Positions 1-64,000 of a stretch of 64,000 nucleotides of DNA are shown one piece after another. The stretch lies in the NCBI GenBank assembly GCA_024998565.1, contig JACOEM010000001.1, positions 394,485 to 458,484 on the forward strand, read 5' to 3'. The position numbers were made by a program, and so were the translations under genes. How positions within the stretch are numbered: the first letter of the stretch is position 1; each line of letters begins with the position of its first letter. A model generated the notes under the pieces. It made no database searches. It saw nothing but the letters and a program-made list of their open reading frames with translations, and was not told where the DNA came from. This stretch comes from Nitrospira sp. Its GTDB lineage: Bacteria; Nitrospirota; Nitrospiria; Nitrospirales; Nitrospiraceae.

Positions 1-683
1 GGCCGTACGCCACATTCGTCCAGGTGGCGCAAGAGGTCCGCCGGATCATCATAGGTGCGATAGGCGCCCGCCCGTTCCAGTTCTTCCCTCCCATAACCTC
101 CCGACAACAGCCCCACCCCGAGCGCGGAAGCACGACGAGCCGCCAAGAGATCCCACACGCTGTCACCAACGACGATGCACTTGGCGATGGGCATATGGAG
201 CTGCTCCGCGGCAGCCAGAAACAAATCAGGATCGGGTTTCGCGCGCTTCACCTGATCACGGGTCACCACGGGAGTTCCGGGAGGAAGCTTCAGCAGTTTC
301 AACGTATGTTGCGCACTTTGCAGTCGCCCGCTGGTGGCGATGGCATAGGGCACGTGAGCCGCCGTCAATGCGTTCAATAATTCTTGCGCCCCGGGCAGCA
401 CTCGGAGTGATGGGGCTTGTTTCGCAAAGGCGTCGGCATGCACCCGCTGAATGCGCTCCGCCTCGTCTTTTGAAACGGGCCGTCCGGTTTCCCGCCAGAG
501 CGCATGTAACATGAGGCCACCGCTCATGCCGATTTGACGGTGAATCCTCCAAACCGGCAGTTCAATTCCTGCCGCTTGGGTGGCCTCACGCCAAGCCAGC
601 ACATGCTGGTAAACACTATCCACGAGCGTGCCGTCCAGATCGAAGAGAAACGCTACAGAGTCAGGATCCTGCGAAACGGTCAT
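1..683 (-). CDS. HAD-family phosphatase, 3' end outside the window
   Basis: Haloacid dehalogenase-type phosphatase, probably acting on phosphoglycolate or another small phosphomonoester. Reading on the minus strand from ATG at 683, the N-terminus carries the motif I nucleophile FLFDLDGTLVDS (residues about 12-23). A helical cap follows, then motif II with TSGR near residue 115, and a motif III/IV region with Lys in KRAKPDPDLF followed by VVGDSVWD. At least 227 residues are visible and the frame is still open at position 1, so the C-terminus is missing. It is the last visible gene of a minus-strand cluster and starts 5 bp after the OsmC gene. The substrate cannot be told from sequence. Confidence 0.85.
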   Translation of the reverse strand, partial: MTVSQDPDSVAFLFDLDGTLVDSVYQHVLAWREATQAAGIELPVWRIHRQIGMSGGLMLHALWRETGRPVSKDEAERIQRVHADAFAKQAPSLRVLPGAQELLNALTAAHVPYAIATSGRLQSAQHTLKLLKLPPGTPVVTRDQVKRAKPDPDLFLAAAEQLHMPIAKCIVVGDSVWDLLAARRASALGVGLLSGGYGREELERAGAYRTYDDPADLLRHLDECGVR

Positions 684-688
684 GAGGT

Positions 689-1114
689 CTAGTTCTCCAA
701 CTTCGCATCCATGGTGATCGTGGCGTTGAGCAGCCGTGAAATAGGACAGCCGGCCTTGGCCGCCGCTGTCGCTTTCTCCCAACTGGCGGCATCGGCCTTG
801 GGCACCTTGCCCGTGACAGACAAATGCACGCCCGTGACGGTCCAGCCCGCCTCTACCTTTTCCATCGTGACGGTGGCAGTGGTCGCCAGTTGCTCAGCGA
901 CCAGATTCGCCGCGCCCAACTGTCCGGAAAGGGCCATCGTAAAACAGCCGGCGTGGGCCGCCGCGATCAGCTCTTCCGGGTTCGTCCCTTTTCCATTCTC
1001 AAATCTCGTACTGAACGAATATTGCGTCTCGCTCAAGACACCACTGTCCGTCGACACCGTTCCTTTGCCGGTTTTGAGATCGCCCTGCCATTTGGCTGAC
1101 GCATTCCGTTTCAT
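689..1114 (-). CDS. osmC: OsmC-family peroxiredoxin
   Basis: OsmC/Ohr superfamily thiol peroxidase of 141 residues, expected to reduce organic hydroperoxides in the cytoplasm. The two redox cysteines are in place: Cys in AAHAGCF (about residue 57) and Cys in AKAGCPIS (about 123). The overall pattern (TNPEELIAAAHAGCF, then GCPISRLLNATI) follows OsmC more than Ohr. A strong ribosome site (AAGGAGG) lies 5 bases before the ATG at 1114. It sits between a small exported protein and a HAD phosphatase in a stress-type cluster, which suits detoxification. Confidence 0.9.
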   Translation of the reverse strand: MKRNASAKWQGDLKTGKGTVSTDSGVLSETQYSFSTRFENGKGTNPEELIAAAHAGCFTMALSGQLGAANLVAEQLATTATVTMEKVEAGWTVTGVHLSVTGKVPKADAASWEKATAAAKAGCPISRLLNATITMDAKLEN

Positions 1115-1280
1115 GTGGCCTCCTTGGTTTCAGTGATAGGTCCCGGCCGCGCCGCATATGTGCGCGATGCGGCGCTTGGCTCATACACCATTCAGCGAGT
1201 CTAGCGGCTGCTCCTGCCTATAACAAGCGCGTCATGAACCGGCCGGCGGAGAGGCCGATACCTCTCCGCCTGGCCTGCCT

Positions 1281-1619
1281 CTACTGCACGTCCACCGTAA
1301 TGGTAGCGGTTGCGGCCAAATGGTCGTGGTCATGGGTTGCGGCTTGGACTGTGATTGCATGTTTGCCCTTGCTGAGACCTTTGAATGTGCCGGGAAACTT
1401 CTTCTGCGGTTCACCGTCCAGATACACATGCGCATGAGCCGCCTTGGAACCTTTGGTGAGTTCGTAGGTGAGCTCAAACGTCTCTCCCACTGTGGCGCCG
1501 TCTTTCGGCGAGGTGATGGTGATGTGTGATCCGTCATCCACTTCAGCGAACAGGGGACCGGCCGAAAAAATCAGGCCGGCCGTGAACAACATGGCACAGA
1601 ATGCTTTTACATGTCGCAT
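1281..1619 (-). CDS. Small exported Ig-like domain protein
   Basis: 112-residue secreted protein. Residues 1-25 form a signal peptide (hydrophobic AFCAMLFTAGLIFSAG, cleavage likely after FAE or LFA). The mature part is an all-beta, Ig-like or FN3-like fold (ITSPKDGATVGETFELTYEL, then HVYLDGEP and KGKHAITVQA), of the kind seen in DUF4399/DUF6130 proteins. A His-rich stretch, ATHDHDHLAA, near the end could bind metal. The ATG at 1619 is preceded by AAGGAGG; an upstream in-frame extension lacks a ribosome site and would destroy the signal peptide. Function unknown; it travels with the Spy-like lipoprotein upstream. Confidence 0.72.
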   Translation of the reverse strand: MRHVKAFCAMLFTAGLIFSAGPLFAEVDDGSHITITSPKDGATVGETFELTYELTKGSKAAHAHVYLDGEPQKKFPGTFKGLSKGKHAITVQAATHDHDHLAATATITVDVQ

Positions 1620-1717
1620 TGCATCCTCCTTGGTTGGGCTCCGGCGGTCGTCGATCGACCGCTCAGAGTTCAGCACCAGCGCGCTCGTCCCTCGATGGTG
1701 ATCGTCCGACTGATCGC

Positions 1718-2158
1718 TTAGTGCTCTCCGTAGCGTTCCATCCACTTGCGAAGGTGCTCCACGGCTTCTGCCTGCTGTTCCGGCCGCAGGGTCGCATGCC
1801 ACTCGGCCACCTTCGGCAACACGCGCTGCACCAGGCGCTTTTGTTCGGCCTGGTGGCGATCCATCAGCTGGGTCAGCTTGGCCTGGTCCAGCCGATCGCT
1901 CTGGACTTGCGCGAGCACCTCCTCCATGATCGCCCGGTGCTCTTGTTGCGACTCGGCCCGGGCAGCCATCACTTCGTCTTTCACAACCGCCAGCTTCGCC
2001 TTCTGCTGATCATCGAGATCCAAGTGTTTCGCGATCTTGCTCGTCATCCAGTCGACTCGCTCCGACGGGGTATGGTGACGATGGCACCCGGCACCGACCA
2101 ACGCTCCGGCCATGACCAACGTGCCGACGACCACCCTGAATGTCTTGTGCATCCTCAT
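1718..2158 (-). CDS. Spy/CpxP-like periplasmic lipoprotein, copy 1
   Basis: 146-residue lipoprotein with signal peptide and lipobox LVGAGC (Cys about 25), followed by a His cluster (CHRHHTP). The mature domain is alpha-helical and resembles the Spy/CpxP/CnrX (LTXXQ) family: KHLDLDDQQKAKLAVVKDE and a closing LRPEQQAEAVEHLRKW. Such proteins act as ATP-independent periplasmic chaperones or metal sensors. ATG 2158 is chosen because AGGAGG lies 6 bases upstream; a longer frame begins inside the ribosome site. A near-identical paralog of the same length lies at 10071-10511 beside an ABC exporter. Confidence 0.8.
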   Translation of the reverse strand: MRMHKTFRVVVGTLVMAGALVGAGCHRHHTPSERVDWMTSKIAKHLDLDDQQKAKLAVVKDEVMAARAESQQEHRAIMEEVLAQVQSDRLDQAKLTQLMDRHQAEQKRLVQRVLPKVAEWHATLRPEQQAEAVEHLRKWMERYGEH

Positions 2159-2189
2159 ACGATCCTCCTTGTGGTGTGAACCCACGCAG

Positions 2190-2489
2190 TCAGTACTCGA
2201 AGACGACGCGATAGAGTGCCGGAGTCATTTCAATCCCCAGCTGCCCCAGTTTCTCCTTCATGGGCGTGACGCGCTTCTCGTAGGCTTTCCAGTAGACCTC
2301 TTCATTTTCCCAGATCGCCACGTTGATGAAATTGAAGCGGCTCTCCGCCTTGATGCTTGTGTGGAATTTACCGCTGATGAACCCCTCTTGCTTCGTGATG
2401 TGCTCCTTCACGTCCTGCCACCACTGCACAAAGTCTGCTTCTTTGGTGTGAGGGACCGAAAACACATTGATCAATGTTACCGGCATCAT
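2190..2489 (-). CDS. Antibiotic biosynthesis monooxygenase-like (ABM) domain protein
   Basis: About 99 residues forming one dimeric alpha-beta barrel (ABM-like) domain: TLINVFSVPHTKEADFVQWW, then EGFISGKFHTS, then NFINVAIWENEEVYWKAYEK. Family members include quinol monooxygenases, haem-degrading enzymes and proteins of unknown role. No signal peptide is seen, so it is cytoplasmic. Two adjacent ATG codons (2489 and 2486) compete; GGAGGTG ends three bases before the first, so 2486 has the better spacing. A hairpin at 2574-2605 separates it from the upstream gene, so it may have its own promoter. Confidence 0.7.
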   Translation of the reverse strand: MMPVTLINVFSVPHTKEADFVQWWQDVKEHITKQEGFISGKFHTSIKAESRFNFINVAIWENEEVYWKAYEKRVTPMKEKLGQLGIEMTPALYRVVFEY

Positions 2490-2573
2490 GCACCTCCATG
2501 AATAGGCTCGATGTCGACTACTACCATCACCTGACACGTGTTGAGACCCAGGGTTTGATCGCGACCCACCTGC

Positions 2574-2605
2574 GGTCTGGCGGGAGCGTGGGCACCCGCC
2601 AGACC
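2574..2605 (-). terminator. Strong GC-rich hairpin between two genes
   Basis: A perfect 11-bp stem (GGTCTGGCGGG at 2574-2584 pairing with CCCGCCAGACC at 2595-2605) with a 10-base loop. It begins 40 bases before the stop of the exported repeat-module gene reading on plus, that is, just downstream of that gene on the minus strand. It has no U-tract, so it may be a rho-assisted terminator or an mRNA-stabilising 3' structure. Confidence 0.55.
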
Positions 2606-2613
2606 CAACCACA

Positions 2614-3531
2614 TTACTGCGCCTTCCGCAGATCGATCACGGTTCCTTCTTCGTTCAGCTCGACGACGATATGGTCTCCGTCGGCGATCGGCTTGGTCTT
2701 GATTTCCATCCGCTCCAGCGGGAACACTTTCTCCCCCTCCGGCGTGGCGAGCTTGATCTGATTCTTGTTGGGCCCCGTACGGATCAGCTTGCCGAAGATC
2801 AGCCGATGGGTCCCGGCCTTCGCCTTATCTTTTCCATGCACATCGATCACCATGCCCTCTTCATTGATCCAGAGGGACACGTGATCGCCGACCGCCGCAT
2901 CGGCCGGGGTATACTTCTTCAAGAGCGTGTACTGTCCGGCCGGTGTCTTCACGTAGACCAAGCTCGCATCAAACTTGACGACCGTACCGTCCACCTGAAT
3001 CACATAACCGGGCTTCGTGCGCGGGTGTTCGTCGAAGCTCATCTCTACCGTGAAGCGATGGATGTCGATCATCTTTCCCGCTTCGTTCAACTCGATGGTC
3101 ACCGGTTCCCCTTCTTCCAAGGCGGACAACTTGGACTTTCCAGTTTGGACATCGATGGCCTTCTCTCCTTCCGGCGTCCACACTTTGATTTCTTTCTTAT
3201 CCGGCGAGGTATAGGCCAGGTTGCCGGTCACGAAGCGATGGCTATGGGCCTTGTCTCCCTTGCGATGGACATCGATCACGGCATTGTTTTCATTGACCTG
3301 CATGTCCACTTCTTCCCCGACCTCAAGGTTCTTGGGCGTGAGCGTCGACGCGATTTTCATCGTCCCCCAGGGGGTCTTCACGGTGGTGATGCCTGACGCC
3401 ACATTCGATACCACTCCACTGACCTTCATGTGCGTCGCGCTCTTGCCCCCGCTTTCGGCAGCTTGTCCATAGGACACCGCCATCGACAAGCCGAGTACCA
3501 CTGAACCGAGAATAATTGTTGTGCGTGTCAT
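2614..3531 (-). CDS. Exported protein with repeated ~60-residue beta modules
   Basis: 305 residues with an N-terminal signal peptide (TIILGSVVLGLSMAVSYGQAA). The mature protein is built from repeats: a module with TPEGEKAIDVQTGK then VTIELNEAGKMIDIHR, a related TPAGQYTLLKK then VSLWINEEGMVIDVHGK, and TPEGEKVFPLERM then IVVELNEEGTVIDLR. An N-terminal half-module has TPWGTMKIAST and VNENNAVIDVHRK. The same unit appears in the protein at 12850-13374. ATG 3531 is preceded by AAAGGAG at 8-base spacing; the longer frame starts inside that site. The STAS gene stop overlaps this ribosome site, suggesting translational coupling. The family is not one I can name; no catalytic residues are evident. Confidence 0.7.
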   Translation of the reverse strand: MTRTTIILGSVVLGLSMAVSYGQAAESGGKSATHMKVSGVVSNVASGITTVKTPWGTMKIASTLTPKNLEVGEEVDMQVNENNAVIDVHRKGDKAHSHRFVTGNLAYTSPDKKEIKVWTPEGEKAIDVQTGKSKLSALEEGEPVTIELNEAGKMIDIHRFTVEMSFDEHPRTKPGYVIQVDGTVVKFDASLVYVKTPAGQYTLLKKYTPADAAVGDHVSLWINEEGMVIDVHGKDKAKAGTHRLIFGKLIRTGPNKNQIKLATPEGEKVFPLERMEIKTKPIADGDHIVVELNEEGTVIDLRKAQ

Positions 3532-3544
3532 CGTCTGACTCCTT

Positions 3545-3832
3545 TCAGCCATGATTGTGAACGCCTGTCTTGCCTAAATTCTGCACGATGGCCTTCGTCA
3601 AACAGCCCGACGCCTGAATGGTGACCCCCGCGCGGGCCATCTGAGACAGCAGCGTGGTACCCGCCTCGTCGATGAAGGTCACTTCCCGGAGATCGACATG
3701 GCACGGAGCCGGGTCGTCGACCTCCTGCCTTAACCAACAAGTCCGCAACTCATCAACCCAGGGACCAGTCAGCCTGCCGGAAAGAACGAAGGTGGTTCCC
3801 CGGCTTGTATTCGACACCGTAATCTTCAACAT
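3545..3832 (-). CDS. STAS-domain protein (anti-sigma factor antagonist-like)
   Basis: 95 residues forming a single STAS domain: RGTTFVLSGRLTGPWVDEL, then CHVDLREVTFIDEAGTTLL, then ASGCLTKAI. In SpoIIAA-type partners the loop reads D-S-S/T-G and its serine is phosphorylated by an anti-sigma kinase. Here the loop is FIDEAG, so Glu and Ala replace both hydroxyl residues, suggesting a protein that cannot be switched by phosphorylation. No kinase or phosphatase partner is nearby. It starts 61 bases after the DoxX gene and its stop overlaps the ribosome site of the next gene. Confidence 0.72.
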   Translation of the reverse strand: MLKITVSNTSRGTTFVLSGRLTGPWVDELRTCWLRQEVDDPAPCHVDLREVTFIDEAGTTLLSQMARAGVTIQASGCLTKAIVQNLGKTGVHNHG

Positions 3833-3893
3833 GGCCGTGAACCTTTTCGTCCCTCGAGTCCGGCCGGACCGATGCCCGGCCTTACCTTGACGC

Positions 3894-4400
3894 TCAGAAC
3901 ATGCGCAGAGCGAAGCTCGCTTCCCGTACTTTCGTCACCGGAGCCGCCGCCCGCTCGCCGAGCCAGCGGGCGATGACACTGTCGAGCGACCACTTGCCCC
4001 CGCCGACAACCAGCAACGCCAGGCTCATGCCGATCACGAGCAGGTGAAATTCAAACCCTTCACCCGTCTGCTGTCCGAACCAGTTCATGAAGAACCCCTG
4101 CGGGAGGTGCACGGTCATGATCGCGCCGAGCATGATCACGATGAAGCTGGCCGCCGTGAAGCGCGTCAGCAATCCGGCAATCAGGGCCAGACTCCCGATG
4201 GATTCGCCGATGATGACGAGAAACGCGACCAGCCAGGGGAGGCCCATCTTCTGCGTGAAGAATCCCATGGTGCCTTCAAACCCGAACCCTCCATACCAGC
4301 CCAATAGTTTCTGAGCGCCGTGCGCGAAGATCACGCCTCCCAGCACCACCCGCAAAATCAAACCCGCCCAGGACTCATCTGTTTTGAACAATGTCTGCAT
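3894..4400 (-). CDS. DoxX-family membrane protein, copy 1
   Basis: 168-residue inner-membrane protein with about four transmembrane helices. The DoxX pattern is clear: LILRVVLGGVIFAHGAQKLL, then FTQKMGLPWLVAFLVIIGE, then LLTRFTAASFIVIML. DoxX proteins support redox or electrophile stress responses (Bacillus CatD, mycobacterial DoxX with SodA). The C-terminal 25 residues extend past the paralog at 24532-24978. ATG 4400 follows GAGGTGCACC. It is the first gene of the minus-strand run down to the HAD gene. Confidence 0.85.
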   Translation of the reverse strand: MQTLFKTDESWAGLILRVVLGGVIFAHGAQKLLGWYGGFGFEGTMGFFTQKMGLPWLVAFLVIIGESIGSLALIAGLLTRFTAASFIVIMLGAIMTVHLPQGFFMNWFGQQTGEGFEFHLLVIGMSLALLVVGGGKWSLDSVIARWLGERAAAPVTKVREASFALRMF

Positions 4401-4562
4401 GGTGCACCTCCATTTTAGAAATGATGACGACCCGTTGTAGGTAAGGTATGGCAAGGGCCGTTCCCGATCGTGACCACTGAGGACGGAGGGCTCTAACAGG
4501 CTGAAATCACAGGCAAGATGGATGGAAATGACCAGCAGGGGCACAGGAGCCGTGACATGAGT

Positions 4563-4612
4563 GACGAGGGGCGGACGACGAATCCTCGTCAGGTGACGAA
4601 GCCCATCGTCAC
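4563..4612 (-). terminator. Two tandem hairpins after the ABC exporter operon
   Basis: Two stem-loops lie in the 271-bp gap after the last exporter permease (stop 4672). GACGAGG 4563-4569 pairs with CCTCGTC 4584-4590. GTGACGA 4593-4599 pairs with TCGTCAC 4606-4612 around a 6-base loop. No U-run follows, so termination efficiency is uncertain. The rest of this gap (4401-4562) holds only the upstream region of the DoxX gene. Confidence 0.45.
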
Positions 4613-4671
4613 GGCGTGACAGGAGGATGCATGCGATTAGCGGGGGCGCACCGTGACGTTCCGATGTGTGC

Positions 4672-5826
4672 TCATTGGAATTGCCGTCGGAATCGCCACA
4701 TTCCAAACCCGAATAACGCTCCTCCCAACAGGAGCATGGCGACGACGGGCTTCCAGAGCAGGTCCAGGCCTGCTCCCTTCAGCATCACGCCGTAGGTGAT
4801 GTCGATGTAGTACCGCAAAGGGGAGAACGTCATCACCGTCTGCACCCACTGAGGCATCGATTCGTACGGCGAGGTGATGCCCGACAGCAACAGCATCGGG
4901 CCCACGACGAAGAGCGTCATCATGCCCACTTGCGCCTGGTTCTTCGCGATGGTCGCCGCCACTAACCCGAATCCCGCCGTCGTGAACACATGCAAGGTGG
5001 TCAGCAGAAAAAAGAGCCCGGTCGAACCTTTCATCGGCACGTGAAAGACGGGGTGCAACACGCCATACAGGGCGAGACTGAGCGCGATGAGGATGACCCC
5101 GGACATCGCGAGCACCTTGGAAAACATGATCTGAAAGGGGGACAGCGGCGACACCAGCAACTGTTCCACCGTGCCTCGTTCTTTTTCACGGACCAGCGCA
5201 GCAGCCGGCAACAACACCGCAAAGATAGTCGTCATGCGTAACACATGTGCGATGGACTGAAACCATCGTTCATCCTGGGTGGGATTGAACCAGACGCGAT
5301 GGGCGCTGGAGACCCGCGGCATGGCTGCCTCTGCTCCGGAAAGACCCGCCGAGGCCAGGCCCGTCTCGGTCCCGAACAGGCCGGCGATTCGCACGCTATA
5401 CCCGGCTGCCGAGAGACCCTGGGGTGCATTGGTAGTATCGACGAGGAGTTGCACCGCCGTTCGTTCCCCGCTCATCAAGGCCTCGTGAAATCGTGGTGGA
5501 ATCTCCAACAGCACCATGGCTTTGCCCTGGTCCAGTTGCCGGAGCCCCTCGCGAGGATCGCTGATCTCCCCGGCGAATTTGAAATAGGGGGGCTGAAACC
5601 GATGGATCAGCTCGCGGGACGAGTGACTATGATCCGCATCGTGCACCAGCAACTCCGCATTGGTGAGCTGCATCGTGATCCCGGCTCCGCTGACCACCAC
5701 CGAGAGTGAAAACGAATACAACAGGAACAACAACAGCGGCACGTCGCGCGACAGTTGCAAGATTTCCTTCCACGTCATCGCCGCGAGCCGCCGCCCCCAC
5801 GTGACTGCCTGCTGCCGGGCCGTCAT
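4672..5826 (-). CDS. ABC-2 type exporter permease (YbhR-like)
   Basis: 384-residue permease of the ABC-2/YhhJ-YbhS-YbhR class. One transmembrane helix near residues 30-50 is followed by a large extracytoplasmic domain. Five helices then fill the C-terminal half, with the diagnostic ALVREKERGTVEQLLVSPLS (about 212-231) and GMMTLFVVGPMLLLSGITSP segments. It ends the operon MFP-ATPase-permease-permease and starts 10 bases after the partner permease stops. With that partner it would form the channel of an exporter spanning both membranes through the HlyD-like subunit. Confidence 0.88.
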   Translation of the reverse strand: MTARQQAVTWGRRLAAMTWKEILQLSRDVPLLLFLLYSFSLSVVVSGAGITMQLTNAELLVHDADHSHSSRELIHRFQPPYFKFAGEISDPREGLRQLDQGKAMVLLEIPPRFHEALMSGERTAVQLLVDTTNAPQGLSAAGYSVRIAGLFGTETGLASAGLSGAEAAMPRVSSAHRVWFNPTQDERWFQSIAHVLRMTTIFAVLLPAAALVREKERGTVEQLLVSPLSPFQIMFSKVLAMSGVILIALSLALYGVLHPVFHVPMKGSTGLFFLLTTLHVFTTAGFGLVAATIAKNQAQVGMMTLFVVGPMLLLSGITSPYESMPQWVQTVMTFSPLRYYIDITYGVMLKGAGLDLLWKPVVAMLLLGGALFGFGMWRFRRQFQ

Positions 5827-5836
5827 GCCTCATCCC

Positions 5837-6967
5837 TCATGTCTTCGGCCTCTTGGTGAAGAGCCGATACGTAAGCCCGCTCAACGCGAGGGCAAACATC
5901 GCCAGCGCCAGCAGGTCGGTCCACAGCACCTCCGCGCCCACGCCCTTCAGAAAACTTCCTCGCACGATGTTGGTGTAATACATGGCGGGGTACAGATGTG
6001 CCTGCACCTTCGCGCCTCGAGTTAACGAGGCCACCGGCACCAAGAGACCGGAAAAGAGGATGGTCGGGATCATCGCCACGACCATCGTGATAATCAGCGC
6101 CGCCATTTGCGTCTGCACCAGCAGAGAAATCAGCAGGCCGATCCCCGTGGTACAGCACACGAACAGCACCGACGCCGAAAAGAACAGGAGGAAGCTTCCC
6201 TTAAAAGGCACCTGAAAGAGGCCGACGGCCATCAGCCATAACACGCAGACGTTCACGAGGGAGATGACGATATAGGGCAGCAGCTTGCCGGTGAGGAATT
6301 CCGCGCGGCTCACGGTGGAACTATAGATATTGTAAATCGAACCCGTTTCTTTCTCCCGCACGACCCCCAGCGCCGTCAGCAGGGGCGAGGCGAGCATCAA
6401 CGTGAACATGACCAGCGCCGGCACCATGGACCAGGTACTCCGGACTTCTTCGTTGTACAGATATCGCACCTCTACGGTCAGCGGACGCACCAGCGCATCG
6501 GCCTGCTCCTGGGTGAGACCACGGGTCCGGCGCAGGTACTCGATCAGTCGCTCCTCGGTGAACGCCTGGTTGATGGCGATGACATAGCCTTTGGCGATAT
6601 CCGTATGGAGCGGAAAGGTCCCATCGAGCAAGGTCTGCACGGAGGCCGGTTCCCCCGCCGTCAACTGCTCCTGGAACCGCTCGGGAACGATGATGGCCGC
6701 CCGGATCTTCGTCTCGGTCAACAGGCGATCAAGGGCACGTTCATCGTTGGCATACCCCTGAAACGAAAAATAGCGCGATTGCATGAACCGGTGGAGATAA
6801 TCCCGGCTCAACTCGCTCCGATCCCGATCCAGGACCGCGAAGGGAATGTTTTCGACATCCAGATTCAACCCATACCCAAATACCACCAACCACAGGGCCG
6901 GCAACAAGAAAGCCAGCAGCAGGAACAGCCGGTCTCTGGTGGTTTCCTTCCATTCCTTGAGCGCCAC
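5837..6967 (-). CDS. ABC-2 type exporter permease (YbhS-like)
   Basis: 376-residue ABC-2 permease with the same plan as its neighbour: helix about 11-31, extracytoplasmic domain, then ALGVVREKETGSIYNIYSST (about 205) and IITMVVAMIPTILFSGLLVP. The start shown is GTG at 6967. By alignment with the sister permease the protein could begin about seven codons earlier at a CTG, because LQRIGAVALKEW continues the similarity upstream and no ribosome site marks the GTG. It lies 20 bases after the ATPase gene. Confidence 0.85.
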   Translation of the reverse strand: MALKEWKETTRDRLFLLLAFLLPALWLVVFGYGLNLDVENIPFAVLDRDRSELSRDYLHRFMQSRYFSFQGYANDERALDRLLTETKIRAAIIVPERFQEQLTAGEPASVQTLLDGTFPLHTDIAKGYVIAINQAFTEERLIEYLRRTRGLTQEQADALVRPLTVEVRYLYNEEVRSTWSMVPALVMFTLMLASPLLTALGVVREKETGSIYNIYSSTVSRAEFLTGKLLPYIVISLVNVCVLWLMAVGLFQVPFKGSFLLFFSASVLFVCCTTGIGLLISLLVQTQMAALIITMVVAMIPTILFSGLLVPVASLTRGAKVQAHLYPAMYYTNIVRGSFLKGVGAEVLWTDLLALAMFALALSGLTYRLFTKRPKT

Positions 6968-6987
6968 AGCGCCGATGCGTTGCAGAT

Positions 6988-8967
6988 TCAGGGTGGCCCC
7001 TCCTTCTGCGCCGCCTGTTCCAATGCCATCACCCGCGACACAAAGACGTCCTCCAGGCTGAGCGTCCGCGTCCGCACCGATCCAACCGCAATCCCGGAGC
7101 GGGTCAGGACATCCCGAAGACGCCCCTCGTCGCGGCCCGGATCACGAGACAGCACATGGATCTTGGTGCCGAAGAGCGCCGCGCCGGCGAACCCGGCTGC
7201 CACCACATGCGCGAGTGAGACCCCCGGCTTGTCGACGACAACCTCCAGCAGTTGCCCGATGTCCCGCTCGACCTGTCTTTTCAGTTCCGCCGGCGTCCCC
7301 TCGGCCACGATGCGTCCGGCATACATGAGAGCCAGGCGATCGCAATGCTCCGCTTCGCTGAGATAGTGGGTAGTAATGAGAATCGCGACCCCCTCCTCGC
7401 GGGCCAACCGTGACAGCACTTCCCAGAACCGTCGACGGCCGATGGGGTCCACTCCCGACGTCGGTTCATCGAGAAACAGTACGCGGGGGCTGTGAACGAG
7501 TGCGCACCCCAACGCCAGACGTTGCCGCACACCCATGGGCAGGCGCCCCGTCCGATCATCCTCATAGCCGGTCAGGCCGGCCATCTCCACGATCCACTTC
7601 ATCCGTTGCTGCGCCTCGCGCCGAGCCAACCCGTAGATACCGGCAAAGAGTCGAATATTCTCGATGACGGTGAGATCCAGATAGAGGGAAAACGCCTGCG
7701 ACATGTAGCCGATGCGCTCCTTGATGGCACCACCCGCCGTGCGCATATCCGCGCCGGCTACACGGCCCTCACCGGCCGTCGGAGGCACAATTCCGGTCAG
7801 CATCTTGATGACGGTCGTCTTGCCCGCCCCGTTCGCGCCCAGCAACCCGAAGATTTCACCTTGCTTCATGTCAAAGCTGACCCGATCCACGGCTCGAAAC
7901 GAACCGAAGTCCCGAATGAGCTCCTTGGCCTCGACGGCCAGTCCGTCGAGCTGCTGCCTGCCCGTGGAGTGACGGGAGTGGTCCGATCCTGCCGACTCTG
8001 CCGGTTGTTCTTCTCGCTCCTTCAACAGCAGCGCCACCACGACATCTTCCAACTCCGGCTCATCCGTGTGGACGTGCTCGAGCGGTAAATTGTCCAGCGC
8101 GTGCCGGATCCCCGCGACGGCGGCTTCCGGCTCCCGTTCTGCGGTGAACACGTGCAGCGAGGGGCCCAGGGATTCGACTTGGGCATACCGGCGCTTCAGC
8201 CGAGCAACCGCTTCCAGTTGCGGGCTCGATTTGAAGGTGACGACAAGGCCCGGGACCAGTGAGTGGACTTCTGCAGGAGTGCCCGATGCCAGCACCCGTC
8301 CATGAGAGAGAAACGAGAGCCGGTGAAAGCGGGCCGCTTCGTCCATGTAGGCGGTCGACACCAGCGCGGTCATGCCCTTGTCCGCCTGCCATTCGGCGAG
8401 AATGGCCCAGAAGTCCCGCCGCGAGACAGGGTCGACCCCGGTCGTCGGCTCGTCCAGAATGGCCAGCTCCGGCTCATGGATCAGCGTACAGATCAAGCCG
8501 AGCTTTTGCTTCATTCCGCCCGATAGCTGCTTCATCAGCCTGCTGCGAAAGCGGTCCAGACGGGTGATCGCCAACAGCCGGAACTTGCGCTCGCGAAGCT
8601 CAGGCTCCGGCACCAGCCGCAGCCGGGCGAAGAAGTCGATGTTTTCTTCAACAGAGAGCTCAGGGTAGAGGTTGAGCCCCAACCCTTGCGGGAGAAATCC
8701 GATCCGCGGTTTCACCCGTTCCGCCGCCCGCTCGGAATCCACGAGGGTCCCGAACACTTCGGCGGATCCCCCGTCGTATCGCAACACCCCGGCGATCGCT
8801 TTCATCACACTGCTCTTGCCCGCACCATCCGGTCCGATGAGGCCGTAGATCTCACCCCTCTTCACGGTGAGGTCCAGGCGGTCGACCGCGAGATGCTGCT
8901 TGTAACGCTTGACGAAGCCGGACACACGGACAACCACCTCCGGTGACGATGCAGCGGGCTTCGTCAT
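6988..8967 (-). CDS. Tandem ABC transporter ATPase (YbhF-like)
   Basis: 659 residues with two ATP-binding domains in one chain. Domain 1 (about 10-235) has Walker A GPDGAGKSS, signature LSGGMKQ and Walker B LAILDEPTTG. Domain 2 (about 345-570) has Walker A GANGAGKTT, a degenerate signature LPMGVRQRLALG and Walker B VLFLDEPTSG. The altered second signature is normal for this subfamily. It energises the two ABC-2 permeases that follow. Its start overlaps the last four bases of the membrane-fusion gene (ATGA), a typical coupled operon. YbhGFSR-type exporters handle cationic or hydrophobic toxicants; the substrate here is unknown. Confidence 0.9.
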   Translation of the reverse strand: MTKPAASSPEVVVRVSGFVKRYKQHLAVDRLDLTVKRGEIYGLIGPDGAGKSSVMKAIAGVLRYDGGSAEVFGTLVDSERAAERVKPRIGFLPQGLGLNLYPELSVEENIDFFARLRLVPEPELRERKFRLLAITRLDRFRSRLMKQLSGGMKQKLGLICTLIHEPELAILDEPTTGVDPVSRRDFWAILAEWQADKGMTALVSTAYMDEAARFHRLSFLSHGRVLASGTPAEVHSLVPGLVVTFKSSPQLEAVARLKRRYAQVESLGPSLHVFTAEREPEAAVAGIRHALDNLPLEHVHTDEPELEDVVVALLLKEREEQPAESAGSDHSRHSTGRQQLDGLAVEAKELIRDFGSFRAVDRVSFDMKQGEIFGLLGANGAGKTTVIKMLTGIVPPTAGEGRVAGADMRTAGGAIKERIGYMSQAFSLYLDLTVIENIRLFAGIYGLARREAQQRMKWIVEMAGLTGYEDDRTGRLPMGVRQRLALGCALVHSPRVLFLDEPTSGVDPIGRRRFWEVLSRLAREEGVAILITTHYLSEAEHCDRLALMYAGRIVAEGTPAELKRQVERDIGQLLEVVVDKPGVSLAHVVAAGFAGAALFGTKIHVLSRDPGRDEGRLRDVLTRSGIAVGSVRTRTLSLEDVFVSRVMALEQAAQKEGPP

Positions 8968-10067
8968 CGAGGTTTCGACCAGGCCACGTCGTCCTTCCAG
9001 CGGATCACCGCGTCCGCCGGCAGACCCGGCGTCAGCCGATGGTCAGGATTCTCGGTGAGATAGAGCCGAACGGCATAGATCAGCTTGACCCGTTCGTCCG
9101 GAGTCTGGACTTCTTTCGGCGTGAATTCCGCTTTCGAGGCGATGTACCGGACCGTCGCCTCGAACGACCGGTCGGAAAACGCGTCCGTATGGATGCGGGC
9201 TGGCAAATCGAGGCGGACTTTACCGATTTGGAGTTCCGGAACATAGACCTGCAGGTAGAGGCGGTCGAGATCCACCAGTTCGAGCAGGGGCGCGCCGGTT
9301 GCCACGACCTCTCCGACGTCCACCATCCGAGTGGTCACCGTGCCGTTCGTCGGAGCCACGATCGTCAGATCGTCGAGTATGCTACGGGCCTCCGCGAACG
9401 TCGCATCTGCTTGGTCGCGTTGCCGTTCGAGCGCCGCGACCTCCGCTTCTTTCGATCGTATTCGTCCCCACCCCAATTCGGCCTGCGCGAGCTCCTTGCT
9501 CGCCTGGTCAAGGGCGGCTTTCGCCACGGCAATCTCCGTGACAGCCACCTTCCAGCGCGCCTCAGCCTGATCCACTTGCTGCTGCGACACCGCCTGCTCG
9601 GGAAGCAGGGATCGGATGCGGTCGGTGTCCCGGCGGGCTTCATATTCGACCGCCTGTGCCTTCCGGATGACGGCGCGCATGCTTGCGACTTTGGCGGCCA
9701 CTGCTTCGATGCTCAGAGGCACTTCGAGGTTCAGGACCGCAAGCGCGGTATGGGCCGCTTCCACCTGCGCCATCATGCTGTCCACCAACCGTGCCGCCTG
9801 ATCGACCTTCGCTCTCGTCTGGGCGTCGTCCAGCCGGATCAGCAGGTTGCCTTTGTGAACCTGGCTCCCTTCGCGCGCCGCCAGGTCTACGATGCGCCCG
9901 GGAAACTTGCTGGAAACGGTGACATGGTCTCCTTCAATGCGCCCATTGGCCTGGATCAGTCCCTCCGGGAGGCCGTCCTGCCACACCAGGCGATCGAGGA
10001 TCACGTATCCGACGATCAGCACCGACCCGAGGACGGCCGCCGCAATGGTCGAGGTCCGAAGGGTCAC
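8964..10067 (-). CDS. HlyD/YbhG-type membrane-fusion protein
   Basis: 367-residue periplasmic adaptor. It has an N-terminal membrane anchor (IAAAVLGSVLIVGYVIL, about residues 9-25), a lipoyl half-motif GRIEGDHVTVSSKFPGRI, a long alpha-helical hairpin rich in Gln/Ala/Glu/Arg (about 75-220), then the returning half-motif VAPTNGTVTTRMVDVGEVV and a beta-barrel domain. It would link the inner-membrane permeases to an outer-membrane channel that is not in this window. It starts only 3 bases after the Spy-like lipoprotein gene, so chaperone and exporter are probably co-expressed. Confidence 0.9.
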   Translation of the reverse strand: MTLRTSTIAAAVLGSVLIVGYVILDRLVWQDGLPEGLIQANGRIEGDHVTVSSKFPGRIVDLAAREGSQVHKGNLLIRLDDAQTRAKVDQAARLVDSMMAQVEAAHTALAVLNLEVPLSIEAVAAKVASMRAVIRKAQAVEYEARRDTDRIRSLLPEQAVSQQQVDQAEARWKVAVTEIAVAKAALDQASKELAQAELGWGRIRSKEAEVAALERQRDQADATFAEARSILDDLTIVAPTNGTVTTRMVDVGEVVATGAPLLELVDLDRLYLQVYVPELQIGKVRLDLPARIHTDAFSDRSFEATVRYIASKAEFTPKEVQTPDERVKLIYAVRLYLTENPDHRLTPGLPADAVIRWKDDVAWSKPR

Positions 10068-10070
10068 GAC

Positions 10071-10511
10071 TCAGTGGTCTCCGTACCGGTCCATCCACTT
10101 GCGAAGGTGCTCCACGGCTTCGGCCTTCTGTTCAGGCCGCAAGGTCGCATGCCATTCCGCCAATTTGGGCAACACGCGCTGCATCAGGCGGGTCTGTCCC
10201 GCTTGGTGCTGCTCAAACAACCGGGCCAGCTTGGCCTGATCCAGCCGGTCACTCTGGACCTGAGCGATGACCTCTTCCATGGTCGCCTTGCGCTCCTTCT
10301 CCGACTCCGCGCGTACGGCCATCGCTTCGTCCTTCACGGCGGCCAGCTTGGCCTTCTGCTGTTCATCGAGGTCCAAATGTTTGGCGATCTTCCCCGTCAT
10401 CCAGTCGGCTCGCTCCGTCGGCGTATGGTGCCGGTGACAACCGGCACCCACAAGCGCCCCGGCAATGACCAACGCCCCGATCGCCACCCTGACCGTACTC
10501 TGCATCTTCAT
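10071..10511 (-). CDS. Spy/CpxP-like periplasmic lipoprotein, copy 2
   Basis: 146 residues, the paralog of the 1718-2158 product with the same length and layout: signal peptide, lipobox LVGAGC, His cluster CHRHHTP, helical KHLDLDEQQKAKLAAVKDE and closing LRPEQKAEAVEHLRKW. Long stretches are also conserved at DNA level, so the duplication is fairly recent. It leads the ABC exporter operon (next gene 3 bases downstream), which links this copy to efflux or envelope stress. GGAGGGCAGC precedes the ATG. Confidence 0.82.
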   Translation of the reverse strand: MKMQSTVRVAIGALVIAGALVGAGCHRHHTPTERADWMTGKIAKHLDLDEQQKAKLAAVKDEAMAVRAESEKERKATMEEVIAQVQSDRLDQAKLARLFEQHQAGQTRLMQRVLPKLAEWHATLRPEQKAEAVEHLRKWMDRYGDH

Positions 10512-10604
10512 GCTGCCCTCCTTGGTGATTGCGGTGATGTCCGAGCGACTCTTCCCCTCACATTGAATCAGGAGTCGGAGGGGACATGGTAGGGGCTCCC
10601 ACCA

Positions 10605-12695
10605 TTATTCCCTAGGGCGAGAGAGGCCCAGTTTCTTGATTTTCGAGGTGAGGGTGGTGCGTTTGAGGCCCAAGCGAGCAGCCGCCCCATCCGGCCCGCC
10701 GATCACCCAATGCGTGTCGCGCAAGACGCGCAGGACCTGCTCGCGTTCCGCATCCTGCAGGGTAGAGCTCGGCGCCGGAGGCTGCCGCGCTTCAATTTTG
10801 AGTTCCAAGAGCGGCACTTGCAAGTGGGTTCCCTGGGTCAGAATTACCGCGCGCTCGACCAGGTTCTCCAGCTCCCGGATGTTTCCCGGCCAGTGATAGC
10901 GGGACAGGGCCTCCAACGTCGGCCCGGGAATCGTTTCGATGTGCTTCTTCATGCGGGCGGCATAATGCTGCGTGAAATAGCGCACGAGCACCGGGATATC
11001 CTCACGACGCTCACGGAGCGGCGGCAGGGTAATCGGAAACACGTTCAGCCGGTAGTACAAATCGCTTCGGAACTCACGGTCCTCCACCAGCTTGGCCAGA
11101 TCCCGATTCGTGGCGGCAATCAGACGAATGTCCACGCGAATCGTCCGCGTACTGCCCAGGCGTTCGAACTCCTGCTCCTGCAGAACACGAAGCAGCTTGG
11201 ACTGCAGTTCCAATGGAATTTCGCCCACCTCATCCAGAAAGATCGTCCCGCCATGCGCCAATTCGAACCGGCCGACTTTCTGGGCGATGGCCCCGGTGAA
11301 GGCCCCCCGTTCATGCCCGAACAACTCGCTTTCCAGCAGCCCTGTCGGAATCGCGGCACAATTGAGCTTCACGAAGGTCCGCTGGTTCCGTCCGCTGAGC
11401 CGGTGAATCGCCCTGGCAATCAGTTCTTTCCCCGTGCCGGTCTCGCCCTGAATCAACACGGTCGCCTGGGTCGGCGCCACGATCTCGACTTGCCCCAACA
11501 CCTGCTTCAGCGCGCGGCTGTCACCGATGATGTCGTCGAATTTGTGCTCAAGGCGAATTTCTTCTTCCAGATACAACTTCTCTTCGGTCAATCGATCTTT
11601 GAGTTCGGTGATCTCCTGATAGGCCAGGGCATTGTCCACCGCGAGGGCAATCTGTCCGGCCACCTGACTCAGAAACTCGACGTCCTGTTCGCCGAACGCC
11701 TGCTCCTGCCGGCTGGCCAGATTGAGACAACCGATCACGCGGTCACGCGACAACAGGGGCAGGGAACACATGGAGTGGAAGCCTTTCATGACCAGGAGCT
11801 GAGGCACGGCGTGCGAAAACGCCTTCAGGTCCGGCCGATTATTGGCGACCGCGGGGCGCCTCCGCTCCAACGCCAGGCCGGCCAGAGAACCGGCAACATC
11901 CGACACCGCCCCCTCGGTCAACGCGCCCCGGTTTTCAGGAAAATCCAAGGCATGGAGGCGTACGCGGCCGTTCTTGCCGTCGCACAGAATCAGGCTGGCA
12001 TACTCTTGCGGCACCATCTCGCGCAAACAGAGACTCACTGCGCTGAACACATCCCGCAGATCGAGCTTGGACACCATCGTATTGGTCATGCGAAGCAGCA
12101 GACTGAATCGATCCCGCTGCCGTTCCACATCTCGCCTGGCCGCCGCCGCCGCTTCGCGGTTGAGCACATTTTCCACGGCCACGGCCACCTGCCGCCCGAT
12201 CTGTTGCATCAGCTCCAGATCTGAGACTCGGTATGCCTCCTCCTCGACACTTAAAAATGCCAACGCGCCTAACTGTCGCGCTGCAGAAGTCAGGGGAACC
12301 AGGCAGCAGGACTGCACCCCATCCTCACGCATCAACGCGATGACCTTCGGCCAGCGATGTTCCTCGTCCAGATTATTGATCAGCAACGGTTGCTGGGTTT
12401 TCCACACAAGGCCGGCCGGTGTATCGCTGGGGGTGGGTTCATGGCCGCCGATGATGTCGGCCGGGACATTCGCTTGCAGCACATGCAGGCGCATGACGCC
12501 GCGTTGCGCATCGTAGAGGGAGAGGCCGACAAAGTTGACGGGCACGAGCAGCGGCAGCAGGCGGGCGAGATCCTGCACCAGCCCCTGCAAGTCAGCATGG
12601 CTTGCAATGGCTTCCACCACCTGCAGCAGAGCGCCATATCGCTCACTGTCTCCTTGCATCGCCTGTGGGGTTGGTAGGGATGGCCGGTCGTTCAT
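10605..12695 (-). CDS. Sigma54-dependent activator with two GAF domains (FhlA-like)
   Basis: 696 residues. Two GAF sensor domains (about 30-180 and 200-365) are joined by a coiled coil to an AAA+ domain (about 395-625) with Walker A GETGTGKE, the sigma54-contact loop GAFTGA and Walker [13 protein letters not shown] Fis-type helix-turn-helix closes the protein ([20 protein letters not shown], about 670-690). Such proteins bind upstream enhancers as oligomers and open sigma54 promoters after a small-molecule or redox signal. It is the last gene of the minus-strand run that starts with the flavocytochrome locus, whose upstream region has a matching sigma54-type promoter and a distal inverted repeat. 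rpoN is not in the window. Confidence 0.93.
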
Positions 12696-12849
12696 GAGTC
12701 GTAACCTAGTATGACCCCGACCGGCACAGTACGCAACGGCACCGGGGAGTACTCTCGCCTCCGCTCTTCCGAGACGGAAACTCCCGATGCGGCGATCAAT
12801 GCCATCGTCCTCGTCACCTCATGCTCACCATCGAACCTCTTGCCGGTCC

Positions 12850-13374
12850 TTAATGCCCGCCTCCTCCGATGTCGGCCCGGTGCATGTCAATGACCGTTCC
12901 CGCTTCATTCAGTTCAACAGTGACCAATTCACCTTCTTCCATTCCCTTTGTCTTCTGTCCTTCTTCCGCCAGCGGAAACACCTGCTCGCCGTCAGGCGTT
13001 TGCAGCTTGATCTGCTTTTTCATCCGACCGACGTGGATGAGTTTACCGGTCACCTGTCGATGCGTTCCTTCCTTCCCTTTGAGGTGCATGTCAACGATGT
13101 AGTTGTTCTCATCCAACACAACGATCACTTCATCCCCCGCTTTGAACGGCTCCTGCCCGTGACGCCGCGCCATATTTTCATTGAGCTGATGTATCGCACC
13201 GTTCGGTGTCGTCACCACGAGCGCACCGGCTTTTTTCGTCACGACGCTGGTGAATTCCGTGTGGCCGCGCGCAAGATGCTCCGCCCCGGTCGCCGCATGG
13301 GCGACAGGTGAGGCAATGGAGAGCGCGGCCAGTACCGTCGCCAATGCGAGACATCGAAACGTCTGACGATTCAT
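12850..13374 (-). CDS. Exported protein with the same beta module as the 2614 protein
   Basis: 174 residues with a signal peptide (LALATVLAALSIASPVAHAA). The mature part carries one N-terminal module (TPNGAIHQLNENMA, then VIVVLDENNYIVDMHLKG) and one fuller module (TPDGEQVFPLAEEG, then LVTVELNEAGTVIDMHR). These match the modules of the 305-residue protein at 2614-3531. A Gly-rich tail (GGGGH) ends it. AGGGAG precedes the ATG. It follows the alcohol dehydrogenase by 38 bases and precedes the sigma54 activator. Exported and probably soluble; role unknown. Confidence 0.7.
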   Translation of the reverse strand: MNRQTFRCLALATVLAALSIASPVAHAATGAEHLARGHTEFTSVVTKKAGALVVTTPNGAIHQLNENMARRHGQEPFKAGDEVIVVLDENNYIVDMHLKGKEGTHRQVTGKLIHVGRMKKQIKLQTPDGEQVFPLAEEGQKTKGMEEGELVTVELNEAGTVIDMHRADIGGGGH

Positions 13375-13412
13375 GATGGTCTCCCTGCGGTCTCGAACAT
13401 GGTGTCTTACTG

Positions 13413-14543
13413 TTACGAGCCGAGACGGACGATCGGCTTGATTGTGACGCCCTTCTCGCTGTCTTCCGCCGCCTGATTGATCTGATCAAGGCTGTAAAAT
13501 TTCACCAGTTTATCGAAAGGGAAACGCCCCTGCTGATAGAGTTCGACGAGGCTTGGAATAAACAGATCCGGCACGCTGTCGCCTTCAATGATGCCGATAA
13601 TCCGCTTGCCGGTCGTCATAACCCCGTTCACATCGAAGCCGGCTTCGGTGCCCAACGCCGGAGCGCCGACGATACCGCACACACCTTTGATCGCCAAGGC
13701 GTCGATGGCCTGGCGCAGCACCGCCGGACGCCCGCTCGATTCGAGCGTGAAATCGGCGCCGCCGCCGGTGATTTGTCGCACGGCCTCGACAGGATCGGTC
13801 TCGCGGCTGTTCACCGTATGGGTGGCGCCGAGTTCCTTGGCCAGTGCAAGCCGCGACGGGACGACATCGGCGGCAATGATGGTGGTCGCACCGGCCACAC
13901 GCGCAGCCATCACGGCGCTCAAGCCGACGGCTCCGCCACCGAACGCGGCAAAGCTGCGGCCTGGCCTGACCTTCAAGGCGTTCATGACGGCGCCCGCGCC
14001 GGTTTGGATGCCACAGCCGAGAGGGCCGAGTAATTCAAGCGGCGCGTCGGCCGGAACCTTGACGACGTTCCGCTCGTGAGCAAGCGCATAGGTGCCGAAC
14101 GAGGACTGTCCGAAGAAATGATCGTGGATCGCTCCCTGCTTGTCATGCGTGGCGGTGCTGCCGTCTTCACGGGCGCCGCCGAAATTCAACGGGTAAAAAT
14201 TCTCGCAATAGGTCAGGTCGCCGTTCAGGCAGGGTTTGCAGTGGCCGCACCACATGTAGGTCAACACGACATGGTCACCCGGTGCGATTTTTTTGACGCG
14301 GCTGCCGACCCGTTCCACGATACCGGCCCCTTCATGGCCAAGGACAACCGGTAACGGCACGGTGTAGAGCTGATCGCGCGCGACCATGTCGGTGTGACAC
14401 ATGCCGGTCGCAACGATCCGAATCAAAGCCTCGTCGGGACGCGGTTCTTCAAGAGTGAGGGTCTCGACCTGGAACGGCCCGCCCTTTTTGCGGACCACCG
14501 CCGCCTTGATCTCTCTGGTTTGTATCTTGGGTATGTTGGTCAT
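13413..14543 (-). CDS. Zinc-dependent alcohol dehydrogenase (aryl/benzyl alcohol type)
   Basis: 376-residue medium-chain dehydrogenase. The catalytic-zinc ligands are visible in [11 protein letters not shown] and [12 protein letters not shown]. The structural-zinc Cys cluster is [15 protein letters not shown], and the NAD-binding turn is [11 protein letters not shown]. Sequence style matches benzyl/aryl alcohol dehydrogenases (XylB/AreB). Next to a PCMH-like flavocytochrome it could oxidise the hydroxybenzyl alcohol product to the aldehyde. It starts 58 bases after the flavoprotein gene. The substrate is inferred from context only. Confidence 0.85.
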
Positions 14544-14601
14544 CTGTTACTCCTTCATGCGCGATCGGCATCGCATCGACTGAACAGAACGAGTCGCCGG
14601 G

Positions 14602-16146
14602 CTATCGAATGCCGGATTTGCCCGGCGCAAGAATCCCATTGGGATCAAGCGCCTTCTTGAGCGTCTTATGGACGTGGCGTTGCACCGGACCATAGGTGTG
14701 CGCGACCTTATCCATGAAGGCCGTGTTGACCCGGTAGGTGCCGTACCCTTCATTTGAAAACTCTGTCAGCAACTCATCGAAACACTGGTAGGCGGCCTTC
14801 GTCATGGCCGGATCCGTTTTGTCATAGAGCACATCCACGATGTGGTGCATGTCCCGCATGCCGACGATGAACTCGCCGGAATAATCCAGTCCGTACTTCC
14901 CCAGAATACGTTTGGTCATGGCCATCTGTTTGAGCGTCTCGCTCCCGCGCGCCTGCGAGACCGGTGCGAACCACATGGAGCCGCCGCCGCCGCGCCAGTT
15001 GTAGAGCGAGAATTCCTTGAGGGTCATGTCGCCGCGCATGAGCGCCGCGCGATATTGGAAGGCCGGATCGTCGCCCGCCTCTTGCTCCGTCAGAATTTTT
15101 GCCTTGCCGGATTTGCTGAACGCGTCCGTCACAATCTTCCAATTCACGTCGATCTGTTCCTGCGTGCCATAGAGTGCCGCGTAGACGTTCCAGACTCCCA
15201 GCTTGTGGTCCTTCATGATCTGCCGCACCGCGTCATCGGTGATCGCCCCGGGCCCGGTCACATAGTCGCTCCGCTTGGCCTTCGTGGGCGCTTCATAGAG
15301 CGCGTGGGCGATCACGATCGCATTGGGGATGACGCCGCTGATGCGAAGCGGCCTGATGGTCTCGACGATTTCCACGATATCGTCTTCGTTCTCGTACTGA
15401 ATGACGAACGGCTTGAAGGCCGGAGGGGCCGGCATCAGCCAGAATCCGAACTTAGTGACGATGCCATAATTGGATTGGGTGAAGATCCCGTCGAGGTACG
15501 GTCCGTATCCCCACTTGAAGACCTGCCAGGTGTTGGACTTGGGCAGCGAGCCCATCCCGGTGCGGAGAACCTCGCCGTTGGCCAGAACCACTTCCATCCC
15601 GCAGGCAAAGAGGAAATGTTCTCCATAGGGCGTATACCCGACGCCTCGATCCAACGTATTGCCGGTCGGTCCGGCAATGGCGGAAGGGGCGGGACAGGAG
15701 AGCCACAGCGGGTACTTATGTTCCTGGATGTAATCGTAGAGCTGCTTGTAGGTGACGCCGGGCTCGACGAGGGCGAAACAGAGATCCGGATCGACTTCCA
15801 AAATACGGTTCATCTGTTTCAGATCGAGCACCACCTGACCCCGTTCGGCCGGCGCGGCAGACCCATAACCGAAGTTCCGGCCGGTCGAGATCATCCAGAT
15901 CGGGACTTTGTATTGGTTGCAGACCGCGACAATCTTCTGAATCTGCTCCACTGTCGTGGCGAGGAGCGACGCGGACGGGGTATGGTCCGCATCCGGGACC
16001 GGCATCATGGTTTTGATGTAAGGGGCAAGCTGTTCCGCCGTGACGAGGACGGAGTCCTGACCTAGTATGCGGCGGAACTCCGCAATCGCCGCCGCGAATG
16101 ACTTCTCCGAAACGCCTTTCGGTAATGCGATAAATTTGCTGGCCAT
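14602..16146 (-). CDS. FAD-linked oxidase, p-cresol methylhydroxylase flavoprotein-like
   Basis: 514 residues of the vanillyl-alcohol oxidase / 4-cresol dehydrogenase family. The PP-loop FAD domain has ISTGRNFGYGSAAP (about 107-120). The cap carries LYNWRGGGGSMWFAPVSQAR and KYGLDYSGEFIVG. The C-terminus GTYRVNTAFMDKVAHTYGPV then DPNGILAPGKSGIR is closer to PchF than to VAO. PCMH binds FAD through a tyrosine ether; several Tyr are present here but the linking one cannot be fixed by eye. No signal peptide is evident. A PchC-like cytochrome is encoded upstream, fitting an alpha2-beta2 flavocytochrome oxidising para-substituted phenols. Eugenol hydroxylase is an alternative. Confidence 0.87.
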   Translation of the reverse strand: MASKFIALPKGVSEKSFAAAIAEFRRILGQDSVLVTAEQLAPYIKTMMPVPDADHTPSASLLATTVEQIQKIVAVCNQYKVPIWMISTGRNFGYGSAAPAERGQVVLDLKQMNRILEVDPDLCFALVEPGVTYKQLYDYIQEHKYPLWLSCPAPSAIAGPTGNTLDRGVGYTPYGEHFLFACGMEVVLANGEVLRTGMGSLPKSNTWQVFKWGYGPYLDGIFTQSNYGIVTKFGFWLMPAPPAFKPFVIQYENEDDIVEIVETIRPLRISGVIPNAIVIAHALYEAPTKAKRSDYVTGPGAITDDAVRQIMKDHKLGVWNVYAALYGTQEQIDVNWKIVTDAFSKSGKAKILTEQEAGDDPAFQYRAALMRGDMTLKEFSLYNWRGGGGSMWFAPVSQARGSETLKQMAMTKRILGKYGLDYSGEFIVGMRDMHHIVDVLYDKTDPAMTKAAYQCFDELLTEFSNEGYGTYRVNTAFMDKVAHTYGPVQRHVHKTLKKALDPNGILAPGKSGIR

Positions 16147-16164
16147 GCTGATCCTCCTGTCCGC

Positions 16165-17040
16165 CTAAATATCCATCACGAAGGAGACGAATCGTTGTGT
16201 GGGTGGCAACGAATGGGGAGTGAATGCCCGATGGACAAACGCGCGACTGGAACAGGACTCCGGAATCCGGCCCCCGAGAGCCGAAGCCGCCACGGCATAC
16301 CCCACGGATTCCACCCACTGTGGCGACTGCTGCGACACGGCTTTGCCTGCAGAGAGGTGGGGTGGGATGGGCGTCCATCCCTCAACTCCAGTCAGGCCCA
16401 GCTGTGCACATCCTTCCAAGAGCGACAGTCCTGAACAGTGGAGATGCATCGCGTCGGATCCGGAAGACCGATAGGAGGCAAACCCCGGTGCAGACCAACT
16501 GGTTGGTTTGCTCGCGGCCGATGATCCGTCAAGGAAGCTTTCGATGATCGAAAAACTTTCACCCGCATCGATGAGTCGAGAAGCCAGAACAGCACCGGCG
16601 CCCTGAGCGGGTGAGGCCGCAAGCCACGTATGCCGAAGCGGACAGGCGTCGTCCTTCACCGAGGCATGAGCACCGACTGAGAGCAGACGGGCTCCGGCCG
16701 TCCGCGCCAGTTCCTGGAAAACCGCCGCACTCGCATCGTCCATGACGGCGATCCAGCGCGCGCCTTTCGACTGTTCGAATAACGAGACCAGCTTGCCGGG
16801 ATCGGACAGGAGTCCACCGTTGACCTTCATCGTCTCAAGCCCGTCGTATTTCACTTCCTGACAGGCCACGCGCACACCGTTCGCAAACCGGCCATCCACA
16901 TTGGCGCCTCCCAGGAAGAGCAGACACCGCTTGGCCTTCTTCGCCGGCTCGTCCGCAAACGTCCACGACGGAGTCCCGAGCGCCAGCAGGGCTCCTCCCG
17001 CCAACAAACCTTTCATCAGGTTGCGTCGATCGATCTCCAT
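16165..17040 (-). CDS. Tat-type exported protein of unknown function in the flavocytochrome operon
   Basis: 291 residues. The N-terminus MEIDRRNLMKGLLAGGALLAL is a twin-arginine-type signal (RRNLMK, then a hydrophobic run), so export in folded form is likely. The mature part has alternating beta/alpha segments (RCLLFLGGANVDG, then WIAVMDDASAAVFQEL, then ARLLSVGAHASV) and several Cys (CPLRHTW, HLHCSGLSLLEGC) but no motif I recognise. It sits between the cytochrome and flavoprotein genes, so it may help maturation or electron transfer. ATG 17040 is 14 bases after the cytochrome stop. Confidence 0.65.
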   Translation of the reverse strand: MEIDRRNLMKGLLAGGALLALGTPSWTFADEPAKKAKRCLLFLGGANVDGRFANGVRVACQEVKYDGLETMKVNGGLLSDPGKLVSLFEQSKGARWIAVMDDASAAVFQELARTAGARLLSVGAHASVKDDACPLRHTWLAASPAQGAGAVLASRLIDAGESFSIIESFLDGSSAASKPTSWSAPGFASYRSSGSDAMHLHCSGLSLLEGCAQLGLTGVEGWTPIPPHLSAGKAVSQQSPQWVESVGYAVAASALGGRIPESCSSRAFVHRAFTPHSLPPTQRFVSFVMDI

Positions 17041-17054
17041 GGCGTGAGCCCTCC

Positions 17055-17396
17055 CTACTGATTAGCTGCAGCTTTGGAAACATACTCAGCCACCTTCGCC
17101 AGCGACTCGTCGTCGATTTCGGCCGCGCGGAAGGATGGCATGGCCCGGTTGCCGTGTCGGACGATGAAGGTGATGTAGGCGGGAGCAAGGCCACGGCCGC
17201 GGATGGTTGGGCCGACCCTGGCCTCATGACAAAACGCGCAGACCTTCGCATAAACTTCGGCCCCGTCTTTCCACCGAAACCCAGGCTCGGGAGTCTCCTG
17301 AGATGTGGCCCCTGCGATGCGTACCACATTCCCGAGCAGCACGAATGCCGTCAGGATCACGGCCGACACAATCCATACTGCTTTTGGCTCTTGCAT
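17055..17396 (-). CDS. Periplasmic c-type cytochrome, PchC-like
   Basis: 113 residues: an N-terminal signal or anchor helix (VWIVSAVILTAFVLLGNVV), one haem-attachment site CAFCH (about 53-57), and a distal Met in NRAMPSFRAAEI. The pattern VGPTIRGRGLAPAYITFIVR then AMPSF and VAEYVS matches the small cytochrome subunit of p-cresol methylhydroxylase. It would accept electrons from the flavoprotein encoded two genes downstream. It is the first gene of the operon, with GGAGGAGATGCC before the ATG and a sigma54-type promoter upstream. Confidence 0.85.
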   Translation of the reverse strand: MQEPKAVWIVSAVILTAFVLLGNVVRIAGATSQETPEPGFRWKDGAEVYAKVCAFCHEARVGPTIRGRGLAPAYITFIVRHGNRAMPSFRAAEIDDESLAKVAEYVSKAAANQ

Positions 17397-17478
17397 GGCA
17401 TCTCCTCCCTATCCAATCCGACCTCTACTTTGCCGCAACCCACGGGGCTCCTCCCTCGGACTTACCGGTAGCAGTCGT

Positions 17479-17494
17479 TGCATATCCCAAGCCA
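17479..17494 (-). promoter_or_regulatory. Sigma54-type promoter for the flavocytochrome operon
   Basis: On the minus strand the sequence TGGCTTGGGATATGCA has the invariant GG and GC separated by 10 bases and matches 9 of 12 informative positions of the sigma54 consensus (TGGCACG-N4-TTGCW). The predicted start point near 17468 leaves a 5' leader of about 70 bases before the cytochrome ATG at 17396. A sigma54 activator gene closes the same run of genes. Seen in sequence; activity is inferred. Confidence 0.55.
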
Positions 17495-17648
17495 GTCACT
17501 AGGCGGCGGGAAGGTCATGCAACGGCCCATGGCCGATCAGATGAATGGCGCGTTTTTCACCGAGACATGGCCAACAGGTCACACTTCAGATCGGGAGGAG
17601 GCAGAACCGAACGATTTGGGGGACGCCGGTGTCGGCAGGCGGGGACAT

Positions 17649-17681
17649 CGTGGCCTGCGCTTCAGAAGAACGCAGACCACG
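17649..17681. promoter_or_regulatory. Inverted repeat, possible enhancer of the sigma54 promoter
   Basis: CGTGGCCTGCG (17649-17659) and CGCAGACCACG (17671-17681) form an 11-bp inverted repeat with one mismatch and an 11-base spacer. It lies about 155-190 bases upstream of the -24 element at 17493, a normal distance for an activator site, and just beyond the stop of the upstream oxidoreductase gene (17703). It could instead be the terminator of that gene, though no U-run follows. The rest of 17397-17702 holds no gene that I can support. Confidence 0.4.
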
Positions 17682-17702
17682 ACGGAATGAAGGCGTCTTG
17701 CG

Positions 17703-18443
17703 TCAGTAACCCGAAAACTTTTCAGTGCGAATATCGCTGTCTTCGATGCGGGCCTCTTTGAGCATCGTCCGCAGTGCGCCGACCATACCCGGCGGACCGA
17801 CCACGTAATAGATCGGCTTCTCCACATTCACGAGATGTCTGGAGAGCAATGCCGCATTGAGGAATCCCGTCTCGCCCTGCCAGGATCGGGAAGATTTCGC
17901 GGGTTCGGTCATGGTGCCCACGAAGCGATAGTGGGGATTCTTGTCTTGCAAGGCCTGCAGCTCCTCCAGGAACGGCGCATCCTCCGGTCGCCGGTTGGAG
18001 TAAAACAGCACCATGGGGTGCGGCGACCGCTGCATCGCCGCCTGCACCACCATGCTGCGAAACGGGGTAATGCCGATCCCGCCTGCCAGGAAGACGGCAG
18101 GGCGGGTCTGGTCGGCATGCAGGACCAATTTTCCGAACGGTCCTTCCATCTGAACAGTGGAACCGAGCGGCATACGCTGCAGTTCGCGCTTGAAGGCGGT
18201 ATCGCGCAGCCGGGTCGCCACCATCAACGTGGATTCCTGCGGTGCGCTCGCAATGGAAAAGGCTCTGGTGTTGCCCGCTGCATTGGTCTCAGAGGGGTGG
18301 GGCAGCGTCAGATCGACGAACTGACCCGGCGTGAATACAAACTGCGTCGGCTTGTCGAAGTAGAACGCCATCGTCCCTTCCGCCACCAACCGCCGCTCTG
18401 TCAGCCTGATCGAATACCCGTTCTCGCTCGCCGCCTCACCCAT
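17703..18443 (-). CDS. Ferredoxin-NAD(P) reductase-type flavoprotein
   Basis: 246 residues of the ferredoxin reductase superfamily. An N-terminal FAD barrel has RAFSIASAPQ (about 80-90), and a C-terminal nucleotide domain has AGGIGITPFRSMV and a closing VGPPGMVGALR. It has no Fe-S or haem domain of its own, so it needs a partner carrier. The gene 45 bases upstream encodes a dual CDGSH Fe-S protein that could play this part. It ends a minus-strand run. Confidence 0.82.
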   Translation of the reverse strand: MGEAASENGYSIRLTERRLVAEGTMAFYFDKPTQFVFTPGQFVDLTLPHPSETNAAGNTRAFSIASAPQESTLMVATRLRDTAFKRELQRMPLGSTVQMEGPFGKLVLHADQTRPAVFLAGGIGITPFRSMVVQAAMQRSPHPMVLFYSNRRPEDAPFLEELQALQDKNPHYRFVGTMTEPAKSSRSWQGETGFLNAALLSRHLVNVEKPIYYVVGPPGMVGALRTMLKEARIEDSDIRTEKFSGY

Positions 18444-18488
18444 GATTCACCTCTTGTGTCACACACTGCACGCCGGTCAACCGGGAAC

Positions 18489-18725
18489 TCAGAGCGATTT
18501 GTGGGTCCCGTCGCAAAACGGAGGATTCTTGGTGTGCTTACATTGGCACAAGGCCACGGTTTTCTTTTCGGTTGTCGTGAACTCCAGAGGCGTGAAACTG
18601 GTTCCCTTGTGAGACCCATCACAAAACGGTTGCTTCTTCGAGCGCCCGCACCGGCACCAATAGTGCGTGCCTGCTTCCAACTCCAACACGGCCGGCTGCT
18701 TCGCTGCAATGACTGGTTGTTCCAT
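18489..18725 (-). CDS. Dual CDGSH iron-sulfur protein
   Basis: 78 residues with two complete CDGSH motifs that bind [2Fe-2S] through three Cys and one His: CRCGRSKKQPFCDGSH (about 29-44) and CQCKHTKNPPFCDGTH (about 60-75). Short tandem proteins of this kind are soluble bacterial mitoNEET relatives thought to move electrons or clusters. GGAGGGCAAAGC precedes the ATG. The adjacent reductase-like gene is a natural redox partner. Confidence 0.88.
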   Translation of the reverse strand: MEQPVIAAKQPAVLELEAGTHYWCRCGRSKKQPFCDGSHKGTSFTPLEFTTTEKKTVALCQCKHTKNPPFCDGTHKSL

Positions 18726-19046
18726 GCTTTGCCCTCCTGTTTAAGCGAATGATTCTACTTCCGCACACATTCTTACCCTGCTGGGGCTAGCTCGCTTACC
18801 CACATTCGACGCAAATCCCCTGCCATCCCAAGCAGGCGACCGCTCGCTCTGCCACTTGCCGGCACAACGAGTATCGGCACCGTTGAGGAGAAAGGCGCCA
18901 GCTTCCACCTGCGTCCTGCCGCAGAAAGGGACACAGATGATCCAGCCCGGCAGGTCTTGGCCAGTCCTAGCAGGCTGCGGAAACACTCGATTGTTGCGCA
19001 AGACGTTATGATCAACTCGTGCGCCGTTTCGGTATCAGAATCACCC
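18726..19046. other. Gene-free stretch with a solo repeat end
   Basis: 321 bases without a convincing gene; open frames here have no ribosome site and no recognisable product. At 18970-18984 the sequence GCAGGCTGCGGAAAC matches one terminus of the 123-128 bp repeat whose full copy begins at 19047, so part of this stretch may be a decayed copy of that element. Confidence 0.5.
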
Positions 19047-19171
19047 GCAGGATGCGCAAAATGGCCGTCCAGCAAGGCCGCAGCGAGCGAAGAGGCGAAT
19101 CGTACTCGTGCGGTACGGTGAGCCGCGAAGCGATGCGAGAACGCCGCTGGCGGTCTTTTTCCGCATCCTGC
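19047..19171 (-). repeat. 125-bp terminal-inverted-repeat element, copy B
   Basis: Starts GCAGGATGCGCAAAATGGCC and ends with the inverted counterpart (GGTCTTTTTCCGCATCCTGC). The interior has AGCAAGGCCGCAGCGAGCGA and GTACTCGTGCGGTAC. Read on the minus strand it follows copy A (63871-63998) segment by segment. Its minus-strand left end begins within the stop codon TAG (19171-19173) of the VOC gene, forming TAGCAGG, as copy A does after EttA. Confidence 0.7.
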
Positions 19172-19617
19172 TAGAGCGACAGCGGCTTGATGGGCGCAAG
19201 GACGGCCGACGGATTGCTTTTCCACAAGCCTTCGTCCGCGTCCACATACACCTCGACCTCATTGCCGTCCGGATCCCGCAAGTACAAACTCTGACTCACC
19301 GTGTGGTCGCTCATCCCGTCGATGGAGACACCGGCGGATTCCAGCTCCCGCTTCGCCGCCCTCAGCTCATCGAGGCTGTCGCCCACTTTGATACCGATAT
19401 GGTAGAGGCCTCGACGTCGCCCTGACGGCGGCCCCGGCGCATCGCCGACTTGAATCAGCAGCAGCTCATGATGCGTGCGGCCGGATGTGAGCGCCGCCGC
19501 CGCGCCATTGAAAATTCTCCCCACTTCCTGGAATCCAAGCAGATCGCGATAAAATGCCAGCGAACGTCCAAGATCTTTCACATAGAACACGACATGGCCG
19601 AGATACTGCGCTTTCAT
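19171..19617 (-). CDS. VOC-family (glyoxalase/dioxygenase-fold) protein
   Basis: 148 residues with one vicinal-oxygen-chelate unit of two beta-alpha-beta3 modules: LGHVVFYVKDLGRSLAFYRD then HHELLLIQVG, and LYHIGIKVGDSLDELRA then LRDPDGNEVEVYVD. Candidate metal ligands are His8, His50 and the Glu in NEVEVY. It resembles ring-cleaving dioxygenase-like proteins such as CatE but its activity is unknown. Its start overlaps the previous gene by four bases. The stop TAG is the first bases of repeat copy B. Confidence 0.8.
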   Translation of the reverse strand: MKAQYLGHVVFYVKDLGRSLAFYRDLLGFQEVGRIFNGAAAALTSGRTHHELLLIQVGDAPGPPSGRRRGLYHIGIKVGDSLDELRAAKRELESAGVSIDGMSDHTVSQSLYLRDPDGNEVEVYVDADEGLWKSNPSAVLAPIKPLSL

Positions 19618-20036
19618 GTGATCGACTCCTTCCCCGGCGACGATGTCCGGAGCAGCGCCCTGACCGCCGCATGCGCCAGCACCACATCGGGTTCGCGCTG
19701 CAACGCGTCGTAATAATGCCGGCCGAATCCATTGCCTTCTTCGGACGGCGTCAACATGGTCCGCACCGAGTCGATTGCCAGGGTCATCTCCGTCCGGTCC
19801 CCGATTTCCTCATCCTCGGACAGCTCATCGATCTTCACCATCAATTGAGAGAGCGGGCGCAACCAGGCGAACCATGCGTCACCCAAGACAAGTTGAAAAA
19901 ACGCACCATTCGTCTCGATCCGCCCATGCACCCGCTCATAGGAGACCCGTTCGCTGTCCAGCAACGCCTTGTGCAGACGCAGCAACGACCGCGACAGATT
20001 GCCCAGGTGCGCGCGCATGTGACCCTGACCTGACAT
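19614..20036 (-). CDS. Hypothetical alpha-helical protein
   Basis: 140 residues, no signal peptide or membrane segment, predicted mostly helical (LGNLSRSLLRLHKALLDSER, then LRPLSQLMVKIDEL, then VLAHAAVRALL). I do not recognise the family. AGGAGG stands 8 bases before the ATG at 20036. It is coupled to the downstream VOC gene by a four-base overlap, so the two products are probably made together. Confidence 0.65.
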   Translation of the reverse strand: MSGQGHMRAHLGNLSRSLLRLHKALLDSERVSYERVHGRIETNGAFFQLVLGDAWFAWLRPLSQLMVKIDELSEDEEIGDRTEMTLAIDSVRTMLTPSEEGNGFGRHYYDALQREPDVVLAHAAVRALLRTSSPGKESIT

Positions 20037-20065
20037 GATCCCGCCTCCTTGCGAATCCGCCCCGC

Positions 20066-21172
20066 TTATCCCGTCGGTTCACTATCCAGTTGGTGCGCCT
20101 TGCGGCCACCCCTGGTGAGCGGATGCATCGCCAGCTGCCCCTCCACCATGAGCCGCGCCATCTCCGCCGCGCGGGCGACGAGCGCCTGAGCCCCTTCACG
20201 CAACTCCCGGCTGTGCTGCACCTCGCTGTTGTTCCGCTCCATGTCCTCTGCGCTCCATCCGCGCGAATGGGCGATAAACGGAAACTGCGGGAACTGGCAA
20301 CCGACTTCCGCGAAGAAGGTCATCAGTTGACCGGCGACACCCTGGACATTGTCCTGTCCACCCATGATGATGAACGCGGCGACTTTATTTTTGAGCAGAT
20401 GCCGGTTGGCGATCGTCTCCTGATTTTGAATGCAGTTCATCCGTTCGACCATCTTGTAATAGAGGCTGCTGGCTCCGCCCCATCGGATGGGTGTCGAGAC
20501 AAGAATCACATCCGCCCAATGCACTACGGCTTCGTAGACCCGGTCCATTTGATCGGTCGGATCCATCTGCGTAATCGAGCAAGGCCAGGTGCAGGCTTCC
20601 GCCGACTTGGAATAAAACCCTTCACAGGCCCGGAACGAGAGGTCGCGAAGCTTGATCAGTTGCGTGTCGAGCTCCAGGTGTTCGCGCGCATGCACGAGAG
20701 CCTCCTCCAGTAGGGCGTCGGAGGCGCTGAAACGCGGCTGATCCGCCGTCATCGCAGTCGTGGCGAGGCCCAACACACGAATGGGACCGTCGGTTCGTAC
20801 GATCGGGCGCGCGAGCGGGTGCGATGGTTTCGGAAGCTTGCGCCGCTTCGTGACCGGAGACAGATCGACATAGACGCGCCCATCCTCCACCTTGACGGCA
20901 TAGGTCGCAACCTGATCACCTTCATACCCGGGCTCGCCCCGGCCGGTTTGATGGTGAAACTTCCAGTAATGCCAGGGACAGACGACGTAGTCACCCTCAA
21001 GCCGTCCTTCGCCCAGCGGCCCGCCGATATGATTGCAGACCCCTGAGATCGCCGCGAACCGGCCGTCCTTGTACGACAGGGCCAGCTTCGTCTGGCCACA
21101 GACAATCTGCCGGAGGGGGCGCTGTTTGAGGTCATCGACCGAACCGATCTCAGTCCATGTCGCATCCGGCAT
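20066..21172 (-). CDS. Rieske ferredoxin fused to an NADPH-dependent FMN reductase
   Basis: 368 residues in two domains. Residues 1-105 are a Rieske [2Fe-2S] domain with CNHIGG and CPWHYW as cluster ligands. After a basic linker (KRRKLPKPSHP), residues about 125-330 are a flavodoxin/NADPH-dependent FMN reductase domain (IRVLGLATTAM, then VILVSTPIRWGGASSLYYKM, then KVAAFIIMGGQDNVQG). Joining both carriers in one chain would pass electrons between flavin and cluster internally. ATG 21172 is preferred because GAAGGA lies 7 bases upstream; the in-frame TTG five codons earlier is that site itself. Confidence 0.82.
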   Translation of the reverse strand: MPDATWTEIGSVDDLKQRPLRQIVCGQTKLALSYKDGRFAAISGVCNHIGGPLGEGRLEGDYVVCPWHYWKFHHQTGRGEPGYEGDQVATYAVKVEDGRVYVDLSPVTKRRKLPKPSHPLARPIVRTDGPIRVLGLATTAMTADQPRFSASDALLEEALVHAREHLELDTQLIKLRDLSFRACEGFYSKSAEACTWPCSITQMDPTDQMDRVYEAVVHWADVILVSTPIRWGGASSLYYKMVERMNCIQNQETIANRHLLKNKVAAFIIMGGQDNVQGVAGQLMTFFAEVGCQFPQFPFIAHSRGWSAEDMERNNSEVQHSRELREGAQALVARAAEMARLMVEGQLAMHPLTRGGRKAHQLDSEPTG

Positions 21173-21209
21173 GTCGAGTTCCTTCAAGTGTTAGCTCTAG
21201 ATTGGCCCG

Positions 21210-21668
21210 TCACAAACGCTTCTCTTCCAGATCATACACATCGAAATACACGTAGACGGGGCGGTGACTCGGCACATACTTCGGGATGTAGTCCTCCATA
21301 TACGCCTGCACCGACGGCGCCATCTCGGACAGTCGCAGGTCCCGCATCTTGTTGTTCCACTCAATGATCGCCTGCCGGTCCTGTACCTTGCTGTGCGCCT
21401 TAAGCCACGCACCCACGTCCTCATCGGTGGCTCCTGTCGCCACGAACTCCTTGAACTGCTCCGGGGAGATCCCTGTGAACGCGAACAACAGGCCCGCCAG
21501 CGAACAGGGCCAATAGTTGTACTCCCCGTTGATGCCGAGTAGAAACGCCCGGCATTTGTCCACGCATCGTGCGCCGATGACATAGCCCCCCAGCATTTCC
21601 CGCGGGCTGCGAGGATAGGTCTTGGTGAGATCTTTCGCAAGCGATCGCACCTTCTTTAAGTCAGGCAT
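21210..21668 (-). CDS. DUF5069-type protein
   Basis: 152 residues, cytoplasmic, matching the DUF5069 pattern: LAKDLTKTYPRSPREMLGGY, then ARCVDKCRAFLLGINGEYNY, then LRLSEMAPSVQAYMEDYIP. The family has no known activity. Its ATG (21668) lies inside the end of the VOC gene (stop at 21661), an 8-base overlap pointing to coupled translation. AAAGGA precedes it by 8 bases. Confidence 0.75.
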   Translation of the reverse strand: MPDLKKVRSLAKDLTKTYPRSPREMLGGYVIGARCVDKCRAFLLGINGEYNYWPCSLAGLLFAFTGISPEQFKEFVATGATDEDVGAWLKAHSKVQDRQAIIEWNNKMRDLRLSEMAPSVQAYMEDYIPKYVPSHRPVYVYFDVYDLEEKRL

Positions 21669-22110
21669 CCTGTCGTTCCTTTCCTTGTCGAGCGCGCGAG
21701 GGCTTGGAGAATGTAATGCCCGCCTTCTGAACCTCCTGATAGGGGAGGAGCCAGACCAGCGATTCATCCGACAGGTCGCCGACCTGAATGCGGTTTCCCC
21801 ACGGGTCGCGGAAATCGCACCGGAAATGCGGCTCCATCTTCAGCTTGTACTTCCTGGTGAGCTTGCGCCGGACTTCTTTGATCTGCTCCGCATCACGCAC
21901 CATCAACCCGAAATGCTTCACGCGATCCGGCTGCAGTTGCTCGACCTCAAAAATCGCCATGAATTGGTGTTCACCCAGTTTGCACCAGGCCGCGCCTTCT
22001 CCGCCTTGCAACATCTTGAGTCCGAACACGTCTGAATAGAACTTCACGGCTTTCTTGGCGTCGGTCACTTCGATCACGATGTGATTACATCCGTAGACTT
22101 GCACCGCCAT
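21661..22110 (-). CDS. VOC-family protein (glyoxalase/bleomycin-resistance fold)
   Basis: 149 residues. Two half-sites: YGCNHIVIEVTDAKKAVKFY with GEHQFMAIFEVE, and VKHFGLMVRDAEQIKEVRRK with DFRDPWGNRIQVGDL. The His in CNHI, the His in VKHFG and Glu or Asp residues near the strand ends could bind a metal. Distinct from the VOC protein at 19171. It starts 12 bases after the DsbA-like gene and overlaps the DUF5069 gene. Confidence 0.8.
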   Translation of the reverse strand: MAVQVYGCNHIVIEVTDAKKAVKFYSDVFGLKMLQGGEGAAWCKLGEHQFMAIFEVEQLQPDRVKHFGLMVRDAEQIKEVRRKLTRKYKLKMEPHFRCDFRDPWGNRIQVGDLSDESLVWLLPYQEVQKAGITFSKPSRARQGKERQDA

Positions 22111-22122
22111 CGCAGGACCTCC

Positions 22123-22758
22123 TTACCCGGTAACCTGTTTGATCGCGGAGACGAACGTCTCCACCGGCTGGGCGCCGGAGAGCGCAGCCTTTCCATTCAG
22201 CACGAAATAGGGGACCCCTCTGATACCCAGCTGATGGCCATGGGCCTCCTCCTGCCGCACGGCATCCACACCCTCCTGCGCCTGCAGCAGACGAGCGACC
22301 GCCTCTCCATCCAATCCGGCCCGGACGGCGAGGGAAACCAGTATCTCAGCCTCACCGATAGGGAATCCCTCCGTGAAGTACCCGTGAAACAGTTCTTCGA
22401 CCACCTCATCCTGACGGCCCTGCTGCTGAGCGAACCAGATCAGTCGATGGGCATCGAACGTGTTCGGTGTCCGCGCGATCCGGTCAAACGCGAACTCGAT
22501 GCCCACACTCGTTCCCACTGCTGCCACGCGGTCCTGGATCGCCTTCATTTCGCCGGGCCCGCCGAACTTCGTTTCGAGATACACCCGTCGATCCATGCCG
22601 GCCTTGGGCATGGTCGGATTGAGCTGAAACGGGCGCCAGAATACGTGCGCCTGCGCCTGTACCGATTCCAGCGCCTGTTCCAGCCGCCGTTTGCCGATGT
22701 AACACCAGGGGCACACCACGTCCGAATACACATCGACCGTGAGCGCCTGACCGGTCAT
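22123..22758 (-). CDS. DsbA-family oxidoreductase (FrnE-like)
   Basis: 211 residues of the FrnE/2-hydroxychromene-2-carboxylate isomerase branch of the thioredoxin fold. CPWC is at about 17-20 (YSDVVCPWCYIGKRRLE), a helical insertion fills the middle, and the conserved cis-Pro loop is GIRGVPYFVLNGK. No signal peptide is present, so it is cytoplasmic, unlike true DsbA. FrnE proteins act in oxidative and electrophile stress. Its start overlaps the pirin gene by four bases (ATGA). Confidence 0.88.
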   Translation of the reverse strand: MTGQALTVDVYSDVVCPWCYIGKRRLEQALESVQAQAHVFWRPFQLNPTMPKAGMDRRVYLETKFGGPGEMKAIQDRVAAVGTSVGIEFAFDRIARTPNTFDAHRLIWFAQQQGRQDEVVEELFHGYFTEGFPIGEAEILVSLAVRAGLDGEAVARLLQAQEGVDAVRQEEAHGHQLGIRGVPYFVLNGKAALSGAQPVETFVSAIKQVTG

Positions 22759-23639
22759 GACAAATGCCCCATCTTTCCCGCCTGGTAGTCGTGCACGGCC
22801 TGGATAATTTCGTCGCGCGTGTTCATCACGAACGGCCCGTACCGGGCGATCGGCTCGGCAATCGGTTCGCCGCTCATCACAAGGATGGTCGCATCCTGCT
22901 TCGCCTCCACGACGACGTGCGCGCCTCGCTGACCGAACAGCGCGATTTCTACTTCCTGCACCGGCTGCGACCCGTTCACGACGACCTGTCCGTGCAGCAC
23001 GAACAGGGACGAATTATATCCCTCGGGCAAGTCGAGTTCAGTCCTGTGGCCCGCCTTCAACCGCAGGTCGTAGAGGTGGACCGGGCTGAAGGTCTTGGCC
23101 GGACCTTTCACCGCGCGAAATTCTCCGGCGATCACTCGTACCCGGCCGGCTCCTCCATCGAGCTCGACCGCAGGAATCTCCGCATCGACCAGCGTTTGAT
23201 AACGGGGCGCGGTCATCTTGAACGCCTTCGGCAGATTGACCCACAGCTGAATCCCCTCCAACAGGCCGCCCTGCTTCGCGAATTCCTTCTCATGCAACTC
23301 TTCGTGCACGACACCCGAGGCCGCCGTCATCCACTGCACGTCACCGGGGCCGATAACGCCGCCGCTGCCGGTCGAATCACGATGCGCCACCTTGCCGTGA
23401 TACATGATGGTGACCGTCTCAAAGCCTCGATGGGGATGCTCGCCGACCCCGAGCTGCCGGTCGGTCGGCGGGAACTGCTGGGGCCCCAGATAATCGAGCA
23501 TTAAAAAGGGCGACAGCTGCTCCTCGACTCCGGCGCCGGGAATCATGTTGCGGACCGGAAACCCGTCCCCGACCATATGATGAGATCCGGCCTGATACAC
23601 TCCGACAAGATCTTTCGTGATGGATGTGTCTGTTCGCAT
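22755..23639 (-). CDS. Pirin-family protein
   Basis: 294 residues, a bicupin. The N-terminal cupin has the metal motif GEHPHRGFETVTIMYHGKV (His, His and Glu), later HEELHEKEF, and the C-terminal cupin includes LFVLHGQVVV. Some pirins are quercetinases and others regulate redox enzymes. ATG 23639 (MRTDTSITKD) follows AGAAAGGAGG; an upstream in-frame extension lacks a start context. It belongs to the palindrome-controlled operon beginning at 24978. Confidence 0.88.
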   Translation of the reverse strand: MRTDTSITKDLVGVYQAGSHHMVGDGFPVRNMIPGAGVEEQLSPFLMLDYLGPQQFPPTDRQLGVGEHPHRGFETVTIMYHGKVAHRDSTGSGGVIGPGDVQWMTAASGVVHEELHEKEFAKQGGLLEGIQLWVNLPKAFKMTAPRYQTLVDAEIPAVELDGGAGRVRVIAGEFRAVKGPAKTFSPVHLYDLRLKAGHRTELDLPEGYNSSLFVLHGQVVVNGSQPVQEVEIALFGQRGAHVVVEAKQDATILVMSGEPIAEPIARYGPFVMNTRDEIIQAVHDYQAGKMGHLS

Positions 23640-23652
23640 AGGGCCTCCTTTC

Positions 23653-24510
23653 TTACGCCATTCCGCGTAACGCCTCCGCAAGGGGAATGGTGCCTCGCAC
23701 CAGCGAGGCGGAGTGTTCATACCCGATCGCACCTGTTGAAAACGCGGTGTACATTTCCTCGAACAAGCCGGCTGCCTCTCCGGAAAAGCCGAACGAAGTG
23801 AATGTCGGCACCACGGCGCTGAGCGGCGCCGGTTGCGCAACGACCGCCCGCCCAAGAATCCGGCTCAGCGCCTCGGCCACCTGTTCCGGACTGTACTCCT
23901 CCGGGCCCGCAAGCTCCACTACCGTGTGGCCCCTTCCGCCGGCCATCAATCGCTCCGCTGCGACGCGGCCGATATCCTTGGTCGAAATCATCGGCACCTT
24001 CGCCTGCGGCGCCATGAATGTGGGCAGCAGCCCCTGGCTCTTCGCCATCCCGATACCCGGCGCCCAGTTCTCCATGAAGTAACAGGGTCGCAAGACCGTC
24101 AGATTACGAGCCACCGCACTCAATTTTTGCTCGCCGTATCGGACGGCGCGTATAGGGCCGGTACCCTCCGGGATCTGACCGCCGACGGACGACAGGAACA
24201 CCACATGCGAAATGCCGCTCGCTTTCACGGCTTCCGCTGCGCGATCTAACCGCTGCCGCTGCTCCGCAAGCCAGGCCGTCGCCCCATAATTCGGCGGAAC
24301 CAGCAGGTAGACACCTAAGGCCCCTTGCAAGGCCTTCGTCATGGCGGGCACATCATCCAGCGAGGCGACGGCCACCTCGGCCCCTTTTGCTTTCCAGGCT
24401 GCCCCCTTGTCGGCCGAACGCACCACCACCCGCACCGGTTGTTTGCGAGCGAGCAGCGTCTCTGCGACCACGGCTCCGGTATGTCCTGTTGCTCCCAATA
24501 CGACGAACAT
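23653..24510 (-). CDS. NmrA-like NAD(P)-binding protein
   Basis: 285 residues with an N-terminal dinucleotide-binding turn MFVVLGATGHTGAVVAETLL, the NADP-type arginines (VRVVVRSADKG) and HVVFLSSVGGQIPEG in the middle. This is the atypical short-chain dehydrogenase/NmrA-QOR2 group, which includes quinone reductases and redox sensors. The catalytic Tyr-Lys pair of classical SDRs is not obvious. AAAGGAG precedes the ATG. It is second in the DoxX operon. Confidence 0.82.
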   Translation of the reverse strand: MFVVLGATGHTGAVVAETLLARKQPVRVVVRSADKGAAWKAKGAEVAVASLDDVPAMTKALQGALGVYLLVPPNYGATAWLAEQRQRLDRAAEAVKASGISHVVFLSSVGGQIPEGTGPIRAVRYGEQKLSAVARNLTVLRPCYFMENWAPGIGMAKSQGLLPTFMAPQAKVPMISTKDIGRVAAERLMAGGRGHTVVELAGPEEYSPEQVAEALSRILGRAVVAQPAPLSAVVPTFTSFGFSGEAAGLFEEMYTAFSTGAIGYEHSASLVRGTIPLAEALRGMA

Positions 24511-24531
24511 CGTTCGCTCTCCTTTCCCGCC

Positions 24532-24978
24532 TCAGGCGACTCGTTCCGCCACCACCCGATCCATCGACCATCGGCCGGCTCCCGTCACCAGCAACGCAGC
24601 GGCCAGCCCGATCACCAGGAGATGGTACTCATAGCCCTCTCCCTGCTGTTGCCCGAACCAATTCATGAAAAACCCCACCGGCAGATGCACCGTCAGAATG
24701 GCTCCCAGCATGATTACAATGAAGCTGGCGGCGGTGAAGCGCGTCAACAGGCCGGCGATCAAGCCCAGGCTGCCGAAAAACTCCCCCATGATAACCAGAA
24801 ACGCGATGATCCAGGGTAGCCCCATTTTCTGGGTGAAAAAACCCATTGTGCCGTCGAACCCGAATCCACCGAACCAACCCAGCAACTTTTGAGCCCCGTG
24901 CGGCAGCATCACCAATCCCAGGGTCAGCCGCAAAATCAGGCCGGCCCAACTGTCGTCTGTATTGAAGAGTGCTTTCAT
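24532..24978 (-). CDS. DoxX-family membrane protein, copy 2
   Basis: 148 residues with about four transmembrane helices, clearly paralogous to the 3894-4400 product: LGLVMLPHGAQKLLGWFGGF, then FTQKMGLPWIIAFLVIMGEF, then LLTRFTAASFIVIML. It lacks the longer C-terminal tail of copy 1. It is the first gene of a nine-gene operon ending at 19171, about 85 bases downstream of a promoter with a perfect palindrome between -35 and -10. In Bacillus subtilis the DoxX protein CatD is likewise co-transcribed with a VOC dioxygenase under a quinone-sensing repressor. Confidence 0.87.
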   Translation of the reverse strand: MKALFNTDDSWAGLILRLTLGLVMLPHGAQKLLGWFGGFGFDGTMGFFTQKMGLPWIIAFLVIMGEFFGSLGLIAGLLTRFTAASFIVIMLGAILTVHLPVGFFMNWFGQQQGEGYEYHLLVIGLAAALLVTGAGRWSMDRVVAERVA

Positions 24979-25068
24979 TTCGGTATCCTCCCGTGATCGA
25001 CCATTGACCGCCTGACTTCGCCTACCGATCAGATCGCCCGGCAGGAAGCCGCACGGCCCGACGCCAGT

Positions 25069-25096
25069 ATAATAGTTCTAATTAGAACTAAGTCAA
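25069..25096 (-). promoter_or_regulatory. Promoter with an 18-bp palindromic operator
   Basis: Minus-strand -35 TTGACT (25096-25091) and -10 TATTAT (25074-25069) are 16 bases apart. The perfect palindrome TAGTTCTAATTAGAACTA (25073-25090) fills the spacer and touches the -10. A bound dimer would block polymerase, so this is a textbook repressor arrangement of MarR/HxlR/TetR kind. No such regulator is encoded in the window, so the repressor is unlinked. It drives the operon starting with DoxX at 24978. Confidence 0.75.
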
Positions 25097-25292
25097 GAGC
25101 AAATATTCCCCCTCAATGGGAAGAACTGATATCCCGACAGATCAGTCAGTGTGGTTAGAGGGACATTCGCGCCGGGTAATCGGCCCGTCAACGACCGGCC
25201 GGGGGCATGCATCGAAAACGCTGAGGAGCGATCGAGACGTCACGGCTCTCTCGGGCAGGAGGAAGGAAGATACGTGTGAGGGACGAAGTCGC

Positions 25293-25772
25293 CTATTTCC
25301 TTTGTTTGATCGCGCGTTCGACCTCGCGGCCGGCTTCGCGGGCTTTGATGGATTCGCGACGATCGTATTGTTTCTTGCCCTTCGCCAGGGCTAACTCCAC
25401 TTTGGCGTGGCCGCGCCTCGAAAAGTAGATGCGCAGGGGGACGAGGGTGAGGCCCTTTAACTGGGTCTTTCCGATCAGCTTGTTGATCTCTTTGCGATGC
25501 AACAGCAGCTTTCGCTTGCGGAGCGGGTCGTGGTTCATCAGATTGCCGTGGGAGTAGGGGCTGATGTGGCAATGCTGCAGATAGACCTCGCCGTCGTCCA
25601 CCGAGGCATAACTATCCTGGAGGTTCACGCGACCTTCCCGCAACGACTTCACCTCGGTCCCCCGCAGGATGACCCCGGCTTCGAACTTCTCTTCGATGAA
25701 GTAGTCGTGATACGCCTTGCGATTGGTGGCGACGACTTTGTACTGGTCTTCTTTGTCCTGCGTTTTCGTCAT
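25293..25772 (-). CDS. smpB: SsrA-binding protein SmpB
   Basis: 159 residues, the tmRNA partner in ribosome rescue. Conserved blocks are [59 protein letters not shown] and the basic tail [20 protein letters not shown]. The tmRNA gene itself is not seen nearby. The ATG at 25772 has only a weak ribosome site, because a palindromic element begins 9 bases upstream. The 200 bases downstream (25097-25292) hold nothing I recognise. Confidence 0.97.
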
Positions 25773-25780
25773 CTCATACT

Positions 25781-25973
25781 AGCCCACATGATGCATGAGC
25801 GCTTCTGCTGCAATCGCGGGTTCGCGGCTGCGACAGGCCTGTCGGCGGGCGGGCTCGCCGCTCGGTCGGTCGACATCCTGTTCAAGGATGCCTCCCTTCC
25901 TCACGGCTCCACACGCCCGTCTCGCTTCGCGACTCCGCCATTTCGCGACGAACCATCATGCATCATGTGGGCT
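25781..25973. repeat. 193-bp element with perfect 18-bp terminal inverted repeats
   Basis: AGCCCACATGATGCATGA at 25781-25798 is repeated exactly in inverse at 25956-25973. The 157 bases between are GC-rich with no gene. This MITE-like structure fills almost the whole gap between the divergent smpB and DUF721 genes, so it forms the 5' regions of both. It shares no termini with the 123-128 bp repeat family. Confidence 0.7.
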
Positions 25974-26017
25974 CGCGCGCGCTATTTCCATCGGGCACAT
26001 TTTGTTATCATACCACC

Positions 26018-26524
26018 ATGCGTGGACAGAGCAGGCTCGATTCCTTCAGCTCCATCTTGGCCGGTGTCGCCCACAGGTTGGGCCTGGAGAGCAAGTTATT
26101 CGAAGCGCGCCTGCGACGTCAGTGGCCCGACATCGTGGGCGAGCCGATCGCGGCCCACACGCGTCCCGATCAAATCCGGTTCAAAAAGTTGTACGTCCTG
26201 GTGCACAACTCGGTGTGGCTACAGCAGCTCACCTTTCTCAAGCCGGTCCTATTGGAGAAGGTGAATGCGATGGCGGGCCAGCCGTTGGTGACGGACATCG
26301 TCTTGCGCATCGGAGAGTTCACTGCAGACCCATCGCCGACTGCCGAAGCAACGACTGCCCCCGACCCGTTGACGATTCAACCGTCGCCCCAGTTACTCCA
26401 GGAAGTCACGCTCCACGCGCAGGGCATTCAGGACCAGGCCCTGCGTGAACACCTGGTGACCCTCATGGCGCAGGCGTTGAGTCAGCCGGAGAGGCCCCCG
26501 CGTTCCGCACGACGGTCCCCTTAA
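26018..26524 (+). CDS. DUF721 (DciA-like) protein
   Basis: 168 residues. The N-terminal DUF721/DciA KH-like domain is clear: LDSFSSILAGVAHRLGLESK, then LRRQWPDIVGEPIAAHTRPD, then LYVLVHNSVWLQQLTFLKP. DciA loads the replicative helicase in bacteria without DnaC/DnaI, which fits the nearby replication block. The C-terminal 60 residues are a low-complexity tail with a helix. ATG 26018 is chosen at the domain start; an in-frame ATG at 25958 lies inside the palindromic element. Its last 62 bases overlap the convergent gene at 26463. Confidence 0.8.
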   Translation: MRGQSRLDSFSSILAGVAHRLGLESKLFEARLRRQWPDIVGEPIAAHTRPDQIRFKKLYVLVHNSVWLQQLTFLKPVLLEKVNAMAGQPLVTDIVLRIGEFTADPSPTAEATTAPDPLTIQPSPQLLQEVTLHAQGIQDQALREHLVTLMAQALSQPERPPRSARRSP

Positions 26525-27083
26525 ACAACTGCCGCGAATAGGCCGCGGTGGCCGCACTGTCTTTTCCCCTGGGAACCGGCCCGATACGGCCTTCTTCTTC
26601 CTGTCCATCAAGCCGGTACAATCCGCGCACCGATCCCTCAAACCCGTCCCGCACCGTGGCATCTTCACCCGTCACGTACTTGTGCAGCACCTCCGGCTCC
26701 GTCCAGCCCTCATCGGTGAAGATGTAAATCGCAATATGTTGATAACGCCCCTTGGGATCATCCAGGGTGGTGGGCTGGATTTTCATGCTGCCGAAATTCC
26801 GGCTTTCCGCGCCGACTTTCCGGAATCGCTCGATCAGGGTTTCGATCTCAGTGTCGCTGGTCCAGGACGGCACATGCACCGCTACCACCGTGCGCTCCTG
26901 GGAGCCGATGCTATAGGGGGGAATCGAACGATCCGGACGGCTGAGAAACATCCCGCCCCAGATCAAGGCAAAGGAGCCGAACAGGACGCCCAACGCCATT
27001 TTGACCACGGTGTCCAGCGGACGCTTGACCGGAGTGTTGGTCGGAGTCCCGGCCGATGGCGGAGTTGGGTGGTTCATAACCAT
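26463..27083 (-). CDS. Single-pass membrane protein with periplasmic domain, unknown
   Basis: About 206 residues: a proline/threonine-rich cytoplasmic start, one transmembrane helix (MALGVLFGSFALIWGGMFL, about 29-47), and an extracytoplasmic domain of mixed alpha/beta pattern (ERTVVAVHVPSWTSDTEIET, then QHIAIYIFTDEGWTEPEVLH). I do not recognise the family. The start is uncertain: ATG at 27083 or 27077, or a TTG at 27119, none with a good ribosome site. It follows gyrA closely, so it is probably co-transcribed, and its 3' end overlaps the DUF721 gene. Confidence 0.6.
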   Translation of the reverse strand: MVMNHPTPPSAGTPTNTPVKRPLDTVVKMALGVLFGSFALIWGGMFLSRPDRSIPPYSIGSQERTVVAVHVPSWTSDTEIETLIERFRKVGAESRNFGSMKIQPTTLDDPKGRYQHIAIYIFTDEGWTEPEVLHKYVTGEDATVRDGFEGSVRGLYRLDGQEEEGRIGPVPRGKDSAATAAYSRQLFKGTVVRNAGASPADSTPAP

Positions 27084-27123
27084 GGTGGGGGGAGCCGCTT
27101 GAAACCGGTGCGGCTCCAAGGAA

Positions 27124-29586
27124 TCATGACTCGCCCTCTTCAGGCACTCCTTCTTCGCGTTCGACCAGTCTCACGACGGCGACCACACGATCCTCATCTC
27201 CATCCATGTCGAGCAGGCGGACACCTTGAGTGTTGCGCCCGATTTCACGGATGTCGTCCACCTTGCAGCGCAACACTTTGCCCTGCGCCGCCATCAACAT
27301 GATCTCATCCTCGTCGCGAACCTGGAGGAATCCCACAGCCGGCCCGTTCCGCTCGGTCGTCTTCACGCTGATGATGCCTTTGCCGCCGCGACCCTGCACG
27401 CGATATTCGTTCACCGGTGTCCGTTTTCCGTACCCGCCTTCGGTCACGGTGAGGATCGCGGTGGTCGAGTCGGGCGTAATCGTCTCCATACCGATGACTT
27501 CGTCGCCGGGCTCAAGGGTGATCCCGCGCACCCCGTGGGCCGTGCGTCCCATCGCGCGCACATCTTCTTCCTTGAACCGGATGGTGATGCCCTGCTTCGT
27601 GCCCAGCAGAATCTCCCGCTGGCCGTCGGTCAGGTCCACACCGATCAGCTTGTCGCCCGCATCGAGCGAGAGCGCAATGATGCCGCCCTGGCGCGGATTG
27701 CTGTAGGCCGACAGTTCCGTTTTCTTGATGACGCCCTGCTTGGTCCCCATGATGACAAACCGATCGGCACGGTATTCTTTCACCGGAAGGGTTGCCGTGA
27801 CCTTCTCGTCTTTGGAGAGGGCCAAGAGATTGACCAGCGCTTTGCCTTTGGCGGCTCGGCTCGCTTCGGGAATTTCATGGACCTTGAGCCAGTAGACCTT
27901 GCCTGCGTCGGTAAAGAACAGCAGCGAGTCGTGCGTGGAGGCCGTGAAGAGGGTTTCGACGAAGTCCTCTTCCTTGATCCCCATCGCAATTTTTCCCTTG
28001 CCGCCGCGCCGTTGCGCCCGGTAGAGGGTGACGGCGTTCCGCTTGATATAGCCGGCGTGGGAAATCGTCACGACGACTTCTTCTTCGGCGATCAAATCTT
28101 CGAGCGTCAGCTCGGCCTCTTCCTTGACGATCTTGGTGCGGCGTTCGTCCTGATACTTCTCTTTAATCTCCGTCAATTCATCGCGGATGATCTTGCGCAC
28201 CAACGCTTCACTGCCGAGAACTGAGCGCAGGTATTCAATCGTCTTCAGCACTTCGCGGTATTCTTCCACGAGTTTGTCGCGCTCCAGTTGCGTGAGCCGC
28301 TGGAGGCGCATTTCGAGAATGGCGTTGGCTTGGATTTCCGACAGCCGGAACTGCTGCATCAAACCCGTGCGCGCCACATCAGGCGACTGCGAACGGCGGA
28401 TCAGCGCGATCACGGCATCGAGATTATCCAGCGCGATCTTGAGGCCTTCGAGGATATGGGCGCGTTCTTCCGCTTTGCGCAGATCGTAGGCCGTGCGTCG
28501 CACGACCACTTCGCGGCGGTGCTCGACGAAGGCTTCCAGAATCCGTTTGAGGTTCAGCACCTCCGGCCGGTTGTTGACCAGCGCCAGCATGTTGACACCG
28601 AAGGTCGTCTGCAACTGACTGTGTTTGTATAGATTGTTCAGCACGACGAGAGGAATCTCATTCCGCTTCAGCTCGATGACGACACGCACACCCTCGCGGT
28701 CCGATTCGTCGCGGATATCGGAGATGCCCGTGACGCGATCCTCCTGCGCCAGGTCGGCGATCTTTTCGATGAGTTTCGACTTGTTCACCTGGTAGGGAAT
28801 TTCGGTAATGATCAATCGTTCCCGGTCGGTCCGTTCATCGGTTTCAATCGCCACCTTCGCGCGAACCGTCAACAGCCCGCGTCCCGTCTCGTACGCATCC
28901 TTGATCCCGGACGTGCCGTAAATGAACCCGGCGGTCGGGAAGTCGGGTCCCGGAATTTTCTTCATTAACTGTGCGATCGTGACCTCTGGGTTCTCCAGCA
29001 GCAGGAGCAACCCTTCGATCACTTCACCCAGATTGTGCGTGGGAATGTTGGTCGCATAGCCGACGGCGATTCCGCCGGCGCCGTTGACCAGCAGGTTCGG
29101 TACCCGGGAAGGCAGGACGAGCGGCTCCACGCGCGACTCGTCGTAGTTGGGACCGAAATCGACCGTCTCTTTTTCAATGTCGGCCAACAGCTCTTCGGCC
29201 AATTTGGTCAAACGGGCTTCGGTGTACCGCATGGCGGCGGCGGCGTCACCGTCCATCGAGCCGTAGTTGCCCTGTCCATCGACCAGCATGTAGCGCATGT
29301 TGAAGTTCTGCGCCATGCGCACCAGGGTGTCGTAAATCGCGGAGTCGCCATGGGGGTGGTAGTTGCCCATGATCTCGCCCACGATCTTGGCCGACTTCCG
29401 ATACGGCCGGTTCGCGGCCAGCCCCATTTCGTTCATGCCGTGCAGAATGCGCCGGTGCACCGGTTTCAATCCATCCCGCACGTCGGGAAGTGCGCGACCG
29501 ACGATCACGCTCATGGCGTAATCGAGATACGACGAGCGCATCTCGTCTTCGATCGCAATCTGTCCTAGTCGTTCATCTGGCGGCAT
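27124..29586 (-). CDS. gyrA: DNA gyrase subunit A
   Basis: 820 residues. The breakage-reunion domain carries the active Tyr in [12 protein letters not shown] (about 122) and the quinolone-pocket [17 protein letters not shown] with Ser at the position usually mutated in resistance. The coiled coil ends around residue 500. The C-terminal beta-pinwheel has the GyrA box QRRGGKG (about 528-534) and six blade repeats such as [10 protein letters not shown] and [14 protein letters not shown]. With GyrB it introduces negative supercoils. It follows gyrB by 107 bases. Confidence 0.98.
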
Positions 29587-29617
29587 TCCGACTCCTTAGA
29601 AGAGCTGATGGCATATG

Positions 29618-29680
29618 GCGTATAGCCGATGGCAGAAGACTTCGTGAAAACCTCCGGACTATTCGCTATCAGCCATACGC
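29618..29680. repeat. Imperfect inverted repeat between gyrB and gyrA
   Basis: GCGTATAGCCGATGGC (29618-29633) faces GCTATCAGCCATACGC (29665-29680): 16-base arms with three mismatches around a 31-base loop. Part of the left arm is also preceded by a shifted version (GCTGATGGCATATGGC). It occupies most of the 107-bp gap and could be an mRNA structure adjusting gyrA relative to gyrB, or a degenerate interspersed repeat. Confidence 0.5.
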
Positions 29681-29693
29681 TCCTGGGAATTTA

Positions 29694-32168
<2,475 letters not shown>

Positions 32169-32179
32169 TCAACTCCTAC

Positions 32180-32302
32180 CAGGATGGGGAAAATGCCCGC
32201 CGGCGGCGTGCTCGTATCGTGTAGGCCCTCCACGCACCGCAGGGGTACGCCTCGGCCCTACGCTCGCTGCCGCCTTGCCGATCAGCCATTGTGAGCATCC
32301 TG
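32180..32302 (+). repeat. 123-bp terminal-inverted-repeat element, copy C
   Basis: Begins CAGGATGGGGAAAATGCCCG and ends GCCATTGTGAGCATCCTG, whose complement starts CAGGATGC. The interior shares GGGTACGCCTC and GCCGCCTTGCCGATCAGCC with copy A in the same order. It lies between dnaN (stop 32322) and gyrB (start 32168) and leaves no room for a promoter outside the element, so gyrB is either read through from dnaN or uses a promoter made by the repeat. Confidence 0.62.
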
Positions 32303-32321
32303 TAAAAAGACATTCCGATTC

Positions 32322-33452
32322 CTAAATTTTGATCGGCATCACGACGCATTTGAATCCGGGACTCTCGGCCTCCTGAATCAGGCAAGGGCTCAAGGCGGTG
32401 TCCATTTGCACCGAGACCGATTCTCCATCCATGACGCTCAAGGCATCCAACAGATACCGGGCATTGAATCCTGTGTTGAGCGCCTCGCCCTCATACCGGG
32501 CCACCAATTCTTCCGTGGCTTCTCCATAATCGGGATTGCTCGAAAATAGAGTCATGCCGCCGGGAGCAAAGGACACCTTCACGGCATTGGCCTTGTCTTT
32601 CGACAACACCGAGACCCGTCGCAACGCGCTTTCCAGCAGCCCGCGATTGACCGCAATGCGCTTGCCGCTTTCCTTCGGGACCACCTGCTGGTAATTGGGG
32701 TAGTTCCCCTCCATGAGGCGGGAGGTGAGGAGGAGGCCGCTCTTGCGGAAGATCATGAGATTTTTGGTGAACCCGATCAAGGGCTCTTCGTCGCCTCCCT
32801 CTTCCAGCAAGCGCCGCATTTCCTGCGCCGCCTTCTTCGGGATAATCGCTTTGATGTCCTGTGCCGGCTGCTTCGCATTCGGGGGACCGACTTCGCGCTC
32901 CGCCACGGCCAGGCGATGGCCGTCGGTGCCGACCAGTCGCAGGAGCGTGGTTTTCTTTTCGGTCGTCGTCAAGCTCACGAGCAGGCCGTTCAGGATGTAC
33001 CGGGCATCGTTGTCGCCGGCGGCAAACAACGTCTTCCGAATCAGTTCCAACAGGCCTGCTCCGGCCAGTGGCGTCAGCCCCTCGCGTTCAATGGAAGGCA
33101 GCGCCGGATAGTCGCCGCTCGGAAGGCCCACCACCTTGAACTGACTCTTCCCGGACTGGATCGTCGTCCAGTTGTTGTCGCCGGATGTCAGCTCGATCTC
33201 ACCGCTGGGCAATTCCTTGATGATCTCGTACAACTTGCGGGCGGAAATCGTCACGCCGCCGGCTTCGAGGACCGTCGCCTTGTACAGACCCCGCATGCCG
33301 ATCTCCAGATCGGTGGCGACGATTTCAGCACCGTCGTGTTTGGCTTCCAATAAAATGTTCGAGAGGATCGGCATGGTATTTCGTTTTTCAACGACACCCT
33401 GCACCCGCTGCAATCCCGTCAACAATTCCTCTCGTCCGATGCGTACCTTCAT
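32322..33452 (-). CDS. dnaN: DNA polymerase III sliding clamp (beta subunit)
   Basis: 376 residues, three clamp domains. Typical signals are MKVRIGREELLTGLQRVQGV at the start, ATDLEIGMRGLYKATVLEAG, LVGTDGHRLAVAEREV in the middle domain, and the C-terminal ALSPCLIQEAESPGFKCVVM followed by PIKI. Dimers ring the DNA and hold the polymerase. It starts 22 bases after dnaA stops, the normal dnaA-dnaN arrangement. Confidence 0.98.
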   Translation of the reverse strand: MKVRIGREELLTGLQRVQGVVEKRNTMPILSNILLEAKHDGAEIVATDLEIGMRGLYKATVLEAGGVTISARKLYEIIKELPSGEIELTSGDNNWTTIQSGKSQFKVVGLPSGDYPALPSIEREGLTPLAGAGLLELIRKTLFAAGDNDARYILNGLLVSLTTTEKKTTLLRLVGTDGHRLAVAEREVGPPNAKQPAQDIKAIIPKKAAQEMRRLLEEGGDEEPLIGFTKNLMIFRKSGLLLTSRLMEGNYPNYQQVVPKESGKRIAVNRGLLESALRRVSVLSKDKANAVKVSFAPGGMTLFSSNPDYGEATEELVARYEGEALNTGFNARYLLDALSVMDGESVSVQMDTALSPCLIQEAESPGFKCVVMPIKI

Positions 33453-33474
33453 GGTCGGTCTCCCTCAGCGGGCC

Positions 33475-34815
33475 TTACGCCCTCAAGATCTGTTCTTTCA
33501 GGCCTTCCAGCGTCGTATGCAAGGCGCTGTCGGCTTCTTTCGCCTTCGAGATCTGCCGACAGGCATGGATAATCGTCGTGTGATCCTTGCCGCCGAACTG
33601 GCGCCCGATTTCAGGAAATGAGGCGTCGGTGAGTTCCCGGCAGAGATACATGGCGATCTGGCGCGGGTGCACCAGCGTTTTGCTTCGACGCCGCGATTTC
33701 AAGTCGGCAATCTTCAGATGATACTTCGACCCCACCGCCTCTTGAATATCTTCGATGGAGACAATCTTCTTTTTGTCCCCGATGAGATCGCGCAAGACGT
33801 TCTTGGCCATGTCGAGCGTGATCGTTTGCCCCGTCAGGGAAGAATAGGCCCCGACCCGGACGAGCGAGCCTTCCAACTCACGAATGTTGTTCTTCATCGT
33901 GGTGGCCAGGAAGTGAATCACATCCTCGGGCAGCGCAATGCGTTCGTCCTCGGATTTCTTGCGCAAGATGGCGATACGAGTCTCCACGTCCGGCGGCTGC
34001 AGGTCGGCAATCAGCCCCCATTCGAACCGGGACCGAAGCCGCTCTTCGATATCCGGCATATCTTTCGGAAAGCGGTCGCTCGACAGGACGATCTGTTTAT
34101 GGGCTTCGTAGAGGGTATTGAACGTATGAAAGAACTCTTCCTGCGTCCGCTCTTTGCCCGCCAGAAATTGAATGTCGTCGATCATCAACATATCGACGTT
34201 GCGATACCGCTTGCGCAGGTCGATCATCTTGTCATAGCGAATGGAGTTGATGACCTCGTTCGTAAACTGTTCGGTCGTCAGGTAGGCGATGCGGAGGTCG
34301 CTTCGTTCAGCCAGGTAGTTGCCGATCGCATTCAGCAAATGGGTCTTGCCCAATCCCACACCACCATACAGAAACAGCGGGTTGTAGGCTTTCGCCGGTT
34401 GTTCGGCCACGGCCATACAGGCCGCGTGGGCAAACTGGTTTCCTGCCCCGACCACGAAACTTTTGAAGGTGTATTTCGGATTCAATTGCACGCCGCGTTT
34501 TGATCGAGACGCGACGAATCCACGCCCGGCCGTATCCGCCGGACCACTCTCCTGTTGAGCGGGCGAAGGAGAAGGAACCTGCTTGTTGTTGACGACAAAG
34601 GACACGTCCAGGTGGCCGCCCCCTTGCGCGGCAGAGACCGCTTCGGCCAGGAGATCGCGGTAATGCTCTCCTAACCACTCGCCGAAAAACTTGTTCGGGA
34701 CTGCAAGATACGCCGTTGTATCTTCAATCCGGTCAAGTACAACAGGAGTGAACCAGGTTTCAAAGACCTGCTTCGGGACCTTTTCCTGAATGTACACGAG
34801 TGCGTCATTCCACAT
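33475..34815 (-). CDS. dnaA: Chromosomal replication initiator DnaA
   Basis: 446 residues. Domain I is [20 protein letters not shown]. The AAA+ domain has Walker [16 protein letters not shown] (about 150-164) and Walker [21 protein letters not shown]. The DNA-binding domain IV has ISVERIAQ-like [19 protein letters not shown] and the signature [15 protein letters not shown] (about 415-430). It opens oriC with DnaA boxes that lie upstream of this gene. A DnaA box overlaps its predicted -35, consistent with autoregulation. Confidence 0.98.
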
Positions 34816-35171
34816 CTAATTAGTCCTGTAAACTCAATATCTTATAAATGTTCACAGCCTTATCAACAGGTGTGGATAAATACATAAGAAACCCTGGTTT
34901 TATTGATCGTTCGATGAGAAGACGCGCTCGCTTCTTGTGGACATCCGAGAGACCGGCCGACGGTTCATCTTTCCCGTGCACAGGCTCCCTCACCTTATCC
35001 CTGAGCGCCCCCTGCCTTATACACCATCTCATCAACATGGGCTAGGCTCTTCGATCGTCAACGTCCACGGACCTCTTCGCATTCATCCACAGAACCCACA
35101 GAGCCTACTCCTACTCCGACGACTCCGGTTCTTCTCTTTATTAGGAAGATAACTAAGAGAAGAGAGCCGGA
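34816..35171. other. oriC: Candidate origin region 1 (dnaA side)
   Basis: 356 bases without a gene. It contains an exact DnaA box in reverse (TGTGGATAA 34871-34879), a near box TTATCAACA (34860-34868), another one-mismatch box TCATCCACA (35083-35091), and AT-rich runs beside the first boxes (34839-34895) and at 35130-35155. Together with the boxes at 36116-36172 this suggests an origin split by the dsrEFH-like genes. Which half unwinds cannot be decided by eye. Confidence 0.6.
34839..34866 (-). promoter_or_regulatory. Predicted dnaA promoter overlapped by a DnaA box
   Basis: Minus-strand TTGATA (34866-34861) and TAAGAT (34844-34839), 16 bases apart, about 25 bases before the dnaA ATG. The near-consensus box TTATCAACA at 34860-34868 covers the -35, which would let DnaA repress its own gene. 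Confidence 0.5.
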
Positions 35172-35441
35172 TCACAACACAATGGTCGAATCATGCTCCG
35201 CAATCAAGCCGACAAGATCTCGATAGGAAATGATCGTTCCGGAAACGGCTGCCGGAACGCCCGATGCAGATGGAAGCACGTAAATCGGTCCGGGGAACGC
35301 CGGTGAAGACCCCACCGCTTCTTCCAGGAGAACCAGCGAGCAGACGCCTGACGACACATCGGCCGATGCGGAAGGCAACAGGGATTGAGCCGGATCCGAA
35401 ACCGGTCGTCGGAGGAGATATAACGTCTTACGAGCAGCCAT
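35172..35441 (-). CDS. dsrH: DsrH/TusB-like sulfur-relay protein
   Basis: 89 residues. Start KTLYLLRRPV, middle GVCSLVLLEEAV and ending GTIISYRDLVGLIAEHDSTIVL follow the DsrH/TusB plan, including the closing tyrosine-aspartate segment and a Cys (about 33). In the DsrEFH/TusDCB heterohexamer this is the smallest subunit. The gene lies 15 bases after the DsrF-like gene. By itself the match is weak; its position in the trio raises confidence. Confidence 0.65.
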   Translation of the reverse strand: MAARKTLYLLRRPVSDPAQSLLPSASADVSSGVCSLVLLEEAVGSSPAFPGPIYVLPSASGVPAAVSGTIISYRDLVGLIAEHDSTIVL

Positions 35442-35456
35442 GAGATCCCATAGGAG

Positions 35457-35807
35457 CTAAAAGACCAAGACCCGGTCGGCTGCGGCCATGGCCTGCCGAG
35501 CCGATTCAGAAGAACCGACGGTAACTGCGAACCCCTCTTGAAGCTCGGGAGCCGGGCCGGATGGAAACACCAGGAGAAACGGGATCTGGAGATGCTCGAA
35601 GGAGGGAAGATACTTTTCGAGAATCTCGATATCGACGATATCATCCGTCTCTTCCGCCAACAGCTGAACGGCCTGTCCCATGAGAATCACCGTAATCGGG
35701 TTCTCTCCGGCAGCCAGTCCCAATGCGATGCGCAAGGCCTCGACCGGACGAGCAGAGGTCCGCGGGTCCTCACAAATAATGAGCACGATGGATGCAGTGG
35801 CTGCCAT
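35457..35807 (-). CDS. dsrF: DsrF/TusC-like sulfur-relay protein
   Basis: 116 residues of the DsrE superfamily fold: SIVLIICEDPRTSARPVEAL, then RIALGLAAGENPITVILMGQ, then LLAEETDDIVDIE. The arrangement is that of TusC/DsrF, the non-catalytic middle subunit. ATG 35807 is chosen at the fold start; the upstream in-frame extension runs into the neighbouring gene and lacks a ribosome site. It starts 23 bases after the DsrE-like gene. Confidence 0.68.
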   Translation of the reverse strand: MAATASIVLIICEDPRTSARPVEALRIALGLAAGENPITVILMGQAVQLLAEETDDIVDIEILEKYLPSFEHLQIPFLLVFPSGPAPELQEGFAVTVGSSESARQAMAAADRVLVF

Positions 35808-35830
35808 AGTCGTTTCTTCAGGCGATCGTC

Positions 35831-36151
35831 TTATGTAAATGCCAGAAACCGGTCGCAGCCGTTCACAATATTCGACAGCACGACCAGGCCACAGAGAGAA
35901 ATCCGGGAATCGAGCGCATCGGTCGAGACTCCATGCTGCTGGCATCCATAGGCACAGACAAACAGTTTCATACCCCGGCCCACGAGTTCGGTATAACGAA
36001 GGTCGCGAAGATTCTTCACTCCCTCATCGATGAAATAGAGATAGAGATCCACACCTTCAGTCAGCGCCTCAGACGCGAGGTGTGCCACCGTCTCGACACT
36101 GGGGTGTGAGGGGGGTGTGGATAACAGGATGCCGAACTTCTTGGCGCTCAT
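35831..36151 (-). CDS. dsrE: DsrE/TusD-like sulfurtransferase subunit
   Basis: 106 residues. The DsrE fold is shown by FGILLSTPPSHPSVETVAHL, DLYLYFIDEGVKNL and the catalytic-loop segment MKLFVCAYGCQQHGVS, with two Cys (about 66 and 70) where DsrE/TusD carries its persulfide Cys. These proteins pass sulfane sulfur to DsrC/TusE for tRNA thiolation or sulfur oxidation. No DsrC is found in the window. First gene of the trio, placed between two sets of DnaA boxes. Confidence 0.72.
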   Translation of the reverse strand: MSAKKFGILLSTPPSHPSVETVAHLASEALTEGVDLYLYFIDEGVKNLRDLRYTELVGRGMKLFVCAYGCQQHGVSTDALDSRISLCGLVVLSNIVNGCDRFLAFT

Positions 36152-36260
36152 TGAAAGTATGTCTGTGGATAATCTTTAAGAGTGATTAAGAATCAATAGC
36201 TTATAGATACAAAACAGAATGCGGAGCGTACGAATTCTAGGAAGGAAAGTCAACTACAAA
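36116..36260. other. oriC: Candidate origin region 2 (hisS side)
   Basis: Two exact reverse DnaA boxes, TGTGGATAA at 36116-36124 (inside the start of the DsrE-like gene) and at 36164-36172, are followed at once by an AT-rich stretch from 36172 to about 36260. This box-then-AT-rich order is the layout of a DNA-unwinding element. It is the more AT-rich of the two candidate origin regions. Confidence 0.6.
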
Positions 36261-36272
36261 AAGGAACCTGAA

Positions 36273-37529
36273 TTACCTGTTGACGAGTCTGGTGCGGAGG
36301 GCTGATGCGAGGTCTGGAATCGGGATGTCTTCCTGGGCTTTTGTCTGCATATTCCGGACGGTGGCGACACCTTTCGTCACTTCGTCGTCACCGAGAAGGA
36401 TCGCATAGAGAGCATTGAGACGATCTGCCTGACGCAAGTGGGCCTTGAGTGATGCCGCGCGGAAATCCATGTCGGCCGGCACTCCGGTTCGACGCAGTTC
36501 ATCGAGCAGCGTAAATCCGAGACCGACAGCCTGAGTGCCGAAGGCAGCGACGTACACCCGGGGAATGCCCGCTACCACCACGGTCTCCGGCAACATCAGG
36601 GCAATCCGTTCCAGCCCGACGGCGAATCCGACTGCCGGCACCGCGGCTCCACCGAGTTGTTCGACGAGACCGTCATAACGGCCACCGGCTCCGACGGCAT
36701 TCTGCGCACCCAAATGGGAGCAGGTGACTTCGAATGCGGTGAGACAGTAATAGTCCAGGCCACGGACGAGCCGGGGGTTCATGTGGAACGGGATGCCCAC
36801 CGATTGAAGGCCGGTCGTCACGCGCTCGAAATGGTCCCGTGCTTCGGATGACAAGGAATCGGCCAGGCGGGGAGCATCCTCAGTCGCCGAGCGGCATTCC
36901 GGAACTTTGCAGTCCAGAACGCGTAACGGATTCGTCTCGATCCGGCGCTGGCAATTTCCGCAGAGGCGGCTTTCCACACCTTTCAGAAACGCTACCAGGA
37001 GCGGTTTGTACCGGGCCCGGTCCTCTGTATATCCAAGATTGTTAATTTCCAGGGTCAATCCCGGCAGCGTGAGGTCGGACAAGAGTCGCCACAGCAGCGA
37101 GATGACTTCGACATCGGCCCGCGGGTCGGCCACACCGAAGGATTCCACCCCGAATTGATGAAATTGCCGCAACCGCCCGGCCTGGGGACGCTCGTGGCGG
37201 AACATCGGCCCGGCGTAACAATATTTTTGCGGCCGCGGGTCGGCGGCGCGATTGTGCTCGATGAATGCACGGACTGTCCCGGCGGTCCCTTCAGGACGCA
37301 GGGTCAGGGACGATCCGTCGCGATCGGCGAAGGTGTACATTTCCTTTTCGACGATATCGGTCGAGGCACCGATGCTGCGCGCGAACAACGTCGTGGTCTC
37401 GAAAATCGGGACGCGGATCTCTTGAAAGCCGTAACGGAGTGCCCACTGCCTGGCGGTATCTTCGATGAATCGCCAGCGGGGGGACTCCTCCGGCAGGAGA
37501 TCTTTGACGCCCTTAATCGCTTTAATCAT
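36273..37529 (-). CDS. hisS: Histidyl-tRNA synthetase
   Basis: 418 residues, class II. The start MIKAIKGVKDLLPEESPRW is typical of HisRS. Motif 2 is MFRHERPQAGRLRQFHQFGV, the HisA loop has RGLDYYCLTAFEV, and motif 3 is AVGFAVGLERIALML. The C-terminal anticodon domain follows (VYVAAFGTQAVGLGFTLLDE). ATG 37529 is at the family start; an upstream in-frame extension passes through the predicted promoter and is discarded. Confidence 0.97.
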   Translation of the reverse strand: MIKAIKGVKDLLPEESPRWRFIEDTARQWALRYGFQEIRVPIFETTTLFARSIGASTDIVEKEMYTFADRDGSSLTLRPEGTAGTVRAFIEHNRAADPRPQKYCYAGPMFRHERPQAGRLRQFHQFGVESFGVADPRADVEVISLLWRLLSDLTLPGLTLEINNLGYTEDRARYKPLLVAFLKGVESRLCGNCQRRIETNPLRVLDCKVPECRSATEDAPRLADSLSSEARDHFERVTTGLQSVGIPFHMNPRLVRGLDYYCLTAFEVTCSHLGAQNAVGAGGRYDGLVEQLGGAAVPAVGFAVGLERIALMLPETVVVAGIPRVYVAAFGTQAVGLGFTLLDELRRTGVPADMDFRAASLKAHLRQADRLNALYAILLGDDEVTKGVATVRNMQTKAQEDIPIPDLASALRTRLVNR

Positions 37530-37565
37530 GGCTCTGCTATTGGGTCTCCCGAGAGTTCGAGCGGG

Positions 37566-37595
37566 ACTATAGCGGCGGTCCCGCGGGCAAGTCAA
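37566..37595 (-). promoter_or_regulatory. Predicted hisS promoter
   Basis: Minus-strand TTGACT (37595-37590) and TATAGT (37571-37566) with an 18-base spacer, about 37 bases before the hisS ATG. Good sigma70-type match. It faces away from the thyX-like promoter at 37658. Confidence 0.6.
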
Positions 37596-37657
37596 CGCGG
37601 CACGCTCCGTCTCTCGCTCTGCGCTTCACGAGCGAGGAGATACGAGGGACGACTATG

Positions 37658-37686
37658 TTGCACCGGCCTTTCTGCGAGAGTATAGT
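37658..37686 (+). promoter_or_regulatory. Predicted promoter of the ThyX-like gene
   Basis: TTGCAC (37658-37663) and TATAGT (37681-37686) with a 17-base spacer, giving a leader of about 65 bases before the ATG at 37761. The 231-bp divergent gap 37530-37760 otherwise holds only the hisS promoter. Confidence 0.6.
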
Positions 37687-37760
37687 GCCCACCTTGTAAA
37701 CACGGGCGTCCACAAGTACTCTGCTCAATCACAAGCCGCTGGGCCCGCTTCTCTAAAACT

Positions 37761-39242
37761 ATGACCACTCAAGGCCGCCGTGTGATCGCCCTGGCTCCGA
37801 TGCCGCCGGAAAAATCCGCCTATGCGCTCGCGCGGTATAGCCGGTCCCCGGACTCTATCGAAGAGAGCATCAAATGGGTCCACGGGCATTCCTCTGAAAA
37901 ATTCTGGGAACAGTTTTATTTCGACTATGGCCATGGCTCCATCGCGGACCTGGGCCATGTGATCATTTGCTTCGAACAGATCTCCGAGCTGGCCGCCATC
38001 CGCCTGGAGGACGAACCGCTCTGGGACGGACAGGCCAAATCGAGCCGGTATCAGAACTTCGCCTCGACCAATTGGTTTGTTCCGGATACCATTCGCGGGC
38101 AGGAAACCGAAGCGACCTATCTCGGTATCCTCCGGGGGCTCGCAACGGTCTACCGTGCGCTCCACGAACCGTTAAGTCAGCATCTGACGGAGCGGGAGCC
38201 TCGCCCCGAGGACATGACCCCCGCCGCCTATCAACGGGCGATTGCAGCGCGGGCCTTCGATGTGACCCGTTATCTGTTGCCCCTGGCGGCGCAGACGAAC
38301 GTCGGCCAGGTCGTCAGCATTCGCACCCTTGAAAAGCAGATTACCCGCCTGTTGTCGTCTCAACTGCCGGAGCTTCGTCTGCTGGGAGAAGAGCTGCAGG
38401 AAGCCTGTCGGAAACCGCCGGTCAATCTCTGGGGTGAATTGTCCGGACAGGCGGCCGGCCTGGGCGAACCCATGGCGCCGACCCTCGCGCGGTACGCCAA
38501 ACCGAATCTGTATCAGGCAGAGGTCTACAGCGATCTCGCTCGGCATGCGAAAGAAGCACTGAAGGGCAGCGGGTTGGATCAACCCACCGCCTGGGGCGCC
38601 GCGGAACCGGTGGACTTGATCGAGCCGCACCATCCGCTCGACGAAGTCGTCACCACGCTGCTCTATCGCGCCTCGCAGGCTCCGTATCGAAAGATCCTCG
38701 CGGTCGTGCGGGATTGGACGGAGAAACAGAAGCAGGACACCATCGAAATCGCCTTCCAGAAACGTGGACCGCATGACGAATTGATCAAGGAGTTCCGCAG
38801 CGGCTATGCCTTTGTGTTCGATGTGATGATGGACATCGGCGGGTGGCGCGACATGCATCGGCACCGGCGCTGCCAGCAGGTGCAGCAGAACTTCACCACT
38901 GTGCACGGGTTCGAGACACCGCCCATTTTGGCAGAAGCGGGGCTCGACCACGAATACCGCGAAGCCATGGGGCATGTAAAATCCGATATCGAACAACTCC
39001 GGAAATCGAGCCAGGAAGCGGCGATGTATGCCATTCCGTTCGGCTTCTCCGTGCGCTGCCTCTTCAAGATGGACTATGCGGAAGCGGAATACATTGCGAA
39101 ATTGCGTTCCGGGGTGAAGGGGCACTGGTCCTATCGCACCATCGCGTGGCTCATGAAACAGAAACTAACCGAACGATATCCCATTCTCGGCGCGCGCATG
39201 CAGGCGACGCCGCCGGATGTGCAGGACGCGCTGACGCGCTGA
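37761..39242 (+). CDS. Two-domain ThyX-like (FAD-dependent thymidylate synthase family) protein
   Basis: 493 residues, about twice the length of a normal ThyX, with two Thy1-like halves. Half 1 has YFDYGHGSIADLGHVIICFE and LAAIRLEDEPLWDGQAKSSR, ending SSRYQNF. Half 2 has KRGPHDELIKEFRSGYAFVF and MHRHRRCQQVQQNF. The classic motif RHRxxSxNExSxR is incomplete in both: RHRRCQQVQQN keeps only the RHR part, and SSRYQNF keeps only the SxR part. It may form one composite site or have another activity. It lacks a clear ribosome site. Confidence 0.78.
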   Translation: MTTQGRRVIALAPMPPEKSAYALARYSRSPDSIEESIKWVHGHSSEKFWEQFYFDYGHGSIADLGHVIICFEQISELAAIRLEDEPLWDGQAKSSRYQNFASTNWFVPDTIRGQETEATYLGILRGLATVYRALHEPLSQHLTEREPRPEDMTPAAYQRAIAARAFDVTRYLLPLAAQTNVGQVVSIRTLEKQITRLLSSQLPELRLLGEELQEACRKPPVNLWGELSGQAAGLGEPMAPTLARYAKPNLYQAEVYSDLARHAKEALKGSGLDQPTAWGAAEPVDLIEPHHPLDEVVTTLLYRASQAPYRKILAVVRDWTEKQKQDTIEIAFQKRGPHDELIKEFRSGYAFVFDVMMDIGGWRDMHRHRRCQQVQQNFTTVHGFETPPILAEAGLDHEYREAMGHVKSDIEQLRKSSQEAAMYAIPFGFSVRCLFKMDYAEAEYIAKLRSGVKGHWSYRTIAWLMKQKLTERYPILGARMQATPPDVQDALTR

Positions 39243-39261
39243 GCGGCGCGCCTCTTTCATC

Positions 39262-40299
39262 ATGAGCACACACCAAGACAGAATCGAAACGGCCCTCCTG
39301 GCAGACGACTGGGACCGGGTCGGGTATGAGGCATCGGAATGGGCTCGCGCGGTGGAGACCGCCGGTGAAAAAGATCCTCGCCCGTACTTCGCCTTAAACG
39401 TCACCCACCTGATTCGCGGGGAATTCGCCGACGCCTGGCGGATGCATGCCCGCGCGCTACAGGAGACGGACGACATCGAGCGCGTCCGGGAGTGGGTGCA
39501 CTCCATCGCAGACCGGCACGCCGGCAATGCCCAGACGCATCTGGTGCAGGGATTATTTCTAGCCCAGTCCGGGCAATCCGAGCAATCGATGGTCTCGTAT
39601 AAAGAAGCCGCCAAGCTGGCTCCGCAGTCTGCGTATCCCCATTATTTTCTGGCCCAGATCCACGAGCGTGCCGACCATCTTGAAATGGCGATCAAGGAAT
39701 ATCGCGAAGCGGTCAAGCTGGCTCCGACATTTGCGCCGGCGCGCACGAACCTCGGCGTGGCCTATCAGGAGCAGGGTCGGCTTGAGATGGCCATTCCCCA
39801 ATACCGCGAAGTGATCAAGCTGAATCCCAACGACGCGCTGGCCCATGCCAATCTCGGCTGTGCGCTTGCGGAGCAGGGCAAATTCGAACCGGCGCTGCAA
39901 GCCTACAAAGAAGCCCTGCGGCTCGACCCAAGTGACGCGGAAATCCATTTCGCGCTCGGCGGAGTTTACGAAACCAAGGGGCGGATGGACCTCGCCTTGA
40001 GGGAATATCGTGAAGCGACGCAGCTCAATCCCGAGTTCGCCTCGGCCCACACCGCGCTTGGTTGGCTGTTGATGGAGCAATCCAGAGCCTCGGAGGCCAT
40101 GGAGTCCTTCAGCAAAGCCGTGAAGGCCAACCCGGAGGAAGCTCAGGCCCTCTACGGCATCGGGAGGATTTACGCCGCCAAGGGCAAGCGGGAAAGTGCC
40201 GCCGAAAACTTCTCCAAAGCCATCCGCTTCGAAAAAGATCCCACCAAAAAAAACGCCATCATGAACGCCCTCTTCGCCAGCGGCCAGACCGGGGATTGA
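39262..40299 (+). CDS. TPR-repeat protein
   Basis: 345 residues, no signal peptide. At least six tetratricopeptide repeats fill residues about 95-335, for example AYPHYFLAQIHERADHLEMA, APARTNLGVAYQEQGRLEMA, ALAHANLGCALAEQGKFEPA and ASAHTALGWLLMEQSRASEA. The first 90 residues are also helical. TPR proteins are interaction scaffolds; the partner is unknown. It starts 19 bases after the ThyX-like gene, so the two probably share a transcript. Confidence 0.85.
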   Translation: MSTHQDRIETALLADDWDRVGYEASEWARAVETAGEKDPRPYFALNVTHLIRGEFADAWRMHARALQETDDIERVREWVHSIADRHAGNAQTHLVQGLFLAQSGQSEQSMVSYKEAAKLAPQSAYPHYFLAQIHERADHLEMAIKEYREAVKLAPTFAPARTNLGVAYQEQGRLEMAIPQYREVIKLNPNDALAHANLGCALAEQGKFEPALQAYKEALRLDPSDAEIHFALGGVYETKGRMDLALREYREATQLNPEFASAHTALGWLLMEQSRASEAMESFSKAVKANPEEAQALYGIGRIYAAKGKRESAAENFSKAIRFEKDPTKKNAIMNALFASGQTGD

Positions 40300-40554
40300 G
40301 AGCGCCGGGCTTAGTCCTTCGGTGCTCGCGCAACGCGCTGTCGCAGCCAGATTGGGGCTCTGTTGATGGAAGGCCGTCGTTGAATGCGCGTATGTCGCTC
40401 TCGCTTGGGGGCATCATTGACGAAGCCCTCGACTCGGCGGGAAATTTATGATCGTGCTGGCTGGATTCATGGAGTCGATATACCAGGCTATATAGTAACT
40501 AGTTGGGCACCTCTTACGAACCAGGGGGCTCGGTGAGTCTGGAGTAGTTTTGGT

Positions 40555-41325
40555 ATGCGCCCACTGATTGAGGATGTGTTGGATGTCCTTCGAGAAATCC
40601 TCACGGCCTACTCTGCGAGCGGATCAGGGTGTTCTGTGGCGGGCGTTCGTCTGGATGCCGTGCGGAAAGTGGCTGCCCGCGAGCTCGCTGGGCACCGCTT
40701 TAAGAACTACGATTCAGCAGAACGGTCTATCCACGATGCATGCACTAGACGTCTGAAGTTGAGCGCACCCGCGTTCGACGCGCGAGTCAACCGTTGGCTT
40801 TCTGGTGATCCAGGAGAACTGCAATCCCTTTTAAGGTCAGTGGGTGGGTCCGTCGAGAACCGGGCTGCAGCGGAGTCGCTACTTAGCAAACGAGTTTGCT
40901 TCGAACATTCTGTTGCACCCAGGGAGGTGACACCAGGTCCTCCATGTTCAGCAGATCTAATCGCAAGCGACGTCAATGATGCGGCGCATCCCGAGCGACG
41001 GGAGACTATTCTGCAGAGACTCATTCGGGATACAGCAACGGCGCGAGACCTCAAGCTACGTCATCATAACCAGTGTCAGATCTGCGGTCTTGCTGTTCCC
41101 CTGTGGGAGGGCCAGACATACGCGGAAGCACACCACATCCGGCCCCTTGGTCATCCTCATAATGGTCCCGATTTGCCAAGCAACATGCTTATACTTTGCC
41201 CTAATCATCACGCTCAATGTGACCTGGGTGCGATCAGGCTGGATCTCGCGTCGCTCCGTCAGCTTCCCGACCATGTCATCGACACAGAGCACATACGGTA
41301 TCACAATACGACCATCGCTAAGTGA
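40555..41325 (+). CDS. HNH endonuclease
   Basis: 256 residues. The C-terminal HNH domain is complete: CQICG zinc Cys pair (about 178-182), catalytic AEAHHIRPLG, then LPSNMLILCPNHHAQCD with the Asn, second Cys pair region and final His. The N-terminal 150 residues have no clear match and may recognise DNA. It may be a stand-alone restriction-like or mobile nuclease. The 255 bases upstream (40300-40554) hold no other gene. It opens an accessory islet. Confidence 0.82.
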   Translation: MRPLIEDVLDVLREILTAYSASGSGCSVAGVRLDAVRKVAARELAGHRFKNYDSAERSIHDACTRRLKLSAPAFDARVNRWLSGDPGELQSLLRSVGGSVENRAAAESLLSKRVCFEHSVAPREVTPGPPCSADLIASDVNDAAHPERRETILQRLIRDTATARDLKLRHHNQCQICGLAVPLWEGQTYAEAHHIRPLGHPHNGPDLPSNMLILCPNHHAQCDLGAIRLDLASLRQLPDHVIDTEHIRYHNTTIAK

Positions 41326-41512
41326 CGGTTGCCTAGCAATGGATCGAAGCCGCCGCTGCTGAGTCATGCCCTTAGTCAGCATGCCACAGTTGGCATACAA
41401 TGCAGGGTGCGGCTCCTCAAGCTAATGTGTAGAAGCAGGTCTGCGTGGAGAGTCCGACGCCGATGGTGTTCAAAAATTTCTGTCAGCGTTGGCTGCAGAA
41501 AACGAACAAACG

Positions 41513-41536
41513 AGACGTACTTTCTATCGTACGTCT
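41513..41536 (-). terminator. Terminator after higBA
   Basis: AGACGTAC (41513-41520) and GTACGTCT (41529-41536) make a perfect 8-bp stem with an 8-base loop. On the minus strand it is followed by a T-rich stretch (CGTTTGTTCGTTTTC), as in a rho-independent terminator. It begins 21 bases after the HigA stop. The remainder of 41326-41512 holds nothing recognisable. Confidence 0.65.
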
Positions 41537-41556
41537 TACCTTTGGTCGTGGTCTTA

Positions 41557-41916
41557 CTACGCCGCTGTGCCGATTAGGCTTTCGAGTGGAATGTGGAGTG
41601 TGCGATGGATTCGACGAATCATAGTCAGTGAGAGGCCTCGTTTTTTAGAGAGAATTTCCGACACTCGACCGCGCCCGCCGAGCAATGCCTCCAAGTCCTT
41701 TCGGCTCATGCCTAACTGATCCATCCGAAATCGAATCGCTTCAACGGGATCAGGTGGGCTGACTGCGTGACGCTTGGCCTCGTAGGCTTCTACGAGGGTG
41801 GTGAGAATGTCCAACTCGTCTCCGGCCTTGGTGTCGGGCTTTGCATCCATCAGGTGTTCGATGCGGAGCAACGCACGCTCATGATCCCGTTTGGTTTTAA
41901 TAGGAGAAATATTCAT
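41557..41916 (-). CDS. higA: HigA-type antitoxin
   Basis: 119 residues. The N-terminal helical part contacts the toxin (IKTKRDHERALLRIEHLMDA), and a C-terminal Xre-type helix-turn-helix reads FRMDQLGMSRKDLEALLGGR then VSEILSKKRGLSLTMIRRIH. It would neutralise HigB and repress the operon. It follows the toxin gene by 15 bases, in the toxin-first order usual for higBA. Confidence 0.88.
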   Translation of the reverse strand: MNISPIKTKRDHERALLRIEHLMDAKPDTKAGDELDILTTLVEAYEAKRHAVSPPDPVEAIRFRMDQLGMSRKDLEALLGGRGRVSEILSKKRGLSLTMIRRIHRTLHIPLESLIGTAA

Positions 41917-41931
41917 GGCTTCTGTACCTCG

Positions 41932-42225
41932 TCAGACGGTGTGTGCATCGATCTGGTCATACTCTTGATGGGTACCGACGAAACGGATGTAGACAATCCG
42001 ATAGGCGTAGTTAATCTTCACCACCAATCGGTACTGGTTCCCTGCAATGTTGAATACCGCACGGCTGCCTTGCAGCACACTCGCTGAGCGAAACTGAGAT
42101 TTAAGCTCAGGCGGGGTTGCCCAATCTGCATGAACCACTTCCTGATGCCACGCTTCTAACGGTCCTCTCGCGCGTGGGTACCGATCCCAGAATGTGTGAA
42201 GAGTCCGTTTCGCGATAATACGCAC
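41932..42225 (-). CDS. higB: HigB-type toxin (RelE superfamily mRNA interferase)
   Basis: 97 residues matching the HigB toxin plan: MRIIAKRTLHTFWDRYPRAR, WHQEVVHADWATPPELKSQF, FNIAGNQYRLVVKINY and the closing IRFVGTHQEYDQIDAHTV. It is a ribosome-dependent RNase in this family. The start is GTG at 42225, fixed by family alignment; the predicted -10 box lies only 6 bases upstream, so the mRNA may be leaderless or nearly so. Confidence 0.88.
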   Translation of the reverse strand: MRIIAKRTLHTFWDRYPRARGPLEAWHQEVVHADWATPPELKSQFRSASVLQGSRAVFNIAGNQYRLVVKINYAYRIVYIRFVGTHQEYDQIDAHTV

Positions 42226-42231
42226 GGGCGC

Positions 42232-42260
42232 AGTCTATCATGATCCCAGTTTGGGAGCAA
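42232..42260 (-). promoter_or_regulatory. higBA promoter with small inverted repeat
   Basis: Minus-strand TTGCTC (42260-42255) and TAGACT (42237-42232), 17-base spacer. The inverted repeat TCCCA-N3-TGGGA (42244-42256) lies within the spacer and could be the HigA operator. Confidence 0.5.
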
Positions 42261-42338
42261 TTCACGATGACGACTGACAGATCGGCTGCTTAGAGAACTC
42301 AACCCGGTCGGCCGGCCATTTCGACATCTCGCTAGTGT

Positions 42339-43148
42339 CTAGGTTCGAGCAGATTTCGCGAGCGGCCTATCCACCCACTTCTTCCACTCTGTGAGTATAA
42401 CGCGTGTCATTGCCTTCGATCCCGCTCGAAACCAGTCGGCTTCTCTTTTCGACATGTCTTGTCGTACGGCTCCGATAGCCCCTCGACTTCCCAGATGCAC
42501 GTTGGCGGTTTCCCGGCCCATCGTATAGAGCAGTTGCCCCTCATCCCGTTTCTTCGGCAGGGTGGTGAGATCGGTTCGTGAGCAGTAGGGAGAGAGCCGC
42601 CGTACGATCCAGGTTCCATGGAGTTGCAGAAAGGAATCGACGGACCGGACAGCCTGGTCCACGATCGGCGAGATCGCGCAGCCAGCTGTGCTGCTCTGCC
42701 AGCACGAACGGTTGTCCGCTGGACTGCAAACCTTCCAGGTATCCAGTGAGCAGCGCCTCTGCGGCGGCTTTGGGGCTCAGGGTCAGTTGGTCGGTCTTGA
42801 TGGCCAGCCTGGCGCTGACGGCCAGGCGCAGCAAGTCGTTGGTTTAAGGCAGGACGGCTGCCTCATCGAAGTCGTTGATGCCCCAGACCAGGGGCCTTCC
42901 CGGTCCCGCCAGGTTCCAAAGTTTTCGAGGTGAAGATCGCCGATCGCCAACAGGGCAGGTTCCGTTGCGACATCAGGATAGATCGCCGGCACAGCTGCAT
43001 CCACCGGTAAAAGGTGGCTCGTAGGAACGAGAGCGCGTCCTGGCGCATGACGGCATGTTTGAGCGTGAGGTCTGCCGGGATGAGGGGGCATATGGGTGGC
43101 GAGTCATTGCTCGTGGGATCGAGTCGCCTCGTCTAACTGCATCGCCAT
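42339..43148 (-). pseudogene. DUF2252 gene, degraded by frameshifts and a stop
   Basis: Pieces of one DUF2252 protein follow each other in different frames: MRQDALSFLRATFYRWMQL, then DVATEPALLAIGDLHLENFG, then LVWGINDFDEAAVLP, then TNDLLRLAVSARLAIKTDQL, and finally QLHGTWIVRRLSPYCSRTDL and GQLLYTMGRETANVHLG. At least three frameshifts are needed, plus a TAA (about 42844-42846) where the family has Tyr before TNDLLRLA. A possible original start MAMQLDEATRSHEQ at 43148 is also out of frame with the rest. It cannot make a working product. Confidence 0.85.
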
Positions 43149-43234
43149 GATGAATGGCCCTCGGGAAGCGTGAAACAAAGCGGATGCTGAAGAAGTGACG
43201 AAGGGGCGGTGCCGGGAATGCGAGGCGTCGCGCG

Positions 43235-43504
43235 TTACAGCTCCCGGATGGCGCCCTGGAGGACGGTCATCTGGGTCATGGGATCGCCGGAGGCTTGAAG
43301 CTCCGTGCGGATCTGGTCTTTGAGGTAACTGGTGTACCCGATCTTGTCGAGGAGGAGGTCGAGGAAACGCTCGGAGGACAGCAGGGTCTGAGCCTTCAGC
43401 TCTTCGATGGTCTCGTCGCTCACCGGCACATAGCTGCTGCCGATGTGGAAGATGATGTTGTAGTGGCGGTCTCGTCCGAGCCGTTCAAACCGTAATCCCT
43501 TCAC
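43235..43504 (-). CDS. Small hypothetical protein
   Basis: 89 residues, cytoplasmic. The first part looks beta (RFERLGRDRHYNIIFHIGSS) and the rest helical (SERFLDLLLDKIGYTSYLKD, then QIRTELQASGDPM). It has no recognised family. It stands between the DUF2252 pseudogene and the PII-like gene and is separated from both by about 100 bases, so its membership of the Dab locus is unclear. Confidence 0.55.
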   Translation of the reverse strand: MKGLRFERLGRDRHYNIIFHIGSSYVPVSDETIEELKAQTLLSSERFLDLLLDKIGYTSYLKDQIRTELQASGDPMTQMTVLQGAIREL

Positions 43505-43612
43505 GTGCCGTCCTTCCTCTTACAGGCCAACGGGGGCACATTGTAGACAATCGTCGCTGAGAAGACAAGGTCGGCCGCCCGGCCTGCGGGCTCACCAGGC
43601 GCGGGTTCGCGG

Positions 43613-43954
43613 TCAAGACTTGGCGCTCTTTCTGCCGAAATATTCGCGCCGGCTGACGGCGACATCGGAGACGAACATCACGCCCGAATGTCGCTCGAAC
43701 AGCGGCCGGAGCCCGGCCAGCACCGGTTCCACCTTTTCCTCCGGTACCACCGCCATAATCATGACCAGGCTCTCCTGCTCGCTGAACATGAAGTGGGCTT
43801 CACGCACCCCATGATGGCCCTTCCCCGAGATATTGCCGATGATGGTGTAGCCGGTCGCCTCTACTTTGTCCAATAACTCGGTGACAAAGGGCCGGTGTTC
43901 ACCCGATACGATGACGCGAATTTCTTTCATGGGATGCAACGTCAGTGCGGCCAT
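43613..43954 (-). CDS. PII-like signalling protein of the Dab locus
   Basis: 113 residues with a PII/CutA-like ferredoxin fold: MKEIRVIVSGEHRPFVTELL, then GYTIIGNISGKGHHGVREAH, then SLVMIMAVVPEEKVEPVLAG and VMFVSDVAVSRREYF. The T-loop region (GKGHHGVREAHF) differs from GlnB and has no uridylylation Tyr. PII-like proteins accompany bicarbonate and DabAB transporters and may sense carbon status. AAAGGAG supports ATG 43954. It follows DabA by 53 bases. Confidence 0.78.
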   Translation of the reverse strand: MAALTLHPMKEIRVIVSGEHRPFVTELLDKVEATGYTIIGNISGKGHHGVREAHFMFSEQESLVMIMAVVPEEKVEPVLAGLRPLFERHSGVMFVSDVAVSRREYFGRKSAKS

Positions 43955-44007
43955 GTCTCCACTCCTTTGAAAAAAGAGGTCTCTTCCGGGGTGATGCCGG
44001 TTGCAAT

Positions 44008-47000
44008 CTATGTGTCACTGGGATTCCTCACGCGGCGCCAGACCCCCGAGGGCATGTAGCGGTACCAGATGCCGTCTTCAGGGTCCAGCGCAGCCAGGTG
44101 CACCCACTCGTTGTGATAGAAATGTTGCAGCACCTCGTGCCGCGCAATGAGTTTCTCGATCCGCGGGCGTGAGGCTTCCACCAGCGTCAGGAGGCGCATG
44201 GGTTCATGATAGGGCAGGTCGTCGTTCATGACGGTTTGCCGGGCCAGCCCGAGCCGGAGATCGCTCCAGGGGCCGGACATGATGCCGATGCGGCCGACGA
44301 CGTTATGATAGATCTTGCTTCCGCTTCCATAGACCTCGTTGTCGACGGCCGAGAAATAATGCTCCATGTTGATCCACTGCGCCACCACCTGCGGCGCGGT
44401 CAGCAACACTTCCAGCCAGCGGTCCGTCGGATCTTCCCGATAGTCGTATGAGTGAAGGAAGATACGCCCGGCCAGGTTCAATCCCTTGGTCAGCTCCCGG
44501 CGGCCGATGATGAAAGTTGTGTTGCCGGACAGGCCCCATTCCGGCCGCACCTGGCTCCAGTCCGCGCTCCGTCCGGCCACATGCGCCGAAGCCTGGTTGA
44601 GAGGCAGGACCGTTCCCACATCGGGGAACCGGCTGCAGCGCTCCTGGCTGGTCAGTTGCGCGGCTTCGCGTAAGTCGTCGTACAATCGGGCCACGTCCTT
44701 GCGGTGGGTCGGCGGCGCATCTTCGAGATCGAACAGGTGTACCTCGTCCGTCGTGGTATCGACCTGCCCGGCGAGGAAGTGGGTGTCTGACGGGATTTCG
44801 ATACCGCGTTTCGCCAGCCGTTCCCGCACCGGCGGACGATTGGCCATCGCCGCCAGCACGCGCGCGTTCGGTTTGCCTTCGTTGCCGCCGCAGGCGCCGC
44901 AGTCCAGCGCCGACTCGAACGGGTTGTTCTCGGTGGTGCTGCCATGGGCGCAGACGAGCACGAGGCGGGCGAAATTTCTCACCAGGCCCATCATGCGCAG
45001 GGCGGTTTCCACGGTCAGAACCTGTTCTTCGAGCGTGAAGCCGGTGCGCGTGATCCGTTCTTTCTGGCGGGAGGCCGCGCGACGATTGATCCGGTAGTGC
45101 CGCCGGAGTTCTTCGAGGAAGGCGGTGAGTTGGTCGGCGGAGAGATCGACCGATTTGGCCGCGTCGCTGAGGAACGGTTCCACCGGGGCATCCTCGTCCA
45201 GCGCGCGCCGCCGCAGGGCCTCGACGAATTCGGCCTCGACCCGCGATCCATGCAGCCCGAACCGATCGCGCAGCGCTTTCCAGATCAAAGCCCGTTGTTC
45301 GGAGACCACCATTTCCTCGGTTTCGGCCGGCGCCAGTTTGTCCACCGTGAGAATCGTGGCGATGGGGGGAACAAATAACCGCCGCACCCAATTGGTCAGC
45401 CGCTTGTAGAGGGCGGGCAGCATCGTTTTACCCATCATGGGCAGCGCGTAGAACCAGCCCAGGGATTCCACCATGACATAGGGGGTGACGACGTTCTCCT
45501 TCAGATCGTGCAGCAGCGTATGTCCGGCGTGGACCAATTTCGCGCGCGACTGGTGTTTGGACACGTAGTGATCCAGATAGCTGCGGGGGATCTCCCGCAC
45601 CTCGTTTTTCGCGCGCATGATGACCGGGAACTGCTCGGTCTCGTGTTCTTTGCCCCAGGCCCGATACCGGATAAAGACCGCGAAGAAACCGGCAAACCCG
45701 TAGGTGTCGTTTGCGCCGGTCGATTCCAGGTGGCGGCGGAACGGCTCGGAGCGCACATCGATGCAAAAGACCGATTGGGAATGGGGCCGCACCGGCGGAT
45801 GGTGCTCGGCGGAGACCGGTTGGGGTTTGACCGGCGCGCGCAGCAACATGCCGAAGAGGTGATCCTGATATCCGGCCTCGAAGGCCTTGAGCCACACCGG
45901 ACCATGCGCGGATTCGGGAAAGGCGTCGATCCAATCCAGCAGGGTGCGAAGGGCCGTCAGCGGACCGTCCATCAACAGCGCCGGAACGATCTCGAGCGCC
46001 TGGGCCAGCGTGAGCAGGCGTCGCGCCATGAGCCGCTGCGCAGCCCGTTCGCGGCGCGGTCCGAATTCGATCTGATCGTGATGGGTGAGTGACTCCCATT
46101 CAGGGGCGAGGGCCGGCGTGCCCTGCTGCCGGTGTCTCGTGTCGGCATGCAGGCGGGCGACCCGGTCGGCCATGGAGGCGGGAAGTCGTCCGGCGGCCCA
46201 TTCCTTGTGCATGAAGTACGCATGCGACTGCTGCGCCATGTAGGCCATCACCGCGGGATAGGTCCCTTCGATGCCCAATTCTTCCCGGCAGACTTTCTGG
46301 ACCAGTTCGCGCACATACCACAAGCGCACGGCGAGAAACTTCACCAGCCCGACGGGGTAGGCCTGCTGCCAGGCATAGCCGGTTTCTTCCGCGCGCCATT
46401 TGATGAAGCCGGCCCAACCTGGAAGGGCTGCAAGTTGGAGCGACAGGTAGTCCTGCCGGAATGTCATGGGGATCGCCAGCGTGTCCAGGCAGTCCAATAC
46501 GGCGTCTTCGGGATGCTCCGGCAGTGCCGTAATTTTCCGGCGGCTGTCCTCAATGCCGCAGGTCGTCCATTCTTTCCCGGCCACCTGCTTCCAGGCGGCG
46601 TAGAGGCCCTGGTCCCGACCCGGCATCGGCCAGGTGGCGTGGCCTTCGTCTAGAAACGCTTCGCACCATTTGACCAACTCGCTGTTGATCTGTTCGACGA
46701 TCCGGGTGCCCAGGGTCTGGTCGCACCAGTTGGAGAGGGTGAGATGATGGCCGAGGGCATCCGAATCCGACCGGACCGTGGCGGCCATCCGTTCCGCCAC
46801 CGTCGGTGTGGAGAACGAGCCCAGTCGTTCGGCCAGTGCCTCGACCTGCTCCTCGTTCGGCTCCCGTTCCATCAATCGATCGAGTGGTTCGTCGGTCGCG
46901 GTGGCCAGTCCATGGGTCAGGCAGGCTCGCAACACTTCACGATGGGCAATGCGGCAGGGGCCAAGATCGACTTCCTGCTCGAGCGCGAGGGGCGCCAGGG

Positions 47001-47277
47001 CCTCGTCGATATGGCGGACCAGAATCCTGCCCGATTTCAGATAGCGCCGATACATGTCACCGGGGAGATACCCGTTGCCGCCCAGGAATTGGTGGCCACG
47101 TCGGACCGTTTCGGTGAACGGGAGATACTCGAGGCTGTGGAGCGGATTGTGATGGACGAAGGTCCGCATCGGCCAATACTGCGCGATGACTTCGCTGGCG
47201 AGGCGGATCGTGCCCCGCAGTTCCATGCGGCGGGCTTCGAGGTCTGCCGGGTCGTCGGCGCGGATCACCGGGTCCAT
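44008..47277 (-). CDS. dabA: DabA (DUF2309) carbonic-anhydrase-like subunit of DIC transporter
   Basis: 1089 residues. The DUF2309 landmarks include QYWPMRTFVHHNPLHSLEYL near the start and a beta-carbonic-anhydrase-like site: Cys and Asp in SVFCIDVRSEPFRRH (about 503-506), His in VCAHGSTTENNPFE (about 776) and Cys in DCGACGG (about 794). It works with a proton-pumping NuoL-like subunit to hydrate CO2 one-way to bicarbonate at the inner membrane face. It is longer than the characterised Halothiobacillus DabA2 and overlaps the upstream subunit gene by 13 bases. Confidence 0.93.
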   Translation of the reverse strand: MDPVIRADDPADLEARRMELRGTIRLASEVIAQYWPMRTFVHHNPLHSLEYLPFTETVRRGHQFLGGNGYLPGDMYRRYLKSGRILVRHIDEALAPLALEQEVDLGPCRIAHREVLRACLTHGLATATDEPLDRLMEREPNEEQVEALAERLGSFSTPTVAERMAATVRSDSDALGHHLTLSNWCDQTLGTRIVEQINSELVKWCEAFLDEGHATWPMPGRDQGLYAAWKQVAGKEWTTCGIEDSRRKITALPEHPEDAVLDCLDTLAIPMTFRQDYLSLQLAALPGWAGFIKWRAEETGYAWQQAYPVGLVKFLAVRLWYVRELVQKVCREELGIEGTYPAVMAYMAQQSHAYFMHKEWAAGRLPASMADRVARLHADTRHRQQGTPALAPEWESLTHHDQIEFGPRRERAAQRLMARRLLTLAQALEIVPALLMDGPLTALRTLLDWIDAFPESAHGPVWLKAFEAGYQDHLFGMLLRAPVKPQPVSAEHHPPVRPHSQSVFCIDVRSEPFRRHLESTGANDTYGFAGFFAVFIRYRAWGKEHETEQFPVIMRAKNEVREIPRSYLDHYVSKHQSRAKLVHAGHTLLHDLKENVVTPYVMVESLGWFYALPMMGKTMLPALYKRLTNWVRRLFVPPIATILTVDKLAPAETEEMVVSEQRALIWKALRDRFGLHGSRVEAEFVEALRRRALDEDAPVEPFLSDAAKSVDLSADQLTAFLEELRRHYRINRRAASRQKERITRTGFTLEEQVLTVETALRMMGLVRNFARLVLVCAHGSTTENNPFESALDCGACGGNEGKPNARVLAAMANRPPVRERLAKRGIEIPSDTHFLAGQVDTTTDEVHLFDLEDAPPTHRKDVARLYDDLREAAQLTSQERCSRFPDVGTVLPLNQASAHVAGRSADWSQVRPEWGLSGNTTFIIGRRELTKGLNLAGRIFLHSYDYREDPTDRWLEVLLTAPQVVAQWINMEHYFSAVDNEVYGSGSKIYHNVVGRIGIMSGPWSDLRLGLARQTVMNDDLPYHEPMRLLTLVEASRPRIEKLIARHEVLQHFYHNEWVHLAALDPEDGIWYRYMPSGVWRRVRNPSDT

Positions 47278-48572
47278 GTCCCCTCCTGCATGGCGACAGT
47301 GGCCGGAGGTGCCGGTATGTATGAGTCGAAGAATCGCGAAGGGGCCGTGCCGAGGGCCAACAGCAACAACAACAGCAACACCAGCGAGGCGAACTCCGTT
47401 TGGCGCAAGTCGTCGTATCGCATATCCACGCGTTGCCGGCCGAAGATGAGTTGTTGCACCAGATCGGTGTAATACCAGGAGGCGGTGAGCCAGACGATCA
47501 TGACGACGGCAAAGGGCCCGGAGGGTGTAAACGTGGGCAGGAGCAACATGCCCAGGAACCCGGAAAACACGCCGAAGGGCGGCATGCCCAGCGCGGCGAG
47601 TGCCAGGAGCGCCAACAACGTGCTGAAGCGCGGCATGGGATAGGCGAGCCCGCCGAGTGCGCGGAGATCGATATCACCATACCGGGCCCGGATGGCATAC
47701 CAGGCCAGCAGCAGTCCGCTGGCCGCGAGCCCCACGGCACTGAGATAGACCGTCGCTTGCATGGGGGCGGTGCCGGTGTCGGCGACATACCACCAGAGCA
47801 GGCCGAAAAACGCGAGGGCGGCGTAGGCAAGCCGCGGGAGCGGGCGCGCCTGAATCAGCGCCCGGAGCGAACCGTAGAGGGCGCCCGCCAACGCCAGAAT
47901 CGCGACAGTGTGGAGGGCTGTGACGGTCAGGGTCGGGAGCAACGTCAGCAGGGTATGGAACCCGACTGTCGGCAGCAGCAAGGCGAGAAACGCGGGGAGA
48001 TTGCCGGGTAAGCCGGTCAAGGTCGCAATGAATCCGCTGTGAACGGGTAGGAGCGGCAGCAGCGTGGCGCAGGTGACCAACAGGGCCACCGTCGAGGCCG
48101 GTGTCGGGAGCACCAGGGCCAGCGCAGCCGACACCATGCTCAGTCCGTAGGCCGACAGTCCCCGCCAGGTCTCCGGCGTGGCGCCGGATTGATACCGATA
48201 CAGCAGGATGCAGAGCAAGCCGGGCAGCATCGGGAGCATGACGTCGTGCGCCGGTGCTTGAGCAGTGAGGATGCCCAGTCCCAGTCCCAGCAGCACCAGC
48301 GTCGCCGTCCAAGCCGGAGTATTGTCGCGGTGCAACGGTTGGCCGAGGAGCGAAAGAAACGCCGTCAGCGGGAGCAGGCAGAGAAACGGCACACCGGCCA
48401 GCGTGTCGCCCAGCGCCCAGGGTGTCCCGATGACGACGAGCAGGCTGGCGACCGTCGTCAGGAGGGCCGAGGTCTTCATCCGCTGGAGCGACGTGCGGAG
48501 GAACAGGCTGAGCGCCGCGCCGAGCAAGGGAACGGCCAGGAGTAGCCACGGTGTCATCCAGGTCTTGATCAT
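47265..48572 (-). CDS. Extra antiporter-like membrane subunit of the Dab locus
   Basis: 435 residues, almost wholly hydrophobic with about 12-14 predicted helices. It is a distant NuoM/MrpD (proton_antipo_M) relative: LPMLPGLLCILLYRYQSG, LVTCATLLPLLPVHSGFIAT, then MPPFGVFSGFLGMLLLPTFT. The catalytic Lys/Glu set of NuoL-type pumps is not evident here, whereas the neighbour at 48628 keeps it better. It is transcribed between DabB and DabA, overlapping DabA by 13 bases, which suggests a three-part complex. Confidence 0.75.
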   Translation of the reverse strand: MIKTWMTPWLLLAVPLLGAALSLFLRTSLQRMKTSALLTTVASLLVVIGTPWALGDTLAGVPFLCLLPLTAFLSLLGQPLHRDNTPAWTATLVLLGLGLGILTAQAPAHDVMLPMLPGLLCILLYRYQSGATPETWRGLSAYGLSMVSAALALVLPTPASTVALLVTCATLLPLLPVHSGFIATLTGLPGNLPAFLALLLPTVGFHTLLTLLPTLTVTALHTVAILALAGALYGSLRALIQARPLPRLAYAALAFFGLLWWYVADTGTAPMQATVYLSAVGLAASGLLLAWYAIRARYGDIDLRALGGLAYPMPRFSTLLALLALAALGMPPFGVFSGFLGMLLLPTFTPSGPFAVVMIVWLTASWYYTDLVQQLIFGRQRVDMRYDDLRQTEFASLVLLLLLLLALGTAPSRFFDSYIPAPPATVAMQEGTWTR

Positions 48573-48627
48573 GACCGGCCTCCGACAGCCCGGGCTGCGC
48601 CGTTGTTCGTGTGGCTGCGTTGCATGG

Positions 48628-50322
48628 TCACGACAACCGCTTTTCCAGGTGATGGGCGACGAGCGTCACGATCCGGCCGAACTTGAGATACAGCTGATCC
48701 AGGTACAGGCGGTTCATGAACAGGACATAGAGGCGGACGAGGAAGACGTCGATCCAACCGGGAATTGTGACCGTGCGCCCATGCGCATGCGCATAGAGAT
48801 AGAACCAGCTGAGGATCGTCAGCACCGTCGTGCCGACCACCAGACTGTCGAAGAGCCGGCCCGGCAGCGCCGCGGCCTTGAAATACGAGGCCACCACCTC
48901 CGGATTCGGATACAGAAAATGCGTAAAGCTCTCCACCGCAAAGAGGTATGTGAAGACGACGATGACGAGCGTGACCAGCATGGCGGCGGACACCTTCCAG
49001 GAGGCCACGGCCCGAATACGTGTCAGGGAAAGAATCGCCTGCGAGGAAGTGACCCAGATGAAGAACAGGAAAATCACTGTGCCCTGTGAATCGATCAGTG
49101 GAATGCGCAAGACGCCGTGCGTGACGAGCAGGATCACGAGCGGCAAGAGCAGCGTCGTCAGGAAGCCGGTCGACCAGGTCAGGTTGGAGAATTCGCTTTC
49201 CTCCGTCTCGCGGTCGATCGGCGGAAACGAGGGCTCCTGTCGGGCTTTATGGATCACGTTGCCGCAATTCAGGAAGACGGTGCCCTTGAACAGGCCGTGG
49301 GCGATCAGATGGAACACGGCGAGAGAAAACGCGCCCAGCCCGCATTCCATGATCATGTAGCCCATCTGGCCGATCGTCGAAAAGCCGAGCGTCTTCTTGA
49401 TGTCGTTCTGCGTCAACATCATGGTGGCGCCGAGCATCGCCGTGAGCATGCCGATCACAAACACCACGTGAAGGGTAGCCGGACTCAGTCCGTAGAGCGG
49501 GGCCAGACGGTTCAAGAGGAATCCCCCGGCGTTGATGATGCCGGCGTGCAGCAGCGCGTGGATGGGCGTCGGCGCATAGAGGGAGCGCGGCAGCCAGGTG
49601 TGGATCGGGAATTGCGCCGACTTGCCCATGGCGCCGACGAAAATCAGCAGGGTCACCGCCGTCACGCCGTTCATCTCCCAGCCGAGGTCCGGCCAAAGGG
49701 ACAGGGTGACGGGCGTGTCCGCGGCGCGGGCAAACAATGTCTGGAACTCGAATGTGCCGTACAGCGAATAAGCCAAGACGATACCGGCCAGAAACGCCGC
49801 ATCGCTGAGCCGCAACATCGTAAACGTGTTCGCCGCGCCGGACAGGGTGGCGGCATGCCCGTGGTTGTGCGCGAGCAGGAACAGCAGCCAGGAGAGGATC
49901 TGCCAGAAGACAAATAACATGACCAGGTTCGCGCTGGACACCATGCAGAGGAGCACCGCGGTCGTGATGCCGAGCATCCCGAGATACCGGCGATATCCGC
50001 GATCCTGATACATGTAGCCCATGGAATAGCGGTAGATGAGCATGGTCACGCCGGTGATGAGGACCATCATGACTGCGCTGAGCCGGTCGATATAGAACCC
50101 GATGGGGAAGGCAAGATTGGCGACGGAGGCCGTATCGTAGAACTGGATGGTGATCGGATCTCCGGAGGTGACCGCCACCAGGGCGATGAGGGACCCGAGA
50201 AATGCCGCCGCGACGGGGAGCAACCCGGCTCTGGCATTCTGGTCCTGCTCCGCACGATCGCCGGTCATCACGATGAAGGCCGTCAACAACGGCAACAGCG
50301 GGACGAGCGCGAGAAACGACAT
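48628..50322 (-). CDS. dabB: DabB, NuoL/proton-antiporter-like subunit
   Basis: 564 residues, about 14 transmembrane helices. The Proton_antipo core includes MLIYRYSMGYMYQDRGYRRY, GAMGKSAQFPIHTWLPRSLY with the conserved Lys, and LLHAGIINAGGFLLNRLAPL and LGFSTIGQMGYMIMECGLGA. This is the cation-coupled partner of DabA that uses the proton or sodium gradient. ATG 50322 is chosen at the family start; the longer in-frame version runs through the structured leader. It is the first gene of the operon dabB-435aa-dabA-PII. Confidence 0.9.
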   Translation of the reverse strand: MSFLALVPLLPLLTAFIVMTGDRAEQDQNARAGLLPVAAAFLGSLIALVAVTSGDPITIQFYDTASVANLAFPIGFYIDRLSAVMMVLITGVTMLIYRYSMGYMYQDRGYRRYLGMLGITTAVLLCMVSSANLVMLFVFWQILSWLLFLLAHNHGHAATLSGAANTFTMLRLSDAAFLAGIVLAYSLYGTFEFQTLFARAADTPVTLSLWPDLGWEMNGVTAVTLLIFVGAMGKSAQFPIHTWLPRSLYAPTPIHALLHAGIINAGGFLLNRLAPLYGLSPATLHVVFVIGMLTAMLGATMMLTQNDIKKTLGFSTIGQMGYMIMECGLGAFSLAVFHLIAHGLFKGTVFLNCGNVIHKARQEPSFPPIDRETEESEFSNLTWSTGFLTTLLLPLVILLVTHGVLRIPLIDSQGTVIFLFFIWVTSSQAILSLTRIRAVASWKVSAAMLVTLVIVVFTYLFAVESFTHFLYPNPEVVASYFKAAALPGRLFDSLVVGTTVLTILSWFYLYAHAHGRTVTIPGWIDVFLVRLYVLFMNRLYLDQLYLKFGRIVTLVAHHLEKRLS

Positions 50323-50535
50323 GCCGACCCCATGGCACTCATGAAAAGAAACAGGCCAGCCGACGGTCCTTGCAACAAGGAACCAACGACTGGCCTGCAC
50401 TGTCCCCGGCCTTTCCCTGAAGGGAAACACCGGCAAGACCCTACTGCCTGTCTCATCACATCCATGTGGTGGGTCCGGGCCACGCGCGATTCACGGCCTC
50501 TCGGCGGCACCACCGGAAAACTACGGTAGATGTAG
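50323..50535 (-). ncRNA. Probable structured leader RNA of the dab operon
   Basis: The roughly 200 bases before dabB are non-coding and rich in stems. CAGGCCAG (50352-50359) pairs with CTGGCCTG (50390-50397) around an inner stem GGTCCTTG/CAAGG-A-ACC. TTTCCC (50412-50417) pairs with GGGAAA (50422-50427) inside a longer CCGG-type stem. I cannot match it to a known riboswitch class. A promoter TTGCAA-17-TACATC on the minus strand near 50529-50557 would make it the 5' leader. Confidence 0.4.
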
Positions 50536-50651
50536 CCGCGCGCCTTCGTAATTGCAAGTAAAAAGTCGGCGCAGCAGGGCTTGGTGGCAAGACCGATGGG
50601 CCTGGTCGCCGGCGTCGTGCCGGACCGTTTGCCGACAGCGGTTGAAGGGGG

Positions 50652-50681
50652 TTGGAGTCTGCACATGGCGGTGACTATAAT
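50652..50681 (+). promoter_or_regulatory. Promoter of the DUF2294 gene
   Basis: TTGGAG (50652-50657) and a perfect TATAAT (50676-50681) with an 18-base spacer. The predicted start near 50688 places the in-frame ATG at 50665 inside the promoter and so excludes it as the translation start. The rest of 50536-50651 is the divergent spacer from the dab leader with no gene. Confidence 0.65.
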
Positions 50682-50727
50682 CGGCCGCGCGTTGTCTCGA
50701 TCAACCATTCAGAAGGATCTATTGCCT

Positions 50728-51090
50728 GTGGCGAGCAAGGGAGAGAAGGAAGCCGCTGTCCGGACGGCCATCATCAAGTTCGAGCAGGAATTTCTGGGCC
50801 GCGGCCCGGATGAGGTTCGCGTCTTCATTGTGCGGGACATGCTTGTCGTGCGGTTGAAGGGGGTGCTGACACCCGCAGAACGCCAGCTGGCCAAAACGGC
50901 CGAGGGCATCGATATGGTGAAACGACTTCGGCAGAACCTCATCGCGCAAGGTCGGGAGCGCCTCTGTGAACAGGTGATGGATCTGATCGGTGCGAAAGTG
51001 ACGGCGCTGTTTACCGACATCGACACCGTGGTCGGGGAGCGCATTTTTGTCTTCACGTTGGAATCGGACATCGAAGCCAATTTCCGGTAG
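50728..51090 (+). CDS. DUF2294 protein
   Basis: 120 residues matching DUF2294 from end to end: KFEQEFLGRGPDEVRVFIVR, then MLVVRLKGVLTPAERQLAKT, then VTALFTDIDTVVGERIFVFT. The family is widespread but of unknown function. GTG 50728 is chosen because it begins the domain, AAGGA lies 10 bases upstream, and earlier in-frame starts fall in or before the promoter; a TTG at 50722 is an alternative. It precedes selO by 20 bases. Confidence 0.78.
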   Translation: MASKGEKEAAVRTAIIKFEQEFLGRGPDEVRVFIVRDMLVVRLKGVLTPAERQLAKTAEGIDMVKRLRQNLIAQGRERLCEQVMDLIGAKVTALFTDIDTVVGERIFVFTLESDIEANFR

Positions 51091-51110
51091 CTCCAAGGTC
51101 AGGAAGCGCG

Positions 51111-52586
51111 ATGACAGCCCACAGTCTCGAAACCCTCACGTTCGATAACAGCTATGCGCGTCTGCCGGAGGTCTTCTACGCCAAGGTGAACCCGACGCCC
51201 TTCTCGGCCGCGCCGTTTCTCATCAACGCGAACCGGGCCGCGATGGAGTTGCTCGACCTCGACCCGGCGGAAGCGGCGCGACCCGAGTTCGCCGGGGTGT
51301 TCGGCGGGAGCCTGCTCATTCCCGGCATGGAACCGCTCGCCATGCTCTACTCCGGCCACCAGTTCGGCGTCTATGTGCCGCAACTCGGCGATGGCCGCGC
51401 GATTCTGCTCGGGGAAGTGAAGAACGGGCGAGGGGAACGCTGGGATCTGCATCTGAAGGGCGCGGGCATGACGCCGTTTTCTCGGGACGGGGATGGGCGT
51501 TCGGTGCTCCGTTCGGCCATCCGTGAATATCTCTGTTGCGAAGCGATGCATGGACTCGGCATCCCCACGACACGCGCGCTGTGTCTGGTCGGCAGCGACG
51601 ACAAGGTCTATCGCGAACAGGTTGAAACCGGGGCGACGATCGTCCGGATGGCCCCGTCGCATGTGCGCTTCGGCACGTTCGAAATTTTCTACTACCGGAA
51701 GCAGCACGAGCACCTGCAGCGGTTGGCCGATTACACCATCGAGATGCATTTCCCTGAACTTGCGCAGGCAGTCGACAAGTATGCCCGCTTCTTTGCCGGG
51801 GTGGTCCAGCGCACGGCGAAACTGATCGCGCACTGGCAAGCGGTCGGCTGGTCACATGGCGTGCTCAATACCGACAATATGTCGATCCTGGGCCTCACGC
51901 TGGACTATGGCCCCTACGGTTTCATGGATGACTACGACCCCGGCTTTATCTGCAACCACTCGGACTATAACGGGCGCTACGCCTTCAACCAGCAGCCCTA
52001 CATTGGACTCTGGAACCTGAGTTGCCTGGCGCAAACCCTGCTGCCGTTTGCGCCCAAGGAAGAGCTGAAAGCCGCGCTCGATGGTTACCAGACCAGCGTG
52101 GATCGGCACTATCACAACCACATGCGCGCCAAATTGGGATTGGTAGAGGACCGCGCGGAAGATGAGGCCCTGCTGCAAGAACTGAAATCGCTCATGGTGG
52201 GAAGCCGGGTCGATTACACGATCTTCTGGCGTGAATTGGGCACATTTTCATCCGATGCGGGGGCGAAGAACGAACGGCTGCGGGAACATTTCCTGAATCC
52301 GGAACGGTTCGATGCCTGGGCCGTTCAGTATTGCGACCGGTTGAAGAGCGAGCAAAGCCGCGACGACGAGCGGCGGAGCCGCATGGATCAGGTGAATCCC
52401 AAATACGTGCTGCGTAACTATCTCGCCCAAGGGGCCATTGAGAAGGCCCAGCAGAAGGACTATTCCGAGGTCGAACGGTTGCTGACCCTGCTGCAGCAGC
52501 CCTACACAGAACAACCCGGCATGAATTCCTACGCCGCCGCGCCCCCGAACTGGGGCAAGCACCTCAGCGTCAGCTGCTCGTCGTAG
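51111..52586 (+). CDS. selO: SelO/YdiU protein adenylyltransferase
   Basis: 491 residues of the SelO pseudokinase family that transfers AMP to protein Ser/Thr/Tyr. Landmarks are NSYARLPEVFYAKVNPTPFS at the start, YSGHQFGVYVPQLGDGRAIL, LHLKGAGMTPFSRDGDGRSV with the nucleotide-binding Lys, HGVLNTDNMSILGLTLDYGP with the catalytic-loop Asn and Asp, and the ending LSVSCSS whose Cys occupies the selenocysteine site of eukaryotic SelO. The role is in oxidative-stress control of metabolism. The full-length form suggests an active enzyme. Confidence 0.96.
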   Translation: MTAHSLETLTFDNSYARLPEVFYAKVNPTPFSAAPFLINANRAAMELLDLDPAEAARPEFAGVFGGSLLIPGMEPLAMLYSGHQFGVYVPQLGDGRAILLGEVKNGRGERWDLHLKGAGMTPFSRDGDGRSVLRSAIREYLCCEAMHGLGIPTTRALCLVGSDDKVYREQVETGATIVRMAPSHVRFGTFEIFYYRKQHEHLQRLADYTIEMHFPELAQAVDKYARFFAGVVQRTAKLIAHWQAVGWSHGVLNTDNMSILGLTLDYGPYGFMDDYDPGFICNHSDYNGRYAFNQQPYIGLWNLSCLAQTLLPFAPKEELKAALDGYQTSVDRHYHNHMRAKLGLVEDRAEDEALLQELKSLMVGSRVDYTIFWRELGTFSSDAGAKNERLREHFLNPERFDAWAVQYCDRLKSEQSRDDERRSRMDQVNPKYVLRNYLAQGAIEKAQQKDYSEVERLLTLLQQPYTEQPGMNSYAAAPPNWGKHLSVSCSS

Positions 52587-52618
52587 CCTCTCGTTTTCCT
52601 TCATCCGCATTATCTATT

Positions 52619-52637
52619 TGGATACGCGCTGTATCCA
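52619..52637. promoter_or_regulatory. Inverted repeat upstream of the sigma54-like promoter
   Basis: TGGATAC (52619-52625) and GTATCCA (52631-52637) are a perfect 7-bp inverted repeat with a 5-base spacer, about 82 bases upstream of the GG of the promoter at 52719. It may be an activator site, or the end structure of selO (stop 52586). Confidence 0.35.
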
Positions 52638-52718
52638 CGTCGATACATTGTCCTACGTACGGTTCGCACGACTGTGTCAGAAACGGCCGATTTCGCTTCG
52701 GTTCAGCCATCCGAAAAG

Positions 52719-52734
52719 TGGCACATTCCATGCT
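52719..52734 (+). promoter_or_regulatory. Sigma54-type promoter of the 1085-residue protein gene
   Basis: TGGCACATTCCATGCT has the full TGGCAC half and the GC half with exact GG-N10-GC spacing; the second half reads ATGC where TTGC is consensus. The predicted start point near 52745 leaves about 52 bases to the ATG at 52797. Confidence 0.55.
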
Positions 52735-52796
52735 GAATCACCCTAGTGGTAACGGGGTATGTCAACGAACCCGAGGCCTGAAGACAAGGATTGCCC

Positions 52797-55700
52797 ATGG
52801 CGTTCAAGGGCGACGATTCCACCCTATCCTTGGCCACGACGGTCACTCTGGCCCTCGCCGTGGCCGCTATGGTGCTCACCAAGAACCCGCTGCAGAGTTC
52901 GCGGCCGTCCGGTCCCGGCACGGGACTGCCCCAAACGACGGGAGAATTGAAAGTTCCAGCCAGGCTCTGGGAAGACCCCTTCGCCGCAGTCGAGAAGGCT
53001 GTCGAAGCTCAACGACAGATCTCGGTTCAGGTCACGGTCGACGACAAGAAGCTCGGCCTGGTGACCGCGACGGTCGCCCAACAGGCGCAAGGAAACGACG
53101 GTCTGAAGAGTCTGCGCAGCAAAATCAGTGAAGCCGACAGCAAATCAATCCTGGTGTTGGTGGTGATGACCCAAGGCGGATCATCGGTCGAGGCCGGCGA
53201 GGTGCGTATTCGGGACCGCTACGCGGTAAGTGCCGCGCTGGAAGCGGGCTGTTTCGCTCCGGACAAGGGTGAGTCGCTGTCGTACTTCAGGTGGGATTTT
53301 CCGAAGGCAGTCCAAGCCGAATTCGCTGGTGCCTCGAATCGGCTCAAACCTGTGTCAGGTCTCAAAACAGGCCCCAACTCGGTACAGCAATACACGCCCT
53401 ATGAATGGTACGAGCGAAGCGTCATTGGTACCTGTCTTCCACTGAGTGAGTCATCCTGGAATCCCGACCTGGTGTTAGTCCTATGGGTGAAAGCGCAAGA
53501 AGGCGAGGATAGGATTCTAGCTCGTATCAGTGCGCTTGTTTCGAAATTCCCGTATCTCTCAGTCAGACTTGTCGGCCCTCGTACATCGTCTGAATTTCGG
53601 AGCATTCTCAAGGAAATCGGGAAGGAGTATAGCCGCCCATCGAAGCACTGGAGCGTGTGGAAGCGAGACCCGAAAGAGTCGTACAGCTGGCAGAAGTCGG
53701 GGAAAAGTATGCCAGTGTATTCCCCCTGGGCGACGGCCATGCCAAGTCTTCTCCTCCGCGGACTGAAAGAGGAAGGGAGCGGGCAGGCTTGCCAAAGCAA
53801 CGTAGAGTGCGAGAAGGCACTCAAGCAACCGCTGGAGAGGGCCGGTTTGGTTCTCTCTTACCGCATCACCAGCGACGAAGTTCTTTTCGAATCCGTCCTG
53901 GAGGAACTGGAGCGGCGACTGATCAGGATCGGGCAAGACCGGATCGTATTGATCGGCGAATGGGATTCATTTTATGCCCGTGCCCTCCCGCTCACTTTTA
54001 CCGCCGCCGCCTGTCAGCACATGCCTCAACGCTCGAAAGAGTTGCTGAAAATCACATGTAATGACACCCAAACAGGGATCGCCAACCTGCTTAATGCTAC
54101 GCTGTCGCCTAAAGATCTCAACATTGTGCAATACAGTTACCTGAGTGGTCTGGATGGCGAAACCGCGGAGGATCAAACCAAACGGGCCAAGTCCAAAGAA
54201 GAGGATAAATCGAAGGATCGGGACAAGGGGGAAGGCAAGGGTGCGTTCCGTGACATCGATTCCTACGAGCGTCCGGAGGGACAGGCGCAACTCGATTATG
54301 TCCGGCGCCTGGTGACGCGTATCAAGGCCGAATGCGAGGACAACAGCAAGAAGAATGGTGACCCCCCAAAAAAGGTCGACGAACGACATGGGAAGGTCAA
54401 GGCCATTGGAATCCTCGGCCGAGATCCCTATGACGCGCTGCTGATCCTCCAAGCCCTACGGGAAGAATTTCCGAACGCCCTGTTCTTCGCGACCGACCTG
54501 GATGCACGGTATTTTCACGCAGATGAGCAGAAATGGACGCGCAACCTCATCGTGGCCTCCCAGTTCGGCCTCCAGCTGGCGCCCTCGCTGCAACAGAGCA
54601 TCCCCCCTTTCCGCAGTTCGCTCCAAACCTCCACGTTCTTTGCCGTGCTGCAAGCGATCGGTCGAGTTGCGTCGTGGCCGCAGAATGACACGATTCCACC
54701 CCGTCTTTTCGAAATCGGGCGCCATGGTGCGGTCGATCTGAGCCCTGTGGGGCAGGTGAAGGATTTGCCCACCATTCATCCGGATCGAATCGATGTCGAT
54801 AGCAAGACCGGGAGATTCAATCCGCCGCCGTACATCGGTCTTCTCTGGATCGTCGGACTGACTCTCGGGTTTTTGGCGCTCTGGGGCTACGGCCGGCTGT
54901 GGAATTGGATGACGGCACGGGACGAGCCAGATCCCACCAAGCGCCGCCTTGAATGGATCCTGCGCTCAGCCTGGGTCGCCATCCCCATCGTCATGGCCTT
55001 GTTGTTTTCGTGTCAGATCTTCCATCTCCCCAATTATGCTGAAGAGGAGCCCTTCTCTTGGACCGACGGTGTAAGCATTTGGCCGACGGAAGCCCTGCGG
55101 CTGGCCGCCTTTTGCCTCTGCCTGTTTTTCCTCCTCAAGGCCCGTGCCGATTCCGCTCGCAACATCGATGAGCTCACGAAATCTTTTTCCCCGAATTTAC
55201 CGCCTCAGCTCAGGGCCGATGGATGGCAGGACGGATTGAAAGGATTCTGGAGCGATTTGCATTGGATGTTCCACGGCTCCAAGCAGGACCAAGCGAGCGA
55301 CGCGGGCGATCTCTGGACACGCTACTGTCGCGCCCACAGATGGCGTCCACGTGGGGGACGGATTGCGCTGGGATTGGGGATCTATGTCCTCCTTCTCGGG
55401 CCGTTGGTGTGGGTCATGAACGGCGGTGAGTTCCGCCTCTCCGTACCCTGTCGCGGTACGTTCAGCTGTGCCGTTGACTCAATTGCCCTCACTGCGAGTG
55501 TCGTTTCATTCCTCATTTTGAATCTGGCTCTGCTGGACGCGGTGATCCTCTGCACCAAATGGATTCAGGAAATGCCGGCGGCTTCGGGTACGTTGACCTC
55601 GATGCAGAAGATCCGCCTCATCGTCGAGCGGAGCACAGTCGTGAATCGACGGGTTCGCCATCCCTTCCTGGTGCTGTTTCTGTTGATCGCCGCCAGGAAC

Positions 55701-56054
55701 CACTACTTCGACAATTGGGACTTCCCGCCCGTGTTGATCCTGGCCCTGACGGTGAATAGCCTGGTGGCCATCACCAGTGCCAGCCTGTTATATCTGGCGG
55801 CGGTCGGAGCGAAGCGGCGGATACTTACATCTATTCAAGAACAACTTGATCGGGCCATGGCTCGAATTGAAGATAGAGGTCTTAGTCCGATCAAGGTAGC
55901 TTCAGGGCATTCGAGCGACCGCTTACGCCAGATCATCACCGACATCGACGGTGTGCAACAGGGAGCGTTCGTCCCCTTCTATCAGCAGCCGATGGTGCAA
56001 GCGACCCTGGTTGCCGCGCTCGCCTTCCTGCAATACTGGTATCTCGGCCAATAA
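52797..56054 (+). CDS. Large membrane protein of unknown family
   Basis: 1085 residues. An N-terminal helix (about 10-28) anchors a domain of about 650 residues on the outer face, then about seven transmembrane helices fill residues 680-1085 (IGLLWIVGLTLGFLALWGYG, LGLGIYVLLLGPLVWVM, VLILALTVNSLVAIT). The outer domain has repeated beta-turn-alpha segments (LSVRLVGPRTSSEFRSILKE, RIVLIGEWDSFYARALPLTF, AIGILGRDPYDALLILQAL) that recall periplasmic-binding-protein folds. A charged stretch at 460-480 (KRAKSKEEDKSKDRDKGEGK) links two halves. I do not recognise the family. ATG 52797 follows AAGGA. Confidence 0.7.
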   Translation: MAFKGDDSTLSLATTVTLALAVAAMVLTKNPLQSSRPSGPGTGLPQTTGELKVPARLWEDPFAAVEKAVEAQRQISVQVTVDDKKLGLVTATVAQQAQGNDGLKSLRSKISEADSKSILVLVVMTQGGSSVEAGEVRIRDRYAVSAALEAGCFAPDKGESLSYFRWDFPKAVQAEFAGASNRLKPVSGLKTGPNSVQQYTPYEWYERSVIGTCLPLSESSWNPDLVLVLWVKAQEGEDRILARISALVSKFPYLSVRLVGPRTSSEFRSILKEIGKEYSRPSKHWSVWKRDPKESYSWQKSGKSMPVYSPWATAMPSLLLRGLKEEGSGQACQSNVECEKALKQPLERAGLVLSYRITSDEVLFESVLEELERRLIRIGQDRIVLIGEWDSFYARALPLTFTAAACQHMPQRSKELLKITCNDTQTGIANLLNATLSPKDLNIVQYSYLSGLDGETAEDQTKRAKSKEEDKSKDRDKGEGKGAFRDIDSYERPEGQAQLDYVRRLVTRIKAECEDNSKKNGDPPKKVDERHGKVKAIGILGRDPYDALLILQALREEFPNALFFATDLDARYFHADEQKWTRNLIVASQFGLQLAPSLQQSIPPFRSSLQTSTFFAVLQAIGRVASWPQNDTIPPRLFEIGRHGAVDLSPVGQVKDLPTIHPDRIDVDSKTGRFNPPPYIGLLWIVGLTLGFLALWGYGRLWNWMTARDEPDPTKRRLEWILRSAWVAIPIVMALLFSCQIFHLPNYAEEEPFSWTDGVSIWPTEALRLAAFCLCLFFLLKARADSARNIDELTKSFSPNLPPQLRADGWQDGLKGFWSDLHWMFHGSKQDQASDAGDLWTRYCRAHRWRPRGGRIALGLGIYVLLLGPLVWVMNGGEFRLSVPCRGTFSCAVDSIALTASVVSFLILNLALLDAVILCTKWIQEMPAASGTLTSMQKIRLIVERSTVVNRRVRHPFLVLFLLIAARNHYFDNWDFPPVLILALTVNSLVAITSASLLYLAAVGAKRRILTSIQEQLDRAMARIEDRGLSPIKVASGHSSDRLRQIITDIDGVQQGAFVPFYQQPMVQATLVAALAFLQYWYLGQ

Positions 56055-56143
56055 TTTCATTACACTGGGTGAGATGCCTGTCTGAGAGACGGCCTGCCTG
56101 GGCATTGACGCCGCGACAGGTCTGACGAAGGAGTGGTAGCCAG

Positions 56144-56857
56144 ATGCGTGTAGATAAACTCGGCGGCCTCACGGTTCGCCTGACGGGCGGCACTGACGAT
56201 AAGGGCGGGGGCCACGGCCTGCTGGTGGTGCTGCTCCATGGTTTCGGTGCGCCGGGCGACGATCTCGTGCCGCTCAGCGAATATCTCGATGCGCCCACCG
56301 GGACACGCTTTCTGTTTCCTGAAGCGCCGATTTCCATTCCGATGGGCTTCGGCGATTCGCGCGCCTGGTGGATGATCGACATGGCTCGTATCCAAGCCGA
56401 TCGAGCGGCGGGCAAAGTGCGAGACATGTCCGGCGAAATCCCGCGCGGGCTGACCGAAGCACGCGAGCGCATGACAGCGCTGCTGGATGAGATACAAAAG
56501 AAACTCGGCGCCGATCCCAAGCGTACGGTGTTAGGCGGCTTTTCACAGGGGGCGATGCTGTCCTGTGACGCACTGCTCCACAGCACGCAGCCCTATGCCG
56601 GACTCATCCAGCTTTCCGGGACCCTGGTGGCGAAACAGGAGTGGGCGCCGTTGCTGATGAAACGCAAAGGCCTCCCGCTGTTTCAGAGCCACGGCACTCA
56701 GGATCCGATCCTGCCCTACGCGATGGCAGAACGGTTGCGGGATGAATTTCTGCAAGCCGGTGTGTCGGTCGATTGGCAGCCGTTTCGGGGCGGCCATGAA
56801 ATTCCGGAGCCGGTGTTGCGCAAGCTGGGCAGTTTTCTCTTGAAGGCCGTGAGATAG
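56144..56857 (+). CDS. Carboxylesterase/phospholipase-type alpha/beta hydrolase
   Basis: 237 residues of the esterase/YpfH family. The oxyanion region is LLVVLLHGFGAPGDDL, the nucleophile elbow LGGFSQGAMLS (Ser about 128), then HGTQDPILPY with the catalytic Asp and GGHEIPEPVL with the His. No signal peptide, so cytoplasmic. A hydrolase for small or medium acyl esters is likely; the substrate is unknown. The next hydrolase begins 7 bases later. Confidence 0.88.
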   Translation: MRVDKLGGLTVRLTGGTDDKGGGHGLLVVLLHGFGAPGDDLVPLSEYLDAPTGTRFLFPEAPISIPMGFGDSRAWWMIDMARIQADRAAGKVRDMSGEIPRGLTEARERMTALLDEIQKKLGADPKRTVLGGFSQGAMLSCDALLHSTQPYAGLIQLSGTLVAKQEWAPLLMKRKGLPLFQSHGTQDPILPYAMAERLRDEFLQAGVSVDWQPFRGGHEIPEPVLRKLGSFLLKAVR

Positions 56858-56864
56858 GCGCGGG

Positions 56865-57608
56865 ATGGATCCGTTCACACTCACCGGTGCCGATGGCGCC
56901 CTTCTCCGCGGCGATCGTATCGTCGGCAAGGACCGCCAGCTTCTTTTCATCACCGGGTTTCTCTCCAAACGGTGGGGCAACAAGAGCAAGGCGCTGGCGC
57001 AATGGTGTCAGGAGCGAGGTTGGGGATTCTGCTGCTTCGACTTTCGCGGTTGGGGCGACTCGGGCGGTGTGTGGGGTGAATATCGTCTGCTGCAATGGCT
57101 GGAAGACGCCGAATCCGTTACGAATCTGTTGGCAGACGGGCCGCCGGTGACGATCGTCGGAAACTCCCTCGGTGGATGGCTGGCCTGGCTGGTCGCGCAG
57201 GAGCAACCGGCGGTGGAAGAATTGATTCTCATCGCCCCGGCGTTCAATATGATGGATCTGCGCGCGGCTCAGATTTCCAACGAGCGGCGTGAACAGTGGC
57301 AGGCGACCGGCTCCATGCCCTGGGACGACGAGCCCATGCACAGAGAGGCGCCGATTCCCTGGCATTGGGTCGAGGACAGCCAGGCCCTCTGGAGCCGTCG
57401 TTTCACCATGCCGCGTCGCGTCAAGACAACCATCCTGCATGGACTACAGGATGCGGTGATCAGGCCCGACGGCAGCTGGGGCTTCGTGCAGCAGGTGCTG
57501 TCGCAGGATCCGGAGTTCTCCATCGAATTGCTGCTGAAAACCGGCGATCATCGGCTGAGCAGCCCGGAGCATTTGGAGACGTTTCGTAGGTTGGTGGTCC
57601 GCGCCTAG
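56865..57608 (+). CDS. Alpha/beta hydrolase
   Basis: 247 residues. Early segment LLFITGFLSKRWGNKSKAL, then GFCCFDFRGWGDSGGVWGEY, nucleophile elbow IVGNSLGGWLAWL (Ser about 101), acid TTILHGLQDAVIRPDGSWGF and His in TGDHRLSSPEHLETF. The catalytic triad is complete. It is unrelated in detail to the preceding hydrolase but is encoded 7 bases after it, so the two probably work on the same material. Confidence 0.86.
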   Translation: MDPFTLTGADGALLRGDRIVGKDRQLLFITGFLSKRWGNKSKALAQWCQERGWGFCCFDFRGWGDSGGVWGEYRLLQWLEDAESVTNLLADGPPVTIVGNSLGGWLAWLVAQEQPAVEELILIAPAFNMMDLRAAQISNERREQWQATGSMPWDDEPMHREAPIPWHWVEDSQALWSRRFTMPRRVKTTILHGLQDAVIRPDGSWGFVQQVLSQDPEFSIELLLKTGDHRLSSPEHLETFRRLVVRA

Positions 57609-57762
57609 CACGACGGAATACGAGCCTCCGGCACCTCCTTCATTGCTCGAATTTTCTTTTCATCCCACCGAAGATCCGTAGACTCGTAACAGAATGGGTC
57701 ATGCAATACGAGGGCTGAAGTCTTTCAGCCATGCCCATGGTCTGCTCACGGAAGGTCGATCT

Positions 57763-58620
57763 ATGGCTCAGTTTCGTCGATCACTCGTTCCGGTGATGTT
57801 GCTGGCCTGTCTGGTGTTGAGCCACGCTTCGGGGTGTGCTGTGTTTTCTGATCTGAAGAAGGAGAGGGAATCGCCGAAAGCACTTCCCGGATCCTTGCTC
57901 GCTCAGAAGAGCGAGGATTTTTTGTATGACAAGTCCGTGAGAGCCTATCGCTATCTTCCAAAGGAAACGAGACAGCCCGGGACATTGAAGCCTGGAACCG
58001 TCGTGCGGGATCCGGTGGGGAGAAAGATCCAGCATGAGGAGGATCTACAGGTGCTGTTTGAGCCGATCGACAGCAGGTTCTCGACCGGCGAGACAGTCAC
58101 GATGTGGACGGGTGTCGGCATAGCAGGGGCGGCCGCGGTCGCAGGAGTGATTGTGTTCTTTCCCTGCGTCGTGGCGATGAGCGTCGTAGGACTGGTGCTC
58201 GGAATTCCGTCCCTGCCGGTGTCCACGAGTCTGGAGGCGACGTATGTGACAGAGGCGCAACAAGCCTACATGCAGGGACGGACGGAATTCCTGGCCGGTT
58301 CCTATGAACGAGCCCTCGCGAGCTGGGACCATGCCGAAGAAATCATGCCGTCCCTGCGAGCCTATTCAGATGTGAACTACTGGCGTGGTCGGACCTTCGA
58401 TGCGCTCGCTAGGCCTCGCGTCGCAGCCATCGCCTACGGGGACTTTCTCGCCTATTCGGAATCGGTCGTGCCCTCGTATTTCAAGCCACAGCTTCCAGAT
58501 GATTCGTCATGGACAGAGAAGGCCGATCGGGCTGAGGCGCGAATCTCCGAGGTCATGAGGGATTCCGTGAAACGTGCCAAGGCGGTTGCCGCCAGGCCTG
58601 GAGGGGCGCTGTATGAATAG
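57763..58620 (+). CDS. Lipoprotein with TPR-like C-terminal part, paralog 1
   Basis: 285 residues. Signal peptide with lipobox ASGC (Cys about 25), a central hydrophobic stretch (VGIAGAAAVAGVIVFF and MSVVGLVLGI, about 125-160) and a helical C-terminal domain with AYMQGRTEFLAGSYERALAS and WRGRTFDALARPRVAAIAYG, like TPR helices. ATG 57763 follows GGAAGG at 7 bases; upstream in-frame codons lack such a site. The downstream gene encodes a shorter relative. Function unknown; the family was not recognised. Confidence 0.7.
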   Translation: MAQFRRSLVPVMLLACLVLSHASGCAVFSDLKKERESPKALPGSLLAQKSEDFLYDKSVRAYRYLPKETRQPGTLKPGTVVRDPVGRKIQHEEDLQVLFEPIDSRFSTGETVTMWTGVGIAGAAAVAGVIVFFPCVVAMSVVGLVLGIPSLPVSTSLEATYVTEAQQAYMQGRTEFLAGSYERALASWDHAEEIMPSLRAYSDVNYWRGRTFDALARPRVAAIAYGDFLAYSESVVPSYFKPQLPDDSSWTEKADRAEARISEVMRDSVKRAKAVAARPGGALYE

Positions 58621-59410
58621 CGGGCAAAACCCTGTCGCTACTGAACCGGTCAGCGGGACGAGGAGGGTAGGCGTGACGCTCTGGAATGCGGCGACGACGG
58701 GTATTGGATGCGGACTGGTTCTTGCGCTGTCTGGCTGCATTTCGTTGCCGGGCTTTTCCGATCTCAGGGAGCTCCCGGGCTTCCAAGATGCACTGGTCAG
58801 GGAGGATGTCTTTTTCGATCAAGCCATTCTTGCCTATCGCAGCACGACGCGCGGAGCTCCGAACGGCCAGGTGTTGCGCAATGCTGCGGGAACGAAAATT
58901 CAAACTGAACAGGATCTGGACCGCCTGTTCGCGAGCAAGGAGCACAAGGTGGTCGGTGCCGGGACAAAATCGGCTGCCTATTTGCTTGCAGGCCTCTACC
59001 TGCCCTATAACGCTGTGACAGGCGCTTTGTGGATTGTCCCTTCAGTGCCGCTGCTGGCGACGGCTCCTGTCATCAATAAGGCGGTGGATGAGGCAGCGGA
59101 GGCAGATTGCCGGTCAGGACAGGCCCACTTCGCGACCGGTGAATTTTCCGAAGCGTTGCGGGACTGGAATCGGGCAAAAATCATACTGCCGACCCTGCAA
59201 ACAGAGTCAGATATCGACTACTGGAGAGGGCGAGCGCTTGAGGAAGAGGGCCGACATGCCGAGGCATTCCTCGCGTATCATCTGTTCCTCAGATACTCGG
59301 AACGCACGTGGCCGGACTTTTTTCGGCAACGTGAGCCTGACGAGATGACCTGGAGAAACGTGGCGGCCGATATTGAACAGCGGCTGGATGTCATGAACGC
59401 TGCGCGGTAA
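58613..59410 (+). CDS. Lipoprotein with TPR-like C-terminal part, paralog 2
   Basis: 265 residues. Signal peptide ending LALSGC (lipid Cys about 41), the shared motif block DVFFDQAILAYRSTTRGAPN and GTKIQTEQDLDRLFASKEH that mirrors the first lipoprotein (RKIQHEEDLQVLFEP), and a C-terminal DCRSGQAHFATGEFSEALRD then YWRGRALEEEGRHAEAFLAY. Its ATG overlaps the stop of paralog 1 (ATGAATAG) with GGAGG upstream, so both are made together, perhaps as a hetero-complex. Confidence 0.7.
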   Translation: MNSGQNPVATEPVSGTRRVGVTLWNAATTGIGCGLVLALSGCISLPGFSDLRELPGFQDALVREDVFFDQAILAYRSTTRGAPNGQVLRNAAGTKIQTEQDLDRLFASKEHKVVGAGTKSAAYLLAGLYLPYNAVTGALWIVPSVPLLATAPVINKAVDEAAEADCRSGQAHFATGEFSEALRDWNRAKIILPTLQTESDIDYWRGRALEEEGRHAEAFLAYHLFLRYSERTWPDFFRQREPDEMTWRNVAADIEQRLDVMNAAR

Positions 59411-59430
59411 GGCCGCAGGAAGTAAAATAT

Positions 59431-59598
59431 ATGTTAGTCCTGATCCATAAAGAATGTGGTGGTCCGGCATTGGATGAGTCGCCCGTCGGCGAAGTGTGCG
59501 CGATTCCGGTCAGTCAGTTTCCATTCACCTGCTTCACCTGTTTGGAAGAAATTGTGGACGAATCAGAATTACGGCTCACCCAGGACTTGGGTATTTGA
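59431..59598 (+). CDS. 55-residue zinc-ribbon-like peptide
   Basis: Short frame from ATG 59431 to TGA 59598: MLVLIHKECGGPALDESPVG, then EVCAIPVSQFPFTCFTCLEE, then a 15-residue end. It has CGG near the start and a CFTC pair at 34-37, spaced as in a zinc ribbon (His-Lys-Glu-Cys and Cys-Phe-Thr-Cys). GGAAG lies about 10 bases upstream. It lies 20 bases after paralog 2 and 24 bases before the HugZ-like gene, so it is probably a true gene of this run. Confidence 0.55.
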   Translation: MLVLIHKECGGPALDESPVGEVCAIPVSQFPFTCFTCLEEIVDESELRLTQDLGI

Positions 59599-59622
59599 TA
59601 GGGCCGAGAAAGTAGAGGTTTC

Positions 59623-60432
59623 GTGTCGTCATCGTTAGGAGCACATAACAGCGGCCCGGACTCGGAAGGTCCTGACGTTCCCGAGCCGCCCCACGCCGAA
59701 AAAGCGAGGACGTTAGTCTATTTGCAGCAGACGGGCGGCCTTTCGACCCTCTCGCGTAAACAACCAGGCTGGCCCTTCGGGTCCGTCATGCCCTATGGCC
59801 TCGACGACCAGGGGCAACCGTTGTTTCTCATCAGCACCATGGCGATGCACACGCAAAACCTCCTCGGCGATCCGCGCGCCAGCCTCCTGATCACCCCGCC
59901 GGAAAGCCAGCGAGATCCGCTGGGCGCGGCCAGGGTGACGCTGATGGGATCGGTGACGCGTGTGTCGAAGGATGACAGCGCGCCGGTTCGCGAACGTTAC
60001 CTGGCGCGACATGCCAACGCGGCCTATTGGGTGGATTTCAACGACTTCGGCTTCTTTCGTATGGCGATAGCGGACATTTATTTCGTCGGCGGGTTCGGCT
60101 CGATGGGCTGGGTGGCACCGGCTGACTACATGGCGGCTGCCGTGGATCCGTTGGTGGACACCGCGTCCGAACTTATCCGCGAGATCAATACCGCACAGCA
60201 GGAGACGCTGCTGCTCCTCGCGCGCGTCTGCGGCAATCTTGATGCGCAGCAGGCCAGCATCACGACCATGGACCGGTTGGGGTTTCACCTGCGCGTCAAA
60301 ACACCAGACCGGATGCAGGGCGGACGATTTGCCTTCACCGATCCTGTGCGCAATGCGGAAGAGGCTCGCGCCGGTCTTGCCGACCTGGCAGCGAAGGCCA
60401 GTGTTGGAGCCCAAGTGCTGCACTCCCTCTAA
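59623..60432 (+). CDS. HugZ-like PNPOx-fold protein with DUF2470 domain
   Basis: 269 residues. The N-terminal FMN/haem-binding split barrel has GWPFGSVMPYGLDDQGQPLF and LISTMAMHTQNLLGDPRASL, then MADIYFVGGFGSMGW-like AIADIYFVGGFGSMGWVAPA. The C-terminal DUF2470 helix-sheet domain has ITTMDRLGFHLRVKTPDRM. HugZ relatives bind or degrade haem; others are flavin oxidoreductases. Start GTG 59623 is tentative, since the first 25 residues are low in conservation. Confidence 0.82.
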   Translation: MSSSLGAHNSGPDSEGPDVPEPPHAEKARTLVYLQQTGGLSTLSRKQPGWPFGSVMPYGLDDQGQPLFLISTMAMHTQNLLGDPRASLLITPPESQRDPLGAARVTLMGSVTRVSKDDSAPVRERYLARHANAAYWVDFNDFGFFRMAIADIYFVGGFGSMGWVAPADYMAAAVDPLVDTASELIREINTAQQETLLLLARVCGNLDAQQASITTMDRLGFHLRVKTPDRMQGGRFAFTDPVRNAEEARAGLADLAAKASVGAQVLHSL

Positions 60433-60487
60433 CTGGTGAAGTGAGTTATTTCGTCCCCGGCGGTATTGTCTGTGAGGGCTAGGGTGA

Positions 60488-61306
60488 CTACTTTGCGTCG
60501 ATCGCTCTGAACTCTTCGACTGGAGTGAAGTCCATGCCTCGCACGCCTGCCTCTTTCAGGGCGGTCCTAATTTCTTGAGAGATAATTGTGGCACGCCAGG
60601 CGCTCGCTCCACTTCCAAAGTATTCACGTGTTTTGACCATGTGGGACGCCAGGCTAGTCCGAAGCGCTGGGAAGAATCCTCTGGTAACGGGTAGATGCTT
60701 GATGCGGCCACAAAGCTGGCAACGCGAGACATTCAAGCGGCCAGTCATAATCGGAACAGTCTCTCGCACGACTAATTGCACGACAGTCCGGAGCTCCTGG
60801 CCTTTTCTATTCTGCACAGGACGACACTCCACTCCAAATGGCTTGAAGACGGTGGCCCAGACGTCCGGGGTCGAAAAAAACTCGTCAAAGACCCAGTTCA
60901 GTTGCAGCATGCCTCTTCGACCCCACTTGGGTTCGCCTCGCATTTGGAATGGGGCCTGTTGGACCTTCCCGATACCACACTGATCGCAGTAGTCGCTAAG
61001 GTCATAGGTTGCGGTGAGGTACCCGAATTCATCCTCATTCGGTTGTGGATAGCCGTAGTGCCATTGCGGGTCTAGCTCCAGCCACTTGGCCCTCGAAATT
61101 TCGCCGTGCGAAAATGTCGTTCGGATCGAGTCGGTGAATCCGTGAGCGGCCATCCATTGCTGGATGGCGGGCCACCGCTCGTCTGATTCATCGATCTCAA
61201 ACATGATCAAATTAAGAGGGTCTGGCACGACCACAACCCCCAATGAAGCCAAAGTTTCGAGTATCTGTGATGTTGCCTTCTCAAAAATTCGGTGGAAAAT
61301 CTTCAT
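60488..61306 (-). CDS. Hypothetical protein with paired Cys motifs
   Basis: 272 residues, no signal peptide. It contains two CxxC pairs, YCDQCG (about 107-112) and CQLCGR (about 198-203), suggestive of a structural zinc, and a middle segment VWATVFKPFGVECRPVQNRK. Base use is less GC-rich than its neighbours, as in recently acquired genes. I do not recognise the family; an immunity-type protein is possible but unsupported. Convergent with the HugZ-like gene. Confidence 0.6.
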   Translation of the reverse strand: MKIFHRIFEKATSQILETLASLGVVVVPDPLNLIMFEIDESDERWPAIQQWMAAHGFTDSIRTTFSHGEISRAKWLELDPQWHYGYPQPNEDEFGYLTATYDLSDYCDQCGIGKVQQAPFQMRGEPKWGRRGMLQLNWVFDEFFSTPDVWATVFKPFGVECRPVQNRKGQELRTVVQLVVRETVPIMTGRLNVSRCQLCGRIKHLPVTRGFFPALRTSLASHMVKTREYFGSGASAWRATIISQEIRTALKEAGVRGMDFTPVEEFRAIDAK

Positions 61307-61365
61307 AGTTGATTAGGGCGCGCGCGGCGGACCCTTTCTTCAGATTTCGTGGGCCGAGCCAAATG

Positions 61366-62088
61366 TTACTTCCCGTCGATTGCCTTCTTAATCTCCGTGC
61401 GCAGCACCTCCGAGTGAGGGTTCTTCACGGTATGGCCGGTGATGATTTCGGTCGGGGTGACCGGCTTGCCGTAATAGGCTCGGCTCCATTCATCGCGTGA
61501 AATCAGCGCGGCCCCTTCCAACGACACGCCCGCGAACAGGCCTTTGGCCCGTACGAACGACAACAGGTCCGCGCTCAAATTCGGCGTGGTTGCGCCTGCG
61601 ACACCGGCTCCGACCGGCCCCACCGCGACTGACCCGTCGGCTCCCAATTTAAAATTGCCGAGCAGGAGCGAGTCCACTCCTCGCTGGGTCAGCACGAGCA
61701 ACACGACTTCCGATATCTGCGCGCCGAACTGAAATCCGAAACTGGCGGCTCCCATGGTAAAGAAGGCCGGTTCGCTCCATTCGCCGGTCTTCTCATCCCT
61801 GGCTACGAAGACACCGCTGCCGCCGGCTGCGCCATAGAGCAACGCGCCTTTCATGTATTGCGGCACGATGAAAAGGCCTTTGGCGTCTTTAATGTGGTCG
61901 CGAAACCAGGACATGTTGGAGTCGGCAAGAAAGTTGGCGAGGGTCATGCGGGACTGATCCACCAGGTCCCGTTGTTCGCGGTCGTCGGCAAGGGCGGAGA
62001 CGGGAGCCATCCACGCGAGCAGGGACAGGAGCAGCGCCGCCAGGGTGCTGTGGCAGGATCGGTTTTGGAGCAGGTGATGTCGAATCAT
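61366..62088 (-). CDS. SYLF/Ysc84-domain exported protein
   Basis: 240 residues with a signal peptide (LAALLLSLLAWMAPVSALA) and a SYLF domain: AKGLFIVPQYMKGALLYGAA, then AQISEVVLLVLTQRGVDSLL, then FVRAKGLFAGVSLEGAALIS. SYLF domains bind phosphoinositides and actin in eukaryotes; bacterial ones are periplasmic and of unknown role. ATG 62088 (MIRHHLLQ) is chosen at the start of the signal peptide. Confidence 0.85.
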   Translation of the reverse strand: MIRHHLLQNRSCHSTLAALLLSLLAWMAPVSALADDREQRDLVDQSRMTLANFLADSNMSWFRDHIKDAKGLFIVPQYMKGALLYGAAGGSGVFVARDEKTGEWSEPAFFTMGAASFGFQFGAQISEVVLLVLTQRGVDSLLLGNFKLGADGSVAVGPVGAGVAGATTPNLSADLLSFVRAKGLFAGVSLEGAALISRDEWSRAYYGKPVTPTEIITGHTVKNPHSEVLRTEIKKAIDGK

Positions 62089-62110
62089 GGGAATGGGGAC
62101 TCCCTCGCGG

Positions 62111-62139
62111 TTGTGAATCAAGCCGTGCTTTGTTATGGT
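62111..62139 (+). promoter_or_regulatory. Predicted ettA promoter
   Basis: TTGTGA (62111-62116) and TATGGT (62134-62139), 17-base spacer, about 42 bases before the first likely start. Moderate match. Confidence 0.4.
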
Positions 62140-62188
62140 GACCGATTGCACGAACGAACAGACGGCTCACACTCTACCGAGGATGGCT

Positions 62189-63871
62189 ATGGCGACGAAC
62201 GATAAGCAAGTAATTTTTTCACTGGTCGGTGTCGGCAAGGTCTATCCGCCGAAGAAGCAGGTCCTGCGCGATATCTACCTGGGCTTTTACTACGGCGCCA
62301 AGATCGGCGTGCTGGGGTTGAACGGGTCCGGAAAAAGCTCATTGCTCAAAATTATTGCCGGGACCGATCCCAACTATGTCGGTGAGATCACCCGCTCGAA
62401 GGGCTACAGTGTCGGACTGCTCGAACAGGAACCGCAACTCGACCCCAACAAGACCGTCAAAGAGGTCGTCGAGGAAGGCAAGAAGGAACTGGTCGCCTTG
62501 CTGCACGAGTACGAGGCGGTCAGCAACAGCATGGGCGAAGCCGGCCCCGATGAGATGGAAAAGCTCATCGACAAACAGGCTCAATTGCAGGAAAAGATCG
62601 AAGCGGCCAACGGCTGGGAACTGGAGAGCGAACTCGAAATCGCCATGGATGCACTGCGCTGTCCCCCCGCAGATCAGAAAGTGAACGTGCTATCAGGAGG
62701 TGAAAAACGCCGCGTGGCCCTCTGCCGACTCATGATTCAGGAGCCCGACATTTTGCTGCTCGACGAGCCGACCAATCACCTCGATGCGGAATCCGTGCAA
62801 TGGCTGGAGCAGCACCTGCAACAGTACAAGGGTACGGTCATCGCCGTGACGCACGACCGCTATTTTCTCGACAACGTGGCGGGCTGGATTCTGGAACTCG
62901 ATCGCGGCTCCGGCATTCCCTTCCAAGGCAACTACACGGCGTGGCTCGAACAGAAGCAGGATCGGTTGGAGAAGGAAGAGAAGGCCGAATCCAAGCGCAA
63001 GAAAACACTCGAGCATGAGTTGGAATGGATTCGCATGTCGCCGAAGGCCCGGCAGTCGAAGGGTAAGGCACGTCTCAACCGATATGAGGAATTAGTCAAT
63101 CAAAAGCAGGACCAACTGGCCGCCGATCTGGAAATCTATATTCCGCCGGGACCTCGGCTCGGCGATCTGGTGGTCGAGGCCAAGGGCATCAGCAAGGCGT
63201 TCGGCGACAACGTGCTCTATGAAAATGTCGAATTCAGCCTGCCGAAGGGCGGCATCGTCGGCGTCGTCGGTCCCAACGGCGCAGGCAAAACGACCATGTT
63301 TCGCATGATTATCGGCAAGGAGAAGCCGGATACGGGCACCATCCGCATCGGCGAGACGGTCAAGCTCGGCTATGTGGATCAGGATCGTTCGCTCGATCCC
63401 AACAAGACGGTGTACGAAGTCATTTCCGACGGCCAGGACACGATCATGCTGGGCAAAGCCGAAGTGAATGCCCGCGGCTACTGCGCGCGCTTCAACTTCG
63501 CCGGCACCGATCAGCAGAAGAAGGTGAAGGATCTGTCAGGCGGCGAGCGGAACCGCGTGCATCTCGCGCGTATGTTGAAAGAAGGGGCCAACCTCATCAT
63601 CCTCGACGAACCGACGAACGATCTGGATGTGAACACGTTGCGCGCATTGGAAGAGGGGTTGGAAGGATTCGCCGGCTGCGCCGTCATCAGCAGTCACGAT
63701 CGCTGGTTCTTGGACCGCGTCGCCACCCATATCATGGCCTTCGAAGGCGACAGCAAAGTGGTGTGGTACGAGGGCAACTACAGCGAATACGAAGCCGATC
63801 GTAAGAAACGGCTCGGCAAAGAAGCCGACCAGCCGCATCGGATACGCTATCGCAAACTGACCAGGAATTAG
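62189..63871 (+). CDS. ettA: ABC-F translation factor EttA
   Basis: 560 residues, two ATPase domains and no membrane part. Domain 1: Walker [10 protein letters not shown], signature [11 protein letters not shown] and Walker [17 protein letters not shown]. Domain 2: Walker [10 protein letters not shown], signature [12 protein letters not shown] and [12 protein letters not shown]. The opening [20 protein letters not shown] and the arm/PtIM between them are EttA-like. EttA binds the ribosomal E-site and ties first-peptide-bond formation to the ATP/ADP ratio. ATG 62189 is preferred over 62183 because GAGGA gives proper spacing. Its TAG stop begins repeat copy A. Confidence 0.95.
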
Positions 63872-63998
63872 CAGGCTGTTGAAAAAGGGCTGCCAGCGGC
63901 GTTCTCAGTCGCACGCCTCCCTGCGACGTACCCGGAGGGTACGCCTCAGTCGTCGTGCTTCCTGCGGCCTTGCTGGACAGCCTTTTTGAACAGCCTGC
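63871..63998 (+). repeat. 128-bp terminal-inverted-repeat element, copy A
   Basis: Begins GCAGGCTGTTGAAAAAGGGC and ends CAGCCTTTTTGAACAGCCTGC, which is its inverse with two differences. The centre has a palindrome GTACCCGGAGGGTAC. The first base is shared with the TAG stop of ettA, as at copy B. The element forms one long hairpin with an A-rich left arm and T-rich right arm, so a 3'-end or terminator role for ettA is plausible. Confidence 0.75.
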
Positions 63999-64000
63999 GA

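Follow-up and report, generated by a model that had tools for sequence, protein, structure and literature searches.

A PCMH-type operon with a putative Tat export partner in Nitrospira, and its relatives among nitrifying bacteria

In Pseudomonas putida, the PCMH genes are arranged in the order pchC-pchX-pchF. The X gene also lies between the cytochrome and flavoprotein genes in Pseudomonas loci L062, L068, and L071, as it does in the Nitrospira locus described here. The Nitrospira flavoprotein is 65% identical to that of P. putida (1dii and 1wve), the cytochrome partner is the same and the signature residues are kept, whereas the X protein of nitrifiers is longer, an alcohol dehydrogenase gene follows directly, and no V4R activator is seen alongside. 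In Aromatoleum aromaticum EbN1 (Cmh/PcrSR), there is likewise a PCMH-type first step, for which the available text of PMC10715001 reports sigma54 control; in EbN1 this step feeds degradation through 4-hydroxybenzoate (PMC10715001), whereas the sensor and the downstream genes are not seen in the Nitrospira locus. A further parallel is FAD glucose dehydrogenase, where, according to the text available of PMC6719666, an FAD catalytic subunit working with a heme c subunit needs a small Tat-secreted protein; in contrast to that protein, X has neither a Pfam family beyond the Tat signal nor a clear fold match.

The window, i.e., the whole stretch of 64,000 nucleotides analyzed, comes from Nitrospira sp. 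An earlier note on this DNA had described four tandem genes between 13413 and 17396, all of which were found there on the minus strand. The features are as follows:

10605-12695, minus strand: FhlA-like sigma54 activator containing GAF domains; the data do not support a link to the operon
12850-13374, minus strand: exported 174-aa protein, no assigned family, between the activator and the alcohol dehydrogenase
13413-14543, minus strand: Zn-dependent aryl alcohol dehydrogenase (5tnx, 1e-161; benzyl alcohol dehydrogenase 1f8f, 3e-145)
14602-16146, minus strand: PCMH flavoprotein subunit, PchF-like (330 of 507 aligned residues identical to 1dii)
16165-17040, minus strand: X, Tat-signal protein, no assigned family, proposed export partner of the flavoprotein
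17055-17396, minus strand: PCMH-type cytochrome c subunit, PchC-like (Sec-type N-terminus, CxxCH; Cytochrome_CBB3, 1.7e-19)
17479-17494, minus strand: weak sigma54-like -24/-12 candidate, TGGCTTGGGATATGCA
17649-17681, minus strand: inverted repeat, a strong hairpin 3' of the upstream gene's stop codon
17703-18443, minus strand: FAD/NAD(P) oxidoreductase, upstream neighbor
19171-19617, minus strand: VOC (glyoxalase/dioxygenase fold) neighbor, with an 87% identical protein near the operon of comammox locus L107
20066-21187, minus strand: Rieske + FMN_red fusion protein, neighbor, with a 78% identical protein near the operon of L107
21661-22110, minus strand: second VOC neighbor
22123-22758, minus strand: DsbA-family neighbor, presumably FrnE-like
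22755-23639, minus strand: pirin neighbor, 56% to the pirin adjoining Nitrosospira operon L065

We lean towards reading the whole as a cytochrome-X-flavoprotein (pchC-X-F type) PCMH operon accompanied by an aryl alcohol dehydrogenase. The activator said to end the same run is indeed encoded on the same strand, but the previously unmentioned gene of the 174-aa protein intervenes.

The flavoprotein is almost certainly a PCMH-type enzyme, judging from its sequence: it matches 1dii and 1wve with an E-value of about 1e-239 (799 bits), far above the eugenol and allylsyringol oxidases (at most 439 bits) and VAO (at most 383 bits), the distinction between PCMH and EUGO/VAO being drawn here by score. 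Its residues Y382, A153, and P154 correspond to Y384, A154, and P155 of 1dii, which make up the signature of a dehydrogenase given in Table 1 of PMC7617285 (Ala/Pro at flavin N5, plus the tyrosine of tyrosyl-FAD), and they are kept in all 47 nitrifier rows (46 different). The proposal that a PchC-like cytochrome is the partner of this flavoprotein was also borne out: the best solved chain is 1dii_C (E 7e-20), the CxxCH motif is followed by a downstream Met, and both are present in 80 of the 81 cytochrome matches. The flavoprotein shows no visible signal peptide, as had been noticed, and it presumably works in the periplasm, as the cytochrome and the Tat partner suggest.

The genome scan, from which the best 80 loci were kept as the closest relatives, makes the earlier idea of a Tat protein carrying the flavoprotein a well-motivated one. 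A Tat-like ORF lies at most 2 kb upstream in 77 of the 80 PCMH loci (the exceptions are L018, L054, and L067) versus 2 of 80 when the reverse strand is taken as a control, and none of the 80 flavoproteins has a hydrophobic N-terminus. Going by this gene neighborhood, PCMH loci generally include the Tat protein X as a partner; X occupies what we take to be the PchX position. In the loci read, X is 291-346 aa long in nitrifiers versus 132-231 aa in Pseudomonas, Azoarcus, and Aromatoleum. Twelve of 38 X proteins match the Tat signal model of Pfam, and beyond this Pfam gave just four weak matches, each a single one, to unrelated families; none of the 38 matches the gamma subunit family of FAD glucose/gluconate dehydrogenase. 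The AF2 model of X (pTM 0.83) predicts a compact alpha/beta fold, for which Foldseek gave no match at E <= 0.001 among the families listed (best 0.011) and VIA-align gave Z values of 8.6 at most, a level rated common, with no clear fold relative. The fold model of an X-PCMH read-through (pTM 0.50), in which the FAD domain itself is poorly modeled, says nothing for or against X-PCMH binding.

X is probably a Tat export partner (hitchhiker) of the flavoprotein, and FAD glucose dehydrogenase, as described in the available text of PMC6719666, provides a precedent for a Tat hitchhiker serving an FAD subunit. Alternatively, X might be a periplasmic maturation factor, involved in FAD insertion or flavinylation, with the flavoprotein exported in some other way. 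The co-occurrence of X and PCMH is compatible with either role and the compact fold would suit this one, but it seems unlikely, since flavoproteins devoid of hydrophobic N-termini need a carrier and Tat export implies that X is folded before crossing. The near-constant presence of the Tat partner thus suggests how PCMH might reach the periplasm.

Under the export-partner reading, the flavoprotein would take up FAD in the cytoplasm, and X, with its Tat signal, would bring it folded through the Tat pore as a hitchhiker; in the periplasm it would join the Sec-exported cytochrome. The enzyme would then oxidize a 4-alkylphenol by hydride removal from its para side chain; reaction of the quinone methide with water would give the alcohol and then the aldehyde or ketone, and the electrons would pass via the c-heme to the cytochrome c pool of the periplasm and a terminal oxidase. 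The cytosolic dehydrogenase would interconvert the aryl alcohol and the aldehyde. In nitrifiers, such a system may serve to clear inhibitory phenols and keep their electrons, rather than for growth.

Nitrifiers are regarded as lithoautotrophs, and the operon had been called unexpected in a nitrifier-like chromosome; this view is not supported, since many nitrifiers carry it. Among the best 80 loci, the 43 with 80-98% identity all come from nitrifier lineages (with no firm assignment for one carrier), while the remaining 37 show 75% identity at most. The 47 nitrifier sequences form a single clade (100/100) comprising Nitrospira, one comammox genome, Nitrosomonas, Nitrosospira, Nitrosovibrio, and Nitrotoga. 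We therefore consider it very likely that this is a nitrifier-restricted operon lineage with cross-phylum transfer between Betaproteobacteria and Nitrospirota. The AU test does not reject a monophyletic Nitrospira on the PCMH tree (p 0.398), so that one and two transfers are indistinguishable. Presence is patchy: an intact copy was found in 12 of 156 Nitrospiraceae genomes, and 35 of the 66 AMO-positive genomes of the N. europaea family have no copy of at least 82%, two of these (G171 and G174) having a 67% copy. Among 118 genomes of this family, 31 carry both AMO and PCMH, 13 PCMH only, 35 AMO only, and 39 neither (p 0.021), a weak test because neither the N. europaea ATCC 25978 assembly (G156) nor that of N. 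supralitoralis (G241) has an AMO match, and the latter has no HAO match either. In the open-license PMC literature, we found no paper on PCMH in Nitrosomonas or Nitrospira, on pchX with cresol, or on pirin in Nitrosomonas europaea, although such work could be published elsewhere. In a paper retrieved for nitrifying bacteria and p-cresol, cresol occurs nowhere but in the reference list, and the words cresol, aromatic, and phenol are all absent from the available text of a Nitrotoga isolate paper (PMC6050957).

The gene neighborhoods bear on the role of the operon. ORF clustering of 41 nitrifier loci placed X in all 41 and the alcohol dehydrogenase gene in 37; an alcohol dehydrogenase of at least 60% identity follows the flavoprotein gene in 40 of 42 nitrifier loci versus 1 of 35 others, and in L110 (Nitrospiraceae) the gene after that of the flavoprotein encodes an aldehyde dehydrogenase, and there is no alcohol dehydrogenase match. 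LigB, WrbA, FMN reductase, or pirin homologs were found in 27 of 41 nitrifier loci versus 0 of 37 others, a comparison biased by the use of nitrifier proteins as queries. The neighbors include VOC, Rieske-FMN_red, pirin, DsbA, NmrA, and DoxX proteins in the window and Rieske-FMN_red, VOC, and FMN reductase in comammox locus L107; we take them to be of the electrophile/quinone handling type. Ordinary aromatic catabolism for carbon, via 4-hydroxybenzoate and ring cleavage, would fit the aldehyde dehydrogenase and LigB-family genes present in 18 and 19 of 41 nitrifier loci, respectively. It is nevertheless improbable: pobA gave no match above the cut-off in eight carrier genomes (four have weaker matches), 40 of 43 nitrifier loci have no sigma54-type activator match in their flanks, and this Nitrospira genome lacks the operon-type aldehyde dehydrogenase (best match 35%), so that the locus, previously described as self-contained, is not so for a full pathway. 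Aldehyde dehydrogenase homologs occur in 26 of 37 non-nitrifier loci, which fits a catabolic context there.

Phenol removal with electrons passing to cytochrome c is likelier than growth because of these pobA results and the reductase, VOC, LigB, and pirin genes nearby, and it may plausibly be the main role in nitrifiers, although we hold this less firmly than the operon reading itself. The operon might instead supply an auxiliary electron donor, 4-alkylphenol electrons being fed in at the cytochrome c level and detoxification being a side effect; the cytochrome-linked periplasmic design suits a chain starting there and the pobA results are compatible with it, but the neighboring genes, as we read them, suggest electrophile/quinone handling over energy and the presence is patchy, which makes it a somewhat doubtful reading. 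ThiH yields p-cresol as a by-product, and clearance of p-cresol from the cell's own thiamine synthesis was also considered; with no ThiH above the cut-off in the eight carrier genomes (six have weaker matches) and no match whatever in this Nitrospira genome, this source is highly improbable.

The distribution of relatives points to an inherited or exchanged means for nitrifiers to handle phenolic compounds. Tentatively, the operon could be a trait of the nitrifying guild, exchanged among ammonia oxidizers, nitrite oxidizers, and comammox bacteria across two phyla because phenols of the shared habitats, plant or humic nitrification inhibitors among them, endanger nitrification and carry electrons that can enter at cytochrome c. 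If so, an operon nearly confined to nitrifiers of two phyla would indicate how some strains may resist phenolic inhibitors, and plant-made compounds of this kind are under study for slowing nitrification in farmland (PMC13056722, available text). The hypothesis is open to direct test, since strains of N. europaea (L028) and N. multiformis (L029 and L065) carry the operon. In the available text of one study (PMC13056722), neither species measurably degraded MHPP, a p-alkylphenol that inhibits AMO, over the assay. This counts against the phenol-clearing reading, and it speaks against MHPP as a rapidly used substrate only if the operon was expressed there.

It had been proposed that the locus is under sigma54 control, with the inverted repeat as the target of the FhlA-like activator; this appears rather unlikely. 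The letters of a sigma54-type promoter are present at 17479-17494, but the pattern TGGC-N8-TGCA occurs three times in the window versus 2.9 expected, so that the site is not beyond chance; 13 of 200 shuffles score as well, versus 2 of 200 for L004. The 11-bp inverted repeat is where it had been described (arms at 17649-17659 and 17671-17681, one mismatch) and is beyond chance as a repeat, since a half-site pattern fitted to both arms is found only there (2 versus 0.34 expected in the window). Site and repeat align in four of the seven Nitrospira loci compared (the window, L003, L004, and L005), while L006, L007, and L041 have no aligned sigma54-like site; in other nitrifiers, sigma54-like scores are scattered at other positions, four equaling that of the window (L019, L025, L026, and L038). 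Three close Nitrospira keep the repeat, two of them with paired changes, and it corresponds to a strong RNA hairpin beginning about 20 bases past the upstream stop codon, which weakens the regulatory link. rpoN is present in the genome, and Aromatoleum PCMH genes with sigma54 promoters and regulators are described in the available text of PMC10715001, but of the 43 nitrifier loci, searched with flanks of up to 6 kb, only 3 yielded an FhlA-type activator. V4R is absent from the window's activator, which has GAF domains, whereas it is present in those beside PCMH loci L082 and L043.

A PHROGs search with X and the 174-aa protein gave no match; among the loci searched, relatives of the 174-aa protein occur in those of the Nitrospira type.

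The four tandem genes and the activator reported in the earlier note are real, and were found in the window as follows:
17055-17396, minus strand: cytochrome c
16165-17040, minus strand: X, a Tat-signal protein
14602-16146, minus strand: PCMH flavoprotein
13413-14543, minus strand: zinc alcohol dehydrogenase
12850-13374, minus strand: exported protein of 174 aa that belongs to no known family, after the dehydrogenase
10605-12695, minus strand: FhlA-like activator, after the gene for the 174-aa protein

The window spans positions 394485-458484 of its contig; its genome measures 4.13 Mb and the encoded proteins are nearest those of Candidatus Nitrospira defluvii. Diverged tandem relatives of the 174-aa protein occur near the operon in some Nitrospira (L004:9484-10392 and L006:2361-3284).

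The flavoprotein matched the PCMH structures 1dii/1wve with 799 bits, as against at most 568 bits for the oxidoreductases next in the match list, and is set apart by score from the eugenol/allylsyringol oxidases (at most 439 bits) and from VAO (at most 383 bits); 330 of the 507 positions aligned with 1dii are identical. Table 1 of PMC7617285 gives Y384, A154 and P155 as PCMH residues. The equivalents of these three residues are all conserved in the 47 nitrifier rows. Further positions, which we take to belong to the active site, are conserved in all 47 rows apart from R512, where 46 nitrifier rows (the remaining one having a gap) and 23 of the 37 other rows carry K. The top solved-structure match of the cytochrome is the PCMH cytochrome, and the dehydrogenase has its nearest matches in 5tnx and the benzyl alcohol dehydrogenase 1f8f. 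The match scores, the signature residues and the cytochrome match all indicate that the flavoprotein was rightly called a PCMH.

A contig scan with the window's own flavoprotein, a query favouring close relatives, yielded 121 related stretches, the best 80 of which were kept: 43 show 80-98% identity and 37 at most 75%. The 43 are labelled Nitrospira/Nitrospirae, Nitrosomonas, Nitrosospira, Nitrosovibrio or Nitrotoga, apart from three carrying no nitrifier name: the genomes of L008 and L039 contain HAO, and L022 (Gallionellaceae), only a candidate nitrifier, groups with Nitrotoga. L007 (CAADGJ010000379.1) is labelled Nitrosospira, probably wrongly, its genome G037 being placed in the window's genus. 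In whole-genome searches, an intact copy was present in 12 of 156 Nitrospiraceae genomes, with split or broken copies in two and remnants in three; copies occurred at 82% identity or more in 44 of 118 genomes of the N. europaea family (at 67% in four), and at 84-86% in 4 of 134 Gallionellaceae genomes (at 72% in one). AMO was detected in 66 of the 118 N. europaea-family genomes, 35 of which have no close PCMH copy. These counts show that the operon is common to nitrifiers yet not universal, so that its supposed unexpectedness in a nitrifier is not borne out: the surprise is guild-wide sharing, not rarity. Since the one-contig Nitrospiraceae genome G049 carries both AMO and the operon, it is a comammox genome. 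The broken and remnant flavoprotein genes in Nitrospiraceae show that the operon is also undergoing loss; internal stops or fragmentation were seen in L090 (G035), L097 (G033), L098 (G084) and L099 (G047). Among the 35 AMO-positive genomes that have no close copy, G171 and G174 carry a PCMH copy at 67%, perhaps of another enzyme lineage. Two operon-type flavoprotein copies are present in Nitrosomonas sp. JL21 (L011 and L014, apparently G186) and in G250.

The careful flavoprotein tree comprised 84 rows, 83 of them different (L041 and L094 are identical), after the exclusion of duplicates, short rows and the rows interrupted by stops (L023, L090). The 47 nitrifier rows form a single clade (100/100, stem 0.22), the neighbors of which, in an earlier quick tree, are betaproteobacterial sequences with a support of only 80. 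Nitrospira splits into two groups, the union of which is not rejected (AU p 0.398), and in the quick dehydrogenase tree the 15 Nitrospira rows fall into one group (SH-aLRT 91; L030 was dropped because of a stop). The trees are consistent with transfer between Betaproteobacteria and Nitrospirota. In the two Gallionellaceae loci L022 (4679-8760) and L027, 92% nucleotide similarity spans the operon and breaks off at its boundaries, which would suit an operon that moves as one piece.

In ORF clustering, all 41 nitrifier loci yielded the flavoprotein and X, 37 of them the dehydrogenase and 33 the cytochrome. A dehydrogenase with at least 60% identity lies no more than 1200 bases after the flavoprotein in 40 of the 42 nitrifier loci with enough sequence (the exceptions being L029 and L033) and in 1 of 35 non-nitrifier loci; among the non-nitrifier loci, the match is weaker or distant in L049, L055 and L075, and L057 has the one adjacent dehydrogenase. 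Outside the 42, the Nitrospiraceae locus L110 (G097; 8472-11946) has a flavoprotein followed by an aldehyde dehydrogenase, with no adh match. Median identities between the window and proteobacterial nitrifiers are 87% for the flavoprotein (n=35), 83% for the dehydrogenase (n=33), 55% for the cytochrome (n=34) and 39% for X (n=35), and the first two proteins are therefore far more constrained than the others. In the second Nitrospira group (L041, L091, L092, L094 and L095) identity to the window's proteins is 89-93% for the dehydrogenase and only about 80% for the flavoprotein; this reversal of the proteobacterial pattern may reflect faster change or gene replacement.

X is the proposed export partner of the flavoprotein, which has a hydrophobic N-terminus in none of 80 loci. 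Eighty PCMH loci had 900 bases or more of upstream sequence, and three others were too short to be counted. In 77 of the 80, the 2 kb preceding the flavoprotein contain a Tat-like ORF; the opposite strand of these stretches contains one in 2 of 80. Of the three loci missed, L018 did yield X in ORF clustering; in L067 a tandem flavoprotein copy occupies the upstream stretch; and in L054 a cytochrome directly precedes the first flavoprotein copy, without X. Two PCMH flavoprotein genes are present in each of the non-nitrifier loci L054, L066 and L067, and the order in L082 is X-cytochrome-flavoprotein. Apart from the Tat signal, no Pfam family matched more than one of 38 X members. The structure of X was predicted confidently (pTM 0.83) and comparison with it found no clear relative; a model of X read through into the flavoprotein was poor (pTM 0.50). 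FAD glucose dehydrogenase, with its Tat hitchhiker subunit (PMC6719666), offers the closest working analogue of X known to us.

The case for the proposed regulation by sigma54, an inverted repeat and the FhlA-like activator is weak. Although rpoN is present in the genome, sigma54-like patterns number 3 in the window versus 2.9 expected, and of 200 shuffles 13 equalled the consensus score in the window, 10 in L003, 10 in L005 and 2 in L004. The site is aligned only in the window, L003, L004 and L005, not in L006, L007 or L041; in other nitrifiers the top scores are at scattered places, and are as high as the window's in L019, L025, L026 and L038. An FhlA-type activator was found in only 3 of 43 nitrifier loci (L003, L004 and L005). 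The window's activator contains GAF domains, and those near two other PCMH loci, L082 and L043, have V4R/XylR_N domains. The inverted repeat begins about 20 bases past the upstream gene's stop codon (fold -28.4 kcal/mol, z -5.6), and its hairpin is conserved in L003, L004 and L005, two of which (L003 and L005) show paired changes. A 3' hairpin explains the repeat as readily as a binding site does, and it cannot be called a terminator, since it has no T run.

As regards the operon's role, neither pobA nor ThiH was found above the cut-off in any of the eight carrier genomes (weaker matches occurring in four and six, respectively), and no operon-type aldehyde dehydrogenase was found in the window's genome (best match 35%); 18 of 41 nitrifier loci do have one close to the dehydrogenase. 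Homologs of LigB, WrbA, FMN reductase or pirin, sought with query proteins all from nitrifiers, lie near the operon in 27 of 41 nitrifier loci versus 0 of 37 others. VOC, Rieske-FMN_red, DUF5069, DsbA, pirin, NmrA and DoxX genes lie on the same strand of the window, and the comammox locus L107 retains Rieske-FMN_red and VOC, with an FMN reductase immediately preceding the cytochrome. Since such neighbors (VOC, FMN reductase, pirin and others) typically go with quinone and electrophile stress, we favor with moderate confidence, judging from gene content, a role in the clearance of phenols rather than in growth. In PMC13056722, both N. europaea and N. multiformis were inhibited by MHPP and did not measurably degrade it, which counts against a specific link between the operon and plant inhibitors. 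At 20066-21187 in the window, a Rieske domain is fused to an FMN reductase domain, and this fusion also occurs near the operon in L107.
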